Assembly (NCBI GenBank): GCA_025062045.1
Contig: JANXAF010000006.1
Location: 326-64,325, forward strand
Length of the DNA stretch: 64,000 nt
Reading direction: 5' to 3'
Source of the DNA: Thermodesulfobacteriota bacterium
GTDB lineage: Bacteria > Desulfobacterota > Syntrophorhabdia > Syntrophorhabdales > JANXAF01
Part shown: positions 1 through 64,000 of the stretch, piece after piece
How the letters are laid out: the number at the start of each line of letters is the position of its first letter
Position numbering within the stretch: position 1 is the first letter of the stretch
Notes under the pieces: model-generated
Seen by the model: only the letters and a program-made list of their open reading frames with translations
Told to the model about the DNA's origin: nothing
The model's database searches: none
Program-made: the position numbers and the translations under genes

Positions 1-276
1 CATGTTCTTTATGTAGTCTGCATGGCCAGGGCAGTCTACATGAGCATAGTGTCTCTTTGGAGTTTCGTACTCAACATGGGCAACTGCGATAGTTATTCCT
101 CTTTCCTTTTCCTCAGGTGCTTTATCTATCTGATCAAAGGGTACCCATGTGGCAAGACCCTTTTTTTCCAATACCCTTGTTATTGCGGATGTAAGGGTGG
201 TCTTTCCGTGGTCTATGTGGCCTATGGTACCTATGTTCACGTGGGGTTTGGTCCGTTCGAATTTTTTCTTGGACAT
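1..276 (-). CDS. tuf: Translation elongation factor EF-Tu, N-terminal part (runs off the window)
   Basis: EF-Tu is the GTPase that delivers aminoacyl-tRNA to the ribosome. Only the first 92 codons are present; the gene continues past base 1. The P-loop reads [10 protein letters not shown], followed by the switch I stretch EEKERGITI and the DCPGHADY motif of G3. These are EF-Tu rather than EF-G signatures, since EF-G begins with RNIGIMAHIDAGKTT. The ATG is preceded by a GGAGGT Shine-Dalgarno sequence five bases away. It lies 22 bases downstream of rpsG in the same direction, so rpsL, rpsG and tuf appear to form one operon. The usual fusA between rpsG and tuf is absent. Confidence 0.96.
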
Positions 277-298
277 ATAAGACCTCCGTTAAATAATT

Positions 299-781
<483 letters not shown>

Positions 782-1156
782 TTACTGCTTGGGTCTTTTC
801 GTACCGTACTTAGACCTACTCTTCTTCCTATTTGCCACACCTGCCGCATCCAGCGCTCCCCTTATCACATGGTACCTCACGCCAGGAAGATCTTTAACCC
901 TACCACCCCTTATAAGCACAACCGAGTGCTCCTGCAAATTGTGACCTATCCCAGGGATGTAAGCCGTGACTTCTATCCCGTTTGTCAGCCTGACACGAGC
1001 AACTTTTCTCAAAGCCGAATTCGGTTTTTTCGGAGTAGTGGTGTAAACCCTTATACAAACCCCTCTTTTCTGAGGACAACCGGTAAGGGCGGGAGCCGCA
1101 CTTTTTCTTTTGACACTTTTCCTCTCGTGCCTAACCAATTGGTTAATCGTAGGCAT
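782..1156 (-). CDS. rpsL: 30S ribosomal protein S12
   Basis: S12 sits in the decoding centre and controls translational accuracy. The 124-residue protein starts with the conserved [10 protein letters not shown] chose the ATG at 1156, not the TTG one codon upstream, because the ATG is correctly spaced from GGAGGT. Residues [10 protein letters not shown] and the loop [17 protein letters not shown] are intact. The two lysines whose mutation gives streptomycin resistance in other bacteria are wild type. It is the first gene of the operon and has a well-formed promoter about 65-95 bases upstream. Confidence 0.98.
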
Positions 1157-1220
1157 CAAAAACCTCCAAAAAATAATCCCTTTTGCCGAGGGATTAGGGG
1201 CGTCTTAAAAAAACTCTGTA

Positions 1221-1249
1221 TATTAAACAATTTCTTTTTCCTATGTCAA
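1221..1249 (-). promoter_or_regulatory. Sigma-70-type promoter of the rpsL-rpsG-tuf operon
   Basis: On the minus strand TTGACA (1249-1244) is followed by a 17-base spacer and TTAATA (1226-1221). This is a perfect -35 with a good -10. Transcription would start near 1214, leaving a leader of about 57 bases before the rpsL ATG. Confidence 0.75.
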
Positions 1250-1399
1250 GCAAAAACGACGGAGGGATGCCTTCTCAACATTTGGTTTTTGAGGCTTCCA
1301 GGAGTTTTGAAAGCCCTTTTTTTACAAGCCAATTTTCTCTTGACAAACGCGCTTAAGATGAACAAAAATCGAAAATGAATCTCACGAAAGGGGGTTTGT

Positions 1400-1864
1400 A
1401 TGATTTCCCTAAACGTCAACGGCAAAGTATATAAAATCGATGTTCCTCCTGACACGCCCCTTATCTGGGTTCTTAGGGACCACTTAAAACTCACCGGGAC
1501 GAAGTATGCATGTGGGATAGGGGAATGCGGAGCCTGTACCGTCCATATCGATGGTGTTGCAAAACGTTCGTGTGTAGTGGCCGTCGGGGATGTTCAAGGA
1601 AAGAGGATAGTGACAATAGAGGGTCTTCCCAAAAACCATCCGGTAAAGAGGGCCTGGATTATCGAACAGGTTCCTCAATGCGGTTTCTGCCAGCCCGGAA
1701 CGATAATGCAGGTAGCATACCTTATCTCTAAAACGCCAAATCCGGATCCAGAAAAGATCATAAAAGAGATGGATGACATAATATGCCGTTGCGGAACATA
1801 TCCCCGTATGAAAAGAGCCGTCAAAAAAGCGATTGAACTTTTAAGGAAGGGGGGAGGAAAATGA
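1400..1864 (+). CDS. Molybdenum hydroxylase small subunit, two [2Fe-2S] clusters (isoquinoline 1-oxidoreductase alpha type)
   Basis: This is the iron-sulfur subunit of a xanthine-oxidase-family molybdenum hydroxylase. It passes electrons from the molybdenum site of the next gene product to an acceptor. The 154-residue protein has an N-terminal plant-ferredoxin-type cluster (C38, C43, C46, C58) and a C-terminal helical [2Fe-2S] domain (C94, C97, C129, C131; motifs QCGFCQPG and CRCGTYP). Length and motifs match IorA and small subunits of aldehyde dehydrogenases of this class. A GGGGG stretch precedes the ATG. The stop overlaps the large-subunit start (ATGA). No FAD-subunit gene is adjacent, so the acceptor is probably a cytochrome or another carrier. 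The substrate cannot be deduced. Confidence 0.92.
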   Translation: MISLNVNGKVYKIDVPPDTPLIWVLRDHLKLTGTKYACGIGECGACTVHIDGVAKRSCVVAVGDVQGKRIVTIEGLPKNHPVKRAWIIEQVPQCGFCQPGTIMQVAYLISKTPNPDPEKIIKEMDDIICRCGTYPRMKRAVKKAIELLRKGGGK

Positions 1865-4047
1865 AGGATTTGATTATGACAAGAAGAACGTTTCTAAAAA
1901 CGACAGGATTTGTTATAGCAATAACTCTTACACCCTTCGGTCCAAAGATAATAAACGCATCAGAAAAAAAGGACATAGAAAAGTTTCAGCCCACCGTGTG
2001 GTACGAGATAACTCCCGATAACAGGGTTACGATATACTTTGGTAATTCTGAGATGGGTCAAGGCTCTATGACTTCCCAACCAATGATTATAGCTGATGAA
2101 CTTGAGGCAGACTGGAAACTTGTTACGATAAAACAAAAAGGGTCTGACGACGCGTTCAGAAACCCGATTCTTCGCGCCCAGATCACCGTTGCAAGTGCAA
2201 GCATCAGAGGATTTTATGACGTACTAAGAAAGGCAGGTGCGGCAGGTAGAGTCATGTTGGTTAAAGCAGCTTCAGATCTCTGGAAAGTTCCCGAGGAAGA
2301 ATGTTTTGCAAAGCTGAGTACTGTCATCCACAAAAAGTCAGGAAAAAAGATAACGTACGGAAAGCTGGTTCCTTATGCTTCAAAGCTTCCGGTACCGGAA
2401 AATCCGCCCCTCAAAGACGAAAAGGAATTTAGATACATGGGGAAGTCCATAAGAAGGGTCGACATTCCAGATAAAGTGGAAGGTAAGGCAATTTTTGGTC
2501 TGGACGTGGAAGTGCCTAATATGCTATACGCGGTAGTCGCCCATCCACCCGCATACAATGCCAAACCACTATTATACGATGAGAAAGCCGCGATGGCCAT
2601 TAAGGGTGTGAAGAAGGTTTTAAAGATTCCCCAGGGGATTGCGGTTCTGGCTGATGATTTTTACTCGGCATATAAAGGTGTGGAAGCTTTAAATGTAAAG
2701 TGGGACGAAGGTTCTCATCCTCATATGGACAGTCCATATGTGGAGAAGTACTTTATGGAATGTCTTGACAAACCAGGCGTTGTGGCCAAAAACGAGGGTG
2801 ATATACAGAGGGCACTTTCTGAAGCAAAATCCGTTTATGAGGCTATCTATTACGTGCCCCACATCTCCCACGCCCTTATGGAACCCATAAACATCACCGT
2901 ACACTTTCAAAAAGATAAATGTGAAATATGGGCTCCGACCCAATCTCAAACTGGAACCAGAATGGCAGCATCCAGGGTTTTGGGGATTCCACCCGAAAAG
3001 ATCCATGTAAACACCACTTTTTTGGGTTGCGGTTTAGGCAGAAAGGCCATGACAGATTATGTTATTGAGGCATGCGAAATAGCAAAACAGGTTGACAGGC
3101 CCATTAAGCTTGTCTGGACGAGAGAAGACGACATAAAGCGTGACTGGTTCAGGGCCGCAACCTGTCAAAGGATTAAAGCCGCCCTTGACGGAGCAGGAAA
3201 TGTTATAGGGTGGCACCATAAAGTTGTCTGTACCTCCATTCTCAGATTTTACAACCCTGCCGCTATAAAGAATGGTGTTGACTATTTCTGTCTCTGGGGG
3301 ATTGTGGATTCACCACCACCTCCGGTTTTTAGTTCTACCGTTTACGAGTTTCCAAATTTTTACGTGGAACAGTATCTTTCTGAGCTTCCAATACCAGCTG
3401 CTCCCTGGAGATCGGTGCAAAATGCGCCAAATGCTTTTGTAGTTGAGTGTTTCATAGATGAACTTGCCCATTTTGTGAAAAAGGATCCTATTGAGTTTCG
3501 TATGCATCTTCTCAGGAACAACCCTAGAGCAAGGGCTGTACTTGAGGCAGTAAAAGAAATGGCAGGCTGGGGAAGAAAATTACCAAAGGGCAAGGGCATA
3601 GGTATCGCACAGCATTCCTGCTTTGGTACTTACGTTGCGCAGGTTGCGGAGATTTCGGTGGACGAGAAAACCGGTTCGATAAGGGTTGAGAAAGTTTGTT
3701 GTGCCGTGGACTGCGGTCCTTGCGTGAACCCTCAAAACGCTGTCTCTCAGATTGAAGGGGCCATCGTTCTAGGTGTCAGCACGGCTCTTAAAGAAGAGAT
3801 AGTGTTTGAGAAAGGAGGAGTAAAAAGTTCGAATTTTGACGACTACAGGATAATAAGGATGAGCGAGGTACCTGAGATAAAAGTTAAGATACTAGATAGT
3901 AAGGAGAAGATCGGAGGAATAGGAGAGCCAGGTGTAACACCCGTTGCGCCGGCAATTGCGAATGCGTTCTTTAATGCGACTGGAGTAAGAATAAGAAGAT
4001 TACCTTTGTCACCCAAAGTTGTACTGGAGGCTTTAAAGAAGAAGTAG
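1861..4047 (+). CDS. Molybdenum hydroxylase large subunit with Tat signal (isoquinoline 1-oxidoreductase beta type)
   Basis: This is the molybdenum-cofactor-binding catalytic subunit that hydroxylates an aldehyde or N-heteroaromatic substrate using water. The 728-residue protein begins with a twin-arginine signal (MTRRTFLKTTGF) and a hydrophobic stretch, so the folded holoenzyme should be exported to the periplasm. Family motifs include LGCGLGRK, APWRSVQNAPNAF and, near the C terminus, GIGEPGVTP, which carries the catalytic glutamate. It overlaps the small-subunit gene by four bases and has GGGGGAGG before the ATG. IorB-like large subunits of this length work without a FAD subunit. No XdhC/CoxF-type maturation gene lies next to it. 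Confidence 0.9.
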   Translation: MKDLIMTRRTFLKTTGFVIAITLTPFGPKIINASEKKDIEKFQPTVWYEITPDNRVTIYFGNSEMGQGSMTSQPMIIADELEADWKLVTIKQKGSDDAFRNPILRAQITVASASIRGFYDVLRKAGAAGRVMLVKAASDLWKVPEEECFAKLSTVIHKKSGKKITYGKLVPYASKLPVPENPPLKDEKEFRYMGKSIRRVDIPDKVEGKAIFGLDVEVPNMLYAVVAHPPAYNAKPLLYDEKAAMAIKGVKKVLKIPQGIAVLADDFYSAYKGVEALNVKWDEGSHPHMDSPYVEKYFMECLDKPGVVAKNEGDIQRALSEAKSVYEAIYYVPHISHALMEPINITVHFQKDKCEIWAPTQSQTGTRMAASRVLGIPPEKIHVNTTFLGCGLGRKAMTDYVIEACEIAKQVDRPIKLVWTREDDIKRDWFRAATCQRIKAALDGAGNVIGWHHKVVCTSILRFYNPAAIKNGVDYFCLWGIVDSPPPPVFSSTVYEFPNFYVEQYLSELPIPAAPWRSVQNAPNAFVVECFIDELAHFVKKDPIEFRMHLLRNNPRARAVLEAVKEMAGWGRKLPKGKGIGIAQHSCFGTYVAQVAEISVDEKTGSIRVEKVCCAVDCGPCVNPQNAVSQIEGAIVLGVSTALKEEIVFEKGGVKSSNFDDYRIIRMSEVPEIKVKILDSKEKIGGIGEPGVTPVAPAIANAFFNATGVRIRRLPLSPKVVLEALKKK

Positions 4048-4061
4048 TTTTTGCTTTTCTC

Positions 4062-4088
4062 TTGACAATTACTATCCGCAGGTATAAT
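4062..4088 (+). promoter_or_regulatory. Promoter of secD-secF with a short 15-base spacer
   Basis: TTGACA (4062-4067) and TATAAT (4083-4088) are both perfect consensus hexamers, separated by only 15 bases instead of 16-18. Transcription would begin near 4095, about 40 bases before the TTG start of secD. The gap from the preceding stop codon (4047) is only 14 bases. Confidence 0.65.
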
Positions 4089-4135
4089 CTGGATAGGTTT
4101 TTACGCCGTCCTATATCTTTGGCAGAGGGCTTGGA

Positions 4136-5728
4136 TTGCTTAGATCCTTGAAGTTCCGTTTTACTCTTGTCGCCGTGTTTCTTTTGATCTCGTGTGTATA
4201 CTGTCTTCCCAATTTCGTGGAGATAAAAGGTAGTCTTAAGAAGTACCTTCCTACGGATAAGATAAATCTCGGTCTCGATTTGAAAGGCGGTATACATCTC
4301 CTTCTCGAAATGGATACTGAAAAACTTTTGAATTCGGTTATGGACAGAAAGGTCGAGACGTTAAAAGACTCGATGATAAGGCATGGGGTGAGGTTCCTTT
4401 CCCTCGGAAGAAAAGAGACAGAGATCACCGTATCTTTGAGGCCTGAACACAAAGACAGGCTTTTTACCTTAGTTATGAACGAATTTCCCGATTTGAAGTT
4501 TGTAAATCAAAAAGAAAAGATTGATGAGATTGAAGTCACATTCGTACTTCCTGAAAACCATTTCTTGGACATTAAAGAGAATGCGACACTTCAGGCGCTC
4601 GAAATTATCAGGAACAGAATAGATCAATTTGGAGTTGTAGAACCGGTGATTACAAAAGAAGGGGAGGATCGAATACTTATCCAGCTTCCCGGGGTAAAGG
4701 ATCCGCAGAGAGCTCTCGATGTAATAGGAAAGACGGCTATGCTGGAGTTTAAGCTTGTGGATGAAGAGAATATGAAAACGTATACCGGTGGGCCGCCTCC
4801 AGAGGGAAGTGAGGTCTTACCGATGAGGGTTAAGAGTAGAGAAACTGGAGTCGAAACAAAAGTACCAATTCTTCTTAAGAAACAGACGGTTCTCACCGGC
4901 GAGTTTTTGACCGATGCTTCTGTAAAGATAGGAGGGGAGCTTGGAAGTGAACCTTACGTTGCTTTAGAGTTTAACTCAGAGGGAGCGCGTATATTCGAGA
5001 GAATTACCGCCGAAAACGTGGGTAGACGGCTGGCGATAATACTCGACAACGTCGTGTACTCGGCACCGGTGATAAAGGAGAGAATTTCAGGAGGCAAAGC
5101 GTCAATAACCGGTGCCTTCACCATGGATGAGGCAAAGGATCTTGCAATAGTTTTGAGGGCTGGAGCTCTTCCGGCACCGGTCAAAGTGGTTCAGAATATA
5201 ACTATAGGTCCGACCTTGGGCCAAGATTCAATAAGAAGGGGTGTTCGGGCATCTATACTCGGAGCATTGCTTGTGGTAGGCTTTATGGTCTTTTATTACC
5301 GCGGATCCGGGGTGATAGCTAATATCGCACTTCTTCTTAACATGATCTATCTTTTTGGTGCTTTTACTGCCTTAAAAGCGACTCTCACTTTGCCGGGTAT
5401 CGCGGGGATAATTCTCACAATCGGCATGGGTGTCGATACGAACGTACTCATTTTCGAGAGAATAAGGGAGGAACTTAGACTCGGAAAGACACCGAGGGCA
5501 GCAATAGAGAGTGGATATGAGAAAGCTTGGGTCACCATCTTCGACTCCCACGTGACAACACTCATTACCACATTCATCCTCTTTATCTTTGGAACAGGCC
5601 CCATAAGGGGATTTGCAGTAACATTGAGCATAGGTATCATAATCAATCTTTTTACGGCTGTTTTTGGATCCAAAGCCATATTTGACTGGATCATTATGAA
5701 ATACAAACCACGGAGTCTCAGCATTTGA
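4136..5728 (+). CDS. secD: Protein translocase subunit SecD
   Basis: SecD works with SecF and SecYEG in the inner membrane, using the proton motive force to pull proteins out on the periplasmic side. The 530-residue protein has an N-terminal membrane helix and the D1 motif LGLDLKGGIHLLLEMD near residue 50. A large periplasmic P1 region lies around residues 70-340. Five further helices carry the D5/D6 motif GMGVDTNVLIFERI. I keep the TTG start at 4136, which has AGAGGG upstream. A second TTG at 4148 is a weaker alternative. The stop codon overlaps the secF ATG by one base. Confidence 0.95.
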   Translation: MLRSLKFRFTLVAVFLLISCVYCLPNFVEIKGSLKKYLPTDKINLGLDLKGGIHLLLEMDTEKLLNSVMDRKVETLKDSMIRHGVRFLSLGRKETEITVSLRPEHKDRLFTLVMNEFPDLKFVNQKEKIDEIEVTFVLPENHFLDIKENATLQALEIIRNRIDQFGVVEPVITKEGEDRILIQLPGVKDPQRALDVIGKTAMLEFKLVDEENMKTYTGGPPPEGSEVLPMRVKSRETGVETKVPILLKKQTVLTGEFLTDASVKIGGELGSEPYVALEFNSEGARIFERITAENVGRRLAIILDNVVYSAPVIKERISGGKASITGAFTMDEAKDLAIVLRAGALPAPVKVVQNITIGPTLGQDSIRRGVRASILGALLVVGFMVFYYRGSGVIANIALLLNMIYLFGAFTALKATLTLPGIAGIILTIGMGVDTNVLIFERIREELRLGKTPRAAIESGYEKAWVTIFDSHVTTLITTFILFIFGTGPIRGFAVTLSIGIIINLFTAVFGSKAIFDWIIMKYKPRSLSI

Positions 5729-6636
5729 TGGAATTTTTTGAAATCATAAAAAAGACGAATTTCGATTTTCTATCTCAGAGAAAGAAGGCTTTTCTTCTTT
5801 CCTCTTCTCTTGTCGCTTTGGGCCTTTTTGCACTTCTAATGGTATCCCTCGGAAAGGCCAACATGAGTGTTGATTTCACTGGCGGACTCCATATTCACCT
5901 ACGTTTCAGTAGACAGATTCCTGTTGGGGAACTAAGGGAAGTTTTAAGGGAAGGAGGCATAGACAGAGCTCAAATCCAAGAGATAAGAGGTACAACGGAC
6001 TTTTTTATAAAGACGAAGTACGAAAAAGCAGATCCCAATGTGGAGGCAGAAAGGGTAAGCTCGGTCCTTAAATCTTACTTTGGCGAAAAGGACTTCCAGA
6101 TTTTAGGAGTTACAACAGTTGGTCCTTCCGTTGGAAGGGAGCTAAAGAGGAACGCGATAATTGCAATAGTCATAGCAGTTATTTCAATTGTGATCTATAT
6201 CGCTTGGAGATTTACATTTGTTTTCGGTGTTGCGGCAACTATAGCCACTTTTCACGATGTACTTGCAGTCCTCGGGATATTCTACGTGCTCGGAAAAGAG
6301 ATAAACATCCTATTGATCACGGCACTTCTTACAATCGCTGGTTATTCTTTGACAGACACGATTGTCGTCTTCGACAGAATACGCGAGAACATGTCAAAAC
6401 TTATAACAAAATTCACATTTGAAGAGATAATCAATAGGAGCATAAACGAGGTTTTGTCTAGAACTATTATCACTTCTTTGACGACCCTTCTTGCGATAAG
6501 TGCGATCCTTCTTCTGGGAGGACCAGTGCTTTTCGATTTCTCATTGGCGCTCTTTCTGGGGGTGGTAATCGGGACATATTCTTCGGTTTTTGTTGCGAGC
6601 CCTCTTGTGTACGTGTGGCGAAGGAGAGTCTTGTGA
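5728..6636 (+). CDS. secF: Protein translocase subunit SecF
   Basis: SecF is the partner of SecD in proton-driven protein export. The 302-residue protein has one N-terminal membrane helix, the VDFTGGLHIHLRF motif near residue 50, a short periplasmic domain, and five C-terminal helices with TDTIVVFDRIREN. The ATG at 5728 shares its A with the secD stop (TGATG). GGAG about a dozen bases upstream suggests translational coupling. It ends two bases before the end of serS on the other strand, leaving no room for a separate terminator. Confidence 0.96.
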   Translation: MEFFEIIKKTNFDFLSQRKKAFLLSSSLVALGLFALLMVSLGKANMSVDFTGGLHIHLRFSRQIPVGELREVLREGGIDRAQIQEIRGTTDFFIKTKYEKADPNVEAERVSSVLKSYFGEKDFQILGVTTVGPSVGRELKRNAIIAIVIAVISIVIYIAWRFTFVFGVAATIATFHDVLAVLGIFYVLGKEINILLITALLTIAGYSLTDTIVVFDRIRENMSKLITKFTFEEIINRSINEVLSRTIITSLTTLLAISAILLLGGPVLFDFSLALFLGVVIGTYSSVFVASPLVYVWRRRVL

Positions 6637-6638
6637 CT

Positions 6639-7907
6639 CTATCCTATATAGGTTAGTCCGTGCATGTAGGGTCTTAAAACCTCAGGGATTATAATCTTTC
6701 CATCCTCTGTCTGATAATTTTCCATGATCGCCATTACGGTTCTTCCTACGGCAAGACCCGAACCATTAAGCGTATGAACAAGCTCGATCTTTCCATTCTT
6801 CTTTCTGTACCTTATCTTTGCCCTCCTTGATTGAAAATCTTCGAAGTTGCTGCAGGACGACACCTCTCTATATATATTTTGGCCTGGCAGCCAGACCTCA
6901 ATGTCGTATGTTTTTGCGGATGAGAAACCAAGATCGCCTGTACAAAGGAGGGAAACCCTATAATGTATGTTAAGTCTTTTTAACACATCTTCGGCATCTA
7001 GAAGCAGGCTTTCTAGTTCTTCATACGACTCTTCAGGTTTTACAAATTTTACAAGTTCCACCTTGTTGAACTGGTGTTGTCTTGTAAGACCCCTTGTATC
7101 GCGACCGTGAGCTCCCGCTTCCTTTCTGAAGCAAGGAGTGTAGGAGCAGAGTTTTATCGGCAAGTCTTCCTCTCTTAAGATTTCATCACTGAAAATGTTA
7201 GTTACTGGAACCTCGGCTGTGGGGATGAGAAAATAGTCGAGACCTTCCAGTTTGAAAAGGTCATCTTCGAATTTTGGGAGCTGACCTGTACCCTGCATCG
7301 TTTGTCGGTTAACTATAAACGGCGGTAGAACTTCAATGTAATTGTGTTCTTTTGTGTGTAAATCGAGCATAAAGTTTATGAGTGCCCTTTCAAGGAGGGC
7401 TCCCTGTGCCTTATAGAGGGTGAATCTTGAGCCGGCAATTTTTGATGCCCTTTTAAAGTCGAGGATGTCGAGTCTTTCTCCGAGCTCCCAATGGGGCAAA
7501 GGATTAAAGTTGAAGTTAGGTTTTTCTCCCCAGATCTTTACGATCTTATTGTCGTTTTCGTCCTTTCCTTCCGGTACAGACTCATGAGGAATGTTAGGCA
7601 CGCAAAGAAGGAGATTCTCCCACTCTTTCTCAACTTCTCTCAGTTCTTTCTCTTTTTCCTCTATCTCTTTCCCAAGAGCCCTCATGAACTCGATCTTCTC
7701 GCTTGTATCCAGATTTTGCCTCTTCATTCTAGCAATCTCATCTGAAAGTCTGTTTTTTTCGTTCTTTTTAGATTCCACCTCACGAATCAATACCCTTCTT
7801 TTTTCGTCAAGTTCAAAGAGCCTTTCTATGGCAATATCGGTTCCCCTTTTTCTTAGCGCCTCAATAAGAACTTCTCTCTTTTCCCTCAAAAATTTTGGGT
7901 TTATCAT
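6639..7907 (-). CDS. serS: Serine--tRNA ligase
   Basis: SerRS charges tRNA-Ser with serine and also makes the precursor Ser-tRNA for selenocysteine. The 422-residue protein has the N-terminal antiparallel coiled-coil arm (about residues 25-100) that grips the long variable arm of tRNA-Ser. The class II core follows, with motif 2 around [18 protein letters not shown] and motif 3 [10 protein letters not shown]. Length and start MINPKFLRE are typical. The ATG directly follows the stop of the upstream GerMN gene, with GGGGGA in front. It is the last gene of a minus-strand group with tatD, a hydrolase and the GerMN protein. Confidence 0.97.
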
Positions 7908-8423
7908 TCAATCCCCCGTGACCTCCCTTGTGTATTCGAGTGGCCATAGTGTGTAAATTAGACCACTTATAGTATACAACGGTTCTCCATCTACAAGAAG
8001 TTGCACTTTTCTCGCGTTCTTAATATTGGCTATGAAAGTATTTACAATACTGTATACCACGACAAGTTCGGAGCTTTCATCAACTCCTTCAAGCAGGTGC
8101 GGCGAAAGATCAAGATAAATTACCCCATCATCATCGAGCGCAAAGTGAAGAATTTCAGTTCCCGAAGGAACAACTTTTTCCTCCTTCAATTTCTCTATTA
8201 GTAGAAGGGCAAGCTTGTCTGTCTCCTTTGGACTTTTTAAAACTATTCGCTTGACATGTAGCGAATTATAATCTACCGGAAGGTAAAGCTCTACTTCCTG
8301 AACGTATTCCTTTGAGATTGGTGTAAGGCTCTCTTTTTTTAAAAACCAGATTGAAATACAGAAAGCCAAAATCCCAATACCGAGAAGTATTGCTAACCCT
8401 ATTAATCTTCGTCTTTTTTTCAC
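7908..8423 (-). CDS. GerMN-domain protein, membrane-anchored
   Basis: The 171-residue product has a basic N terminus (MKKRRR) followed by a hydrophobic segment (about residues 7-28) that should act as a membrane anchor or uncleaved signal. The rest matches the GerMN fold, with the telltale VVYSIVNTF and VQLLVDGEPL segments. This domain was named from Bacillus spore germination protein GerM but is common in Gram-negative bacteria as a periplasmic module of unknown ligand. The start overlaps the end of the preceding hydrolase gene by four bases and the stop touches serS. Nothing suggests sporulation here. Confidence 0.8.
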   Translation of the reverse strand: MKKRRRLIGLAILLGIGILAFCISIWFLKKESLTPISKEYVQEVELYLPVDYNSLHVKRIVLKSPKETDKLALLLIEKLKEEKVVPSGTEILHFALDDDGVIYLDLSPHLLEGVDESSELVVVYSIVNTFIANIKNARKVQLLVDGEPLYTISGLIYTLWPLEYTREVTGD

Positions 8424-8971
8424 GAATCTTTTAGTTCTTTTAAAAATTCGTCAGATTTCATTACTCTAAGAAGCGGATACATGGCGGTAAATCTGTAAAG
8501 CTCAATAACCGTCCTATGTATCTCTTTCTTATAGGCTGCAGATAGATCCTCTAAAATTATCGTGAAGAAGTCCAGGCATACCGCGTCAAAAGCTGTCGCA
8601 AGAACGCAAAAGTGAGTGTTAATCCCGCAGACCAGAACGGTATCTACACCAAGTGTCCTTAGTGTTTGATCTAAGTCGGTCTTAAAAAAAGCACTAAACC
8701 TCCGTTTTTCTAAAATTATGTCCGTCTTTTCGATTCCAAGACCGGGAAAAGGTTTTACCTCTTCAGTTCCCCGTATAGCATGCTTTTTTAGTTTACCTTT
8801 GAAGATGAAATCTTCTTCGAGAAAGCTGTCACAGGCAAAAACGACCGGGAAGTTTCCCTCCCTCATGATCTTCAAAAAGCTTTTCAATGGTTCGACAATT
8901 TTAATTGCTTCCTCGTTTTTATCGGTAAGATTTGCCACTATCATGTCCACGACTATTACTGCTGGCTTCAT
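8420..8971 (-). CDS. Isochorismatase/nicotinamidase-family cysteine hydrolase
   Basis: This 183-residue enzyme belongs to the superfamily that includes nicotinamidase, isochorismatase and N-carbamoylsarcosine amidase. The catalytic triad is visible as D9 (VVDM), K89 (ILEKRR) and C122 (GINTHFCV). The residues before the cysteine form the cis-peptide oxyanion loop. I take the ATG at 8971, which has GGAGG five bases before it, instead of the TTG four codons upstream. The gene overlaps the 3' end of tatD by 53 bases. Nicotinamidase (NAD salvage) is the commonest role for this length and motif set. The metal-ligand histidines of true PncA are not obvious, so the substrate stays open. Confidence 0.85.
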   Translation of the reverse strand: MKPAVIVVDMIVANLTDKNEEAIKIVEPLKSFLKIMREGNFPVVFACDSFLEEDFIFKGKLKKHAIRGTEEVKPFPGLGIEKTDIILEKRRFSAFFKTDLDQTLRTLGVDTVLVCGINTHFCVLATAFDAVCLDFFTIILEDLSAAYKKEIHRTVIELYRFTAMYPLLRVMKSDEFLKELKDS

Positions 8972-9743
8972 TAATTCCTCCAAGAAAGAGTCTTTTAAAG
9001 TTGTTTACGACCGATTCTCCCAAAAGATCCACACCAATTCCCTTGATTTCAGCAATCCTCTGGAAGGTGTACTTTACGTAATAGGGCAAGTTTCTCTCCC
9101 CCACTTTTGGATACGGGGCAAGAAAAGGAGCATCGGTTTCGACAAGTAGTGAGTCTATGGGTAAGTATTTTACAACTTCGACTATCTTAGTACTATTTTT
9201 GTAAGTCACCGTTCCGGGAATGGAAATAAAAAATCCCCTGTCAAGGAATTTTTTTGCCGCATCTTTGTCGTACGAGAAGCAGTGTATGACCCCCTTTTGG
9301 CCTTCTCCGTAGTAGAGGTCTAAAAATTCTATCGTCTCAGTCTCTGCACTCCTCGAGTGTACTATAATTGGAAGCCCGTTCTCTTTAGCGAATTTTAACT
9401 GTGAGGCAAACGCATCCCTCTGAATGTCAGGTGGAGAGTAATTCTTGTAAAAATCGAGACCGATTTCTCCGTAAGCTACGATCTTTTCGTGTGCGAAAAG
9501 CTTTTTAAGATGAGCGGGCGACACATTCTTCCATTCAATGCTCGAGTGAGGATGGATACCTAAAGCTCCGAAAACGAAGTCGTATTTATTCGTTATCTCC
9601 AAAACCTTATCGAAGTATCTTTTTTCGGTGCCGCAGATAAGGATGTAAGCGAGTCCTTCCCTTTTTGACTCAAGAAGTATCTCATCCCTGTCCCTGTCGA
9701 ATTCTTCTAGTTCCAGATGGCAGTGAGAATCAACAAGCACCAT
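8919..9743 (-). CDS. tatD: TatD-family metal-dependent deoxyribonuclease
   Basis: TatD proteins are metal-dependent hydrolases with 3'-5' exonuclease activity. The 274-residue protein has all metal-ligand motifs of the amidohydrolase-like TIM barrel: DSHCHLE (H7, H9), GEIGLDFYK, IVHSR, IHCFSYD and ETDAPFLAP. It is 10-15 residues longer than most TatD proteins. The extra C-terminal tail (GINEASSNSRG onward) is encoded where it overlaps the start of the next gene by 53 bases. It is the first gene of the minus-strand group tatD-hydrolase-GerMN-serS and is divergent from the ArsA-type ATPase gene. Confidence 0.93.
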   Translation of the reverse strand: MVLVDSHCHLELEEFDRDRDEILLESKREGLAYILICGTEKRYFDKVLEITNKYDFVFGALGIHPHSSIEWKNVSPAHLKKLFAHEKIVAYGEIGLDFYKNYSPPDIQRDAFASQLKFAKENGLPIIVHSRSAETETIEFLDLYYGEGQKGVIHCFSYDKDAAKKFLDRGFFISIPGTVTYKNSTKIVEVVKYLPIDSLLVETDAPFLAPYPKVGERNLPYYVKYTFQRIAEIKGIGVDLLGESVVNNFKRLFLGGINEASSNSRGHDSGKSYR

Positions 9744-9791
9744 GGGAGATAGAATAACCTATCCCTTAGACTAAACTCCAGCATTTTTCAC

Positions 9792-9821
9792 TGGACATGG
9801 CACGGGTTTATGATGCATAAA
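9792..9821 (+). promoter_or_regulatory. Possible promoter of the ArsA-type ATPase operon
   Basis: TGGACA (9792-9797), an 18-base spacer and CATAAA (9816-9821) form a weak but plausible promoter. The start site would lie within a few bases of the ATG at 9830, which has no Shine-Dalgarno sequence, so the transcript may be leaderless. Confidence 0.35.
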
Positions 9822-9829
9822 TAAAGACC

Positions 9830-10774
9830 ATGTCACTTAAAGATTTGTTTTCAGGTGAGCCTAACCTCATTATGGTTGGAGGAAAAGGCGGGGTAGGAAA
9901 GACGACCTGCGCTTCAGCCATAGCACTCGAGGCAGCCGAAAGGAATAAAAAGGTTCTTATCATATCGAGCGATCCTACTCCTTCCCTTTCTGATATCTTC
10001 GAAACGGAAATAGGAAACGAAGAAAAGAGAATTTTGACCGATTTAGAGCTTTACGGCCTTGAAATTTCCTCAGATGTAATACTCCGTAGGTGGAAGGAGC
10101 GGTTCGGCGAGGAAATATATGAGGTCATATCTTCTTTTGCAAACGTGGAGTACGATTTTGTCGACTATGTTGGAACAGCACCTGGGATAGAAGAGGAGTA
10201 CATGCTCCACTTCATAATAGAGCTCGTTGAAGGTTCAAAGTATGACTTAGTCGTGTGGGACACTGCGCCTGCCGGTCATACACTTAGACTTTTAAAATTG
10301 CCCCACCTTTTCCTCCGGCACATGGAGGCGGCAACAAAATTCTACATGAACCTTTACAGTTATTTTGAGAGGTTAAAAGATGCCATAAGGCTTAAGGAAT
10401 CCAAAAGAACCCTTCTAGAAATTATAGCCAGCTGGGAAAAACTGGCCGAAAAGATAGTGTACTTCATCAGGGACAAGCAGAAGACGAGGTATGTCATAAT
10501 AACTATACCCGAGGCGTTAGGGATCTCTCTTACAGAAAGGATCATAAAGGAATTTAAGGAAAATGGCCTTTCCGTTGATTATGTAGTCATCAATAACGTC
10601 ATCAAGGAAGCCGATTGCGAATTTCACAGGTCAAGAAAGGCCATGCAAGAAAATTACATAAGAATGCTAAAGGAAAAATTTAGCTACTTTGGTTTTGTGG
10701 AGCTTCCGCTTTTTGCTGAGGAGGTAAAAGGTCTTAGGAGAATCCAAAAGGTGAAGGAGGAGCTCTTTTCGTAG
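9830..10774 (+). CDS. ArsA/Get3-family ATPase (single-domain)
   Basis: The 314-residue protein is a SIMIBI-class P-loop ATPase of the ArsA/Get3 family. The deviant Walker A is GGKGGVGKTT at residues 18-27, with the signature lysine before the GKTT. The switch II region reads WDTAPAGHTLRLL. No arsR, arsB or arsD lies near, so arsenite export is not implied by context. Bacterial single-domain members have no settled function; delivery of membrane or envelope proteins has been proposed by analogy with Get3. The ATG has no clear ribosome binding site. It begins a nine-gene plus-strand run, with rsmD nine bases downstream. Confidence 0.82.
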   Translation: MSLKDLFSGEPNLIMVGGKGGVGKTTCASAIALEAAERNKKVLIISSDPTPSLSDIFETEIGNEEKRILTDLELYGLEISSDVILRRWKERFGEEIYEVISSFANVEYDFVDYVGTAPGIEEEYMLHFIIELVEGSKYDLVVWDTAPAGHTLRLLKLPHLFLRHMEAATKFYMNLYSYFERLKDAIRLKESKRTLLEIIASWEKLAEKIVYFIRDKQKTRYVIITIPEALGISLTERIIKEFKENGLSVDYVVINNVIKEADCEFHRSRKAMQENYIRMLKEKFSYFGFVELPLFAEEVKGLRRIQKVKEELFS

Positions 10775-10783
10775 TTCAGGAAG

Positions 10784-11341
10784 GTGGCACTTAGAATAAC
10801 TGGAGGATCCCTTAAGGGAAGAACGGTTACCATCTCTAATATCAAGACCGTACGCTACACATCCTCAAAAGTGAGGGAGGCAATATTCAGCATGATTGGA
10901 GATATTTGCGGTTATACTGTGCTCGAACTATTTGCTGGCTCCGGGATATTTTCGTTTGAAGCCCTAAGCAGGGGGGCAGAGTCCGCAACCCTTGTGGAAA
11001 AGGATGAAAGAATGATAAGGGTTTTAGAACGGAATGTGGAACTTTTGGGACTTAAGGTGAAGTGTTCTGTTTTAAGGATGGATGTCTACCAGGCGATCCC
11101 TTTTCTTTATAAAAGGGGCGCCAAGTATGATATAATTTTCTTTGACCCTCCGTACGGGATGGGCCATGTAAATGAAACCCTTATGAGACTTGAACTTTAT
11201 CCATTGCACAAGGAAGATTCATTCATAATCGTTGAGCATTCAAAAAAAGAGGTTCCAAAGATCGCACCCTCGAAGGAAGCGGTCACAAAAAAGTACGGGG
11301 ACAGCTGCGTCACGGTATTTAGGACGAAAGGAGCGAATTAA
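10784..11341 (+). CDS. rsmD: 16S rRNA (guanine(966)-N(2))-methyltransferase RsmD
   Basis: RsmD methylates G966 of 16S rRNA in the 30S subunit, using S-adenosylmethionine. The 185-residue protein starts at GTG with AGGA just upstream. It opens with the family signature LRITGGSLKGR. The SAM-binding motif VLELFAGSGIFSFEA lies near residue 47 and the catalytic motif FFDPPYG near residue 123. It is immediately followed, with no gap, by coaD, the conserved rsmD-coaD pair of many bacteria. Confidence 0.94.
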   Translation: MALRITGGSLKGRTVTISNIKTVRYTSSKVREAIFSMIGDICGYTVLELFAGSGIFSFEALSRGAESATLVEKDERMIRVLERNVELLGLKVKCSVLRMDVYQAIPFLYKRGAKYDIIFFDPPYGMGHVNETLMRLELYPLHKEDSFIIVEHSKKEVPKIAPSKEAVTKKYGDSCVTVFRTKGAN

Positions 11342-11833
11342 ATGGCAAAGAAGGTAGCTGTGTACCCTGGTTCATTCGATCCTATCACTTACGGTCATCT
11401 GGACATCCTAGATAGAGGACTCCGTCTATTCGATAAGGTAATCATCGCGGTAGCGAAAAATATTGGAAAGCAGGCACTCTTTACTGTCGAAGAGAGAGAG
11501 GAGATGATACGGGAGGTCGTAAAAGACAGAAAAAATGTCGTTGTAGATAGTTTTGATGGACTTCTAGTGGACTATTTAAGAAGGGTAAAGGCGAATTTTG
11601 TCATCCGGGGACTCAGGGCTATGAGCGACTTTGAGTATGAATTCCAGATGGCCTCAGTCAATAGAACATTAAATCCGGCAATGGATACCATATTTATGAT
11701 GACGAGCAAAGACTTCTTCTTTGTGAGCTCCCGAACAGTAAAAGAGGTTGCCTCCTTCGGTGGCTCTGTAAAAGAGTTCGTGCCTCCCAATGTGGAAAAA
11801 AGGCTAAAGGAAAAATTCCAAAAAGACTTATGA
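11342..11833 (+). CDS. coaD: Phosphopantetheine adenylyltransferase
   Basis: CoaD transfers AMP from ATP to 4'-phosphopantetheine, giving dephospho-CoA, the fourth step of coenzyme A synthesis. The 163-residue length is typical. The nucleotidyltransferase motif YPGSFDPITYGHLD covers residues 8-21. The C-terminal SSRTVKEVASFGG matches the family's ISSTxVR region, and the RGLRAMSDFEYEFQMA segment is also conserved. coaBC, which supplies its substrate, lies three genes downstream in the same run. The stop overlaps the start of the NfeD gene (ATGA). Confidence 0.96.
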   Translation: MAKKVAVYPGSFDPITYGHLDILDRGLRLFDKVIIAVAKNIGKQALFTVEEREEMIREVVKDRKNVVVDSFDGLLVDYLRRVKANFVIRGLRAMSDFEYEFQMASVNRTLNPAMDTIFMMTSKDFFFVSSRTVKEVASFGGSVKEFVPPNVEKRLKEKFQKDL

Positions 11834-13128
11834 AGCTAAAATTAGCATACATCCCCATTTTTTTTCTCTACTTTATTTTGGCGGCTGAAATAGATTTTGC
11901 CTTCTCGGATGAACTTCTAAAGATTAGGGTTCAGGGAGTGATAAATCCGCCTATTGCAGGTTTTATAAAAGAAGCCATAGAAAGGGCGGAAAAGAAAAAT
12001 GCGGAGGCTTTGATTGTCCTTCTTGATACACCAGGTGGGCTCGATACTTCAATGAGGGATATAGTTAAATCGATAATGGAGTCGGATGTCCCGATCGTAG
12101 TTTACGTTGCTCCGCCCGGTGCCAGGGCAGCATCCGCAGGTAGCATAATCCTTCTTGCTTCTCACATAGCCGCCATGGCACCTGGTACAAACGTTGGGGC
12201 TGCGCACCCGGTAACAATAGGGAAGGAAAAGGTTGACAAGGAAATGATGAAGAAGGTCGTAAGAGATGCAGAAGCTTACGCAAAAAGTATTGCCATGAAG
12301 AGAAAGAGAAACGTGGAATGGGCATCGAGAGCTGTAAGAGAGAGTGCTTCCATAACGGCTGAAGAAGCATTAAAACAGAACGTCATCGATGTTGTAGCCA
12401 ATGATTTAGACGAACTCGTCCAAAAAATTCACGGAAAAACTGTTGAGACTCGAACTGGAAAGAGGACCCTCAACACAAAAAACAAAAAAGTAACTGAAAT
12501 AGAGATGCCTTTCAAATTCAGGTTCCTTTCTTACATCAGTGATCCCAATGTGGCATACATCCTCATGATGATAGGCCTTTATGGCATTCTCTTCGAGATT
12601 TATAATCCAGGTTCGATCTTTCCAGGTGTTATAGGGGGAATATGCTTAATACTTGCTCTTTATTCATTTCAGGCTCTTCCTATAAGTTATGCGGGACTTT
12701 TCTTAATCATACTCGGCATAATATTCTTCATTTTGGAGCTAAAGGTTGTAAGTCACGGGTTGCTGGCCATAGCAGGTATAATCTCGATAGTACTTGGATC
12801 TATAATGCTTGTAGATCTTCCCTCTAGCGTTCTTTCAATCTCCTGGAAGTCGATCCTTGCGGTAACTTTAATGTCAGCCCTCTTCTTTTTGGGAGTACTT
12901 TCTTATGCTGTGAAGGCCCAGTTTTCCAAAGTGAAAACCGGAAAAGAAGGGCTTGTAGGAGAAGAAGGTTTGGCCAAAACCTTTATCCACGATGATGGAA
13001 AAGTTTTAATACACGGCGAGATATGGAACGCTAAAAGCTCAGAACCCATAGAACAAGGGGAAAGGGTCATAGTGGAAAGAGTTGATGGCTTGATTCTTAA
13101 GGTAAAAAAGAAGGAGGTAGGCCCATGA
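11830..13128 (+). CDS. Long-form NfeD: ClpP-like membrane serine protease with NfeD C-terminal domain
   Basis: The 432-residue protein has a signal peptide (about 1-26) and a ClpP-class serine protease domain (about 28-215). Four to five membrane helices follow (about 225-365), then a soluble C-terminal OB-fold of the NfeD type (about 370-432). The likely catalytic serine is S102 in ARAASAGS, and the AAHPV motif shortly after is conserved. Archaeal homologue PH1510 is a Ser/Lys protease that cleaves the C terminus of its stomatin partner. The next gene, overlapping by four bases, is exactly such a stomatin-type SPFH protein. The pair probably controls membrane-protein quality or membrane microdomains. 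Confidence 0.92.
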
Positions 13129-13877
13129 TACCGATTTACGCCTTTTTCATCATCCTCACGATATTTATACTCGCAAGCGCAATAAAGATACTCAACGAGT
13201 ACGAAAGGGGTGTAGTCTTCAGGCTAGGAAGGGTTTTAGGAGCGCCGAAAGGACCAGGTCTTGTACTCCTCATTCCTGTGATAGATAGGATGGTGAAGGT
13301 GAGCTTAAGAACGGTAGTCTTAGACGTTCCACCCCAAGACGTAATAACGAGGGACAACGTATCTATAAAGGTAAATGCGGTTGTATACTTTAGGGTCATA
13401 GATGCTCTAAAGGCAATAATTAGCGTTGAAAATTACTTGTACGCCACAAGTCAGCTTGCTCAGACGACTCTTAGAAGTGTGCTTGGTCAGGCAGAACTGG
13501 ATGAGCTTTTGGCACATCGCGAGAAGATAAATGACAGGCTCCAGGAGATTCTCGATCAACATACCGAATCTTGGGGTATAAAGGTCTCAAACGTGGAAAT
13601 AAAGAACGTAGATCTTCCCCAGGAGATGCTTAGAGCGATAGCAAGACAGGCTGAAGCAGAAAGGGAAAGAAGAGCAAAGATCATAGGAGCAGAAGGTGAA
13701 TTCCAGGCAGCCACAAGGCTTGCAGAGGCTTCTGATATACTGTCTAGAAATCCAATAGCTCTGCAGCTCAGATACTTACAGACCCTCATAGAGATCTCAA
13801 CAGAGAAGAACTCAACGATAATATTCCCCATCCCCATAGATCTAGTAAAACCCTTTCTTGAGAAAGTCCGGACATGA
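13125..13877 (+). CDS. SPFH/stomatin-like protein, NfeD partner
   Basis: The 250-residue protein has one N-terminal membrane helix (about 3-20). The prohibitin-homology (SPFH) domain follows, with [29 protein letters not shown] and the helix-rich [18 protein letters not shown] stretch. A short hydrophobic tail ends the protein. Such proteins oligomerise into large rings on the membrane. Stomatins that are paired with long NfeD proteases are their presumed substrates. It overlaps the NfeD gene upstream and the carboxypeptidase gene downstream by four bases each, so the three are likely co-translated. Confidence 0.93.
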
Positions 13878-15034
13878 GGATACTAGCGCTTATAGCGCTC
13901 CCATTTTTTCTGATCCTTTCTACCGACTCTGGGTACGGGGCATCTAATCGAGCAAAGAATGATTCCATAAAACCTTACAGATCCTTCATAGTCATCGAAG
14001 AGAGAACTGGGGTTAAGCTAGCTTCGGAAAATGAAGATGAAAGGATAGCCCCTGCGAGTTTAACGAAACTCATGCTTTCCCTAATAGTACTGGAAAAGTT
14101 AAAGGCGAATGAGATAAGTCTAGACGAAAAGATAAGAGTATCAAAAGAAGCTTCAAAGATGGGTGGGAGCCAGATTTATCTCAAAGAGGGTGAGCTTTTT
14201 ACTCTGGAAGAACTTATGAAGGCGACACTTGTGGCATCTGCAAATGACGCGGCATACGCCATTGCTGAAAGATTGGCGCAGACCGCAGAAGATTTTGTTC
14301 AACTAATGAATCGCAAAGCAAAAGCCCTCGGCCTAACAAAGACCCTCTATAAGTCTGTCCATGGTCTTCCCCGCTTAAGCCAAACCGACACGGATCTCAC
14401 AACTGCAAAAGACGTGGCTATCCTTGCAAGGGAACTTCTAAAGTATCCCAAGATCCTAGAATGGACATCAATAAAAACGGAGACCTTAAGAAATGGCAAC
14501 TTAAAAATAGTAAATCACAATAGACTACTTACCCGAATGGAGGGGTTGGTGGACGGACTTAAAACGGGATATCTTAAGATTTGCGGATATAACATTGCTG
14601 TGACAGCCAAGAAAGGGGATTTCAGGATAATAGCTGTCATCATGGGAAGTCCTACTGCCAAGGCTCGCGACGATTTCGCGATGGAGCTTATAAATAAGAC
14701 TTTTTCAGAGTGGTCCTTGAAGGAGCTTGTGAGGGAGCGCGAAATCATCAATAAGGATATATTTCTTCCGGATGGAAAAATCACAAAATTCAAAGGTATG
14801 GCTTCCTCTTCATTTAAGTATCCGGTAAGAAAGGATGGGGGCCACACGCCAGATATGGCTGTTGAACTCTCAGAGCGAATACATGGAGAAATCAAAGAGG
14901 GACAGAAGCTTGGAGAAATTGTTTTTAGACTTGAGGGAACTGAAATTGGTAAGGTTGACATAGTCTCCCCTTTTGACATTCCAAAGGCGAATATTGTTAC
15001 AAGGCTCATAAGAAGATCAGGATTGAACATCTGA
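13874..15034 (+). CDS. D-alanyl-D-alanine carboxypeptidase (PBP5/6 family)
   Basis: This class C penicillin-binding protein trims the terminal D-Ala from peptidoglycan pentapeptides in the periplasm. The 386-residue precursor has a signal peptide (about 1-23). The catalytic motifs are S62-L-T-K65, S122-A-N124 and K230-T-G232. A PBP5-type C-terminal beta domain follows (about 290-370). The tail ends soon after that domain, with [13 protein letters not shown]. This is a short amphipathic segment that could anchor the protein loosely to the inner membrane. The gene overlaps the SPFH gene by four bases. Confidence 0.94.
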
Positions 15035-15043
15035 GGTGGGAGA

Positions 15044-16282
15044 GTGTACACAAATCTGAGAAACAAGGAGATCATAATAGCGGTCACAGGCGGTATCGCG
15101 GCGTATAAAACCTGCGAACTTGTGAGGGAACTCACAAGGAGAGGGGCTAGCGTCCATGTTGTAATGACAAAAAACGCCATGCAGTTTGTCTCTCCTCTCA
15201 CATTTCAGACCCTTTCTGGACATCCCGTTATCCACGAGATGTTTCAGTTATTTTCGGGTTCAAAGATAGGACATATCGCACTTTCGGATATAGCAGACCA
15301 GATGGTGATAGTTCCGGCAACGGCAAATATTATAGGAAAGATCGCCAACGGTATTGCCGATGACTTTTTAACCACTATGGTTATGGCGACCACAGTACCT
15401 GTTCTATTTGTGCCATCCATGAACACTAAAATGTGGGAAAGCAAAATAGTACAGATGAACGTTCAGAAGTTAAAAGAGGCCGGATACGAGCTTATGGAGC
15501 CGGGAATAGGAGACCTTGCATGTGGTACTAAGGGTAAAGGAAGGCTTCCTCCTATCCAAGACATTCTGGAAAAGATGGAGGACATCTTTACCGAAAAGGA
15601 TTTAGCAAACGAAAGGATACTTATTACCGCAGGTCCTACTGTGGAGTTCATAGACCCTGTAAGATGCATAACGAACAGATCATCCGGCAAAATGGGGTAC
15701 GCATTAGCAAAGATTGCTAAAAGAAGGGGAGCTGAGGTTACACTCATAAGTGGGATGACTTACCTTCCTCCACCTAGGAATGATATCAATCTGGTAAAAG
15801 TAAGAACAGCCTTAGAGATGAGGGACGCGGTGTTAAAGCATTTCGAACAGGCAACGGTAATAGTAAAGGCAGCAGCGGTTTCCGATTTTAGATGCAAAAA
15901 TGAAAGTATAAGGAAGATAAAAAAAACGGACGGTGATGAAACTTACGTTATAGAACTTGAAAAGAATCCTGATATACTTGCCGAACTTGGAAAGATCAAA
16001 GGAAACAGGATCCTTGTGGGATTTGCTGCCGAGACCGAAAACTTAGTGGAGAATGCATACGAAAAGCTAAAAAAGAAGAACCTAGACATGATCGTCGCAA
16101 ATAACGTCGCAAAGGAGGGAATCGGATTCGGTTCCGATAGAAACGAAGTTACTATCATAGACGCACACGGAAAGGTAAGACATATTCCCGAAATGAGCAA
16201 GGAGGAGATCGCAAATATCATACTCGATGCCGTAAAAAGGATAATAAAGAAAAGAAAGAAAATGGAGGATGACTGGTTGTAA
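15044..16282 (+). CDS. coaBC: Bifunctional phosphopantothenoylcysteine decarboxylase / phosphopantothenate--cysteine ligase
   Basis: CoaBC joins cysteine to phosphopantothenate and decarboxylates the product, steps two and three of CoA synthesis. The 412-residue protein starts at GTG after GAGGTGGGA. The FMN-binding decarboxylase half (about 1-185) has VTGGIAAYKTCELVREL, PATANIIGKIANG, PSMNTKMW and the catalytic-flap cysteine in ACGTKGKGR. The ligase half (about 190-405) has ITAGPTVEFIDPVR, SSGKMGYALA and EKNPDILAELG. It sits in the same run as coaD. The last 14 bases overlap the DegP-like protease gene. Confidence 0.96.
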   Translation: MYTNLRNKEIIIAVTGGIAAYKTCELVRELTRRGASVHVVMTKNAMQFVSPLTFQTLSGHPVIHEMFQLFSGSKIGHIALSDIADQMVIVPATANIIGKIANGIADDFLTTMVMATTVPVLFVPSMNTKMWESKIVQMNVQKLKEAGYELMEPGIGDLACGTKGKGRLPPIQDILEKMEDIFTEKDLANERILITAGPTVEFIDPVRCITNRSSGKMGYALAKIAKRRGAEVTLISGMTYLPPPRNDINLVKVRTALEMRDAVLKHFEQATVIVKAAAVSDFRCKNESIRKIKKTDGDETYVIELEKNPDILAELGKIKGNRILVGFAAETENLVENAYEKLKKKNLDMIVANNVAKEGIGFGSDRNEVTIIDAHGKVRHIPEMSKEEIANIILDAVKRIIKKRKKMEDDWL

Positions 16283-17603
16283 AAACCTCATCTCTTTTTT
16301 CCTTTTTATCTTTGTGCTTTTCTTCACCTCCCAAGGTTTAGCAAAGTATTCGTCTGTTGTTTCTGTCGTCAAAAGGGTCAGTCCTGCAATTGTAAACATA
16401 AAAACGGAAGAATATATTGCAGAATTGACCCAAAGGCAACCCAACGTTTTTAATCGATTATTTTCCGATGAATATGAGGACGAAGAAGATCTCTACGAAA
16501 ATATTGGTTCAGGTGTGGTTATAGATCCTACGGGGATTGTCCTAACTAATGAGCATCTCATCTCAAAAGCCATCCGGATAAGAGTCACATTCATCAACGG
16601 AAAAGAATATGAGGCGGACGTTTTAGGTTGTGATCCCGAGTTCGATCTTGCGGTCTTAAAAATAAGAAGTGACGGACCCTTTCCGTATCTGAAACTTAAA
16701 AAAAGAAAAGATCTGATGGTCGGAGAAAGTGTAGTAGTCATAGGCAATCCATACGGGCTCTCGAGTTCAGTCTCCACGGGTGTTATCAGTGCTTTGGGTA
16801 GGAATCTTAAGGTTGAGGGTCGGGTATTTGCCAATCTCATACAGACGGACGCCGCCATAAACCCAGGTAATAGCGGAGGTGCCCTTCTTGATTCGGAGGG
16901 AAACCTAATCGGAATTGTAACTGCAGTTTTAGGTGAAGGAAAAGGGATAGGTTTTGCCATTCCAGCCTACGACATCGAGAGGATGATAGCCAATCTAATA
17001 GAGGCAAAGAAGGACAAACCGATAATAGGAATATTCGTTGAAAAATTAAAGGAAGGTCCTTATAACGTACTTCTCGTAAAAAAGGTCATAGAGAAAAGTC
17101 CCGCTCACATTTATGGACTAAAAAAAGGGGACCGAATAGTGGAAATAAACAGAAAAAAAATAAAGGAAGGTTTGAAGCTGAAAGAGATAACAAATATGAT
17201 AAGAGAAGGGAAAGAGACTCTAGAGATCCGGATTATGCGCAATAACGAAGATAAACGAATAGTTATGGACGTAAAAGACATCATCAATTTTAGACCTACT
17301 ATGGTTGACTCCAGTCTTTTGGACATAAGGGTTTCCGATCTGAGCGCCTACACTCGTTTAAAGTATAGGGTAAAGGAGAAAAAAGGCGCCATCGTGTGCA
17401 AAGTCACAAAAGGTGGTGTTGGGCATTCATCAGGATTGAGAGCCGGGGATCTTATCTTGAAGATCAATAATGTCCCGGTAGAGAGCAAAGAAGAATTTGA
17501 GAGACTTATGCTTGATGGTATAAAGAGGAACTATCTCCTCTATCAAATACTCCGAAACAGAATGACCCATTTTGTGCCGCTCAAACTAGAGAATCTGCTT
17601 TGA
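16269..17603 (+). CDS. DegP/DegQ-type periplasmic serine protease with two PDZ domains
   Basis: HtrA-family proteases degrade or refold misfolded envelope proteins. The 444-residue precursor has a signal peptide (about 1-25) and a trypsin-like domain with H96 (TNEHL), D126 (EFDLAVL) and S202 (NPGNSGGALL). A first PDZ domain covers about residues 250-330. A second, around 350-435, contains HSSGLRAGDLILKINNVPV. GGAGG abuts the ATG directly, so initiation may depend on coupling to coaBC, which it overlaps by 14 bases. An acidic stretch (DEYEDEEDLYE) lies just before the protease domain, where HtrA proteins carry the regulatory LA loop. Confidence 0.93.
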   Translation: MTGCKNLISFFLFIFVLFFTSQGLAKYSSVVSVVKRVSPAIVNIKTEEYIAELTQRQPNVFNRLFSDEYEDEEDLYENIGSGVVIDPTGIVLTNEHLISKAIRIRVTFINGKEYEADVLGCDPEFDLAVLKIRSDGPFPYLKLKKRKDLMVGESVVVIGNPYGLSSSVSTGVISALGRNLKVEGRVFANLIQTDAAINPGNSGGALLDSEGNLIGIVTAVLGEGKGIGFAIPAYDIERMIANLIEAKKDKPIIGIFVEKLKEGPYNVLLVKKVIEKSPAHIYGLKKGDRIVEINRKKIKEGLKLKEITNMIREGKETLEIRIMRNNEDKRIVMDVKDIINFRPTMVDSSLLDIRVSDLSAYTRLKYRVKEKKGAIVCKVTKGGVGHSSGLRAGDLILKINNVPVESKEEFERLMLDGIKRNYLLYQILRNRMTHFVPLKLENLL

Positions 17604-17617
17604 GGGGGTATTTGGAT

Positions 17618-17887
17618 ATGAAAGAAGCCTGGACGTTTTCCACTTTTATACTTTCTCTTTCTAGCTCAGCGCTCGTTTCCTTAGGTGAACTGCCAGATCC
17701 ATTAACTAGCGAAAAAAGAATCGACCTGGATAGGGCAAGGCAGACGATAGCACTTATAGAGATTCTCAAAGAAAAGACCAAAGGGAACCTGACCGAAGAA
17801 GAGGAAAGGTTAATTGAAAATACGCTTTGCGATTTGAAGCTGAAATACGTAGACGTCGTAAGCAAAGGTGCAGGGGTCGGGACTTAG
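17618..17887 (+). CDS. DUF1844 family protein
   Basis: The 89-residue product fits the DUF1844 family, common in Desulfobacterota and some other phyla. It has the ATFILSLSSSALVSLGELP-type N-terminal segment (here TFSTFILSLSSSALVSLGEL), the central RARQTIALIEILKEKTKGNL, and a C-terminal helix ending LKLKYV. No function is known. I start at the ATG at 17618, which has GAGGGGG nine bases upstream. An in-frame TTG at 17600 overlaps the protease stop. The TAG stop overlaps the stop of the convergent M16 peptidase gene: TTAG is shared by both strands at 17884-17887. Confidence 0.8.
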   Translation: MKEAWTFSTFILSLSSSALVSLGELPDPLTSEKRIDLDRARQTIALIEILKEKTKGNLTEEEERLIENTLCDLKLKYVDVVSKGAGVGT

Positions 17888-20412
17888 GGTCTTTTTCCGA
17901 CAGTCACTACTAGACTCTTTTCTGGTCTTAAGTACTTTTTTAGAGCCTCATTCAACTCAAAAGGTGTAACTTCCATTATCCTTTTAGGCCACCTTTTGAA
18001 AAAGTCGTGACCTAATCCGTAAATTGTGTCTACCATCATCCTATGAGCTATAAAACTATTCGACTGCATCGAGATAAGGTAATTTCCAACGAGATATTTC
18101 TTTGCACGGTCTATCTCTTTTAAAGAAAAGCCATCCTTCATAAGACTCTCCAGTTCCTTTTCCACAGCTGTTCTCACGTTATTTAAATTGGCAGGATCGA
18201 ATGCGGCATATATACCGATGGAGCCTGAATCGAAACCCATCTGATTGAAAAAGCTAGTAGCGTACGCGTATGGATTCTTCTCTCTCAGTACCCGATAGAT
18301 CCTTCCCCCCATACCAGAAAGAATGGCATCTATGATCTCCATTTTAAACCTGTCCTCTTCTGTAAAGGCAACACCTGGAAATCCAAAAATCATGTGGGTT
18401 TGGAAGATTTCCTTCTCGAGATGAACGCTTCCGGTTTGGGTGGTAATCTTTTCTTTTTTTAGCTCCTTTTTAGGGCCGGTCCAGTTGGAAAATAGCTCTT
18501 TTATGAGCTTTTCAACCTCGTGCACGTCTAAATCACCTGATATTGCAAGCACACAGTTTTTTGGACTCACATGGGTCTCATAAATAGACCTCAAATCTTC
18601 AATAGTGATGGAGGCCACATCCTCAAAAGTACCTGACGGATCCTTTCCGTAAGGATGGTCTTTATAAAGCAGGGAATGGAACCTTCTAAATGAATAAGAA
18701 AACGGGTCATCTTCCTTAAGCCTCAGTTCGGAGAAGATTTCATTTTTGACACTTCTAAGTTCCTCCTCGCGAAATTCGGTCTCTAAAAGCATCTCCTTTA
18801 AAAGACTTAACGCATCACGAAAATCTTTGCTCATAAATTTACCCGAAAGCCCAAAAAGATAGTACCCGCAGAAAGGATCCACATAACCCGCCAAAGTGTC
18901 TATAGAGGTAGCAAGTTCAAAGGCTGTCTTTTTCTTCGTCCCTTTGAGGAACATTTTCGATAGGACATTGAAGATTCCGTTCTTTTTTGGAGGCTCATCT
19001 TTTACTCCACCAATGAAACCAATAGAAAATGCAAAAAGTGGCGCATCAGTTTTTCTGTTTATGACGTACCTCAGACCATTTCTGAGTTCGCCATAATAAG
19101 GGTTACTCTCTTTTTCATCTTCAATAGGAAGGATACAAACTGTGGTTCTCATATTTTCACTGATATACCTTTCGACCACGCGCTTTACGTCTTCCGGACC
19201 GACCATTTCCACTTTTTTAAGAAACTTATCCACAAAGTAGACATCGCTTGTAAGAGTGGCGTAATAGCCAAGCATCCTTGCCCTGCCCTGTGGCGTTTCG
19301 CTCCCGTACACGTAGGATGCCCTGATTTGATTCTTTGCTTTGATTAACTCCCATTCCTCTACCTTTTTTGCCAACCTTTTTATTTCCGCTTCCACGGCTT
19401 CAATTACGTTTCTGTAATCTTGTCCCTTGAAGTTCATGTAAACCACAAAAAGCCCTTCATCCTCAGGTGCAAACACAAACGAAGACGCACCAGTGATAAT
19501 TCTCCGGTTATTCTTAAGTTCCAAGATCAATCTCGAACTCTCACCAGCTGTAAGAAGTGCGCTGACTACTTTTAGGGCCGGGATGTCTTCATGCAAAATG
19601 TTCGGGATAGGGTATGATATAGCCAGATAGCTTTCAAGAACATTCCGTCTTATGATCTTTACGAGACCTTTCGGTCTTGCACAGCTTGTCGCAATATAGT
19701 CTCTCTTTCCAGTTTTTAATTGTCCAACTGTGTCTTTAGCTAGTTTAAGGACTTTTTCTTTCTCAAAGTCTCCCACTACCACTAAAGTTGTAGTATTGGC
19801 TCCATAATGCTCCTCAAAGTACGAGACGATATCCTCTCTGGAAAATAGACTAACTGTCTCTGGAAACCCAATTATAGGTCTACCGTAAGGGCACTCTCCG
19901 TAAGCAAGACTGAAAAGTTCTTTGTAGAGTTTTTTTTCAGGATCATCTTCTCCCATCCTGATTTCTTCAATCACAACTTTCTTTTCTTTTTCGATTTCTT
20001 CTTCCGGAAAGGTAGGATTAAACACAGCCTCATTTAGAAGTAAAAACCCATCGACAAAAGATTCTTTGGGAATAACGACATGGTATACGGTATTGTCATA
20101 AGAAGTATATGCATTTATCGAGCCACCAAGAGCCTCTATATTCGCGGCTATCTCGTTGGCTTTTAAGTTTTTAGAGCCCTTAAAGATTAGATGTTCAATG
20201 AAATGGGTAATTCCGGAGTTCTCATGTCTTTCGTACTTACTTCCGACCTTCACCCAAATCTGTAACGCGACAACCCCTGTCCCAGGTCTTTCCTCTAAAA
20301 TCAGCCTTAGTCCGTTGTCCAAAAAAAATACATCCACACCGTACGCCGAGTTTACCGATAAAAAAAGAACGAAGAGGACAAATGATGTCCTCTTACTTAG
20401 GCGTAAGGGCAC
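17884..20412 (-). CDS. M16-family zinc metallopeptidase, two peptidase modules in one chain
   Basis: The 842-residue precursor has a signal peptide (about 1-25), pointing to the periplasm. An active N-terminal M16 module has the inverted zinc motif H70-F-I-E-H74 (GITHFIEHLIFKG). A second half (from about residue 430) has the same fold but no HxxEH, as is normal for the inactive partner domain. PqqL- and pitrilysin-like proteins degrade peptides and short substrates. The start is GTG with AGAGGG upstream and overlaps the end of iorB by 20 bases. Why a protease follows iorAB is unclear. Confidence 0.92.
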   Translation of the reverse strand: MPLRLSKRTSFVLFVLFLSVNSAYGVDVFFLDNGLRLILEERPGTGVVALQIWVKVGSKYERHENSGITHFIEHLIFKGSKNLKANEIAANIEALGGSINAYTSYDNTVYHVVIPKESFVDGFLLLNEAVFNPTFPEEEIEKEKKVVIEEIRMGEDDPEKKLYKELFSLAYGECPYGRPIIGFPETVSLFSREDIVSYFEEHYGANTTTLVVVGDFEKEKVLKLAKDTVGQLKTGKRDYIATSCARPKGLVKIIRRNVLESYLAISYPIPNILHEDIPALKVVSALLTAGESSRLILELKNNRRIITGASSFVFAPEDEGLFVVYMNFKGQDYRNVIEAVEAEIKRLAKKVEEWELIKAKNQIRASYVYGSETPQGRARMLGYYATLTSDVYFVDKFLKKVEMVGPEDVKRVVERYISENMRTTVCILPIEDEKESNPYYGELRNGLRYVINRKTDAPLFAFSIGFIGGVKDEPPKKNGIFNVLSKMFLKGTKKKTAFELATSIDTLAGYVDPFCGYYLFGLSGKFMSKDFRDALSLLKEMLLETEFREEELRSVKNEIFSELRLKEDDPFSYSFRRFHSLLYKDHPYGKDPSGTFEDVASITIEDLRSIYETHVSPKNCVLAISGDLDVHEVEKLIKELFSNWTGPKKELKKEKITTQTGSVHLEKEIFQTHMIFGFPGVAFTEEDRFKMEIIDAILSGMGGRIYRVLREKNPYAYATSFFNQMGFDSGSIGIYAAFDPANLNNVRTAVEKELESLMKDGFSLKEIDRAKKYLVGNYLISMQSNSFIAHRMMVDTIYGLGHDFFKRWPKRIMEVTPFELNEALKKYLRPEKSLVVTVGKRP

Positions 20413-20998
20413 GCCTACCCTCTAAAAACGCCTTAAGATTTAACTCTTGGAGTTTTTCTGCCAAAAGCGTTTTTATGGCATCGAGCCACAACTCTTCCTT
20501 TATTTCGGGAAAGAAGTTGGAGAAAGCGCCCAACATAACCACGTTGGCTGCCTGAATGTTCCCAAGTTTTCTTGCAATTTCTACGCCATCGACAATGTAA
20601 ACGTTGTTCTTAAAAAATTTTCTAAAAATTCCAGGTATATCTTCTGGATACTCCATCTCCCCCAAATTTACAACTGGCGGATACATCTTGTGATTGTTCA
20701 GTATCACTGTACCGTCGTCTCTTAACCAATTTATGTACCTTAACCCCTCTAAAAGCTCAAAGGCGACCAGATAGTCAACCTCGCCGTATTTAATGAGAGG
20801 GGAGTAAACTTTCTCTCCAAACCTAAAGTGCGTGGTCACAGCTCCACCCCTCTGAGCCATACCGTGGACTTCGGCCTTTTTCACATCATAGCCGGCATTA
20901 GAAAGAACCTCTGCCAAAATATTACTCGCCAGGATCGTCCCCTGGCCTCCGACTCCGGAAAGAAATATGTTCGTTACCTTTCTGTTGTTTTTTATCAT
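20393..20998 (-). CDS. iorB: Indolepyruvate:ferredoxin oxidoreductase, beta subunit
   Basis: IorB is the small subunit of the enzyme that oxidatively decarboxylates aryl pyruvates from transaminated aromatic amino acids to aryl-acetyl-CoA, reducing ferredoxin. The 201-residue protein has the pyruvate-ferredoxin-oxidoreductase gamma-type fold with LSGVGGQGTILASNILAE near the N terminus and HGMAQRGGAVTTHFR around residue 45. GGAGG precedes the ATG. It is 16 bases downstream of iorA, as expected for the heterodimer. The enzyme is oxygen-sensitive and marks an anaerobic metabolism of amino acids or aryl acids. Confidence 0.94.
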   Translation of the reverse strand: MIKNNRKVTNIFLSGVGGQGTILASNILAEVLSNAGYDVKKAEVHGMAQRGGAVTTHFRFGEKVYSPLIKYGEVDYLVAFELLEGLRYINWLRDDGTVILNNHKMYPPVVNLGEMEYPEDIPGIFRKFFKNNVYIVDGVEIARKLGNIQAANVVMLGAFSNFFPEIKEELWLDAIKTLLAEKLQELNLKAFLEGRRALTPK

Positions 20999-21014
20999 CT
21001 TTTCCTCCGGTTTT

Positions 21015-22826
21015 TTAACTTACTTGCGGTCTTATAGCCTCAAATCTACAAATCTGTTCACAAACACTACACCCCACACATTGATCAGGGTTTATGTACG
21101 TCACACCCTTCCTTTTATGTCCATCCGCGGTCACACCCTCTTGGGCTCTCCAGCTAATTGCCGGACAGTTTATCTCAAGACAAGCTTTGCAACCCCTACA
21201 CTTGTCAGTATCTACGAAATAGCAACGGTACTTAAATTTTTCAAGAGGTTTTGCTCTCCTCAAAAGGATGCAGGGGCTGTCCTTACAAATGATCAAGGAC
21301 GGTTCGTCCTTATTGACCTCCTCCCTTATTATCTCCATTGTCTCCTTAACATTATACGGATTCACATACCTTATGCTTTTTATGCCGAGTGCCCTACCAA
21401 TTTCTTCGTAGCTTACAGCTACTGTCGGTTCCATCCTAGCAGTATAGCCCGTTCCTGGGTGCTCTTGATGCCCAGTCATAGCAGTTGTCGAATTGTCCAA
21501 GATTATCGTTGTCGAATTTCCTTTATTATAAGCAACATCGAGAAGCGGTGGCATACCAGCGTGCAAAAAGGTAGAGTCTCCGAGTACAGCACACGACTTG
21601 CCGAGACCTTCCTTACCGAGAGCCTTCATCGCACCATGTGCCATACCAACACCAGCACCCATACAAATGGTTGAATGAATCGCTTCCAAGGGTGGAGCAG
21701 TTGCAAGGGTGTAGCAGCCTATGTCCCCGAAGACGAACAGTCGAAGCTTTTTTAAGGCATAAAAAAGTGGTCTGTGGGAACATCCGGCACAGAGAATAGG
21801 AGGCCTGGGCGGTAGCTTTGTCGTATCGTATCGAGTAGCAGGGGCCTTGTATTTCTTACCTTTAAAAGCTTTTTCCACTATTTCAGGAGAGAGCTCATAC
21901 ATCGTTGGGATTACATCTTTTCCATGCCACACTTTAAATCCAAGGGCCCTTATCTCTGTTTCCAGAAATGGATCAAGTTCCTCAACAATCGCAACCTTTT
22001 TAACTTTCTTAAAGAACTCGGATAGGAGTTTCTTTGGAAGGGGCCAAACCATCCCTAGTTTCAAGAAAGACCAGTCGGGAAAGACCTCTTTTGCATAAAG
22101 GTATGAAACTCCGCTAGATATTATTCCGTACCTTGTATCATTTATCTCCATCACGTTGTATTTGAAAGTGTCGGCATACTCTTCGAGCCTCTTCATCCGT
22201 TCTTCCACGAATTTTCTTCTCTGTCGCACGTTCATAGGAACCATCGTGTATTTCGGTGCATCCTTAAGATCCAGACCAAGATTGTAGTTCGGTTCAACTC
22301 TCTCCCCCAAGACGACAAGAGAATCCGAGTGGGAGACTCTAGTTTCGGATCTCACAAGAACAGGCGTGTCGAATTGCTCACTTATTTCGAAGGCGAGCTT
22401 CGTAAAATCTTTACATTCCTGGGAATCTGACGGTTCAAGCATCGGAACCTTTCCGAATCTTGCCCAGTTCCTGCTGTCCTGTTCATTCTGGGAACTGTGG
22501 GAAAAAGGGTCGTCAGCAATGAGAATTACAAGACCTCCTTTGACTCCTGTGTAGGAAAATGTCATAAAGGCGTCAGATGCTACATTCATTCCTACATGTT
22601 TCATTGATGCCATCGCCCTTACTCCTGCAAGGGCTGCACCTCCTGCGACCTGGACTGCCACCATCTCGTTTACAGACCACTCCGCATATACTTCCGGATA
22701 CTTCTCAGCAAAGGCCCTAAGTATTTCGCTGCTTGGAGTTCCAGGATAGGCGGCTGCCACTTTAACTCCCGCCTCCCATGCACCTCTTGCTATGGCTTCA
22801 TTACCCTGCATAACGACCTTACGCAT
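21015..22826 (-). CDS. iorA: Indolepyruvate:ferredoxin oxidoreductase, alpha subunit
   Basis: IorA binds thiamine diphosphate and performs the 2-oxoacid decarboxylation. The 603-residue protein has the N-terminal pyrimidine-binding domain with GNEAIARGAWEAGV and AAYPGTPSSEI. A TPP-binding domain (about 330-500) carries LCAGCSHRPLFYAL, GDIGCYTL and GDSTFLHAGM. A C-terminal two-cluster ferredoxin domain shows CRGCKACLEINCP and CVGCSVCEQICR. All eight cluster cysteines are present. GGAGGG precedes the ATG. It leads a minus-strand unit iorA-iorB-M16 peptidase. A minus-strand TTGACA at 22933-22928 lies upstream, but its -10 is unconvincing. Confidence 0.96.
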   Translation of the reverse strand: MRKVVMQGNEAIARGAWEAGVKVAAAYPGTPSSEILRAFAEKYPEVYAEWSVNEMVAVQVAGGAALAGVRAMASMKHVGMNVASDAFMTFSYTGVKGGLVILIADDPFSHSSQNEQDSRNWARFGKVPMLEPSDSQECKDFTKLAFEISEQFDTPVLVRSETRVSHSDSLVVLGERVEPNYNLGLDLKDAPKYTMVPMNVRQRRKFVEERMKRLEEYADTFKYNVMEINDTRYGIISSGVSYLYAKEVFPDWSFLKLGMVWPLPKKLLSEFFKKVKKVAIVEELDPFLETEIRALGFKVWHGKDVIPTMYELSPEIVEKAFKGKKYKAPATRYDTTKLPPRPPILCAGCSHRPLFYALKKLRLFVFGDIGCYTLATAPPLEAIHSTICMGAGVGMAHGAMKALGKEGLGKSCAVLGDSTFLHAGMPPLLDVAYNKGNSTTIILDNSTTAMTGHQEHPGTGYTARMEPTVAVSYEEIGRALGIKSIRYVNPYNVKETMEIIREEVNKDEPSLIICKDSPCILLRRAKPLEKFKYRCYFVDTDKCRGCKACLEINCPAISWRAQEGVTADGHKRKGVTYINPDQCVGCSVCEQICRFEAIRPQVS

Positions 22827-23135
22827 AATCCCTCCGTCATTTTATTAATTAAACTCTGTTTTAGAAAAAAGCTTGTTATTTTGTTCACTTAATTAGCGCA
22901 TTTATTTTTCTACGAAAAGAGAGAGATTGTCAAGACAAATTTTACAACCCCACGTTATTTTTCTTGTCAGTGCTCACTGTAATATTGAATGGAGTTCGAA
23001 TTTTTTAACTCCATTGTGCCAGATTTTTTACTTGTACTTTTTGTTTTTGGAAATATCCAATCGAAAAAACGATGTCATTTTATTTACGGTAAAGAGGCGT
23101 AACTTTGACCTTCGTGCCATTATGCACAACTTTCG
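22827..23135. other. AT-rich divergent intergenic region between iorA and the crotonase gene
   Basis: This stretch has no convincing gene. It should hold the iorA promoter on the minus strand. TTGACA at 22933-22928 is the only clear element. The crotonase promoter at the right edge is listed separately. I see no RNA gene or repeat. Confidence 0.5.
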
Positions 23136-23164
23136 TTGACTTCCGTCCTTCCGTAGAGTATAAT
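23136..23164 (+). promoter_or_regulatory. Strong sigma-70-type promoter of the crotonase operon
   Basis: TTGACT (23136-23141), a 17-base spacer and a perfect TATAAT (23159-23164) are present. Transcription should start near 23171, giving a leader of about 100 bases. That leader contains an additional AAGGAGG at about 23210, far from the real start codon at 23273. Confidence 0.8.
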
Positions 23165-23231
23165 TCACGACACGTATACTGGACTTAAAAAGTACCGATT
23201 GTGAATAAAAAGGAGGTGGTATTAAAAATCT

Positions 23232-23276
23232 GTGAATTTTAAAATATCCAAAACCCAGAAAGGAGGTTGCTTATGA
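23232..23276 (+). CDS. Possible 14-residue leader peptide coupled to the crotonase start
   Basis: A GTG at 23232 opens a 14-codon frame whose TGA overlaps the crotonase ATG as ATGA. A strong AAGGAGG lies 15 bases upstream, further than usual. The crotonase's own AGGAGG lies inside this frame. Translation of the leader could control access to it. This is inference from layout; no homology supports it. Confidence 0.25.
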   Translation: MNFKISKTQKGGCL

Positions 23277-24247
23277 ACGGAAAAGACAAATACGAAAAGC
23301 TGTTCAGAGGTAGGGACCCTGAAGAATTTGGCTTCCAGGAAATTATTTATGAGAAAAAGGATTGGGTAGCAAAGATCACCCTCAATAGACCTCACAGGTA
23401 CAACGCATACACGGGAACTGAGCTTGCAGAGATCTGCGAGGCCCTTCACGATATTCTTGTTGACGACAAAATTGCAGTTGGTATCATAACAGGTGCGGGA
23501 GACAAGGCATTTTGCACAGGTGGGGATGCAGGAACTTACTCTACGATCTATCCTGCAAGACCACACGAGTTTTACATGTGGTGGGAATACTATGAAAGGA
23601 TGCTTTATCTAATCCGCACCTGCGGAAAACCTATTATTGCCAGGATCAACGGGGTGGTTGCTGGCGGTGGCAATGAGATAAATCTGGCCTGCGATATTTC
23701 CATCGCTGCCGAGCATGCTAGATTCATACAGCCAGGAACAAGAACAGGAAGTGTGTCGGCTGGAGGAGCTACCCAGTGGTTGCCGCTTGTCATTGGTGAC
23801 AAAAGGGCACGCTGGATGGTAATGGTGGGAGATGAGATAGATGCAAAGACAGCTTTGCAGTGGGGACTTGTAAATGAAGTTGTTCCGTACGAAAAACTCG
23901 ACGAGGCGGTAGAGAGGGTATGCGAAAAACTTATAGACAAATTCCCAGACTGTATGAGATACACAAAGGTACAGTGCAACTTCTGGACAGATCTTGCTTG
24001 GACGACACTCCAGCACGCGAGGGATTGGCTATCGATCCATTATGCAACGGCCGAGCCAATAGAAGGCTTCAGCGCTTTCTTGGAGAAACGGAAAGTCGAC
24101 TACCGAGGTATGAGAAAGAAGGACATAGAAGGAAAGAGCCGCACCTATATATGGGGTCCACCTATGAAATCTTGCGCCAAGTGCGGAGCTAAATACCTAC
24201 CAGACGATTTCAAGTACTGCGGTGTTTGCGGGGCCGAGCTCGGATGA
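23273..24247 (+). CDS. Crotonase-superfamily enzyme (BamA/MenB-like) with C-terminal zinc ribbon
   Basis: The 324-residue protein has a crotonase fold (about 20-285). It has oxyanion-hole segments AFCTGGDAGTYS (79-90) and NGVVAGGGNEINLACD (126-141). TGSVSAGGATQWLPLVIG (158-175) resembles the same region in 6-oxocyclohex-1-ene-1-carbonyl-CoA hydrolase (BamA/Oah) and, less closely, MenB. It lacks the insertion that makes BamA about 50 residues longer. The tail carries a four-cysteine zinc ribbon (C301, C304, C316, C319), which is rare in crotonases. The ATG at 23273 has AGGAGG six bases upstream. The product overlaps an unknown gene by four bases. It acts on an acyl-CoA; hydratase, hydrolase or ring-modifying activity cannot be told apart. 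Confidence 0.85.
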   Translation: MNGKDKYEKLFRGRDPEEFGFQEIIYEKKDWVAKITLNRPHRYNAYTGTELAEICEALHDILVDDKIAVGIITGAGDKAFCTGGDAGTYSTIYPARPHEFYMWWEYYERMLYLIRTCGKPIIARINGVVAGGGNEINLACDISIAAEHARFIQPGTRTGSVSAGGATQWLPLVIGDKRARWMVMVGDEIDAKTALQWGLVNEVVPYEKLDEAVERVCEKLIDKFPDCMRYTKVQCNFWTDLAWTTLQHARDWLSIHYATAEPIEGFSAFLEKRKVDYRGMRKKDIEGKSRTYIWGPPMKSCAKCGAKYLPDDFKYCGVCGAELG

Positions 24248-24603
24248 TGTGGAAGGAACCCAGAGTTCTCGGATTTTTTAAAGAGTCGGAGGGTCCTGAA
24301 ATTATCGTAGCCGAGTTAAAAGGGGAGCCGGGGGATCTCTACGTGGAGATCCCCTCAGGCTTTAGAAACCGGATGGAGATAGTTGTGGGGAATAAGATAA
24401 GGTGCTTTCTTGAGGCTACACTCGACAGAAACGGAAATAAGTTGAAAGAGATAAATAGGGAAATGATAGGCGAAATAGTCGGATATTGGAATGAACTCCA
24501 CCTGCCTGAGGAAGAAATCTTCGAGAATGGGCTGAAAAAGGGAGATCTGCTCAGGCTTCACTTACTCAGTGTCTTTCAATTCGGCGAAGAAAGAAAAGTC
24601 TAA
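24244..24603 (+). CDS. Conserved-looking unknown protein coupled to the zinc-ribbon crotonase
   Basis: I do not recognise this 119-residue product. It starts at ATG 24244, inside the crotonase stop (ATGA), so it is probably co-translated. The sequence alternates short hydrophobic and charged stretches suggestive of a small beta-rich fold ([40 protein letters not shown]) with a helical middle. It has no signal peptide, membrane helix or cysteine cluster. Given the four-cysteine ribbon at the end of the neighbouring enzyme, one idea is an accessory beta-barrel subunit, as in DUF35 proteins where a ribbon and an OB-fold assist acyl-CoA enzymes. That is inference only. Confidence 0.6.
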
Positions 24604-24613
24604 GGGAGGTAGT

Positions 24614-25498
24614 GTGTTAGTATCAAAGACAGATTTTCCAGACATTCCATTGAAGACTAGGGGCAAGGTTCGGGACATATATGATTTCGGAGATAGACTT
24701 CTTATCGTTGCCACTGACAGAATATCCGCGTTCGATGTGGTTATGCCTAATCCCGTCCCTGATAAAGGAAAGGTGCTCACCCAGCTATCCAGGTTCTGGT
24801 TCGATTTCGTAAAAGACATCGTCCCAAACCACATGATCTCTGTGGATGTAGAGGACTTTCCGGATGTTTGCAAAAAATACAGGGACGTTTTAGAAGGTAG
24901 GTCTATGCTAGTTTTTAAGGCAAAGCCGATCCCTGTTGAATGCATTGTGAGGGGATACATATCCGGTTCAGCGTGGGAAGAATACAAAAAAAAGAAGGAA
25001 GTTTGCGGTATAAAACTTCCCGACGGTTTAGTAGAATCGTCTAAACTCGATGAACCGATCTTCACCCCAACGACCAAAGCAGAAGTCGGCCACGACGAGA
25101 ATCTCACATTCGATGAGGTAAGAAGAATGGTTGGGGATGAATTGGCAAAAAAGATTCGGGACATATCAATTGAGGTATACAAAAAGGCAAGGGAATACGC
25201 CGAAAAGAGGGGAATAATAATAGCAGATACCAAGATGGAGTTTGGTCTCAAAGATGGAGAGCTTATCCTTATAGATGAGCTTTTAACCCCTGACTCTTCC
25301 CGGTTTTGGCCAATGGATGAGTATAAACCTGGAGGACCGCAAAAAAGCTTCGACAAGCAATTTTTGAGGGACTATCTGACTTCGATAGGATGGAATAAGA
25401 CACCTCCCGCTCCTTGGCTCCCAGACGAGATAGTAGAAAAAACGAGAATTCGTTATCTTGAGGCTTACGAAAGATTAGTTGGAAAAAAATTAGTATGA
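24614..25498 (+). CDS. purC: Phosphoribosylaminoimidazole-succinocarboxamide synthase
   Basis: PurC makes SAICAR from CAIR, aspartate and ATP in purine synthesis. The 294-residue protein is of the longer, yeast-like type. Motifs are [49 protein letters not shown] and [15 protein letters not shown]. The start is GTG at 24614, with GGGAGG four bases upstream. An in-frame GTG further upstream would run into the preceding gene. It lies ten bases after the unknown gene and its stop overlaps the first ATG of the pycB frame. No other purine genes are nearby. Confidence 0.95.
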
Positions 25499-25512
25499 CT
25501 CTGGAGGATTCC

Positions 25513-26892
25513 ATGCCCCCAAAATCTCCTCTTAAAATTACAGATGTGACATTTAGAGATGGTCACCAGTCGCTGTTTGCAACGAGAATGAAGACTGAGG
25601 ACATGCTCCCCATAGCGGAGAAGATGGACGCTTTGGGATTTTATTCTATGGAAGTGTGGGGAGGGGCTACATTTGACGTCATGACAAGGTTCCTTAACGA
25701 AGACCCATGGGAGAGATTAAGGGTTTTAAAGGAAAGAATGCCAAATACCAAGTTCCAGATGCTTCTTCGCGGTCAGAACCTTGTGGGATATAGGAATTAC
25801 GCAGACGACGTGGTAGAAGCCTTTGTGGAAAAGGCCGCAGAACTTGGAATTGACATTTTCCGGGTCTTCGATGCGTTAAACGACGAGAGGAACTTCGTCA
25901 CATGCTTTAAAACCATAAAAAAATGTAACAAGCATATTCAGGGGACAATTTGCTATTCTCTTACTGAAAAAAGGCTTGGTGGTCCAATATTCAACCTTGA
26001 GTATTATGTAAAAAAGGCAAAGATAATAGAGGAGATGGGGGCAGACTCATTATGCATAAAGGACATGGCAGGACTAATATCACCTTATGATGCATACGAA
26101 CTTGTTAAGGCTCTCAAATCAGAGATAAAGATACCTGTCCATCTTCATACGCATTTTACTAGCGGAATGGCCTCTATGGCTCTTTTAAAAGCTATAGAGG
26201 CGGGAGTAGATGGCATTGATACGGCTGTGGCTCCTTTTGCTTATAGGTCATCCCATCCGGCGATAGAGCCACTCATAGTAACTTTGAAGAACACACCCTA
26301 TGAGATCGATATGGATCTTAATTTACTTTCCGAAATAGGCGAATATCTTGAAAGTATCATACCGAAATACATTTCCTTCGCTGACAGCACAAAATTTTCT
26401 GTTATAGATATAGGCGTTTTGATGCACCAGATACCTGGTGGAATGATAAGCAATTTGATCTCGCAACTGAAGCAGATGAAAGCGCTCCACAGACTGAAGG
26501 AAGTTTTTGAAGAAATACCAAGAACGAGGGAGGATATGGGTTTTCCTCCTCTTGTCACACCGACAAGCCAGATAGTTGGTGCTCAAGCCGTGTTCAACGT
26601 TCTTGCTGGAAGGTATAAGATGGTGTCTAAGGAGGTAAAAGACTACTTCTTCGGATTGTACGGAAGACCTCCCGCACCCGTAAATGAGGAAGTAAGAAAG
26701 ATAGTTCTTAAGGGCTATGAAAGGGGAGAAACTCCAATCACTTGTAGACCTGCTGACATTCTGGAGCCAGAACTTCCAAAGGCAAAGGAAGCACTTGCCG
26801 GTATATCTGACAAGATGGAGGATATCCTGACCTATGCTCTATATCCTGTAACAGGGCTGGAGTTCCTGAAGAAAAAGTACGGTATTCAATAA
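25513..26892 (+). CDS. Biotin-dependent carboxyltransferase, PycB/OadA/5S type, without biotin domain
   Basis: The 459-residue protein is the carboxyltransferase module that moves carboxyl groups between carboxybiotin and pyruvate or oxaloacetate. Motifs are DVTFRDGHQSLFATR (metal ligand D16), EVWGGATFDV, LCIKDMAGL (catalytic lysine) and HLHTHFTSG (metal histidines). It stops after the carboxyltransferase and conserved PycA domains. No biotinyl EAMKM-type motif is present, so the carrier protein must be encoded elsewhere. I take the ATG at 25513, with GGAGG five bases upstream. An ATG at 25495 overlaps the purC stop and is the alternative. Oxaloacetate decarboxylase alpha, pyruvate carboxylase subunit B and transcarboxylase 5S are all possible. 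Confidence 0.88.
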   Translation: MPPKSPLKITDVTFRDGHQSLFATRMKTEDMLPIAEKMDALGFYSMEVWGGATFDVMTRFLNEDPWERLRVLKERMPNTKFQMLLRGQNLVGYRNYADDVVEAFVEKAAELGIDIFRVFDALNDERNFVTCFKTIKKCNKHIQGTICYSLTEKRLGGPIFNLEYYVKKAKIIEEMGADSLCIKDMAGLISPYDAYELVKALKSEIKIPVHLHTHFTSGMASMALLKAIEAGVDGIDTAVAPFAYRSSHPAIEPLIVTLKNTPYEIDMDLNLLSEIGEYLESIIPKYISFADSTKFSVIDIGVLMHQIPGGMISNLISQLKQMKALHRLKEVFEEIPRTREDMGFPPLVTPTSQIVGAQAVFNVLAGRYKMVSKEVKDYFFGLYGRPPAPVNEEVRKIVLKGYERGETPITCRPADILEPELPKAKEALAGISDKMEDILTYALYPVTGLEFLKKKYGIQ

Positions 26893-26921
26893 AAAATTCG
26901 GAAATCAGAAGGTCAACACCA

Positions 26922-26969
26922 GTCTAGGGTTACGGCTCAGGTGGTTTCATAACGTTTTCCCTCCTAGAC
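26922..26969 (+). repeat. Inverted repeat downstream of the pycB-type gene
   Basis: GTCTAGG (26922-26928) pairs with CCTAGAC (26963-26969) across 34 bases, 30 bases after the stop codon. The loop is too long and there is no T-run, so it is not a standard terminator. It may be an mRNA 3' structure or chance. Confidence 0.3.
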
Positions 26970-27053
26970 AAATCCGTTATTAAGTATTTTTTGTGTTTTT
27001 CTTCGCTTTCCCATTGTCTTCATTTCCTCGTTTCATCTGCGAAAAAAAGGTTT

Positions 27054-27067
27054 TTGACTTAGGTCAA
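27054..27067 (+). promoter_or_regulatory. FNR/CRP-type operator
   Basis: TTGACTTAGGTCAA is a perfect inverted repeat, TTGAC-N4-GTCAA. It has the spacing and half-site core of FNR/DNR-family boxes (FNR consensus TTGAT-N4-ATCAA). Its centre, 27060.5, lies about 41.5 bases upstream of the start predicted from the -10 TATACT. That is the classic class II activator position. Confidence 0.6.
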
Positions 27068-27089
27068 GGAATCGCAATTCGCGTTTTAC

Positions 27090-27095
27090 TATACT
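27090..27095 (+). promoter_or_regulatory. -10 element of the ferredoxin-like gene
   Basis: TATACT at 27090-27095 is a good -10 hexamer. No matching -35 hexamer stands 17 bases upstream, as is usual for activator-dependent promoters. The FNR-type palindrome takes its place. The predicted start is about 27102, with a leader of about 64 bases to the ATG at 27166. Confidence 0.5.
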
Positions 27096-27165
27096 GATCT
27101 TAAAAAAAATTGGGTCTAGAGCTGGAAAAGGACATTTTATTAGCAATAAACAGAAGGAGGAAAAG

Positions 27166-27837
27166 ATGAGAAAGGTAAAAAGAAACATAGTTGAGATCGA
27201 CGAGACACTCTGTGATGGGTGCGGTCTATGTGTAACATCGTGCGAGGAGGGAGCTATAAAAATAATAGATGGGAAGGCGAGGCTCGTATCGGAAAGTTTA
27301 TGTGACGGGTTTGGCGCTTGTATAAATATTTGTCCAAAGGGGGCATTAAAAATCGTTCTGAAAGAGGCAGAACCCTTTGAGGAACACGGCAAAGAGCATG
27401 TATGCGAAATCCAAATTGCCAACGAAGGCGTCTTAGGCAACTGGCCAATCCAGATAAGATTAATTGTTCCTCACTCACCGCAGTTGCGGAATCAAAGTCT
27501 CCTTATCGCCTCAGATTGTGTGGCCTACGCTTATCCCGACTTTCATAAAAGGATACTTGATGGAAAAAAACTCCTCATAGGATGTCCCAAGTTAGATCAT
27601 GCGGGCACTTATGTCAAGAAGCTTAAAGAGATAATTGAGTCTGCTGGCCCCAAGGACATAACCCTTGCAATAATGGAAATCCCCTGTTGCAGGGGTTTTT
27701 TATCGATTTTGAAGACGGCAATGGATGAGGCAAGCATAAGTATGCCGATAAAGCTTATAACTGTCGGAAGAAACGGGGAAATCCTAAAGGAAGAGACTCT
27801 CTTCTTAGGGAGGGAGACTGAAAAAGAGCATCTTTGA
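27166..27837 (+). CDS. 4Fe-4S ferredoxin-type protein with C-terminal domain
   Basis: The 223-residue protein begins with a two-motif ferredoxin domain. The first motif is complete (C16, C19, C22, C26). The second reads C46-x2-F49-x2-C52-x3-C56, lacking one of the four usual ligands, a pattern seen in this family as CDGxGAC. The C-terminal half (about 75-215) is soluble and has further cysteines (IASDCVAYAY, LIGCPKLDH, EIPCCRGF) that could bind another cofactor. Homologues are often annotated as iron-sulfur proteins near hybrid-cluster protein genes under FNR/HcpR control. AGGAGG precedes the ATG and an FNR-like box lies upstream. A redox-stress role is inferred. Confidence 0.85.
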   Translation: MRKVKRNIVEIDETLCDGCGLCVTSCEEGAIKIIDGKARLVSESLCDGFGACINICPKGALKIVLKEAEPFEEHGKEHVCEIQIANEGVLGNWPIQIRLIVPHSPQLRNQSLLIASDCVAYAYPDFHKRILDGKKLLIGCPKLDHAGTYVKKLKEIIESAGPKDITLAIMEIPCCRGFLSILKTAMDEASISMPIKLITVGRNGEILKEETLFLGRETEKEHL

Positions 27838-28411
27838 TCTTTTTCCGACATTCTTCCGGTTCTTTTCGCCTCTTTTTTATCCGTCCGGCTCGAAGACGGA
27901 TCTGGGGCTTCTTGTGAAAGGCTTGACTTACGGGGGAATTATTATAGATCTTGGGTCTGGGGCTGGTATTCCGTCGTGTTTTTTTCTTGAAGAGAGAAGA
28001 GATGTCCAGTTTGTTCTATTCGATCTCTCCATAAGAATGCTAAAACTTGCTACCCCCTTTGATAAAAAGGTGGTGGGAAGAGCAGAAGAGCTTCCCTTTG
28101 ACGATAGTACCTTCGACCTTGTCGTCTGTGCTTTTTCCTTTCACCATTTTTCTGACCAAAAAAAGGCAATGGACGAGATAAGAAGGGTCATAAGGCCAAA
28201 AGGAAAACTCTATCTTTTGGAGATCGATCCGCGAAGTAAGTTAGGAAGCTTTATTTTCCGGCTTGAAAGTCTCATTGGAAGTGAGGTTCTTCCCGTCTTT
28301 CCGGATAGAATCAAAAAAATCGCTCAAGAACTGGGTTTCTTTGTACGAATCCAGAGTTACGGATGGCGATACTCACTTGTAGGAGATTTTAGGTCTTACA
28401 AAATAAACTGA
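27818..28411 (+). CDS. SAM-dependent class I methyltransferase (probable CTG start)
   Basis: The protein has a Rossmann-type methyltransferase core: motif I IIIDLGSGAGIPS, acidic motif II FVLFDLS, then VVCAFSFHHFSDQKKAMDEI and a post-I LYLLEIDP segment. The first conventional start (GTG at 27914) would leave only nine residues before motif I. The frame stays open upstream to 27809. A CTG at 27818 is preceded by an ideal GGGAGG and gives the plausible N terminus (M)KKSIFDLFPTFFRFFSPLFY, for 197 residues. The gene would then overlap the ferredoxin gene by 20 bases. Its substrate is unknown; UbiE/MenG-like quinone and small-molecule methylases share this pattern. Confidence 0.75.
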   Translation: MKKSIFDLFPTFFRFFSPLFYPSGSKTDLGLLVKGLTYGGIIIDLGSGAGIPSCFFLEERRDVQFVLFDLSIRMLKLATPFDKKVVGRAEELPFDDSTFDLVVCAFSFHHFSDQKKAMDEIRRVIRPKGKLYLLEIDPRSKLGSFIFRLESLIGSEVLPVFPDRIKKIAQELGFFVRIQSYGWRYSLVGDFRSYKIN

Positions 28412-28438
28412 ATAAATTGTAGAATTCCTGTTCCTTAT

Positions 28439-29107
28439 ATGGTACCTTACGGAAAACAAGGCAAGGAGGTTTTTGGAATTTCAGAAAGCGTAGCCAGCTT
28501 TTACAGAAAGGCACGGAGATTAGCTCTTTTCACAATTTTTTACAACATTCTTGAGGGGATTGTATCCGTTTACTTTGGTGTGGAAGATGAAACAATAGCC
28601 CTTTTCGGATTTGGTCTTGACTCTTTTGTTGAGGTCATGTCTGGACTTGGCATATATCTCGGGATAAGGCGGATGGAAGGTGAGGAGTTTAAGGGTACTT
28701 ATAGATTTGAAAAACTTGCGCTCAGAATAACGGGTTCCGCTTTTTATATACTGTCGGCGGGCCTGTTCGCCACTGCCTTTCTTAATGCTTATTTTGGCAG
28801 AAAGCCCGAAACAACAATAATAGGAATAGTGATCTCAATCGTTTCAATTCTTACAATGGCTTTGCTTATGAAGGCCAAGCTTAGCGTAGGCAATATACTT
28901 GGATCCGAGGCTATAGTGGAGGATGCGCATTGTACGAGGGCATGCATGTATCTTTCTTTTATCTTACTTCTATCAAGCCTCGGATATGAAATTTTCGGTC
29001 TCGGACTTATCGACTCTCTCGGCGCAGCAGGTATCGCCTACCATGCATTAAAAGAAGGTAAAGAAGCGTTCGAAAAGGCAAAAAAAGTAGAGGACTCTCC
29101 TTCGTAG
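28439..29107 (+). CDS. CDF-like cation transporter, membrane domain only
   Basis: The 222-residue protein has about six membrane helices and resembles the transmembrane part of cation diffusion facilitators. Short bacterial relatives are of this length. Candidate metal ligands sit in the expected helices: LDSFVEVMSG in helix 2 (D-x3-E, where YiiP has D-x3-D) and IVEDAHCTR in helix 5. It lacks the usual cytoplasmic metal-binding domain of about 80 residues. No good ribosome binding site precedes the ATG at 28439, which lies 27 bases after the methyltransferase stop. Metal specificity cannot be read from the sequence. Confidence 0.7.
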   Translation: MVPYGKQGKEVFGISESVASFYRKARRLALFTIFYNILEGIVSVYFGVEDETIALFGFGLDSFVEVMSGLGIYLGIRRMEGEEFKGTYRFEKLALRITGSAFYILSAGLFATAFLNAYFGRKPETTIIGIVISIVSILTMALLMKAKLSVGNILGSEAIVEDAHCTRACMYLSFILLLSSLGYEIFGLGLIDSLGAAGIAYHALKEGKEAFEKAKKVEDSPS

Positions 29108-29280
29108 GCAGGACTCCCCACACTTCAATGAGAAATTTGGATCCGTTAGAAAAGATCGGAATCTTTGGTGGATGATAATAACGTGACGTGTTAAGAAATT
29201 AACTGTATTTGGCAACACATTGAAGTATCCAATAGCAAAAAATTCCCGACTCTATTTATTTTTCTTTTTCGCGGAAATTG

Positions 29281-29309
29281 TTGATGGCACTCATACAGTC
29301 AGATATACT
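29281..29309 (+). promoter_or_regulatory. Promoter placing the coiled-coil nuclease gene on a near-leaderless mRNA
   Basis: TTGATG (29281-29286), a 17-base spacer and TATACT (29304-29309) form a good promoter. The predicted start, about 29316, lies within two bases of the ATG at 29318. There is no Shine-Dalgarno sequence. A TATAAT at 29309-29314 overlaps the same region. Confidence 0.55.
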
Positions 29310-29317
29310 ATAATGCT

Positions 29318-30184
29318 ATGCTATTAAGCGTCGAAGTGTTTGAAGAACTTGAAAAACTAGAACCTACGCTAAGATCCGTACTGATTACCATTTTCAAAAG
29401 CATAGAAAAAAGTATCGGCGAAGCTGTAAAAAAAGAGGATTTTACCGAACTAAAAAAAGAAGTAAACCGCCTAGCCGAACTTGTCAGAGAACTTGCCGAG
29501 GCACAAAAAAGAACGGAATTAAAATTAAGCGAACTCGCAGAGGCACAAAAAAGAACTGAGTTAACAATAGGTGAACTTGCCGGGGCTCAGAAAAAGACGG
29601 AAATTAGGTTAAATGAGCTGGCGGAGGCTCAGAAAAAGACTGAGGAAAGGTTAAATGAGCTGGCAGAGGCTCAAAGGAAGACGGAAATTAGGTTAAATGA
29701 GCTGGCGGAGGCTCAGAAAAAGACTGAGGAAAGGTTAAATGAGCTGGCGATTGCTTTAAAGAGGCTCACCGATGAACATCAAAAGACAAGGGAGAACCTC
29801 GGAGGTCTTGCCCATACGGTGGGATACCTCCTCGAGAATGAAGCATACAAGTATCTTCCCGCGCTTCTTAAGAAGGATTTAAATGTTGAGGTCGTTGGTG
29901 AGCTGATAAGAGACTATGTGAAGATATCACCCGAGCATTACGAGGAAGTGAACATAATCGGGAAAGGGAGAGCTAACGGAAAGGAACTCGTGATCATTGG
30001 GGAAGTAAAAACTCAGTTAACCAAGGCGGATGTAACTAAATTCCTGAATAAAGTAAACAAGCTTTCAAAAATCTTCCCAGTGGAAAAACTTCTCATCTGC
30101 GTCACCCACCAGGTGCACCCGCTCGTAAAAAACTATGCCGAAGAGAAGGGGATAAAGGTCTACCTAAGTTATCAGTTCAAGTGA
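29318..30184 (+). CDS. Coiled-coil repeat protein with C-terminal PD-(D/E)XK-like nuclease domain (DUF3782 type)
   Basis: The 288-residue protein has a helical N terminus (1-58). Six tandem 14-residue repeats follow (59-142; consensus LAEAQKKTEERLNE) and a seventh decayed copy, forming a long coiled coil. The C-terminal domain (about 165-285) has the core of the restriction-endonuclease fold: EEVNIIGKGR followed by LVIIGEVKTQL, with E229-x-K231 as the likely catalytic pair. Proteins of this design (DUF3782/DUF1626-like) are frequent in thermophiles and cyanobacteria and vary in repeat number. Their function is unknown. It sits alone next to a gene graveyard and appears leaderless. Confidence 0.82.
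   Translation: MLLSVEVFEELEKLEPTLRSVLITIFKSIEKSIGEAVKKEDFTELKKEVNRLAELVRELAEAQKRTELKLSELAEAQKRTELTIGELAGAQKKTEIRLNELAEAQKKTEERLNELAEAQRKTEIRLNELAEAQKKTEERLNELAIALKRLTDEHQKTRENLGGLAHTVGYLLENEAYKYLPALLKKDLNVEVVGELIRDYVKISPEHYEEVNIIGKGRANGKELVIIGEVKTQLTKADVTKFLNKVNKLSKIFPVEKLLICVTHQVHPLVKNYAEEKGIKVYLSYQFK
29492..29743 (+). repeat. Six tandem 42-bp coding repeats
   Basis: Six units of 42 bases encode 14-residue heptad pairs. The last four units are nearly identical at DNA level and alternate between two versions (ending in AAATTAGG and GAGGAAAGG contexts). This indicates recent duplication of an 84-bp block and possible length variation between strains. Confidence 0.85.
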
Positions 30185-30209
30185 AAAGTTTTTTTTCGGC
30201 TTTTCACTT
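30179..30209 (+). terminator. Hairpin at the end of the coiled-coil nuclease gene
   Basis: AAGTGAAAAG (30179-30188) pairs perfectly with CTTTTCACTT (30200-30209) around an 11-base T-rich loop. It starts on the last sense codon. There is no T-run after it, so it may act as an mRNA end-stabiliser rather than a strong terminator. Confidence 0.5.
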
Positions 30210-31255
30210 AGGGACTGCGAGCCCTAATTTTGGGTGTAGAACTGAAAACCTCATTCGACATCCTCCGTCTATGTGTCATTTCGTTGGCTTTTACAAATTG
30301 TTTTCTTTCTGGTCATTAAAGTAGCGTAAGTAAAAGTCTATAATAAACATATTTCCATAAAAAGGTGTCGTTCCAAATGAGGACATATTCTTCATTATAC
30401 CGCTCACACTCATCATACTTTCCGGATTCCCATACTGCTCGAATAATCCCTTCTCGGACTACTTTCGCATACAAGGTTCTAAGCCTCTTTCGAGACGTAG
30501 CAAGATCATGACGCTTCCACGCACTTTACCCCAGCCGGAGAAATAAAAGAGCGCTTGAAATCTCTATGCATTGTATACCGTCTAAGGACCTCAAGAGGCT
30601 TATCTAAAGCCAGTCGAGAAACCGCATTCTGCATTCCAGAACTCAGGCGATCTGTGGGATAAGGTTTCTCCCAAATGTTCCCTGAAACAAGCCACGAGTA
30701 CCCAAACAATCAAAAACTGGTCGCCCATAAAGGCATTTGTCATGGTTTTTCTTTTCAGACTTGATCGCTGCGTACATACTTCCGAAACCGAAACGGGATT
30801 CTTATCTGTTTGGTCCGAGAAGCTTGTAAATTTTTCTACAGCAACCCAAACCAACCATTTTTATTCTGAGTGCGGCTAAAGACAGCTCTGTACCTGGAAT
30901 TTGGCCAACGGAAGTTTGGTAAGTGGAAAGGTTATATTTAAAAATGAATTTTCTTGCTTGAGTTTATTCTGGTCCAGACCGTTTGTTTGGGATTCAGCAG
31001 TCTTATTCGACCTCTCAAAAGCGGGAAGTATAACGCAAAATTAGGGATTGACAAAAAAGCTCGAAAATGAAAGATTTGAGTTTTGCCGAATGCATTGTGA
31101 TACAGCCTTTAACACAATGAATAGCTTTTTTTGTAGATCAAGTTGGGCTAAGAAAGAAGGATGCCAAGTGGTATTGTCCAGAGTTTCTCTCCAAGTCTTA
31201 CTACATTGTAGCCTTTATATCCAATTATACCTGCTATGCAGTTTGGCGATGAATT
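30210..31255. other. Gene-poor, degraded sequence (left part)
   Basis: There is no intact gene here. Short open frames on the minus strand at 30506-30854 run in two overlapping frames, as if one former gene had been frameshifted. On the plus strand, a frame from about 31068 shows coherent protein-like sequence interrupted by a stop (SFAECIVIQPLTQ, stop, then IAFFVDQVGLRKKDAKWYC). I could not assign either to a family. Base composition and stop density look like decaying DNA, not regulatory sequence. Confidence 0.5.
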
Positions 31256-31728
31256 CATAAAGGCTTAAGTCCAGAGAGGTCTTTTTCTTCCCATTTCTCC
31301 GCCGCCTTTACTTCAATAGCTATGCAACTGTTTTCAGCCTCAACGATAAAGTCTACCTCATACCTTCCCTGAATATGCCAAAAATATGGAAAAGAGACTC
31401 TGGGCTACATAGGTTTCAAAAAGTGCGCCTCCTTAAAGGTCTCCATCAAGGGAGCTTACAGCTAAAAGATAAGAGGCCAATCCTGAATCACTCAAATGTA
31501 CTCTTTAGAGATTTAATCAGTTTATGATAAAAGATGCTTCAAGTAATGAAAGGTATATTGGTGTGGTAAAACGTTCTGGGTAAAAAGGGCTTCGGGTTTA
31601 ATCTTTGCAGCCTCAAGATAAGAGAAATTATCAAAGCTAAAATACGGACGTTCCTTAAGAAATGGCTCATTAAGCAGAAAAGTAGTTTTGCCAGCCTGTC
31701 ACATGCCTGTAATCACAAAAATGGGCAT
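31256..31728 (-). pseudogene. Remnant of an AAA/DUF4143 ATPase gene
   Basis: Reading the minus strand, the N-terminal part gives MPIFVITGM, a stop (TGA at 31701-31699), then QAGKTTFLLNEPFLKER. This is a Walker A region in which an arginine codon CGA has become TGA. The 3' part encodes the DUF4143 nuclease-like tail: GRYEVDFIVEAENSCIAIEV then KAAEKWEEKDLSGLKPL and a stop. Intact members have about 370-420 residues; here the two ends are only about 470 bases apart, so the middle is deleted. A second frame change appears just before the MPIF start. Intact relatives are mobile-looking ATPases of unknown role. Confidence 0.8.
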
Positions 31729-32853
31729 CGCTTTGAAAGCAAAGCTATATAAGGAGTTTTTCGGTCTCCTGGGATTTTGTCACAATTTTTCATGTTAAAG
31801 TGACATTTTGACAAACCGTCGACAAATAGAGTGTTTTAGTGAAGTTACTTTTTGGGATTTTATCTCTTCTTTGAAGCTCTGCATATTTGTTGATGACAAA
31901 TCTTACCGTTACTTTAGAAAATTTGGGACTTACTGGAGCAATATCATTTTTTATCAAGAAATTGCCAATGTACTTCTTTTACACTTGACGCCCCCAACAA
32001 GAACATTAATAGCCATAGGGTCGTTATTATAAATTAGGAGGTAATGAAGGAAAAAACATTTTAGCAAACAGAAGGGTAAGAAATTTCAGTTAGAGAAGTA
32101 AACTCAGGTTCCCTAAGTCAAAAAAAACCATTCTGGAAAAGATTTAGACAGCAAGAAAACACTATATCCCTTTAAGGTTAGAAAATATGAAGTCTATCCC
32201 AATCAACTCTTTAGGATGGGCACATCTCATCGACGAAGATGCATTAGCTGCTACTCGATCAGAAGAACTTCTCTTCCATTCTCTGAGGTGAAGCACCAAA
32301 AAAATAGATACGGGAGTTATAGCGTTTTTGGTTAAAAAGACTATAGAGGTAGAATCCTAAGGGAAGCGTTTGATATTGCCCGTGAAAGACTCTTTCGCAC
32401 ATGCTATTAGGAGGAAAGGAGCCAACCCTATATTGAGAGTAATCGAGACTTTCATATATCCAAGTCTAGCCAGTGTACAAGCCGTAAAGAACAGAGAAGA
32501 ATGGGTAAACGACGGTCCGATGATGATCACATTCAAAAGCAAAATGAAATTGTGTTCTAAGGGTAATACTCGTCATATAGGAACGGACTACACAGATGAT
32601 CGTTCAACTACCATTTAGACAACGGATTTGAGTAGTCCACAGTTATCCTGTTTATTCGATTCTAAAAACCCCCTCTTAAATATTATTTTCACGCAATTTT
32701 AAAAACATCCCCAACTATAGCGGACCGAGTAGCTCCATTCAAGAGTACTTCGCTACTTCGTGGCCATCCGCCCATTCTCCTTTGTCCGGATTTGTAAAAT
32801 TTTCTAAACTCTCAGTGATACTTTGATTGTGGTTTTTAGCTCGTCTCACGCTC
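31729..32853. other. Gene-poor, degraded sequence (right part)
   Basis: There is no intact gene. Around 32160-32330 one plus-strand frame reads KTLYPFKVRKYEVYPNQLF and another continues LIDEDALAATRSEELLF, which looks like one frameshifted old gene. From 32370 a further 82-codon open stretch (ILPVKDSFAHAIRRKG onward) may belong to the same wreck. I cannot name the family. No terminal inverted repeats or transposase motifs were found. Confidence 0.45.
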
Positions 32854-34695
32854 TCAAAATCGAATACCTACATGCATAGAGCTTAAGATAGACTGGACTC
32901 TTATCTCTTCCAGCATATAGTACTTTGCGCCAAGCCACTCGGCTATTTTTTGAGCTAATTCAAATTTTAAAAGACTTCCTCTTTTTTCAGTATCGATTAC
33001 TATGTAGTCAGTGCGTGGAAGATAACGCATGTAGAGACAAATATCTCTGAGTTCTTCCACAACGGGTTTATTTCCCAATGGGACATTCGCTTTTCCGTCA
33101 GTTAGTATGAAAACCAAAAACCTAGCTTCAGGCTCTTTGTATCCAGATGTCTTTATGAGTTTAACGGTCTCCGTGAGACCAGCGGAAAGAGGGGTCTTTC
33201 CACCTGTTGGAATCTGTTCCAACCTTTTTTTTGCAAACTCGTAGGAAGAAGTAGGCGGTAGCACGATCTCAGCCTTATCGTTCCTAAAAACTATCATCGA
33301 GACCTTCTCCCTTTTTTGGTAGCAGTCTGCAAGTAGTGAAAAGATAGCTCCCTTGGCCACAACCATTCTTCTTTCAACTCCCATTGAGCCTGAGCCGTCT
33401 ACGAGAAATATCACAAAATGGCGCATTTTTCTTTCTTTTTCCTTGTATCGTAAATCCTCTTCCTTGATTATAAGGAGATCTCTCCTCCCCCTTAATTTTT
33501 GAAAAGGTGCCGCCGCTCGTATTGTAGCGTCTATCGCTATCTCCCCTTTCTTCTGCATTGAGCTTTTTACGTATCTTCCCCCTTTGTCGTAACATCTGGT
33601 ATCTGTTCTTCTGCCTTTAGCCTTTCTTACAATCCGGTCCTTTCTCAAGGCAAATTTTCTAACCGCAAACCTTTCTCCAACCGGAAAGACTTCTTCTTTG
33701 TCTGAAGATCCATTCCTAATTTGAGCTTCCATTCCAGAAGGATGCGTCCCTTCTGAACCTTTGGAATTTCTATCTTTCTTTCTCTCGTTTTGTAGTTCAT
33801 GGGTTTGGGTAGTCTGAGGTTTTTCATCTCGCAGATCTTCCCTCTTTTTGGATCTGTGATTAAGAACAAGCTCACTTACTGCATCCACGTGATGAGGCAT
33901 AAGCTCGCTTTCGCCAAAGTAGGCCGCATAAGCTAAGGCAGCATAAAGGAGAAACAAGTCTGCCCTGTGCCCTTCCACATTATGGGATAGAACCAAATCG
34001 GCTATGTATGAGACTGTATCCCCCAGTGTCTTGATGTTCCTTAATAGATCCTTAGATAAATTTATCTTTTTAACCAGGTGAAAAAGGTCTTCCTTCTTAT
34101 GGAAATCAAGGAGATTTGTTCTGAGAATCTCTTTTCTTCTGTCCTTGTCTTTTGCTCCATCGAGGAATGCGCACATTCCGAATCGATCCATAATGTGCGG
34201 CGAAATCTCCCCTTCTTCTGGATTCATAGTAGCACAGATAACAAAATTACATGGCTCCCTGACCTCAATTCCTTCTCTTTCCACGATGAGTTCCCCTCTC
34301 GACTGGGTTTCGGTAATGAGCGAAAGTACGTAAGGCGGGAAAAGGTTGATATCTTCCACGAAAAGAAAACCGCCATTGATTCTTGAAAGTATGCCCTTTT
34401 GATAGATTCTTTTGCCTTTCTTTACCGTTTCTTCTAGGTCAAGAGAACCCAAAAGTGAATCTTCTGTTACATTCAAGGGCAGCCAGGCAAAATTTAAACC
34501 CAAAATACCTAAAAGCTCACCAAATGCTGAAAGTAATGTGGATTTTCCTGTACCTTTTTTCCCTAAAAGCAGAATCCCCCCTGATCGCATATCTATTGCG
34601 TTTAAGATCAAGCCTAGCTTCGCGCTTTCAGATCCAACAAAATCGAAAAAACCTATTTTAGATTTTGTCCAGGATGGTAAGAAGCGAGTCGACAT
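32854..34695 (-). CDS. ChlD/BchD-like chelatase subunit (AAA plus von Willebrand A domain)
   Basis: This is the D subunit of a magnesium-chelatase-type motor that, with the ChlI-like partner, energises metal insertion by the large CobN-type subunit. The 613-residue protein has an AAA domain with Walker [14 protein letters not shown] (about 40-52) and [19 protein letters not shown] (sensor region). A charged linker (about 290-400) is rich in E, K and R. A C-terminal VWA domain (from about 425) carries the MIDAS motif DGSGSM. The ATG overlaps the ChlI-like gene by 38 bases. Since the neighbours are CobN halves and a BtuFCD-type importer, cobalt insertion is likelier than chlorophyll synthesis. 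Confidence 0.88.
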
Positions 34696-35665
34696 TTACT
34701 GGATCCTCAAAGGGTAACCTTTTTAACCTATGTCTTAGGGCAAAAGGTGCCACCTTCTTTATGTGTTCTTTTGTCACTTCATCCTTTCCTTCAAAGGCAG
34801 AAAGGGCTCGGGAAGCCTTAAGCATAACAATGTCCCCCCTATGTCCATCCAAGCTCAATGAAGATGTGATCTCTACCACGGTATTGTAAGCTTCCTCGGT
34901 TACTCGGACACTACCTAGTATGTTTTTGGCCTTTGATATCTTTTGCCTTAGTGCTTCTTGTTCTTTTTCCCACTGTGAAAGGAAGCCGTGTGGATCATCG
35001 TCAAAACTTTTTTTTCTTTTTAGTATCTCTACTCTTAAATGTTTTTCTCTCAGGGCATTAACCACCACGCAGAGTCCGAACCGATCAAGAAGCTGTGGTC
35101 GTAGTTCCCCCTCTTCCGGGTTCATCGTGCCAACAAGGATGAATCGTGCCGGGTGTGAAAACGAGATACCCTCCCTTTCTACTATGTTTACTCCCATAGC
35201 CGCAGAATCCAAAAGCAGGTCCACAATGTGGTCTTCTAGGAGGTTCACCTCGTCCACGTAAAGAAAATTTCTGTTCGCTTCGGCCAAAATTCCGGGTTCG
35301 AACCTCTTTTCTCCTGTTTTTATTGCCTGTTCCACATCCAGGGTGCCGACAAGTCTGTCTTCTGTCACACCCAGTGGAAGTTCAACTACTTTCATTTTTT
35401 TCTTCTCTATCTCAATACTCTGCCCATCTTTCACTTTTTCAGCACAATAGTTGCAAAATGGCCCTTCCGGGGCACAACCGAAAGGACATCCCTTTATAGA
35501 GTCTAAATGGGGCAACAAATCTGCAAGAGCACGGACAGCTGTAGATTTTGCCGTCCCTTTTTCCCCCATGATGAGGACTCCTCCAATTGTAGGGTCAATA
35601 ACATTCAGGATTAGGCCGAGCTTCATCTCCTCCTGATCCACTATTGCGGTAAAAGGAAAGATCAT
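34658..35665 (-). CDS. ChlI/BchI-like chelatase AAA ATPase subunit
   Basis: The I subunit forms hexameric AAA rings that drive metal chelation. The 335-residue protein has Walker [16 protein letters not shown] (about 33-47), a Walker B region [20 protein letters not shown], and [20 protein letters not shown]. Between them is a four-cysteine insert ([19 protein letters not shown], about 59-77). This is seen in ChlI-like proteins of cobalt chelatase clusters and may bind zinc or iron-sulfur. GGGAGG precedes the ATG. The start overlaps the end of the second cobN gene by four bases. Confidence 0.92.
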
Positions 35666-37131
35666 CCAATTACCTCCCGCATCTTCTGTTTCCAGTGCTC
35701 AATTTCTTCTTTAGTTATCACATCTATGCTTCCTCCCTGAAAGTGGCCTTTCGTATCACCCATTTTCTCTTCGATCCAACCCTCTATTTCAAGATACAAG
35801 GATTTGAGTGCCTCTTTTACATCCTCTGCCGGATTCCAAAGCCCCCTTTCCATAGCCTCAAGTAATCTTCGCGCAATCTCTTCCATGGCATAAGGATTGT
35901 GCTCCTCGAAAAATCTTCGGTTTTCCGCGTCTAAGAGAAAAGTTTTTGTGATTTCATCGAAAATCCAGTCGTCGACTTCTCTTGTAGTAGCTTCCCACCC
36001 GTATACTCTTCCTATCCTTTTCGAAATGTCAGAAGCACCTTTGTAGCCATGTCTTTTCATTCCTTCTATCCATTTGGGATTTAGCAATTTAGTTCTCACA
36101 ATCCTTCTTATCTCATCTGACAGGCTTCTCACATCCACATGTTCGGGATTTCTGGTATCACCGTAATAGGTCTTGACGTCTTTGCCACTTAGAGATCTAG
36201 CAGCTACGGTTATTCCTCCATGGGCGCCGAAATAGCAACAGCACCCAAAAAGATCGTACTCATCTGAAACTACCTTGTTATAGGTCAGGTCAACGCTTTT
36301 TAAGACGTTGGCCAATTCTTTGTGTTTTTTTTCACCCCATATTCCTTTACCGTATGCATATCCGTTCCAGTAAAGAAAAACCTCTGCCAGATCTTTTTCT
36401 TCTTTCCATGCAGATGCGTATACCGCAAGCTGGGTGCCTGCCTGGTAAGTGCCAGGCATAGAACAAAAGATCCGTAAAGTAGCAGAACGGAGATCTCCCC
36501 CATTGTGGGAAAGTTGTTCAAGCGCATGTTTTCTCACAAAATTTAAATCTTCCGGCTCATCGAGTCTAGCGACTTCCTGGATGGCTTCATCTAGGAGTTC
36601 TATGCACATGGGAAAATTGTCTCTTGTGATGCCCGACACCCTTATGGTCACATCGATTCTTGGCCTCTTAAGTTTGGATACTGGAATTACTTCAAAACCA
36701 TTTATTCTACCATTGCTAAGCCAGATGGGTCTTACACCAAGTAAAGAGAGAATCTGTCCCATGCCTTCTCCTTGAGCCCACATAATGTCAGAACACTGCC
36801 AGTAAATTGCCACATTTTCGGGGTAACGGCCTTCCTCATCAAGATATTTTCGTAGAAGCTTGTCCGCGAGAGCTTTTCCAACTTCGTAAGCGCTTGGAGT
36901 GGGTACTTTTAGGGGATCAAGGGAGTAAAAATTCCTTCCTGTCGGCAAAACGTCCTCACCCCCACGGGTTATAAGGCCTGAGGGACCGGCAGGAACATAA
37001 CCCCCAGATAGCGCATTGATTAAAGAATCGATCTCTTTTGATTCTCTGATTTTTTTGTCCAGCTCAAGTATTCTATTTTTTATTTCCTTCCAGTTTGGAT
37101 CGTTCCAGTCTATCCTTTCTAAGACGTCCAT
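35662..37131 (-). CDS. cobN: Cobaltochelatase CobN-type subunit, C-terminal half encoded separately
   Basis: The 489 residues match the C-terminal part of CobN/BchH-type large chelatase subunits. Segments include [25 protein letters not shown], split over about residues 47-71, then [20 protein letters not shown] and [19 protein letters not shown]. The ATG follows the TAG of the N-terminal half after two bases, and the Shine-Dalgarno GGAGGG overlaps that stop. The two frames differ, so this is a split into two translated genes, not a single stop mutation. Together the halves total 1282 residues, a normal CobN length. The chelatase inserts cobalt (possibly another metal) into a corrin-type ring with ATP. 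Confidence 0.9.
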
Positions 37132-37133
37132 CT

Positions 37134-39515
37134 CTATCCCTCCATCAATACTTCTCTTATAATCTCTTTTCCAAGTCTATCTATGTCTTCCAAAATAGCT
37201 CCATAGGATTTGCCGCTTTTTTTATCCACTTTCTCTGGGTTCGATATTAAATCTGAAAGATCATAACCGAGAATTTTCGCCACCTCCCGTCTTAGTGATA
37301 CTCTGCTTCCCGCGTCGTAACGCATAATGGAATAGATGAGGTTAACTTTTCTTTCTCCTTCGGGCAAGCACCCAAAGATGTGCATTCCGTCCTGGATCTG
37401 GGTGTTCCTTATAAGGGAGAGCTTACCATGTATTTCGCTTATGATCTCAGAAAAGTTTATGCGATGTAGATCTTCGTGCGAAAGCTTATCCAGAAAAACT
37501 CTCTTACCATCAAAGTTAACCATGATTTCTTTGTGAAGATTGGCTCTAAATAGTGTGTCTATTATCATGTGTTCTAGAACATGAATCCGAGCTGGCTCTT
37601 TATTCTGTGCTTCCTGATATTCTAGAAGTAACCTGTCAAGTTCTGAAAGCTCACTATAGAGGCCCCCTTCTTTTAGCACGGTTTGCATATGATCTATAAG
37701 AACCGCATAACTTCGCCTTTTCGCAATAGTTCCCTCAGGTGGGTTATCAGCATTGTATATGTACAGGTGCGGAACCGTATCTATGGCGATATCTGGCAAA
37801 CATGACTCTGAAAGACCCACACCTTTTCCAGGCAAAAATTCTAGATTTCCGTGCGTACCCACATGGATTACCACATGTGCCCTATATTCCCGCGATATCC
37901 ACCTATAAGTGGCAAGATAGTGGTGGGGGGGAGGGGTGTCAGGATCGTGGAGGATTCTACAGACTTGACCATCGCAACGGGAGCCCGCACAGCCCCTTTT
38001 GGGCTGGACCATAACTAGAGCATTTCCGAAACTCACCCCTGTTATTACGATCTTTCCGTTGTAAAGCATAGCAGGTGGAATACCATTTCTGTATTCACCC
38101 GGGGGCTCTCCCCACGACTCAATTATCCGTGTTCTAGTCTTTTCAGGAAGCTCGTAGAACCATTCTAAGTATTTAGACTTCTCAACAAAGGCCAGAGCAC
38201 CGCCTTTTTCGACTATTTCTTCAACTGTAGTCCACCTGAACTCTGATATAGCTTTTTTCGACATTATCAAATCGATAAGAGCTTTTCCACTTTCCGGAGG
38301 TTTAACTTCGTAGCCAGCCTCCTTTAAACTCTTTAGTATTTTGGCGACGCTCTCCAAACTATCAAGATGCGCTGCTGAACCGACCGTTGCTTCGACCGAC
38401 GCACAAGGATTGTTATGAAGAACAAAGACCATCCTCCTCTGTTTCACAGGGGTTCTTCTGAGCTCAATCCACCTTGAAATTCTGTCTACAAGTTTTTTTA
38501 TCCTCTCCTCAACGGGTGCTTTTCTCCTTTCAAATTCTTTTTCGTCTTTCTGGGTAGAAATCAGAATCGGCTCTATAACTCCCTCAAACTCTGGAAGAGC
38601 CACACTCCACGCAACATCCATTCCTAACTCCCTTTCTTCCCACTCCTCCTGTGTCATATAGTAAGATCCCAGGGGGGAAAGAACAGGCACATTTAACTTT
38701 TTTAAAATTTCCACACCATACGAAGTGATTTCAGTGCTTTCCCTTTTCTTTTCGCGACTTGCACCTAAGAAAAACGAGATAAGTTTTACAAAAAGATCGA
38801 TTCTGGATTGACCGTTTCCGTCTATAAACCACTCTAAGATCAAATCTCCAGTGGCTTTCGTTTTCAAACTTTCATCCTTTATTGAGTATGCAAACCCTGA
38901 TATGACGTTGAATCCCCTTTTCTCCAGCTCAGTTATGAGTAAATCTTCCACCTCTGTGTTCTTATTTACCCAGTAGTACCTCGAAAATATAATTCCGACT
39001 GTTGGACCTATTTTTGGACGATACCACTCAAGGTATTCCTGTACATTGGTGAAAATCACTGGAGACCTGGGATGATAAAGTCCCTCATAGGGCACATATT
39101 CCGGTTCTTCGTATGACACATTAAGTTCAAAAAGGCTGGAAACCAAAAACAAAAGCATATTTGTTAGATTCTTTTCACCGTTCATCACTAAATAGGTATA
39201 CGCCTTTGTCATGACCTCTGGGTCCACATTCGATAAAGTCCAGTAAGATGGGTCATGTCCGAGATAGAGGATCCTTGAAGCTTTTTTTCTTTCTTTTATT
39301 TTCTTTTCAATCTCTTCCCAAAAGGCTTCGCTCGATCTATAACAGAAGATAATGTCGGCCTCATCTAACTCCTTTAACACCCTCTTTAGATAGGTCGGGT
39401 CTTGTTCGAGTACCCGTGAGGAGTACACAGAAACCGGAAAAAGCTTTATGTTTTTGGAAGCTTTATGAAGCATATTGTAGTAACTCTGCCAGACCACTGC
39501 GACAACTCTGACCAT
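37134..39515 (-). CDS. cobN: Cobaltochelatase CobN-type subunit, N-terminal half encoded separately
   Basis: This 793-residue product is the N-terminal two thirds of the CobN large subunit. The diagnostic segments are HNNPCASVEATVGSAAHLDS, GVSFGNALVMVQPKRGCAGS, DPDTPPPHHYLATYRWI and VIHVGTHGNLEFLPGKGVGL. The last two include histidines conserved in CobN/BchH and implicated in metal or tetrapyrrole binding. It ends cleanly at a domain boundary with GKEIIREVLMEG. The C-terminal part is a separate gene starting two bases later in another frame. It follows the ABC ATPase gene by nine bases in one minus-strand unit. Confidence 0.92.
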   Translation of the reverse strand: MVRVVAVVWQSYYNMLHKASKNIKLFPVSVYSSRVLEQDPTYLKRVLKELDEADIIFCYRSSEAFWEEIEKKIKERKKASRILYLGHDPSYWTLSNVDPEVMTKAYTYLVMNGEKNLTNMLLFLVSSLFELNVSYEEPEYVPYEGLYHPRSPVIFTNVQEYLEWYRPKIGPTVGIIFSRYYWVNKNTEVEDLLITELEKRGFNVISGFAYSIKDESLKTKATGDLILEWFIDGNGQSRIDLFVKLISFFLGASREKKRESTEITSYGVEILKKLNVPVLSPLGSYYMTQEEWEERELGMDVAWSVALPEFEGVIEPILISTQKDEKEFERRKAPVEERIKKLVDRISRWIELRRTPVKQRRMVFVLHNNPCASVEATVGSAAHLDSLESVAKILKSLKEAGYEVKPPESGKALIDLIMSKKAISEFRWTTVEEIVEKGGALAFVEKSKYLEWFYELPEKTRTRIIESWGEPPGEYRNGIPPAMLYNGKIVITGVSFGNALVMVQPKRGCAGSRCDGQVCRILHDPDTPPPHHYLATYRWISREYRAHVVIHVGTHGNLEFLPGKGVGLSESCLPDIAIDTVPHLYIYNADNPPEGTIAKRRSYAVLIDHMQTVLKEGGLYSELSELDRLLLEYQEAQNKEPARIHVLEHMIIDTLFRANLHKEIMVNFDGKRVFLDKLSHEDLHRINFSEIISEIHGKLSLIRNTQIQDGMHIFGCLPEGERKVNLIYSIMRYDAGSRVSLRREVAKILGYDLSDLISNPEKVDKKSGKSYGAILEDIDRLGKEIIREVLMEG

Positions 39516-39524
39516 TTGTACCTC

Positions 39525-40307
39525 CTATATACTAGGGTATACGAGTCTTTGTTCGCCAACTGAGACAACTTTAGCCTCTATTCCGTAAACAGCTCTTATA
39601 ACATCTGGAGTTATAACATCTTTGGAAGGACCTTCCGCTATCTTTACGCCTGAATTTATCACTATCGTCTTGTCTGTAAGAAGAAGGGCAAGGTTTGGAT
39701 CATGAAGCGTCATAATGACGGTTAAGCTTTGTCTCAAGGCAAGCTCTCTTACCCGTTTTAAGATCTCAATTTGGTTTTTAAAATCGAGGTGGCTTGTGGG
39801 TTCATCAAGGAGCATACAGGGTGCATCCTGAGCCAGGGCCCTGGCAACTAAGGATAGCTGACGTTCTCCTCCGCTGATTTGTGTGTAAGGAACGTCCTTC
39901 AAATATTCTATCCCTACCATTTTTATCGCCTGTAAAGCTATCTCAAAATCCTTATGCTTAGGAACAGAAAAGAGCCCCACGTAGCTAGTTCTGCCCAAAA
40001 GAACGACGTCTAGAACACTGTAGGGAAATGTGGGGTAGTGATCTTGAAATACGAAAGAGAATAGCTTTGCCCTTTCCTTTACTGTGAGTTTATCAACGTT
40101 TTTACCCTCAAAGGTTATGCTACCTTTTTGGCACTTCCACAAACCGCATATACATTTTAAAAGAGTAGTCTTTCCAGAACCATTTGGGCCAAGGATAGCT
40201 GTAACTGTGCCCCTTTCTGCTTCAAAGCTTATCCCCTTGAGCACCTCTGCGCCTTGTTTTTTGTGCTTGAAATGCACATCTTCAACTCTCAACGTTACTT
40301 TCCCCAA
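39525..40307 (-). CDS. ABC transporter ATP-binding protein, BtuD/FecE type
   Basis: This is the ATPase of a vitamin B12/iron-chelate importer. The 260-residue protein has Walker A LGPNGSGKTTLLKC (about 35-48), the Q-loop FVFQDHYPTFPYS, the signature SGGERQLSLVARALAQD and Walker B CMLLDEPTSHLD with the switch histidine in MTLHDPNLAL. The start appears to be TTG at 40307, with GAGGTG very close upstream. A second TTG at 40292 with GGGG nine bases before it is possible. It overlaps the permease gene by 13 bases. Confidence 0.93.
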   Translation of the reverse strand: MGKVTLRVEDVHFKHKKQGAEVLKGISFEAERGTVTAILGPNGSGKTTLLKCICGLWKCQKGSITFEGKNVDKLTVKERAKLFSFVFQDHYPTFPYSVLDVVLLGRTSYVGLFSVPKHKDFEIALQAIKMVGIEYLKDVPYTQISGGERQLSLVARALAQDAPCMLLDEPTSHLDFKNQIEILKRVRELALRQSLTVIMTLHDPNLALLLTDKTIVINSGVKIAEGPSKDVITPDVIRAVYGIEAKVVSVGEQRLVYPSI

Positions 40308-41356
40308 GTCACCTCACGTCCTCTCTTCATAAGGTAAACAAAGAAAGGTGCGCCTGTAAGAGCCGTAACTATTCCTACGGGGATGTCAAAACCGGTAATG
40401 CTCCGAGACACGGTATCTGCTCCAATCATGAATGCGGCTCCGAGGCAGAGACTAAGTGGAAATAGCACCCTGTGGTCTGGTCCAACGAGCATCCGTACGA
40501 GATGGGGAACCATAAGCCCTACCCATCCTATTATCCCACATAGCGAAGTAGAAACTGCTGTTGCGAATGTGGATAACGCAATAAAAAGAAAACGTTCCCT
40601 TTTTACGTTAACACCTAAAGCTAAAGCTTCTTCGTCGCCCATGCTCATAGCGTTTAACCTCCATCTCATAAGGAAAGCAGGGAGAACACCGAGGACGATG
40701 CCGCAAGACCCAATCCATACCGATCTCCAATCAGACAGAGAGAAACTTCCCATAAGCCAAAAAACAATCGCTTGAAGCCTATGAGGGTCCACGAGGAACT
40801 TAATGATTGATACAAGCGCGGTAAAAAAAGCAGAAACAACTACACCCGAAAGAATAAGCGCCAGTCTCGGCACATCCTCCTGGGTTTTGGATATTCCATA
40901 AGCAAGCCCTACAGCTATTAAAGCAAAAATAAAAGCCATCATCTGCAAAGGTAGAAAATCAAAAAACCCGATCGTTATGGCACACCCAAGTGCGGCTCCG
41001 GCCGATATTCCAAGTATAAATGGATCTACGAGCGGATTACGGAATATACCCTGTAGGCAAACACCGGCGGAAGAGAGGGAACAACCCACAATCCCCGCAA
41101 GTAGAATCCTTGGCATTCTAATATCCATTATTATGGTTTTTTCCGGAGTATCGCCAAGTCCATAGATCGAAAAGATCTCATCAAGAATTACTTTTATCAC
41201 CAGATGATAATCGACATTATACGCTCCCGAAAAGATAGCCACGATGGCAGTAATGATTGGAGATAGAATGACTGCTCCAACCTTAATTACTTTCGTGTAC
41301 TGAGATAATCTTGTACGGCAGTCCAAAAACTGCCCTGTAAAATCCGTCCGTAACAT
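40295..41356 (-). CDS. ABC transporter permease, BtuC/FecCD family
   Basis: This inner-membrane channel subunit belongs to a corrinoid, siderophore or haem importer. About 350 residues form roughly ten helices. Family hallmarks are MDIRMPRILLAGIVGCSLSS, GIFRNPLVDPFILGISAGAA, WLMGSFSL, GIIGWVGLMVPHLVRM and DIPVGIVTALTGAPFFVYLM. The start is uncertain. I use ATG 41356; TTG 41362 just before it and TTG 41323 (with AGGG upstream) are alternatives. All lie inside the end of the binding-protein gene. The first 30 residues lack conservation, which favours a later start. Confidence 0.92.
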   Translation of the reverse strand: MLRTDFTGQFLDCRTRLSQYTKVIKVGAVILSPIITAIVAIFSGAYNVDYHLVIKVILDEIFSIYGLGDTPEKTIIMDIRMPRILLAGIVGCSLSSAGVCLQGIFRNPLVDPFILGISAGAALGCAITIGFFDFLPLQMMAFIFALIAVGLAYGISKTQEDVPRLALILSGVVVSAFFTALVSIIKFLVDPHRLQAIVFWLMGSFSLSDWRSVWIGSCGIVLGVLPAFLMRWRLNAMSMGDEEALALGVNVKRERFLFIALSTFATAVSTSLCGIIGWVGLMVPHLVRMLVGPDHRVLFPLSLCLGAAFMIGADTVSRSITGFDIPVGIVTALTGAPFFVYLMKRGREVTWGK

Positions 41357-42284
41357 CTTCAAAATTAATATCTTTAAAAAGTTCTGGATAGATCCTTACC
41401 GCAATGTAAAGCACATTGGGAGCAAGTCTCGGTGACCACGTGGACCATCTAGGAAGCTTATAAACTTTACCTTCTCTTACGGCCTTTATGCTTCTCCACT
41501 GGGGATTCGTAAGAATCGATTCCCTATCGTAGCGCGCTGATCCCCAGATAAATATTACATCCGGATTCCACTCAATCAGTTTCTCAATAGAAACATCCAC
41601 ACTCCTCTGCTTTATATGGCCTGCCACGTTTATTCCGCCAGCAAGTGCCAACATCTCATTTGTTACACCTATTCCACCAGAAACCCTAGTAGGACTGCTT
41701 CCAAGATGCACAACCTTTTTTCGCTGTGGATGCGGTACTTTATTGATCCTTGTGCTAATTCGGGACAAAAACTCGTTCATTATTTTTACGACTTCTTCAC
41801 TCCTCTCTTCTTTTCCAAATAGAAGCCCGTGCATCTTTATATCGCTTACCAGCTCGTTTAGGCTTTCCGGATATATGCCTATGACTTTAATTCCTTTGCT
41901 CTGGATAAAACTTATGATATTTTCGTTCACCGTCCAGGTTATCAAAACATCTGGTCTAAGTTTTAGGACGTTCTCCACACTTATATCTGAACCCGTGCCA
42001 ATAACTGGCTTCCTAAGTAGGGGATTCAGACTGTAAAAGGCTTTATAGACGCTACAGATTTCATCCGCCCAGCGCGACACCCCTACGACCTGATCCCAAA
42101 TGTTAAGAGCTGGAATAAGTTCGTATGATATTACAATTATCGCCCTTTTCACCGGAACTTCAACCTCGACTCTCCTTCCTAGTTTATCGACGACTGTTAC
42201 TGTCTTGCCAGAGGAAGGAGCGCTAAATAAAAGTAATGCCGCAAAAAGAAAAGCTAAAACTTTAGTGTCAATTCTGTGAACCAT
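41283..42284 (-). CDS. Periplasmic substrate-binding protein, BtuF/FepB family
   Basis: The 333-residue precursor has a signal peptide (about 1-26, ending SAPSSGK) and a class III binding-protein fold. It has KTVTVVDKLGRRVEVEVPVKR at the N terminus, split by a backbone helix typical of the group, and LRPDVLITWT and WNPDVIFIWG segments. Together with the permease and ATPase it imports a corrinoid, siderophore or metal chelate delivered by the TonB receptor gene upstream, which it overlaps by 31 bases. Clustering with cobaltochelatase genes favours a cobalt compound or corrinoid, but this cannot be decided from sequence. Confidence 0.9.
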   Translation of the reverse strand: MVHRIDTKVLAFLFAALLLFSAPSSGKTVTVVDKLGRRVEVEVPVKRAIIVISYELIPALNIWDQVVGVSRWADEICSVYKAFYSLNPLLRKPVIGTGSDISVENVLKLRPDVLITWTVNENIISFIQSKGIKVIGIYPESLNELVSDIKMHGLLFGKEERSEEVVKIMNEFLSRISTRINKVPHPQRKKVVHLGSSPTRVSGGIGVTNEMLALAGGINVAGHIKQRSVDVSIEKLIEWNPDVIFIWGSARYDRESILTNPQWRSIKAVREGKVYKLPRWSTWSPRLAPNVLYIAVRIYPELFKDINFEDVTDGFYRAVFGLPYKIISVHESN

Positions 42285-44473
42285 GAGCGTCCGGGAGCCC
42301 TGTAGTAGTAATAGTACTTTCTGTTAAAGATGTTATCCATTGAGAGACTGAGTTTCGCGTACTTTGTTAGTTCATACGATACTTTTCCCTCTACGACAAA
42401 ATATGGATCGTAAGATCCATAAACGTTATTAACCCTGTCCCGGTTGTCATCTGTAGCGTAGACCTTATCTACGTATCTTCCGTAAAGTTTTAAAGACCAG
42501 GGGGATTTTTCAAAGTCTATACCCACGTTTCCAGTAAGATGGGGGGTATAGGTAAGCCTACATCCACGAGAAGCCGGGCTGGCCGGATTCTTTTTTATCT
42601 CACTATCAGTATATGTCATGTTTCCGTATATTTTTATCCACTTGCCCAGTTTTTGATCCGCCTGTATTTCAATGCCACGAGATTCTGCTTTTCCCACATT
42701 CACAAATTCAAAAAATTGGCTAGTTACGGCCCTCCGATAAATAAGGTCTTTCATATGGTTCTCGAAGTAAGTAAGCGAAATCCTTAATCCAGTTCGAAAT
42801 CTCCCCTCAAGACCTAAATCCCAAGAAAGGGTATATTCCGGATCGAGATAGGGATTACCTGCATAGGTAGTTCCAGCAGCAGTTGTCCATGTTCTATAAA
42901 GTTCGTACACGGTGGGTGGCCTAAATGCCCTGCCGATAGATCCCCTTAAAGTTGCAAATTCTGAGTGTTTGTACACAAAGGCTAACTTAGGACTAAACGA
43001 TGATGCGCTTTTTGCTGGATAGGCCTTCGGATACCCAAGCCTTCCGACATCATTTGCGTATCCATCGTACGTCTTCCAGAAGTCTTGTCTGAACCCAACA
43101 TAAAAGATGATCTTGTCCCCTATTGATATTTCGTCTTGTACAAAGAAAGCCAGAGTCCTATCTCTCCCCTCCGATTCATATTTGAGACCGGCTCTTGAAT
43201 CTTCGTCTCTCCAGTCTTTTAGGTAGTACTCTTTCGTATTGGCATGTCCCAACCTCCAAGAACCACCCAACGTAAATGTATGGTTTTTGAAAAGGGGAAA
43301 GCTGAACTGAACGTCACCCAAGTAAGCAGTAGAAGGTGTGTTTGAAACGTAGCCACACTCCTTCGGATCTGCGCCGCAACCAGCCCTCGTTGCTTGGGAT
43401 GAAGTTGTAACGTACCAGCTATCGGGTAATTGTAAAAGGGAAAGAGTCAGCTTCATCTTTAATTCGTCGCGAATTTTTGTCTCGAACCCTAAACTATACT
43501 GGTTCTGAATACCCCCTCCTCCTCCTGGAAGAAAAGTGTTTTCCCCTACTGTAACCCTGCCCACTGTATAACTCCATACAGGGTTTCCTTGCGCATCCCT
43601 AAGAAAGGTTTCGGGCTCGTCATAATCGTACCTATACCTATTCCTCCCAAAAGAGAGATTTATCTTACCGTCTTTTCCAAATTCATACTGAGCCTTGATC
43701 GTGATACTATCGTCCCACCACTCGTTATCTCCCCTGTGGCCTATAATGTATGCTGTCCTCCCTTCCCTCGTTCTCGTAACTTCATATCCTGTGATGTTTG
43801 CCGGTGGTTTAGTCGTCTGCACGTTCAAATCGGTTGGGTAACCGTCAGTTCCTTGCCAGCCATAACTTAAAAATAGGCTGAGTTTACCCAAGATCTTATC
43901 CCCATAGGAGACGTAAAATCTTCTCAAATCTTCCATTGCATCGTTCTTCTTCCATGCCGATCCGTACCCAGTCTTTAGCGTAAGCTCCTTTTTTTCGGGC
44001 ATCTTCGTGATAAAGTTTACAACCCCACCCATAGCGTATCCACCGTAGAGGGCAGAAAAAGGTCCTTTGACAACTTCAACCCTTTCGAGATCCTCGGGAT
44101 AGTATCCTCCCATTCTTACGCTTCCCGTATAGGCATTGTTAAGCGGTATCCCATTCATCAGGATAAGCGTCCTTTTCTGGTCTGGAATTCCCCTCAACGT
44201 TATTGATGAGAGTGTATCCATAAGACCCTTCCCTCTCCTCACGTATACTCCAGGAAGCTCGTTCAAAACCTCGTCTATGGTTAACGGCGACTTAATTTCG
44301 ATCTCACCTCTTGTCACAACATGGACACTGCCCGGTGCAATTTCGAGAGGGGTCTCTACTCTTGTTGCAGTCACAACAATCGGTTCGAGTCGCTCTTCCG
44401 TTTGACTAGTCGCATAAGGCACGAAAAAGCCAAAGATAAATAGAAAAAAGACACAGAGATTGACTTTTCCCAT
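42254..44473 (-). CDS. TonB-dependent outer-membrane receptor, BtuB-like
   Basis: The 739-residue precursor has a signal peptide (about 1-23) and a TonB box EPIVVTATR near the mature N terminus. The plug domain has VLNELPGVYVRRG, TLILMNGIPLNNAY and VVKGPFSALYGGYAMGGVVN. A 22-strand barrel follows, with GRAFRPPTVYELY and a terminal aromatic residue (ELTLKF). The ATG at 44473 is preceded by GGAGGAG; an open frame extends 20 codons further but lacks such a site. A plus-strand-independent minus promoter sits just upstream and the leader is only about 25 bases. There is thus no room for a cobalamin riboswitch. Confidence 0.94.
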   Translation of the reverse strand: MGKVNLCVFFLFIFGFFVPYATSQTEERLEPIVVTATRVETPLEIAPGSVHVVTRGEIEIKSPLTIDEVLNELPGVYVRRGKGLMDTLSSITLRGIPDQKRTLILMNGIPLNNAYTGSVRMGGYYPEDLERVEVVKGPFSALYGGYAMGGVVNFITKMPEKKELTLKTGYGSAWKKNDAMEDLRRFYVSYGDKILGKLSLFLSYGWQGTDGYPTDLNVQTTKPPANITGYEVTRTREGRTAYIIGHRGDNEWWDDSITIKAQYEFGKDGKINLSFGRNRYRYDYDEPETFLRDAQGNPVWSYTVGRVTVGENTFLPGGGGGIQNQYSLGFETKIRDELKMKLTLSLLQLPDSWYVTTSSQATRAGCGADPKECGYVSNTPSTAYLGDVQFSFPLFKNHTFTLGGSWRLGHANTKEYYLKDWRDEDSRAGLKYESEGRDRTLAFFVQDEISIGDKIIFYVGFRQDFWKTYDGYANDVGRLGYPKAYPAKSASSFSPKLAFVYKHSEFATLRGSIGRAFRPPTVYELYRTWTTAAGTTYAGNPYLDPEYTLSWDLGLEGRFRTGLRISLTYFENHMKDLIYRRAVTSQFFEFVNVGKAESRGIEIQADQKLGKWIKIYGNMTYTDSEIKKNPASPASRGCRLTYTPHLTGNVGIDFEKSPWSLKLYGRYVDKVYATDDNRDRVNNVYGSYDPYFVVEGKVSYELTKYAKLSLSMDNIFNRKYYYYYRAPGRSWFTELTLKF

Positions 44474-44504
44474 GGGCTCCTCCTTTGCTACGTTTAGGAG
44501 ATTA

Positions 44505-44533
44505 GTAATATCCATCTTAAGGTAGGTTGTCAA
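44505..44533 (-). promoter_or_regulatory. Promoter of the TonB receptor / cobaltochelatase island
   Basis: On the minus strand TTGACA (44533-44528) is followed by 17 bases and TATTAC (44510-44505). The start would lie near 44498. A T/A-rich GATTAT-GATTTT-GATTTT run lies directly upstream of the -35. Confidence 0.65.
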
Positions 44534-44567
44534 GAAAAATCAAAATCATAATCCACCAAGTAAAAGC

Positions 44568-44594
44568 GACCCTGTACAGGGCGGGTCTTTTTTT
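44568..44594 (+). terminator. Terminator-like hairpin in the gap upstream of the TonB receptor
   Basis: On the plus strand GACCC (44568-44572) pairs with GGGTC (44583-44587), followed by seven T residues. It encloses the palindrome CCTGTACAGG (44571-44580). It would terminate plus-strand transcription, yet no plus-strand gene ends here. It could end an unseen small RNA, or the palindrome could be an operator for the minus-strand promoter. Confidence 0.45.
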
Positions 44595-44924
44595 AATAAC
44601 ACTAAAAATCGATAAATGTTACAAACCAATATCTTTTCTTTGGGGGAGATGCCATAACTGTAATTCGGATCGGCCAGTTTTTAGCAAATTTATGGCTAGT
44701 TCTACGCTTATAAAAAAGCAATCAATAGGTCTTTTTCGTATTTGCATAATCGCCCTTTGAATCTCTCGAAACACATCTATGGATATCTTCCTGAAAAAAG
44801 GTAGGTTTTTTTGCGAAAGATAGATCCGATTTTAAAGTTAAAAGGCTTTACCGAAAGGATATACCTTAAAAAGGTTCTTTTTCGGGTCTATGTTAACCGC
44901 AATCGTAAAGAGAGAGAGTCAAAT
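44595..44924. other. Intergenic region without recognisable gene
   Basis: About 330 bases between the TonB receptor promoter and the end of the solute-binding-protein gene. I searched for a cobalamin riboswitch core on the minus strand and saw none. An inverted pair near 44840-44900 (AAAGGCTTTACC / AAAGGTTC-like) is imperfect. Nothing else stands out. Confidence 0.4.
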
Positions 44925-46424
44925 CTAATCTTGGATTCTCCAATTCTCGATTCCATGTAAAAATCCGTGGGGACTAGGTTCGATTCCTTTTAGTTTTTTA
45001 CTGGCTAAAAAGAGAAGAGGGGTTTCATAGAGGAAAAGGCAGGCCTGCTTTTCGTATAGGAGTCTTTGGACTTTTTTGTAGATTTGGGCTCTTTTTGACC
45101 TGTCAAAGGTTCTTCGTCCTTCTTCCAAGAGTTTATCGACCTCCCTGTCCCTGAATGAAAAAAGGTTCCAGCCACCTTTTGTAGCTTTTGATGAATGCCA
45201 GAGATCGAAAATATCAGGGTCCCAGAGATAGGCTCTCGAGAGGATCACCGAATCGAACTCCTTTTCTTCAAGCATTCCGTGCCTTAAGGTCTGCCAATCG
45301 AATAACCTTATTTTTACTCTTACTCCAATCTTTTTTAGTTGTTCCACAATTAGCTCTGCAACCCTTTGAGCCTCCTTATTTTCTACGTTTACAGAAATAC
45401 TGAATTCCACCTTTTCTAAGTTCATCGTTTTAAAAATCTTCTTTGCGGTTTCTGGATCGTAAGGGATAGGTTTGACACTATCGTCGTAATACCATACATT
45501 CCTCGGATAAGGCCCCAAAGAGATCCTGCCCTTCCCTAAGAGGACCACGCTTATAATTTCCTCTTTGTTTATAGCGTAAGCTATTGCCTTTCTGAATTTC
45601 TCGTTAGCAAAAAGTGGGTTCGATAAGTTAAAGCCTAGGCAAGTGTAGCGGAACGATTCAAACTGGTATTTGTTCAGGTTTTCTTTCGGATTATCTAAAG
45701 CAAAAGACAGAGGTACTTCCGCCGCATGAAGTCTTCCTGTTTTTAACTCTAAATAGCGGATCGCTGGATCCGGAATAAACTTGAGCTTTATTTTTTTAAT
45801 GTTAGGTAGTTTTCCGTAAAACCTTGAAAAACTCTCAAACTCCATAAACTCGCCCCTTCGCCATTTTACGAGTCTATAAGGGCCTGTACCTATCGGAGTC
45901 CTATCTGAAGCATGATGAAGAACGCTATCTTTTAAGTGCTTGGGCAAAATACCGATTGTCCAGCTTTTGAAAGCAGAACCGAAGGGCTCATAATACGTGA
46001 CAATCACTGTTTTGGGATCTTGAGCTCTTATTTCTTTTACTGGACCAAGCGAACCCTTTTTTGGAGATGGAACTTGTAAAGAACTCAAAAGTTCGTAGGT
46101 GAAAATCACATCCTCTGAGCTAAATCTTTTTCCATCGTGCCAGTAAACGTTATCCTTTAGCCTGAATATTACCATCCTTCCTTTGTCCTTTACCTCCCAT
46201 GAGTAGGCAAGCTCCGGGACTGGTTGGCCCGAGTTATCTATGGAGGTAAGCCCTCTATAAATGAGATTGGAAATCATGTGAGAGTTAAGATCCGTAAGGA
46301 AGAAGGGGTTAATCGTTATGGGCTCAGAATCTAGTGCACATAGGATCTCATAAGCACTTTTTCCCTCAGTTATAGATGGGAGAATACAAAGACATATAAG
46401 CCCAAAGAGAGTTACCCTTTTCAT
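44925..46424 (-). CDS. Family 5 extracellular solute-binding protein (peptide/nickel type)
   Basis: This is a periplasmic binding protein of the DppA/OppA/NikA family. The 499-residue precursor has a signal peptide (about 1-22). Typical segments follow: NPFFLTDLNSHMISNLIYRG, WEVKDKGRMVIFRLKDNVYW, WHDGKRFSSEDVIFTYELL and FRKAIAYAINKEEIISVVLLG. The ATG at 46424 shares a base with the stop of the decayed TonB receptor upstream (TGATG). No ABC permease or ATPase genes follow, so it is an orphan here. Nickel, peptides or opines are possible ligands. It appears intact although its receptor partner is broken. Confidence 0.88.
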   Translation of the reverse strand: MKRVTLFGLICLCILPSITEGKSAYEILCALDSEPITINPFFLTDLNSHMISNLIYRGLTSIDNSGQPVPELAYSWEVKDKGRMVIFRLKDNVYWHDGKRFSSEDVIFTYELLSSLQVPSPKKGSLGPVKEIRAQDPKTVIVTYYEPFGSAFKSWTIGILPKHLKDSVLHHASDRTPIGTGPYRLVKWRRGEFMEFESFSRFYGKLPNIKKIKLKFIPDPAIRYLELKTGRLHAAEVPLSFALDNPKENLNKYQFESFRYTCLGFNLSNPLFANEKFRKAIAYAINKEEIISVVLLGKGRISLGPYPRNVWYYDDSVKPIPYDPETAKKIFKTMNLEKVEFSISVNVENKEAQRVAELIVEQLKKIGVRVKIRLFDWQTLRHGMLEEKEFDSVILSRAYLWDPDIFDLWHSSKATKGGWNLFSFRDREVDKLLEEGRRTFDRSKRAQIYKKVQRLLYEKQACLFLYETPLLFLASKKLKGIEPSPHGFLHGIENWRIQD

Positions 46425-47622
46425 CAAAAGTTCCCTCTAAGTCCAATGCCCCAGTTCCTTCCCGCTGCAGGATATCCAAACCTCTCTTGGTACTTTTCGT
46501 TAAAAACGTTATGCAAGTAGCCCAAAATTGTATATTTCTGGTCAGAGGAAAACTCGCTTCCAAATCGAGTGTAAAGTATGAACCTTGAGTTCTTACTCTA
46601 AGATTAGGATTAGGAATAGTATTATTGTTGTATATGACCTTTTGGGAAGAGACAAGCCTTCCATAGAGCCTTATTCTTTCACCTTTTTCACCCTTGTACT
46701 GCAATCCTAGGTTGAGTTTGTGTTAGGGTAGAGTTGGGATCTCGTCAAAGTCCCTATCCCTAGGATCCAGGAATTTTCGCGTTAAAGGGTCGTCCTCTGT
46801 ATGACTTCTCTGAAAACTATAGTTCCCAAAGGCTGAAAATCCTTTTTTGAACTCTTGTGCAACCTCAATCTCACAACCATAAAGAGTAGCTTTCGGGATG
46901 TTGTAAGAAACGTAGTTTATGAGATCGAAGTGGATGTAGTTTTTAACCCTGTAGTAATATGGATGCACCTCCACTGAGGTTTTAGAGGGTAGCTGACTCT
47001 TCCATCCTGCCTGAATTAAAAATCCGTGCTCCTTTTTAAGTGGGAGATCTCCAGTATAAACTCCAGCATCGGGAGAAAAATGCCAGTAATGTTCGGGCGG
47101 GGTAGGGACCCTTAGAACCTGCGCCACAGTAAGGTAAAGAAGGGATCTAGGTGTAAGACTGTAAGTAAGTCTAACCGATGGGGAAAGACCTTCCATCTCT
47201 ATATCCTTTATCCTTTCTTTTTTTCCGGAAGGCCCTGCATTTCCATCGTAACTTACGTATCGTATGGCCGGACTTATCATTAATTTGGGAGTTATTTGAA
47301 TCTCATCTACGACATAAAGACCAAAGGTTTCGGAGTTTACGTAGTTCGGTTCCCTGAGAGGTCCTCTAGTGTCTTTGTGGAGCCGCTTGGCTCCGTCGTC
47401 TTTGAATCTAGTGTAGTCGAATCCAAATCTCATTTCATGGGTGCCTAGAGTGTATCGTATTGAACCATCTGATCCATAGGACTTATCGTCGTACCATTTT
47501 TTATGAAAGATCCGTCCTCGAGCTATTCTCATATTTCAAGCCTTCCTCTCAGCAAAATTTTTCCAGATTCTGATTTCTGCTAATCCATTTTTTAGTCCGT
47601 GCTCGTATCCCAAAAGAAAATT
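46424..47622 (-). pseudogene. Decayed TonB-dependent receptor (barrel part)
   Basis: On the minus strand the frame encodes outer-membrane barrel strands such as GTHEMRFGFDYTRF, LYLTVAQVLRVPTPPEHYWH and VEVHPYYYRVKNYIHFDLI. The normal C-terminal signature is still present: NVFNEKYQERFGYPAAGRNW, then GIGLRGNF and a stop. Three lesions are visible: a TGA at 47538-47536 (after WKNFAERKA), a TAA at 46725-46723 (between EIPTLP and HKLNLGLQY), and a frameshift near 46522. The plug domain, TonB box and signal peptide are missing upstream. The last stop overlaps the start of the binding-protein gene, showing they were once one operon. Confidence 0.88.
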
Positions 47623-48156
47623 AACGATCTTTCTCCTTCACCAACTTCCCTTCTTTAACGTTTCAATCTTTCGGTCTTTCCTTGAGATTTAACCCCCATC
47701 ATTCACCAAGTTAGAGAAAGCGAAAATCGATAGAAAAACTTTTCCCCTCTATCAATACTCAGATGGTTCGCTTTTTTACTCCAAAATGAGCTACCCAGGA
47801 AGCAACTTGTACCCCGTAGAACTTTTCAAAAATTTTCCCACAGGAAGATCTATCTCCAAGTATCTAGCAGGTCTCAGTTTCTTATCGTTCCATCAGTCAG
47901 AAAAGAAAACTGAACTTATGTAGCACCACACATTTGAGTGTGCCGGTACCTCGATACAATTGGCACAAGGCATGGATTAGTAATAACTGGCAACCTTAAG
48001 GATCTTTGAACCTTCATCTGAAAGAAACTCTCCAAAATTTTTCTGTTTAAACTCTATTCAAGGGAAGGAATCAGTCCTCTTGTAGATAAAGTGGGCAGAG
48101 AAGATCTTTTCTGAAATACAAACCATCTACGAAAGGAAAAAGCAAGTCAGCACTTC
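47623..48156. other. Region upstream of the decayed receptor, no recognisable gene
   Basis: About 530 bases where the 5' part of the TonB receptor (signal peptide and plug) would be expected. All frames are interrupted. A short plausible beta-strand stretch (FFYRFSLSLT) on the minus strand near 47710 may be a relic. I see no RNA gene or repeat. Confidence 0.4.
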
Positions 48157-48250
48157 TGGCGGAGAGAGAGGGATTTGAACCCTCGGTTCCGCTTTTTAGC
48201 GGAACACACGATTTCCAGTCGTGCTCCTTCGGCCGCTCGGACATCTCTCC
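48157..48250 (-). tRNA. tRNA-Ser (anticodon GGA)
   Basis: The minus strand folds as a class II tRNA. Acceptor stem GGAGAGA pairs with TCTCTCC, the anticodon loop is CTGGAAA (anticodon GGA, reads UCC/UCU), and the long variable arm TTCCGCTAAAAAGCGGAA is typical of tRNA-Ser. The T-loop is GTTCAAATC. The discriminator is G, and a genomic CCA follows. Confidence 0.95.
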
Positions 48251-48298
48251 ACCATCATTTTTATAACATATGCCATTTTTATCTTACAAGCCTCGGTT

Positions 48299-49198
48299 TC
48301 ATTCTATCTCAATTCGAAATTTTTCTTCCAAGTGGTGGGGGTGGTAAGAGATCTTTGCCCTTCGTAGTCCCGGTATACCAAGATCCTGCTCTCTATTGAT
48401 GTAAATTGCGTCTTTTGCGCAAATTTCACTGAACTTCTGATTTATGAGACTGAAAAGACCCGGGTATTCAGGGTCTGCTTTTTCAACATGGACGACCATG
48501 GTCGTGTCGTTTAACATCTCGCCTATGGAAAAAGCAACTACCTTTTTTCCGAGTAAAATTACTCCTCCAATTAGATTCAATTTCTCATAATTGTCAAAGA
48601 GCTCGCAGACGGCCTCAAACTCCGCAACAAGGCTTTTGTCTTTTGGGTCTTTTTTCTTTTCTACCCACCTTCTGTGTACTTCGATACAGCCTTCCATGTG
48701 ATCCCTTTCCAGAATCTGGAATTCGAGAGGGTAAATCCTCAAAAGCCTATTTATATGGTTTCTTGGGATTCGGTACCTTTTCCCTCTGAGATAGGCTAAA
48801 TCGTCCCTCGAATAAACGTAATCGAAGTGGTCCCTTTGAGGAAACACCGAAACATTTTGAGTCCCGAGAATCTCTTTCACGAATCTCATATCGGCCCTTT
48901 CTATTATCGCTTTCTTCGACGAAGTTTTTCGTTTTAGCCATTCAATGAAGGCAAACAAGGTCTTTCTATCTCTTACACCGATAGGCTGGAAGCCATAGAC
49001 TCTTTTAGGATCCGCCTCACAAACGCAAAAAAGGGTCTCATCGACTACCGCCCACCTAAGTCCATAGTATTTTCTCCACATAAAGAGGTTCGTGAATGTC
49101 CATTCTGATGTTGTGGGCCTATAGGCCCTGATTATCCTCTCAATGTGAACTCTATCATCTATTGTTATCTCCTTGAAGTTTGGAAATACTGGGACCAC
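48299..49198 (-). CDS. DUF2156 / phosphatidylglycerol lysyltransferase C-terminal-like acyltransferase
   Basis: The 299-residue protein matches the DUF2156 family, which has two GNAT-like folds and is related to the catalytic part of MprF and FemX-type aminoacyl transferases. Recognisable segments are TSEWTFTNLFMWRKYYGLRW, YSRDDLAYLRGKRYRIPRNH, VVAFSIGEMLNDTTMVVHVE and INREQDLGIPGLRRAKISYHP, the last split over the C-terminal motif. It has no membrane helices, unlike MprF. The start is GTG with GGGAG six bases upstream. A role in aminoacylating lipids or cell-wall precursors from aminoacyl-tRNA is possible but unproven. A tRNA-Ser gene follows. Confidence 0.85.
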   Translation of the reverse strand: MVPVFPNFKEITIDDRVHIERIIRAYRPTTSEWTFTNLFMWRKYYGLRWAVVDETLFCVCEADPKRVYGFQPIGVRDRKTLFAFIEWLKRKTSSKKAIIERADMRFVKEILGTQNVSVFPQRDHFDYVYSRDDLAYLRGKRYRIPRNHINRLLRIYPLEFQILERDHMEGCIEVHRRWVEKKKDPKDKSLVAEFEAVCELFDNYEKLNLIGGVILLGKKVVAFSIGEMLNDTTMVVHVEKADPEYPGLFSLINQKFSEICAKDAIYINREQDLGIPGLRRAKISYHPHHLEEKFRIEIE

Positions 49199-49255
49199 GT
49201 AAGCTCCCTGATAATCTTTTCTCAGAAAGTTTAAAAGTCCCGGATTAAAATTGTT

Positions 49256-49284
49256 TTGTGCTCACAAGAAATTTGGCATAATAT
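49256..49284 (+). promoter_or_regulatory. Promoter of the CoA-disulfide-reductase-like gene, with palindrome
   Basis: TTGTGC (49256-49261), 17 bases and TATAAT-like TAATAT (49279-49284). The -35 is part of TTGTG-CT-CACAA (49256-49267), an inverted repeat that could be a repressor site. Its two-base gap is too short for a Rex box. Confidence 0.45.
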
Positions 49285-49315
49285 CTTTTACACTGCAAGA
49301 CTTATGGAGGATAGT

Positions 49316-50674
49316 ATGGAAAGGAGCCAAAGAATTATCGTTGTGGGCGGAAATGCCGCAGGAATGAGTGCGGCTTCCGCAGCAAAAAGGATAAACAAAA
49401 GTGCGGAGGTTATCGTTTTAGAGAAGGATGGCTATATTTCTTATGCCACTTGTAGCCTTCCCTACTTTATCTCTGGGGACGTAAAGGATTTCGAACAGCT
49501 CATAGTCCTAACTCCAGATGTAGCCGAAAAAGAAAGGGGTATTAAGGTCCTACTTCACAAGGAGGTCATAGATATAGATGTGGAAAAAGGTAAAGTCTCG
49601 GTTAAAGATCACAACGACGGAAAAGAGGAAGAGTACGGTTTCGACACCCTTGTGCTCGCTCTAGGTGCCTCGCCAATAAGACCGGATGTGCCTGGAATAG
49701 ATTCAGAGGGCATATTTACGATCAGAACGCTCAAAGACGGGCTTATGATAAAAGAGTTTATAGAAAAAACAAGGCCAAAAGATGCGGTGATTGTGGGCGG
49801 AGGCTATATTGGGATTGAGATGTCTGAAAGTTTAAGGAAAAGGGGGATCAATGTTACGATCGTCGAAAAGATGGACAGAATTTTGGGCACAATGGAGGAA
49901 GAGATAACTCAATCTGTTGAGGAGATTCTTAAAAAGCATAACGTGCGCATTCTTAAGAACACCAGCCTTTTTGGTTTTGGAACTATGAATAAAAGAGTAA
50001 CCAGCGTCATCACTGATGCCGAGGAGATTCTGACGGATATGGTCATTCTTGCCATAGGGGTCAAGCCCAATTCCGAAATAGCCCTAAGGGCTGGTATAAC
50101 ACTCGGGACGGCCAACGCTATAGCTGTCGATGAAAACACAAGAACCAATATCGAAAACGTATTCGCTGCGGGTGACTGCGCCGAATCTTTCCATTTGGTA
50201 ACAGGGAAGAAAGTGTACATCCCTCTTGGAACGACAGCAAATAGGCAAGGAAGGATAGCCGGTGAAAATGCATCAGGAAAAAGAAGCCTTTTTAAGGGAG
50301 TTTTAGGTACAGCCATGACCAAAGTGTTTGAACTTGAAGTGGCAAGGACTGGAATATCATCAATTGAGGCCCAAAGAGAGGGGATCGATTTCATAAAAGT
50401 TACAATAACTGGAAGCTCGAGAAGCAGAGCTTACCCCGCGGGAAAGACCATCAGAATAACTTACATAGTCGATAAGAAAACAGGACTTCTTCTTGGTGCG
50501 CAGATGGTAGGAGAAGAAGGTGTCGCACTACGGATAGACACATTAGCAAGCTGTATACATAATCGCATGACTGTTCATGATGTGGCCTCAATTGACCTGG
50601 GGTATGCTCCGCCTTTTGCGACCGTCTGGGACCCAATTCTAATTGCGGCAAACGAGGCCATAAAAAGACTTTAA
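49316..50674 (+). CDS. CoA-disulfide reductase / NADH oxidase-type flavoprotein
   Basis: The 452-residue pyridine nucleotide-disulfide oxidoreductase has an FAD-binding N terminus (VVGGNAAGMSAASAA, 9-23). The single redox cysteine is C46 in YATCSLPYFISG, as in coenzyme A disulfide reductase and NADH oxidases. The NAD(P)H motif VIVGGGYIGIEMSESLRKRG follows in the middle, then FAD motif VFAAGDCAES and a dimerisation domain (about 325-450). I start at ATG 49316 with GGAGG five bases upstream; ATG 49304 is possible. The enzyme would reduce CoA disulfide, oxygen or polysulfide (Npsr-type) with NAD(P)H. Oxygen or sulfur stress defence fits an anaerobe. Confidence 0.9.
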   Translation: MERSQRIIVVGGNAAGMSAASAAKRINKSAEVIVLEKDGYISYATCSLPYFISGDVKDFEQLIVLTPDVAEKERGIKVLLHKEVIDIDVEKGKVSVKDHNDGKEEEYGFDTLVLALGASPIRPDVPGIDSEGIFTIRTLKDGLMIKEFIEKTRPKDAVIVGGGYIGIEMSESLRKRGINVTIVEKMDRILGTMEEEITQSVEEILKKHNVRILKNTSLFGFGTMNKRVTSVITDAEEILTDMVILAIGVKPNSEIALRAGITLGTANAIAVDENTRTNIENVFAAGDCAESFHLVTGKKVYIPLGTTANRQGRIAGENASGKRSLFKGVLGTAMTKVFELEVARTGISSIEAQREGIDFIKVTITGSSRSRAYPAGKTIRITYIVDKKTGLLLGAQMVGEEGVALRIDTLASCIHNRMTVHDVASIDLGYAPPFATVWDPILIAANEAIKRL

Positions 50675-50692
50675 CCGATAAATGTCTTTAAA

Positions 50693-51490
50693 ATGGAATA
50701 TGGACCTGTAGTTCCCGCCTTTTTAGCTGGTGTTATGACATGGGCTCTTACGGCACTTGGTGCATCGACTGTTTTTTTGTTTAAAAGTGCGCCGACTAAA
50801 CTAAACTATCTTACGCTCGGATTTGCAGCTGGTGTTATGACTTCTGCTAGTTTCTGGTCCCTCATCCTCCCTGCTCTTGAGATGAGTGAGACTTTCCATG
50901 AGTTCAAGTGGCTTCCTGTCTCTTTGGGATTCGTAATAGGGGTTTTCTTTTTGAGAATCGTCGATTATTTTTTACCCCATATCCATCCGTATTTCAAAGA
51001 AGGTTCCTATGAAGGATTGAGAGTCGATCTAAAAAAGTATACCTTGCTCTTTCTTGCCATGACTCTCCACAATATTCCCGAGGGTCTAGCGATAGGTGTT
51101 TCCTACGCCGCATCCTTCCTGGATCCTTCAAATCTAAGTCATTATTCTCCTTACGCCTTGGCGTTTGGAATTGGACTACAGAATTTGCCCGAAGGGATGG
51201 CAGTTACATTTCCTTTAAGAAAAAGCGGGCTTTCCAATTTTCGATCCTTTCTTTACGGACAGTTTTCAGGTGCGGTGGAACCGGTCTTTGCTCTAATTGG
51301 AGCAATTGCGACATCTTTTTTCTCTTCTGCCCTTCCCTACGTTATGGGCTTTGCCGCAGGAACAATGATTTATGTGGTCATTGAGGACCTTATACCAGAG
51401 TCCCAAAGTGGCGGAAATACAGATATACCGACTCTTGGCTTTATGACAGGATTTCTACTTATGATGATTCTAGATCTCAGCCTTGGATAA
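50693..51490 (+). CDS. ZIP-family metal transporter
   Basis: The 265-residue inner-membrane protein has eight predicted helices. ZIP metal-site motifs are LHNIPEGLAIG in helix 4 and GLQNLPEGMAVTFPL in helix 5, and EDLIPES follows near helix 7. A short histidine pair (LPHIHPYF) in the loop before helix 4 may sense metal. Members import zinc, iron or other divalent cations. The ATG at 50693 has no clear ribosome binding site. It lies 18 bases after the flavoprotein gene, so co-transcription is likely. Confidence 0.92.
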   Translation: MEYGPVVPAFLAGVMTWALTALGASTVFLFKSAPTKLNYLTLGFAAGVMTSASFWSLILPALEMSETFHEFKWLPVSLGFVIGVFFLRIVDYFLPHIHPYFKEGSYEGLRVDLKKYTLLFLAMTLHNIPEGLAIGVSYAASFLDPSNLSHYSPYALAFGIGLQNLPEGMAVTFPLRKSGLSNFRSFLYGQFSGAVEPVFALIGAIATSFFSSALPYVMGFAAGTMIYVVIEDLIPESQSGGNTDIPTLGFMTGFLLMMILDLSLG

Positions 51491-51491
51491 T

Positions 51492-51518
51492 TTGACAGGC
51501 CGCTGAAATTGTTATAAA
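51492..51518 (+). promoter_or_regulatory. Promoter of tRNA-Leu
   Basis: TTGACA (51492-51497) and TATAAA (51513-51518) are separated by 15 bases; a TAAATA two bases further would give 17. The start would lie near 51525, just before the mature tRNA 5' end at 51532. Confidence 0.5.
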
Positions 51519-51531
51519 TAACTCCTTAAGT

Positions 51532-51619
51532 GCCTGGGTGGCGGAACTGGTAGACGCAAGGGACTTAAAATCCCTCGGAGCCCCGTTGCTCTGTACGAGT
51601 TCGACTCTCGTCCCAGGCA
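51532..51619 (+). tRNA. tRNA-Leu (anticodon UAA)
   Basis: A class II tRNA. Acceptor stem GCCTGGG pairs with CCCAGGC, the D-loop contains AACTGGTAGACGC, and the anticodon stem-loop is GGGACTTAAAATCCC (anticodon TAA). A long variable arm precedes the T-loop GTTCGACTC. The discriminator is A. CCA is not encoded, unlike the nearby tRNA-Ser. Confidence 0.95.
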
Positions 51620-51644
51620 CAATTTTTATTGGAGATCTTAAGAT

Positions 51645-52190
51645 ATGCTAAGAGAATGGGAAATTTTAGACTCTTACATGGCTTCCGACTTCAAAATCTT
51701 CAAAGTAGGTGTACAGAATGCCTTATGCCCCAGGACAGGAAAGGTCTCTCAATTTTACACAATCCACACTCCCCCCTGGGTCAACGTAATCCCACTCACA
51801 GAAGACAGAAAGGTTGTAATGATAAGGCAGTTTAGGTTTGGATCTCAAAGCTTCTGCTTAGAGATTCCCGGAGGACTTGTGGATAACGAAACTCCTGAAG
51901 AAGCGGCAAAAAGAGAGTTACTGGAGGAGACTGGTTATTCGGGAGACTATGTCGAATTTCTTGGCTCTGTTAACCCAAATCCTGCCTTATTTGACAATGA
52001 GTGTAGTACGTTTCTCGTAAAAAACGTGAAAGAGGTTGGCAAAAAGAATTTGGACCCCAATGAGGACATAGAAGTAGTCCTTGTGCCCTTAAAAGACATA
52101 CCTCAACTCATAATGAAAGGAACAATAAATCACGCACTTGTGGTTGCAGCTTTCTGTTTTTACTTCCTTAAATACCCCGAGAATGCCTAA
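51645..52190 (+). CDS. NUDIX hydrolase, ADP-ribose pyrophosphatase-like
   Basis: The 181-residue enzyme has a complete Nudix box: GGLVDNETPEEAAKRELLEE lies around residues 85-104, containing the metal-binding RELLEE. The preceding VVMIRQFRFGSQSFCLEIPG is typical of ADP-ribose/NDP-sugar pyrophosphatases, and NPNPALFDNECSTF follows. It probably cleaves ADP-ribose or a related nucleoside diphosphate derivative to AMP and a phosphorylated product. GGAG lies 10 bases before the ATG. It starts 25 bases after tRNA-Leu and overlaps mobB by eight bases. Confidence 0.92.
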   Translation: MLREWEILDSYMASDFKIFKVGVQNALCPRTGKVSQFYTIHTPPWVNVIPLTEDRKVVMIRQFRFGSQSFCLEIPGGLVDNETPEEAAKRELLEETGYSGDYVEFLGSVNPNPALFDNECSTFLVKNVKEVGKKNLDPNEDIEVVLVPLKDIPQLIMKGTINHALVVAAFCFYFLKYPENA

Positions 52191-52680
52191 TCGGACTATC
52201 CCAATCCTTGCCATCGTTGGTTGGTCAAAGAGTGGAAAAACTACGTTTCTAGAAAAACTAATTCGAGCCGCAAAAGAGAAAGGCCTAAAAGTGGGAGCGG
52301 TCAAGCATACGCATCACTCGTTAGAGAACGAAGATAAAGACACCCAAAGGCTTGCAAATGCAGGAGCTGATCCGGTACTTTTAGTCTCCGATAAGTTTCT
52401 TTTAGTCACAAAAAAGACGGAACGAGAACTTTCCCTCGAAAAAATCGTCGATGATTTTTTAGGTGATGTGGATATCGTTCTTGCGGAGGGTTTCAAAGGT
52501 TCGAAATTTCCAAAGATAGAGGTTTACTCCGAAAAGGAAGGAGCCCTCTTTAAAGAAGATCCCTATATTTTGGCAGTTGTGGCTAAAGAGAAACTCGATA
52601 CCGATCTTCCGGTTTTTGGACCAGATGACGTAGAAAGGGTTCTCGATTTTATAATCCGTAAATTCTCTTTAGCTCCTTGA
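52183..52680 (+). CDS. mobB: Molybdopterin-guanine dinucleotide biosynthesis accessory protein MobB
   Basis: MobB is a GTP-binding adapter that supports MobA in making the dinucleotide form of molybdenum cofactor. The 165-residue protein has the P-loop VGWSKSGKTTFLEKL (about 9-23), VKHTHHSLENEDKDTQRLANAG and LAEGFKGSKFPKIEVY, all family hallmarks. The ATG at 52183 overlaps the NUDIX stop by eight bases. An in-frame start further upstream lies deep inside that gene. Its 3' end overlaps the convergent LpxC gene by 32 bases. It may serve enzymes like the molybdenum hydroxylase at 1.4-4 kb, although that class often uses MCD cofactor. Confidence 0.92.
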   Translation: MPNRTIPILAIVGWSKSGKTTFLEKLIRAAKEKGLKVGAVKHTHHSLENEDKDTQRLANAGADPVLLVSDKFLLVTKKTERELSLEKIVDDFLGDVDIVLAEGFKGSKFPKIEVYSEKEGALFKEDPYILAVVAKEKLDTDLPVFGPDDVERVLDFIIRKFSLAP

Positions 52681-53896
52681 CTAAAGCTATGTTTTCTAAG
52701 TGTCCGGTGTGTCTTGCCGTTATTTTTCCTATGACTGGTCTATTGAGAAGGTAAAGGTCACCTAGTAGATCGAGGATTTTGTGCCTTACAAATTCATCCT
52801 CGTATCTTAGCTTAGTATTTATGACCTTTTCTCCATCTAAAAGGATCACGTTGTTTATCCTTCCTCCCTCCCCAAAACCCATCCTCGAAAGCATCTCAAA
52901 GTCACTTAGAAAACCGTAAGTCCTTGACGGTGCTATCTCTTTTACGAATTCGTCAAGCCCCCCTTTGAAGACGTAATTCTGATAGTTTATAGGGGGACGG
53001 CTCTCGATGGTAAAATCTACAATAAGTTCATCGGACGGCTCTATCGATAGGTATTTCCTTTGCGGCAAGTTATCGAGTACGAAAGGTTCCTTTACTACTA
53101 TCGGTTCTACATGGGCGGATTGTTCTACAATCCCAGCTTCCTGAAACTTTTCGCATATTTGAGCAGCAGAACCATCAAGAATAGGGACCTCTTCGGAAAC
53201 CTTAACTAATAGGTTTGTAATGCCGAACATATGACAGCTCGCCATGAGATGTTCTATGGTCCTTACTATACAGTTTCTTCCTTTAAGAGAAGAAGCGTAA
53301 CCGATAGAGTATACGTGATCGATAAAGGCAGGTATCCTCTCCCCATCTGGCACATGTTCAAATATTATGCCTGTGTTTTCAGGCATGGGAAGAAGAATCA
53401 TCCCGGTTTTCACTCCTGTGTGTAAACCGTGACCGTAAAGCACTATGCTTTTGCCTATTGTCTTTTGAATGAAGGTTCTTTCGCCTGTAAGGATGGACTT
53501 CATTTCGAAGGACGTTTCCTTAAGCGGAGTCTCCTTTGAATCGCTAAGACACCTCCCTATAACCTCAAGCACTTTTTCCAAGGATAAAGGCTTTTCGAGG
53601 AAGTCTATCGCTCCTTTCTTAACAGCCTCTACGGCTGTTGAGATATTACCGTGCCCGGATATAACGACAACCTTAGCTTCCTTATTTACCCTCTTAATCC
53701 TCTTTAGCACCTCTATCCCATCCATCTCCGGCATCCAAATATCCAGTATCACGAGATCTGGATTTTCCCTTTCATAAACGGCAATCCCTTTCTTTCCGTC
53801 CTCCGCTTTTAAAACTGAAAAGCCCTCATCCTCTAATATCGAGGAAAGACTTTCAAGTATGTCTTTTTCGTCGTCAATTATGAGAATCTTTTGCAT
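52649..53896 (-). CDS. lpxC: Fusion of a response-regulator receiver domain to LpxC deacetylase
   Basis: LpxC removes acetate from UDP-3-O-acyl-GlcNAc, the committed step of lipid A synthesis. This 415-residue protein has an N-terminal receiver domain (1-118) with acidic pocket D8/D9, phosphoacceptor D52 (VILDIWMPEMDG), S80 (VVISGHGN) and K102 (FLEKPL), most like NtrX/NtrC receivers. A 25-residue linker leads to a complete LpxC domain (about 144-415). Its catalytic residues are E215-H216 (TIEHLMAS), H372 and D376 (RHKILDLLGD) and H399 (TGHLEN). The ATG at 53896 directly begins the receiver. No histidine kinase gene is adjacent. Phosphorylation probably tunes lipid A synthesis; this is inference. 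Confidence 0.95.
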   Translation of the reverse strand: MQKILIIDDEKDILESLSSILEDEGFSVLKAEDGKKGIAVYERENPDLVILDIWMPEMDGIEVLKRIKRVNKEAKVVVISGHGNISTAVEAVKKGAIDFLEKPLSLEKVLEVIGRCLSDSKETPLKETSFEMKSILTGERTFIQKTIGKSIVLYGHGLHTGVKTGMILLPMPENTGIIFEHVPDGERIPAFIDHVYSIGYASSLKGRNCIVRTIEHLMASCHMFGITNLLVKVSEEVPILDGSAAQICEKFQEAGIVEQSAHVEPIVVKEPFVLDNLPQRKYLSIEPSDELIVDFTIESRPPINYQNYVFKGGLDEFVKEIAPSRTYGFLSDFEMLSRMGFGEGGRINNVILLDGEKVINTKLRYEDEFVRHKILDLLGDLYLLNRPVIGKITARHTGHLENIALVKELKRIYGL

Positions 53897-53942
53897 AGCA
53901 TTATTTTAAATAACGCCTGGAGGTTTAACAAGATTTTTGGAA

Positions 53943-53973
53943 TTGGCATTCGGTTACCCGTTTATGGTATAAA
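53943..53973 (+). promoter_or_regulatory. Extended -10 promoter of the phoH operon
   Basis: TGGTATAAA (53965-53973) contains an extended -10 (TGnTATAAA). TTGGCA at 53943-53948 is 19 bases upstream, a spacing tolerated with extended -10 promoters. The start would lie near 53980. Confidence 0.5.
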
Positions 53974-54006
53974 TAATATCGCAGTCGAGGGAGGATAAAA
54001 GGTTTA

Positions 54007-54996
54007 TTGGACGGCACGATTGAGGAAGGTTTCCTGAGGATCTCTTTTGAAGATATAGATACTGCCCGTAATCTCTTTGGTCCCCGCGATGAAAACATAA
54101 AGTACCTCCGTAAGCATTTCAACATAAAGGCGAATGTCCGTGGAAATTACTTAACAATCACAGGAAACAAAAAGGACGTTGAGACTACAAACATAGTGCT
54201 TAAAGAGCTACACGAGAGGGTGAAAAAAGGGTATCATGTCAGTTTGGACGATATAGATGAGGTTGTCTATACTGTAACGGGAACGAGATATGGGCTTGCT
54301 GAAGATCAGATAATTATCCAGCCCACAAGGAAGATTATAACGCCGAGGTCTAAGAACCAAAGGGAGTACATCGATGCCATAAAAAAACACGACATAGTAA
54401 TAGCTATAGGTCCTGCTGGTACTGGAAAGACTTATCTTGCCATGGCCATGGCACTCAACTTTTACTTCGGAAAAGAGGTATCCAAGATTGTACTTACAAG
54501 ACCGGCAATTGAGGCCGGAGAAAAACTCGGTTTCTTACCCGGGACCATGTACGATAAGGTTAACCCTTACTTGCGCCCCCTCTACGACGCCTTATACGAC
54601 ATGGTTGAGTTCGAAAGAGCGTCGAGACTTATAGAAAAGGGGGTCATAGAAATCGCTCCTTTGGCCTTTATGCGCGGAAGAACTTTAAATGACGCATTCA
54701 TAATTCTCGATGAGGCTCAGAACACCCTCTCCGACCAGATGAAGATGTTTCTTACAAGGCTCGGTTTCTCTTCTAAGACAGTTATAACCGGAGACGTTAC
54801 TCAGATAGATCTTCCCGACAAAAAACTAAGCGGTCTGGTTGAGATTCAAACGATACTTAAAGGGATAAAAGGAATACGCTTCGTTTACTTTACCGAAAGA
54901 GACGTTGTAAGACATCCGCTTGTAAGGAAAATAATCAAGGCGTACGAGAAAAGGAAGGCGAATAGCAGTAATGAACGCTCAGAACGGAAAGGATAG
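54007..54996 (+). CDS. PhoH-family ATPase
   Basis: PhoH-like proteins (YbeZ type) are cytoplasmic ATPases that work with YbeY in rRNA processing and ribosome quality control. The 329-residue protein has an N-terminal KH-like region (about 1-100). The P-loop is IGPAGTGKTYLAMAMA (about 138-153), with the helicase-like VLTRPAIEAGEKLGFLPG and Walker B FIILDEAQN. The start is TTG at 54007 with AAAGG close and GGGAGG a little further upstream. The ybeY gene lies two genes downstream, in the conserved phoH-pgpH-ybeY order. It overlaps the next gene by 26 bases. Confidence 0.93.
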   Translation: MDGTIEEGFLRISFEDIDTARNLFGPRDENIKYLRKHFNIKANVRGNYLTITGNKKDVETTNIVLKELHERVKKGYHVSLDDIDEVVYTVTGTRYGLAEDQIIIQPTRKIITPRSKNQREYIDAIKKHDIVIAIGPAGTGKTYLAMAMALNFYFGKEVSKIVLTRPAIEAGEKLGFLPGTMYDKVNPYLRPLYDALYDMVEFERASRLIEKGVIEIAPLAFMRGRTLNDAFIILDEAQNTLSDQMKMFLTRLGFSSKTVITGDVTQIDLPDKKLSGLVEIQTILKGIKGIRFVYFTERDVVRHPLVRKIIKAYEKRKANSSNERSERKG

Positions 54997-56674
54997 GCCT
55001 CCCTCGTCCGTTTTAATAAAAAAGATTCTCATCTTTTTCGTATTTTCCCTTTTTGCAGCCCTCCTATTTACGGCGGAGATTCCTCTCTCAGTTCCGGAGT
55101 ATAAGGAGGGTGATATCGCCAAAAAAAACATAAAAGCAAAACAGGAGACATACGTTCCCGAACTTTCGCTGACCCTAAAAAAGGACGAGATGGTCATAAG
55201 GGAGGGGGAAAGGGTAAGCACGGAACATTTAAAGAAACTGAATGCCTTAAGAAGCAAAGAAAAAGAACGGCCAAGGACTTTGTTAAAACCTTTATTCTTC
55301 CTTCTTTTTGTCTTTTTTTTCACAACCATTATCCACGAATTTGCAGAAAAGAACATAAAAAAGTACCAGATCACTGAAAAAGACCTCATCTTTGCTTTAT
55401 CTCTCACACTCTTTGTGCTTTCCACCATAAAAGCCGTTTGGGCACTCTCAGATTCTATTTCACCTCGATTTAAAACGGATCTTCTTTACTTCGCACCTGT
55501 ATTCCTCTATGGGATGCTCTTAAGGATAGCCCTATTTTCAGAAGCGGCTTTTGTCTTTTCGTCCATACTTACGGCCATAACTATCCTTATGACCTACGAG
55601 TTCCACTTTTCCGTCCATGTATTAGTCTCATCCATTCTTGCAAGCTATTTCTCAAGACAGTGTGAAAGCAGAAACACGATTTTAAAGGCAGGTCTTTATT
55701 CTTCTATCATCGCAAATCTCTTTGTCCTTCTCTTTGCGGGTATCACTGGAGTCGGCACTGAAAATATAATTTACAGGATAGGTTTTGTCTTCTTATCCGG
55801 CATAGTGAGCAGTTTCTTAGCCCTCGGTCTTCTACCTATCATAGAGAACCTCTTCGATTACACAACAGACATAAAGCTCCTGGAGCTTGCAAATCTCGAA
55901 CATCCCCTCCTCGAACAGATGATGGTGAATGCTCCAGGGACGTATCATCACAGCATAATAGTGGGAAACCTCTGTAAAGCAGCTGCGGAAAGTATCGGTG
56001 CCCATCCTCTACTTGCTAGGGTTGGAGCTTATTACCACGATATAGGAAAGTTAAAGATGCCCCACTACTACGTCGAAAATAGAAAAGGTTTTGAGGATGC
56101 GCATAAAAATCTGACCCCGAACATGAGCGCCCTTATCATCTTATCCCACGTTAAAGAAGGTGTCGAACTTGCAGAAAAGTATAAGCTTGGAAAAAAGATA
56201 CGGGACATAATTCATCAGCATCACGGTAAAAGCTTATGCGCCTTTTTCTACAACAGGGCTAAAGAACGGGAAGATCCTTCGATACAGATCGTAGAAGAAA
56301 AAGACTTTCGATATCCCGGACCAAAGCCCCAGACAAAGGAGGCTGGGATAGTGATGCTTGCCGACCAGGTTGAGGCATCGAGTAGGGTTTTGGAAGATCC
56401 AACGCCTAAAAGGATAGAGTCGCACGTCCAAAAGATAATAGAGGAGATATTCCTGGACGGGCAGCTCGATGAGTGTGAATTGACTCTTAAGGATCTCCAC
56501 GCGATACAAAAAAGCTTCACAAACATTCTTACAGCCATGTTCCACCACCGTATTGAATATCCGGACAGGAAAGACTATGCCAGTGGTACTGCAAGACAGG
56601 CAGAAAAGACTAAAAACGGACAAAAGGCTAATAAGAAGGGTAACGGAAGAGTTATTAGCCTTTTTAGGACTTAG
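54971..56674 (+). CDS. PgpH-type membrane HD phosphohydrolase (c-di-AMP phosphodiesterase-like)
   Basis: The 567-residue protein combines an N-terminal helix and a short extracellular segment with seven membrane helices (about 100-290). A C-terminal HD domain (about 330-510) has GTYHHSIIVGNL, YYHDIGKLKMPHYY and HHGKSL metal ligands. Gram-positive PgpH hydrolyses cyclic di-AMP and is about 700 residues. Here the extracellular part is much shorter. Whether this organism makes c-di-AMP is not shown by the window. The gene overlaps phoH by 26 bases and ybeY by 98 bases. Confidence 0.9.
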   Translation: MNAQNGKDRPPSSVLIKKILIFFVFSLFAALLFTAEIPLSVPEYKEGDIAKKNIKAKQETYVPELSLTLKKDEMVIREGERVSTEHLKKLNALRSKEKERPRTLLKPLFFLLFVFFFTTIIHEFAEKNIKKYQITEKDLIFALSLTLFVLSTIKAVWALSDSISPRFKTDLLYFAPVFLYGMLLRIALFSEAAFVFSSILTAITILMTYEFHFSVHVLVSSILASYFSRQCESRNTILKAGLYSSIIANLFVLLFAGITGVGTENIIYRIGFVFLSGIVSSFLALGLLPIIENLFDYTTDIKLLELANLEHPLLEQMMVNAPGTYHHSIIVGNLCKAAAESIGAHPLLARVGAYYHDIGKLKMPHYYVENRKGFEDAHKNLTPNMSALIILSHVKEGVELAEKYKLGKKIRDIIHQHHGKSLCAFFYNRAKEREDPSIQIVEEKDFRYPGPKPQTKEAGIVMLADQVEASSRVLEDPTPKRIESHVQKIIEEIFLDGQLDECELTLKDLHAIQKSFTNILTAMFHHRIEYPDRKDYASGTARQAEKTKNGQKANKKGNGRVISLFRT

Positions 56675-57065
56675 CGATAAGACACTTAACATTCTTTTTA
56701 CGGATGACGAGGGTATAAAAGAATTCAATAGAAGGTTCCTAAAGAGGGATCGGCCAACAAACGTCATTTCTTTTTCGTATCTCAAACAAGAAGATTTGCT
56801 TTTCACTCAGAATATTATGGGAGACATAATAATCTCTCTAGAGAGAGCTGCCAAAGAGGCAGAAGGCGCAAACATTCCCTTCTATCAGCGACTTTTTGAA
56901 CTTATAATTCACGGCATTTTGCACATAATCGGTTACGACCATGAAGAGAGCGAAAGAGAAAGGCGAAGGATGAGGTATATGGAGAAAAAGCTTATGAATC
57001 TTTTAAAATCAACATCAATCTATGGACAAATTCCGGATTCTGAGAAATCGAAGTTTAAGTCCTGA
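56577..57065 (+). CDS. ybeY: Endoribonuclease YbeY
   Basis: YbeY is a zinc-dependent endoribonuclease that matures the 3' end of 16S rRNA. The 162-residue protein has the zinc motif HGILHIIGYDHEE (H-x3-H-x5-H) near residue 113 and the preceding TNVISFSY and MGDIIIS segments. The ATG at 56577 gives the usual length, with AGGAAAG upstream. This start lies 98 bases inside the 3' end of pgpH, so those bases encode two proteins. It overlaps lnt by 44 bases downstream. Confidence 0.93.
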   Translation: MPVVLQDRQKRLKTDKRLIRRVTEELLAFLGLSDKTLNILFTDDEGIKEFNRRFLKRDRPTNVISFSYLKQEDLLFTQNIMGDIIISLERAAKEAEGANIPFYQRLFELIIHGILHIIGYDHEESERERRRMRYMEKKLMNLLKSTSIYGQIPDSEKSKFKS

Positions 57066-58563
57066 TTTTCTTTTCCCTTTTTCTTCCGGACTTTTGATGG
57101 TCCTTTCACAACCGCCTTTTCCTTTTTTCTTTCTTGCTTATTTTTGTCTCGTTCCCCTTTTTTACTCAATGAGACGGGACGGGTCGAAAGCTGATTTTTT
57201 TTTCGGTCTCAAATCTGGAATCGTTGCCTACATTGGGCTCCTCTATTGGGTCGTGATTGCAATGACAAAGTACGGTGGAATAAATCTTCTATCGAGTATG
57301 GCCTGTATGCTTCTACTCTCAACCTATCTGGCTTTGTATGTTGGTGCGTTTACCTACATATCAAGCCTCACGGAGTCAGTACTCCGAATACCTGTTTATT
57401 TTTCTGCACCTTTTTTCTGGACACTTTTAGAGTATTTGAGGACCTATATGCTCACTGGTTTTCCGTGGTCGCTTTTGGCCTACTCTCAATACAATTTTCT
57501 TCCCTTTATTCAAATATGCTCCTTTGCGGGTCCTTACTACGTTTCTTATGTCATAGTATCGATTAACTGCCTGCTCTTTCTACTTTTGACTAGAAATTTA
57601 AAATCCAAGGCGGAGTTCTTTTTTTCTGTCTTTGTTACTATGCTCGTTGTCGTTACGATTTTTTATGGTCTTATAAGGCTAATTTCGGATGAAGAAATGA
57701 AAAGCACAAAAATTGTTTCGGTAATTCAGGCATCCATACGTCAAGATGTTAAATGGACTGATGAGTATAAATTGGAAACTTTAAAAAAACATATATCGAT
57801 AACGTTGGGTGTACCGCAAGAAAGTAACCTTATAGTCTGGCCCGAGACAGCACTGCCTTTTACCCTTGAGGAAGGAGGTTTGATGGTAGACGAGTTTTCG
57901 AAGTTTGTGCGAATCCTTAACGTTCCCCTCCTTGTGGGAGCCCTCTCAAGGGATGAGACGAAAAAACTTTACAACTCAGCTTTTCTTTTCGATTCCTATG
58001 GAAAAGTCATCGGTATTTACAGGAAAGTCCATTTGGTACCATTCGGAGAATATACACCCCTTATAGAATACTTTCCTTTCCTTGAGAAAATTAGCGTAGC
58101 AGGCGAGGATTTTAGCCCAGGAAAGAGCCACGAGCCCCTACTGTTACCTGGATTTGGCAGAATCGGCGTTCTTATCTGTTACGAAGGGATCTTTCCCCAG
58201 ATATCGAGAAAGACTGTGATCGAGGGAGCCGAAATCCTTATAAACCTAACTAACGATGCCTGGTACGACAGAAGCTCTGCTCCCTACCAGCATTTTGCTT
58301 TTTACATTTTTCGAGCCATTGAAACAGATAGGTTCGTAGTAAGATCCGCAAATACAGGGATAAGCGCGGTAATAGATCCCAAAGGAAGAGTCATATCTAA
58401 GACTTCTTTGTTCACGGAGGAGATCCTTACATCCAAAATTTCTCTAAGGAAAGGAGAGACGTTCTATGTGAAGTATGGGGACTGGTTCATAGCTCTCGTC
58501 GCTTTTGCACTTTTTATCACAGTTGCTTTTAGATCACTTTCTCATAAATACCTCTGGAAGTAG
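57022..58563 (+). CDS. lnt: Apolipoprotein N-acyltransferase
   Basis: Lnt adds the third acyl chain to lipoproteins in the inner membrane of Gram-negative bacteria. The 513-residue protein has about six N-terminal membrane helices (about 15-215). A periplasmic nitrilase domain follows, with catalytic glutamate in WPETALPF, lysine in YRKVHLVPFGEY and cysteine in ICYEGIFP, then a final C-terminal helix. It starts 44 bases inside ybeY. It ends 30 bases inside the convergent dctM gene. The ybeY-lnt neighbourhood is common in proteobacteria. Confidence 0.95.
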   Translation: MDKFRILRNRSLSPDFLFPFSSGLLMVLSQPPFPFFFLAYFCLVPLFYSMRRDGSKADFFFGLKSGIVAYIGLLYWVVIAMTKYGGINLLSSMACMLLLSTYLALYVGAFTYISSLTESVLRIPVYFSAPFFWTLLEYLRTYMLTGFPWSLLAYSQYNFLPFIQICSFAGPYYVSYVIVSINCLLFLLLTRNLKSKAEFFFSVFVTMLVVVTIFYGLIRLISDEEMKSTKIVSVIQASIRQDVKWTDEYKLETLKKHISITLGVPQESNLIVWPETALPFTLEEGGLMVDEFSKFVRILNVPLLVGALSRDETKKLYNSAFLFDSYGKVIGIYRKVHLVPFGEYTPLIEYFPFLEKISVAGEDFSPGKSHEPLLLPGFGRIGVLICYEGIFPQISRKTVIEGAEILINLTNDAWYDRSSAPYQHFAFYIFRAIETDRFVVRSANTGISAVIDPKGRVISKTSLFTEEILTSKISLRKGETFYVKYGDWFIALVAFALFITVAFRSLSHKYLWK

Positions 58564-59817
58564 AAGCGATATTTGAGGAATGTAGGTCATGACGAAAAGG
58601 CACCCTATGAAGATGAGAAGGTAGGGAAATACCATTTTCGATACTTCCACAAGGCTTTTTTTCATGATCGCCATCGATACGAATAAGTTTAGCCCAAAAG
58701 GAGGTGTCAGAAATCCGCACTCTATGTTTACTATCATCACTATGCCGAAATGGACCGGGTCTATATTGAACGCCTTTAAAGTCTCCAAAAGGATCGGGGA
58801 AATAACGATCACTGCTGTCACTATATCCATGAAACTGCCGATCACGATTAGAAGTGCATTTATCGCCAAAAGGAAAAGCCACTTGGCTTGAATGTACGAA
58901 ACTATGAGCTCTGCAAGCCTCTGGGGTATCTGCTCAATCGTTAAAAGCCAAACGAAGGTCATTGCGCATGAGAGAATAAAGAGAAGGCAACCAGAAAGGA
59001 TGGCAGAGTTTTTTGCTATCTTTACTATCTTTCCAAATGTAAGCTCCTTATATATAAACATTTCAACAAATATGGCATAGATAGCGGAGACGGCCGCTGC
59101 TTCAGTGGGTGTAAAGACACCTCCGTAAATCCCGCCAAGTACGAGAAAGGGAAGGAGAAGTGCCCAAATTCCCTCTTTTAATATCCTTTTTGCCTCATTT
59201 AAACTGTAATTTTTTTGAGTTCCCCACCCGTTGATTCTAGATAGGATGTATGAGTAAACCATAAGGCAGGTGCCGATAAAAAAACCAGGAAGGAACCCCG
59301 CAAGGAAGATCTCGGCAACCGAAACATGCATAACTAGAGCATAAAGTATCATAGGTATACTGGGAGGTATTAGAATTCCCAACGATCCTGCGGATGTTAA
59401 AAGCCCTATTGAAAATTTTTCGTCGTAGCCAGCCTTAATCAGGGCCGGCATCATTATGCTACCTATCGCGATAACGGTTGCCGGAGAGGAACCGGAGATA
59501 GCGGCAAAAAATACACACGAAAGTACTGAAGCAATAGCTAGCCCACCTGTAAATCTTCCCACCACAAGATTCATGATTGAAACGAGTTTTTCAGCTAATT
59601 TTCCTTCTCCCATTACATTTCCAGAAAGTATGAAGAGGGGAACCGCAATGAGTACAAAATTGTCAAGGCCGTTGAAAAGTTGCTGAATAAGTGAGGTGAG
59701 AGGGGTCTTCGTTAGGAAAGCAAGGTAGATTGCTGTCGTTGACGCTAAAACAAGCGCTATCGGAACACTAAGTACGAGAAAGAGAGAGAAACAGAGAAGT
59801 ATTATGCTCAAATCCAT
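58534..59817 (-). CDS. dctM: TRAP transporter large permease subunit
   Basis: DctM is the main channel of a tripartite ATP-independent periplasmic transporter, powered by sodium or proton gradients. The 427-residue protein has about twelve helices. It contains LFILSGNVMGEGKLAEKLV near residue 60, ISGSSPATVIAIGSIMMPAL around 105-125, and ECGFLTPPFGLNLFV near the C terminus. It starts one base after the dctQ stop with GGGAAAG upstream. The substrate is usually a carboxylate. It is not adjacent to any catabolic gene that would identify it. Confidence 0.95.
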   Translation of the reverse strand: MDLSIILLCFSLFLVLSVPIALVLASTTAIYLAFLTKTPLTSLIQQLFNGLDNFVLIAVPLFILSGNVMGEGKLAEKLVSIMNLVVGRFTGGLAIASVLSCVFFAAISGSSPATVIAIGSIMMPALIKAGYDEKFSIGLLTSAGSLGILIPPSIPMILYALVMHVSVAEIFLAGFLPGFFIGTCLMVYSYILSRINGWGTQKNYSLNEAKRILKEGIWALLLPFLVLGGIYGGVFTPTEAAAVSAIYAIFVEMFIYKELTFGKIVKIAKNSAILSGCLLFILSCAMTFVWLLTIEQIPQRLAELIVSYIQAKWLFLLAINALLIVIGSFMDIVTAVIVISPILLETLKAFNIDPVHFGIVMIVNIECGFLTPPFGLNLFVSMAIMKKSLVEVSKMVFPYLLIFIGCLFVMTYIPQISLLLPEVFMRK

Positions 59818-60324
59818 TTAGCTTTCCCGCGTCAATTTCTTTAATGGTTCTTTTCTTAAAAATGAGATGAAGTGACTTACAGACAGGAAAAAGAATCTAA
59901 GTGCCATGATGGCAGAAAAGACTGGGATGGAAAAGTAAGGCAGAAACATCGGTATTTGCATGGCAGAACTTTTGACCCCGAATTTTTTGAGATGAATAAC
60001 ATGGGTTAGTCCGTAATAAACAAAAACTGAGCATATGAAGGACGAAACAATATAGGCAAGCAATTTTAGAAGATGGCCCGTCCGATCTGGTAGACTTTCG
60101 GTTAGGGCTTCCATCGAAAAATGGGTTCCGTATTTGACTCCCAGTGAAGCCCCGAGAAAAGTCATAAATATCAAGGTATAGTTCGCAAACTCGTTAAACC
60201 ACATGAAGGTAAAAGAGATGGTGTACCTAAAAACGGTTTCTAAAAAAGTAATAAAGGCAAGAAAGAGAATGAGAAAAGCGATGACGCCTTCCTCGATTGC
60301 TTGAAGTTTCCTTATAATTCCCAT
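59818..60324 (-). CDS. dctQ: TRAP transporter small permease subunit
   Basis: The 168-residue protein has four membrane helices, the DctQ pattern, with ETVFRYTISFTFMWFNEFAN near residue 30 and GVKYGTHFSMEAL around 62-74. It links the binding protein to the large permease. The ATG at 60324 lies 29 bases after the dctP stop, and a strong hairpin occupies that gap. The ribosome binding site is weak, consistent with lower expression than DctP. Confidence 0.92.
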   Translation of the reverse strand: MGIIRKLQAIEEGVIAFLILFLAFITFLETVFRYTISFTFMWFNEFANYTLIFMTFLGASLGVKYGTHFSMEALTESLPDRTGHLLKLLAYIVSSFICSVFVYYGLTHVIHLKKFGVKSSAMQIPMFLPYFSIPVFSAIMALRFFFLSVSHFISFLRKEPLKKLTRES

Positions 60325-60334
60325 GCTACGAGAA

Positions 60335-60355
60335 GAAAAGGGCTACACCCTTTTC
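60335..60355 (-). promoter_or_regulatory. Intergenic hairpin between dctP and dctQ
   Basis: GAAAAGGG pairs with CCCTTTTC around a five-base loop, starting at the dctP stop codon. A pyrimidine-rich stretch follows on the minus strand. It could protect the dctP mRNA 3' end or partly terminate transcription, giving more binding protein than permease. Confidence 0.6.
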
Positions 60356-61361
60356 ATCTGCGCTTTGAGTAGTATTCTATCTTTTTCACGAAAAAGTCGT
60401 ACCACTCAGGACCTACAACGGTCCTAAACTTTTCGTGAACAGGTTTTACCGCTTTTTTAAATTCGTTCCTTTCCTTTTCGCTTAGGACGTAGACTTCAAC
60501 ATTCTGAGCCTTTGCCTTCTCGACAGCCTCTTCCCTGTGTTTTGCGTTTACTTCCCTATTCACCTTTATCTGCACGTCTGCAGCCTCTTTGAAAATCCTT
60601 TGCTGATCAGGGGTAAGGGTATTCCAAAAAGCTTTGTTTACAACCGTCAAGCACTCCGTAAGTATATGGTTTGTTATCGTTGCATACTTGTTTACTTCAG
60701 TAAACTTCATGAGGATCGATGTATAAAGCGGGTTATCCTGACCGTCGATTATTCTCTGCTGTAGCGCGTTATACACCTCGGGGAAAGGCATTGGTGTTGG
60801 ATTTGCACCGAGTGCCTTGAATGTTTCTATGTGGAGCGGGCTTTCGATAACCCTAATTTTGAGTCCCTTGAGATCGGATGGTCTCTTTATGGGCCTTTTT
60901 GAGTTAGTAATATCCCTGAACTCGTTTTCCGTGTAACCAATAAAAACAAAACCTTTCTGATCACAGTATTTTGCAAGTCTCTCCTTTACTTCCTTATCAT
61001 CCAGGACCTTGTAGGCGACTTCCCTCGTCGGGAATATGAAAGGAAGTTCTATTATGGCAACTTCGGGCACATAATTCGACAAGACCCCAGCGGTTACAGA
61101 AGTCATATGGAGCGTTCCTGCCTGAACCTGTTCCGTCATCGATCTTTCTCCGCCCAGTTGTCCAAGCGGGAAGACTTGAACTTCCACCTCACCGTTCGTC
61201 TTTTCGTTTACGTATTTCGCAAAAGCCAAGGTTCCCTGGTGCTGTCCATGAACTGGCGGAGCGACGTGTCCGTATTTGACGACAAGTTTTGCTTCTAAAC
61301 CCGAAACTCCAACAAAAAGGCAAAAAATTACGAAGATGGTGGAAATTAACGCTTTTTTCAT
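60354..61361 (-). CDS. dctP: TRAP transporter substrate-binding protein, DctP family
   Basis: The 335-residue precursor has a signal peptide (about 1-24, ending GLEAK). The mature protein starts LVVKYGHVAPPVHGQHQG. It contains IRVIESPLHIETFKALGANP (about 170-189, with the arginine that usually binds a carboxylate) and YNALQQRIIDGQDNPLYTS. GGGGGA precedes the ATG. It is the first of the three TRAP genes. The ligand is likely a C4-dicarboxylate, sugar acid or another organic acid. Confidence 0.95.
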   Translation of the reverse strand: MKKALISTIFVIFCLFVGVSGLEAKLVVKYGHVAPPVHGQHQGTLAFAKYVNEKTNGEVEVQVFPLGQLGGERSMTEQVQAGTLHMTSVTAGVLSNYVPEVAIIELPFIFPTREVAYKVLDDKEVKERLAKYCDQKGFVFIGYTENEFRDITNSKRPIKRPSDLKGLKIRVIESPLHIETFKALGANPTPMPFPEVYNALQQRIIDGQDNPLYTSILMKFTEVNKYATITNHILTECLTVVNKAFWNTLTPDQQRIFKEAADVQIKVNREVNAKHREEAVEKAKAQNVEVYVLSEKERNEFKKAVKPVHEKFRTVVGPEWYDFFVKKIEYYSKRR

Positions 61362-61373
61362 GATTTCCCCCCA

Positions 61374-61706
61374 TTATTTATCTATTATAGGTTCTATCTG
61401 GCCCAGGGGCCTTAAAAATGTGTACTCAAATGGTTCGTGAATTAGCTTCTTTCCAATGTATTCCGTATCCTGGGTTCCCAAACTAAAAGGGATAGAAAGG
61501 ATCGATGCCAAAATACCAAGAGCACACGCCGTTATGCCAGCAGGTCTCAATACCAAAAGGTCAAATAGGATGCTTTCACCGGTTGGTCCTTCTTTTACAT
61601 CCGTTGCCTCACATTTCTGAGCTATTCCAGAAAGAAAAAGGCTTAAGATCACTGCTAGACTTATAAATATTCTTAAGTTCTTTAGGAAGATTTTGCCGAT
61701 CTTCAA
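61374..61706 (-). CDS. Small exported protein of unknown function
   Basis: About 110 residues. An N-terminal hydrophobic signal-like helix (SLAVILSLFLSGIAQKCEA) comes first. A second hydrophobic segment (AGITACALGILASILSIPFS) and a conserved-looking tail, EPFEYTFLRPLG, follow. Small proteins with the same V-x-RP and EPF-x-YTF-x-RPLG pattern occur in Geobacter-like bacteria; their role is unknown. A GTG at 61715 overlaps the bioA stop but abuts GGAGGG. The TTG at 61706 has better spacing, so I use it. It lies between bioA and dctP on the same strand. Confidence 0.65.
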   Translation of the reverse strand: MKIGKIFLKNLRIFISLAVILSLFLSGIAQKCEATDVKEGPTGESILFDLLVLRPAGITACALGILASILSIPFSLGTQDTEYIGKKLIHEPFEYTFLRPLGQIEPIIDK

Positions 61707-61711
61707 AACTA

Positions 61712-63076
61712 TCACCCCTCCTTTTCGGTAACCTCATAAATACTTTCGAAGACTATGTCGAATATTTTTTTTAGCGTTTCCTCATCTATCGCTAAGGGAG
61801 GCATAATAACTACCACATCTCCAAGTGGTCTAATTATAAGGCCCATTTCTCTTGCTTTTAGAATAACCTTTTGCCCCATCTTTCTTTCCGGCGGATACGA
61901 TTTTTTGTCTTTTTTTGTCTGAACAAGCTCGATTCCTATCATCATTCCACCCTGTCTTACATCGCCAACATGTGCCAATTCATTAAACCGCCCTAGTTCT
62001 CCTCTTGCGAATTCTATTTTGGCTCTGATTTTTTCCAAGAGATTCTCTTTTTCGAAAAGTTCTAGATTTGCCAATCCGAGGTTACAGGCTATGGGATTTC
62101 CAGTGTACGTATGGCCGTGAAAGAACGTTTTGAATTCTTCATAACTACCAAGGAAGGCCTCGTATATCTCATCAGTTGTAACGGTTGCGGCAAGAGGGAG
62201 ATAACCTCCTGTGATGCCCTTAGCAAGACAAATAATATCAGGCCTTACACCTTCTCTCTCACAGGCAAAAAGTGTTCCTGTTCTACCAAATCCTGTCGCA
62301 ACTTCATCGGCGATAAAGAGAAGGTCGTTTTCCTTGGTCACCTTCCAAACCCTTGACAGAAAACCCTCCGGCTGGACTATTATGCCCCCCGCTCCTTGAA
62401 CGTAAGGTTCTATAATGACGCCACATAGCTCGTCTTTGTGTTCCATGACAATATGTTCGAAGATTGAGGCACACTCCATTGCACATTTTGACCTGTCCAG
62501 CTTCAAAGGACATCTGTAACAGTAAGGCGAAGGCGCCTTGTAAGACTTAAAAAGTAGGGGCCTATAAATCTTATGGAATAGGTCGATGCCGCCTACACTT
62601 ACTGCGCCTAGAGTGTCTCCGTGATAGCCGTTTCTAAAACAGACGAACGACCTTCGCTTTTTTTCTCCTTTATGCTGCCAAAAATGGAATGCCATCTTCA
62701 AAGCAACCTCAACGGCTGTTGAGCCATTATCCGAATAAAAGACTTTATTTAGACCCTCGGGCAGTAACTCTGTAAGCCTCTTAGCTAGTAATATCGATGG
62801 AATATTTGCAAGGCCGAGCAGAGTTGAATGGGGAAGCTTGTATGCCTGCTCAACTATGGCTTTTATGAGTTCCTCTCTTGTGTACCCGAAGACGTTGACC
62901 CATATGGATGAAGTTCCATCTATGTATCTTTTGCCATCAACGTCAATTAGGTAAAAGCCATCCCCTCTCTCTATTATTAGGGGATCACTCTCCACGTATT
63001 CCTTCATCTGTGTGAATGGATGCCAGACGTGTTTTTTGTCCCACTCTCGAAGCAGTTCTTTTAAGTTTTCGTCCAT
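61712..63076 (-). CDS. bioA: Adenosylmethionine--8-amino-7-oxononanoate transaminase
   Basis: BioA makes 7,8-diaminopelargonate in biotin synthesis, using SAM as amino donor. The 454-residue class III aminotransferase has HVWHPFTQMKEY near the N terminus, SVFSDNGSTAVEVALKMA-like segment (here FYSDNGSTAVEVALKM), and FIADEVATGFGRTGTLFACE. The PLP lysine is in CLAKGITGGYLPLAA. I use the ATG at 63076, with GGGGAGA upstream. An in-frame ATG at 63145 lies upstream of the promoter -35 and is unlikely. Biotin would serve carboxylases such as the one starting at 63251, transcribed divergently. Confidence 0.94.
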   Translation of the reverse strand: MDENLKELLREWDKKHVWHPFTQMKEYVESDPLIIERGDGFYLIDVDGKRYIDGTSSIWVNVFGYTREELIKAIVEQAYKLPHSTLLGLANIPSILLAKRLTELLPEGLNKVFYSDNGSTAVEVALKMAFHFWQHKGEKKRRSFVCFRNGYHGDTLGAVSVGGIDLFHKIYRPLLFKSYKAPSPYCYRCPLKLDRSKCAMECASIFEHIVMEHKDELCGVIIEPYVQGAGGIIVQPEGFLSRVWKVTKENDLLFIADEVATGFGRTGTLFACEREGVRPDIICLAKGITGGYLPLAATVTTDEIYEAFLGSYEEFKTFFHGHTYTGNPIACNLGLANLELFEKENLLEKIRAKIEFARGELGRFNELAHVGDVRQGGMMIGIELVQTKKDKKSYPPERKMGQKVILKAREMGLIIRPLGDVVVIMPPLAIDEETLKKIFDIVFESIYEVTEKEG

Positions 63077-63101
63077 CCCATCTCCCCAGTTTTTTTTCTT
63101 T

Positions 63102-63129
63102 TTTACAATTTCGCGAGAATAGGTGTCAA
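63102..63129 (-). promoter_or_regulatory. Promoter of bioA
   Basis: On the minus strand TTGACA (63129-63124), 16 bases and TGTAAA (63107-63102). The start near 63095 lies upstream of ATG 63076 and supports that start codon over the one at 63145. Confidence 0.55.
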
Positions 63130-63182
63130 CCCGAATTTTCGACAATCTAAGTTCTTGGTTAGAGATTTGGGTACTAAATTTA

Positions 63183-63212
63183 TTGACAAGGGTTTTGTGG
63201 AAATCATATAAT
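63183..63212 (+). promoter_or_regulatory. Promoter of the carboxyltransferase gene
   Basis: TTGACA (63183-63188), an 18-base spacer and TATAAT (63207-63212), both perfect hexamers. The start would be near 63219, about 32 bases before the ATG at 63251. AGGAGG precedes the ATG. Confidence 0.75.
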
Positions 63213-63250
63213 ACAATGTGAAAAAAATAACATAATCCAGGAGGAACCTA

Positions 63251-64000
63251 ATGGGAAAGTTCGATAAGATCTACGAAGAATACATGGCCAGAAGACAGAG
63301 AGCGCTTGCTATGGGTGGCGAAGAGGAGTTAAGAAAAAGAAAAGAGAAAGGTCAGACCAACGCAAGGGAAAGAATAGAGCTTTTGTGTGATCCTGGCACT
63401 TTTACTGAGGTTGGGCTCTTTGTCACACACAGACAGACGAAATTTGGAATGGCCGATAGATACATACCCGCAGAAGGTGTGATCACAGGGTACGGCAAGG
63501 TAAACGGCAGGTATGTCGTCATTGCCTCAGAAGATTACACCTCCATGGCCGGTACTTACGGAGAATACCACGGAAAAAAATTTGTCTGGGCGGTCCAGTT
63601 TGCTATGGAGAAAGGTTGGCCTTTCATCGGCATAAATGACTCGGCGGGAGCGAGACTCCAAGAAGGTATGGACTGTCTTGAAGCATACGGATGGCTCTTT
63701 AGAGCCCAGACTCTTGCCTCTGGCGTAATTCCGCAGATTGCCCTCCTTCTTGGACCATGTCTTGGTGGCCAAGCGTACCATCCCATCATGAACGACTTCC
63801 TAATTCAGAGTAAAAAAACCGGATTCATAGGGATAGCGGGACCTGCCTTTGTCAAAACTCAGACCGGTGAAGATATCACACTCGAAGAACTCTGCGGCTG
63901 GGAGCCTCACGCGAAAAAAGCCGGAAGTACCCACATAGTCGGCGAAGACGATTACGAGTGCATAGAGCTTTGTAAAAAGCTTCTCTCGTACCTTCCTTCC
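63251..64000 (+). CDS. Biotin-dependent acyl-CoA carboxylase/decarboxylase carboxyltransferase subunit, N-terminal part
   Basis: The first 250 residues of a propionyl-CoA carboxylase beta / methylmalonyl-CoA decarboxylase alpha-type protein; the gene runs off the window. It has the family start KFDKIYEEYMARRQRAL, the TNARERIELLCDPGTFTEVG segment, GINDSAGARLQEG (about 124-136) and the acyl-CoA oxyanion loop region GPCLGGQAYHP. Full-length members are about 510-520 residues. AGGAGG precedes the ATG. With the PycB-type subunit at 25.5 kb it could take part in propionate or methylmalonyl-CoA metabolism. Biotin for it may come from the divergent bioA pathway. Confidence 0.95.
   Translation, partial: MGKFDKIYEEYMARRQRALAMGGEEELRKRKEKGQTNARERIELLCDPGTFTEVGLFVTHRQTKFGMADRYIPAEGVITGYGKVNGRYVVIASEDYTSMAGTYGEYHGKKFVWAVQFAMEKGWPFIGINDSAGARLQEGMDCLEAYGWLFRAQTLASGVIPQIALLLGPCLGGQAYHPIMNDFLIQSKKTGFIGIAGPAFVKTQTGEDITLEELCGWEPHAKKAGSTHIVGEDDYECIELCKKLLSYLPS

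Follow-up and report, generated by a model that had tools for sequence, protein, structure and literature searches.

Response regulators with an enzymatic output, such as CheB, PleD, and RpfG, harbor a receiver joined to a catalytic domain, and all of these are signaling enzymes. LpxC, the committing enzyme of lipid A synthesis, carries its FtsH degron in a C-terminal tail in E. coli; the LpxC of Aquifex has neither a long tail nor a receiver. In Rhodobacter and Caulobacter, the NtrYX system reduces the level of lpxC transcript (PMC7240162, PMC12444477), and the response regulator DVU2934 of Desulfovibrio vulgaris has lpxC as its single target (PMC3333781).

The locus described here encodes RR-LpxC, in which an NtrX-type receiver and LpxC form one protein. 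It shares with the NtrYX systems of Rhodobacter and Caulobacter the kinase family and the target pathway, but their control is transcriptional, and indirect in Rhodobacter, whereas RR-LpxC has its receiver within the enzyme. DVU2934 is likewise a response regulator dedicated to lpxC and comes from a related group, but it is a DNA-binding regulator of an unfused lpxC. As in CheB, PleD, and RpfG, a receiver is fused to an enzyme, although the enzyme is in this case biosynthetic and serves the outer membrane. The LpxC-FabZ family (NF009667) also fuses LpxC to another domain, but the partner is a metabolic enzyme and is found at the other end; membership of that family was ruled out for RR-LpxC by a score of 183 against a cut-off of 465. 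The protein is of a known kind, a response regulator with enzymatic output, and it is the kind of output that is new. No description of a receiver-LpxC fusion was found in the literature searched, a body that mostly leaves subscription reviews, a main one on response regulator classification included, outside its coverage. The terms "receiver", "response regulator", and "fusion" do not occur in a 2025 review of lipid A regulation (PMC12444477). Automatic listings of the architecture in domain databases may exist.

The gene lies within the window, which is the whole stretch of 64,000 nucleotides that was analyzed, and is made up as follows.

52649..53896, minus strand: rr-lpxC, a single gene for a fusion of an NtrX-type receiver and LpxC, 415 aa
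53558..53887, minus strand: receiver domain, residues 4-113 (Pfam PF00072 and phospho-switch residues)
53468..53557, minus strand: linker, residues 114-143, of which 120-138 are probably disordered (low model confidence)
52667..53467, minus strand: LpxC domain, residues 144-410, without a C-terminal tail (Pfam PF03331)

The initial annotation, which was made from the sequence of the window, had described a single frame encoding a receiver and a full LpxC, and this description is borne out. The frame has an ATG start and no internal stops, and Pfam places Response_reg at residues 4-113 (E 8.7e-33) and LpxC at residues 144-410, covering profile positions 1-267 of 268 (E 6.8e-77). The LpxC half passes the curated cut-offs of both PF03331 (259 bits against 27) and TIGR00325 (217.8 against 187.25), and resembles solved LpxC structures (2jt2, TM 0.94 by target length). 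The receiver had been called NtrX/NtrC-type; among the NCBIfam models the best is indeed that of NtrX (NF051870, residues 1-121, E 2e-39), with the NtrC model well behind (E 6e-24). The ten residues that had been named, D8, D9, D52, S80, and K102 in the receiver and E215, H216, H372, D376, and H399 in LpxC, are all present at those positions. From these residues the protein can be assigned the acid pocket, phospho-Asp, Thr/Ser switch, and Lys of a receiver together with the Zn ligands and catalytic E/H/D of LpxC. AlphaFold2 predicts two domains, for the most part with confidence (mean pLDDT 86); linker residues 120-138 have low confidence, so the interface between receiver and LpxC was not read from the model.

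Compared with NtrX, RR-LpxC has in common the receiver sequence, the kinase-contact residues, the ancestry, and, in many relatives, a position directly after ntrY. It differs in that neither the sigma54 AAA+ nor the Fis HTH domain of NtrX was found in the window's protein by Pfam domain search, and in that the output is a lipid A enzyme in place of sigma54-type gene control. Compared with LpxC, it retains the whole catalytic domain, the catalytic residues, and the fold, but has an N-terminal receiver, no C-terminal tail, its own branch in the LpxC tree, and residues specific to that branch such as K232, C248, and G165.

RR-LpxC is the sole LpxC of its 1.76-Mb genome, which is 97% complete; a second, unfused lpxC, which had been suggested as something to look for, was not found there. 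The gene stands alone. On one side it is transcribed away from a phoH, 7TM-HD, ybeY, lnt series; on the other it converges on a mobB-like gene and shares 32 bases with the 3' end of that gene (neighboring gene names were read from translations). As the initial annotation had stated, no kinase gene is adjacent, and no HisKA kinase was found on contig C6, which carries rr-lpxC.

The NtrX origin of the receiver is supported by a tree in which fused receivers and NtrX receivers form one group with 99% support, although the tree has few columns and its inner forks are weak. The genome's other receivers fall outside this group, except for one long-branch hybrid-kinase row with a partial receiver match, and the window's receiver is by sequence assignable to the NtrX group. 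In unfused relatives, for example G049 and G058, lpxC, DUF4390, ntrY, and ntrX lie in a row. In G048, G224, G309, G417, and G328, the gene that comes after ntrY encodes receiver, AAA+, and LpxC (RR-AAA-LpxC). The AAA+ domain of these proteins is without GAFTGA, the sigma54-contact motif, and its Walker-B glutamate is replaced; in several of them a Fis-like remnant precedes LpxC. Among the NtrX proteins of unfused relatives, GAFTGA is kept in several and absent in some, and the DE pair is kept in nearly all that include the region. NtrX orthologues of at least 500 bits are found in seven genomes (G049, G050, G051, G053, G057, G058, and G059), all of which have an unfused lpxC. None of the fusion genomes has such an orthologue, their best matches reaching at most 436 bits, and no ntrX was found in the window's genome.

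The combination of receiver, degenerate AAA+, and LpxC is apparently an ntrX-lpxC fusion with a decayed transcription module, and the initial annotation's picture, in which an enzyme takes the place of the AAA+/DNA-binding output, is seen almost literally in these intermediates. For the simplest path we infer that ntrX joined lpxC, after which the transcription module decayed and was lost, possibly more than once; the direction would be decay after fusion and not gain. RR-LpxC would then be a descendant of NtrX but not an NtrX, its receiver being kin while AAA+ and HTH are lacking.

The occurrence of the fusion was surveyed with a profile of 17 fused proteins, run against whole genomes. In the window's phylum the fusion is found in about 90 of 395 sampled genomes, taking RR-LpxC and RR-AAA-LpxC together: receiver-LpxC in approximately 71, and a frame of the RR-AAA-LpxC type, 630-820 aa in length, in approximately 20 more. 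These two counts come from match range and frame length; nine distinct proteins of the RR-AAA-LpxC type were then read directly. A second, small phylum matches at fused-branch level in 38 of 46 genomes, including three with the LpxC part alone matched, of which the two that were checked are truncated at contig ends, and one with the LpxC end cut, and the Nitrospirota sample contains the fusion in 12 of 296. The same query, at a cut-off that scored in other phyla, found no fusion in 399 sampled Pseudomonadota. A Binatia-centered sample consisted largely of window-phylum genomes already surveyed and was left out of the totals. In all, the fusion is present in three GTDB phyla and in well over 100 genomes. 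Within the window's order, almost all genomes whose lpxC frame is full-length have one of fused length, and direct reading showed the fusion wherever it was applied. Syntrophorhabdales MAGs, at 65% identity, are among the nearest named relatives.

On the LpxC tree, the fused forms, with or without AAA+, make up one side of a single branch with 100% support, and the unfused LpxC proteins of the window's phylum lie across it. Fused and unfused states are separated by one change, and the fused branch is shown to have one origin. The proposed check for the architecture elsewhere on the phylogeny has in this way returned three phyla and one supported branch. Two genomes, G246 and G288, each hold an unfused lpxC plus a divergent RR-LpxC paralogue. 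The unfused lpxC of G246 adjoins ntrY, and its paralogue groups with one RR-LpxC from the Nitrospirota sample (100% support), a placement that suggests horizontal spread of a second copy.

An NtrY-like kinase had been guessed as the partner, and the gene neighborhoods agree. At 12 loci ntrY lies directly upstream of RR-LpxC (13 with the inclusion of a locus where the contig contains just the end of the kinase), as it does at five distinct RR-AAA-LpxC loci; the ntrY-adjacent loci span lineages across the window's phylum and include two Nitrospirota-sample genomes. No adjacent kinase was seen for 41 distinct RR-LpxC genes in the loci read that had 1.4 kb or more of upstream sequence. The window's genome contains one NtrY-like kinase, at G000:C11:53280-55355, so that ntrY, which adjoins the gene for NtrX itself, is here on a different contig from rr-lpxC. 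This kinase has HAMP, PAS, HisKA, and HATPase domains and an intact histidine box, with a marginal NtrY_N region (22.9 bits against a cut-off of 23.2). Its gene sits between a YfiH-like gene and smpB-tmRNA. No receiver gene was found beside it, and this lone ntrY stands in a genome from which ntrX is gone. Because ntrY is apart from the fusion gene in the window's order, the pairing rests on the other lineages. An ad hoc measure of NtrX-likeness at kinase-contact positions, which is supporting and not decisive, gives 40.2 for the fused receiver, 27.2 for the genome's next receiver, and 32-49 for NtrX proteins themselves.

We consider it likely, with a probability of about 0.7, that RR-LpxC is an NtrX-derived response regulator with LpxC as its output, and that NtrY phosphorylates D52 and so controls LpxC directly. 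In the proposed course of events, the ntrX gene would have become joined to lpxC, and the sigma54 AAA+/Fis-HTH module would have decayed and later been lost, leaving the receiver directly on LpxC. The membrane kinase NtrY would phosphorylate D52, and the phosphorylated receiver would alter its alpha4-beta5-alpha5 face, changing its pairing or its docking on LpxC via a flexible tether; this change may then set the amount of UDP-3-O-acyl-GlcNAc that is deacetylated. Since the fused proteins have lost the C-terminal tail, it is suggested that the switch stands in for tail-based proteolysis. Given the repression of lpxC by NtrYX in alphaproteobacteria, we slightly favor a reduction of LpxC output on phosphorylation. 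Direct control of the enzyme had been put forward in the initial annotation. Of the elements of that proposal, the fusion, the NtrX-type receiver, and the guess of an NtrY-like partner are supported, the last by evidence that was not available to it; the effect on enzyme activity is one that we infer, the sequence results being compatible with control of catalysis, of stability, or of membrane location, and with either sign.

Several other explanations bear on the same observations. The phospho-switch residues D8, D9, D52, S80, and K102 are identical in 68 of 68 distinct RR-LpxC proteins, as are the catalytic E215, H216, H372, D376, and H399, and all ten are invariant columns in a 17-sequence alignment that reaches down to 43% identity. 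In the RR-AAA-LpxC proteins D8, D9, D52, and K102 are retained, and the switch position is T or S. That the receiver is an inert leftover of gene fusion, through which LpxC is not regulated, is very improbable when the five residues have been kept in every protein while the AAA+ of relatives decayed. The two apparently receiver-less members of the fused branch that were checked, G766 and G737, are both cut by contig ends. A sequencing or assembly artefact, or a frameshift joining two genes, is ruled out for practical purposes by the same architecture in well over 100 genomes, whose recurrence, gene order, and divergence exclude the copying of one error. The conservation of the receiver residues shows selection on phosphorylation, and not on its effect on LpxC. 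Two further explanations concern that effect.

It is possible, although somewhat doubtful, that the receiver sets the lifetime of LpxC and not its rate, with phosphorylation hiding the protein from, or presenting it to, FtsH, Lon, or ClpXP with an adaptor. The tail that is missing from the fused proteins, which end approximately 3 aa past the domain where unfused LpxC has a tail with a median of 29 aa, would fit such a role, but its loss by itself reveals no new degron, and the LpxC of Aquifex, also without a long tail, has no receiver. Proteolysis is the means by which LpxC is controlled in E. coli (PMC12444477). Rather unlikely is a receiver that serves mainly as a docking tag, binding NtrY and bringing LpxC to the inner membrane until phosphorylation releases it. 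Consistent with this are the membrane kinase with which it is paired in many lineages, the probably flexible linker of variable length, and the proposal that the LapB homologue in Neisseria recruits LpxC to the membrane (PMC12444477); docking alone, however, does not require all five phospho-switch residues to be invariant. The linker between the domain models ranges from 23 to 65 aa among relatives, and this wide variation counts against one rigid signaling path. Positions conserved in fused LpxC and different in unfused LpxC (K232, C248, G165, Y224, P323, and T397) may, as a guess, mark a candidate receiver-docking face.

Under direct phospho-control of LpxC, the preferred reading, the committing enzyme of lipid A synthesis carries its own phosphorylation switch, inherited from NtrX, in the window's bacterium and many relatives, and the control exerted by a sensor kinase is probably on the enzyme and not on its gene. 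With the proposed regulator built into the enzyme and a kinase partner named, two proteins suffice for a direct test in vitro. A rare sequence record of the passage from transcription factor to regulated biosynthetic enzyme is also provided by the RR-AAA-LpxC forms. More speculatively, several phyla might have swapped transcriptional NtrYX envelope control for direct phospho-control of LpxC, such that NtrY would sense the state of the envelope and set lipid A flux within seconds, and the degenerate AAA+ forms, as a transitional switch, could continue to bring LpxC together in rings that bind ATP.

Some further gene arrangements were observed around lpxC and ntrY. Several other members of the window's order share similar ntrY surroundings (selA, rluD, yfiH, ntrY, smpB). 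DUF4390 (PF14334) separates lpxC from ntrY, or immediately precedes ntrY, in genomes with unfused lpxC and with RR-AAA-LpxC, and is a candidate envelope partner of NtrY. G175 has similar parts without a fusion, in the order kinase-receiver gene, standalone gene for a 124-aa receiver, unfused lpxC, and ntrY, the standalone receiver gene being immediately before lpxC. Finally, in a Magnetococcales record (Pseudomonadota), ntrY lies shortly downstream of an unfused lpxC, which indicates that the linkage of lpxC and ntrY is older or wider than the fusion.
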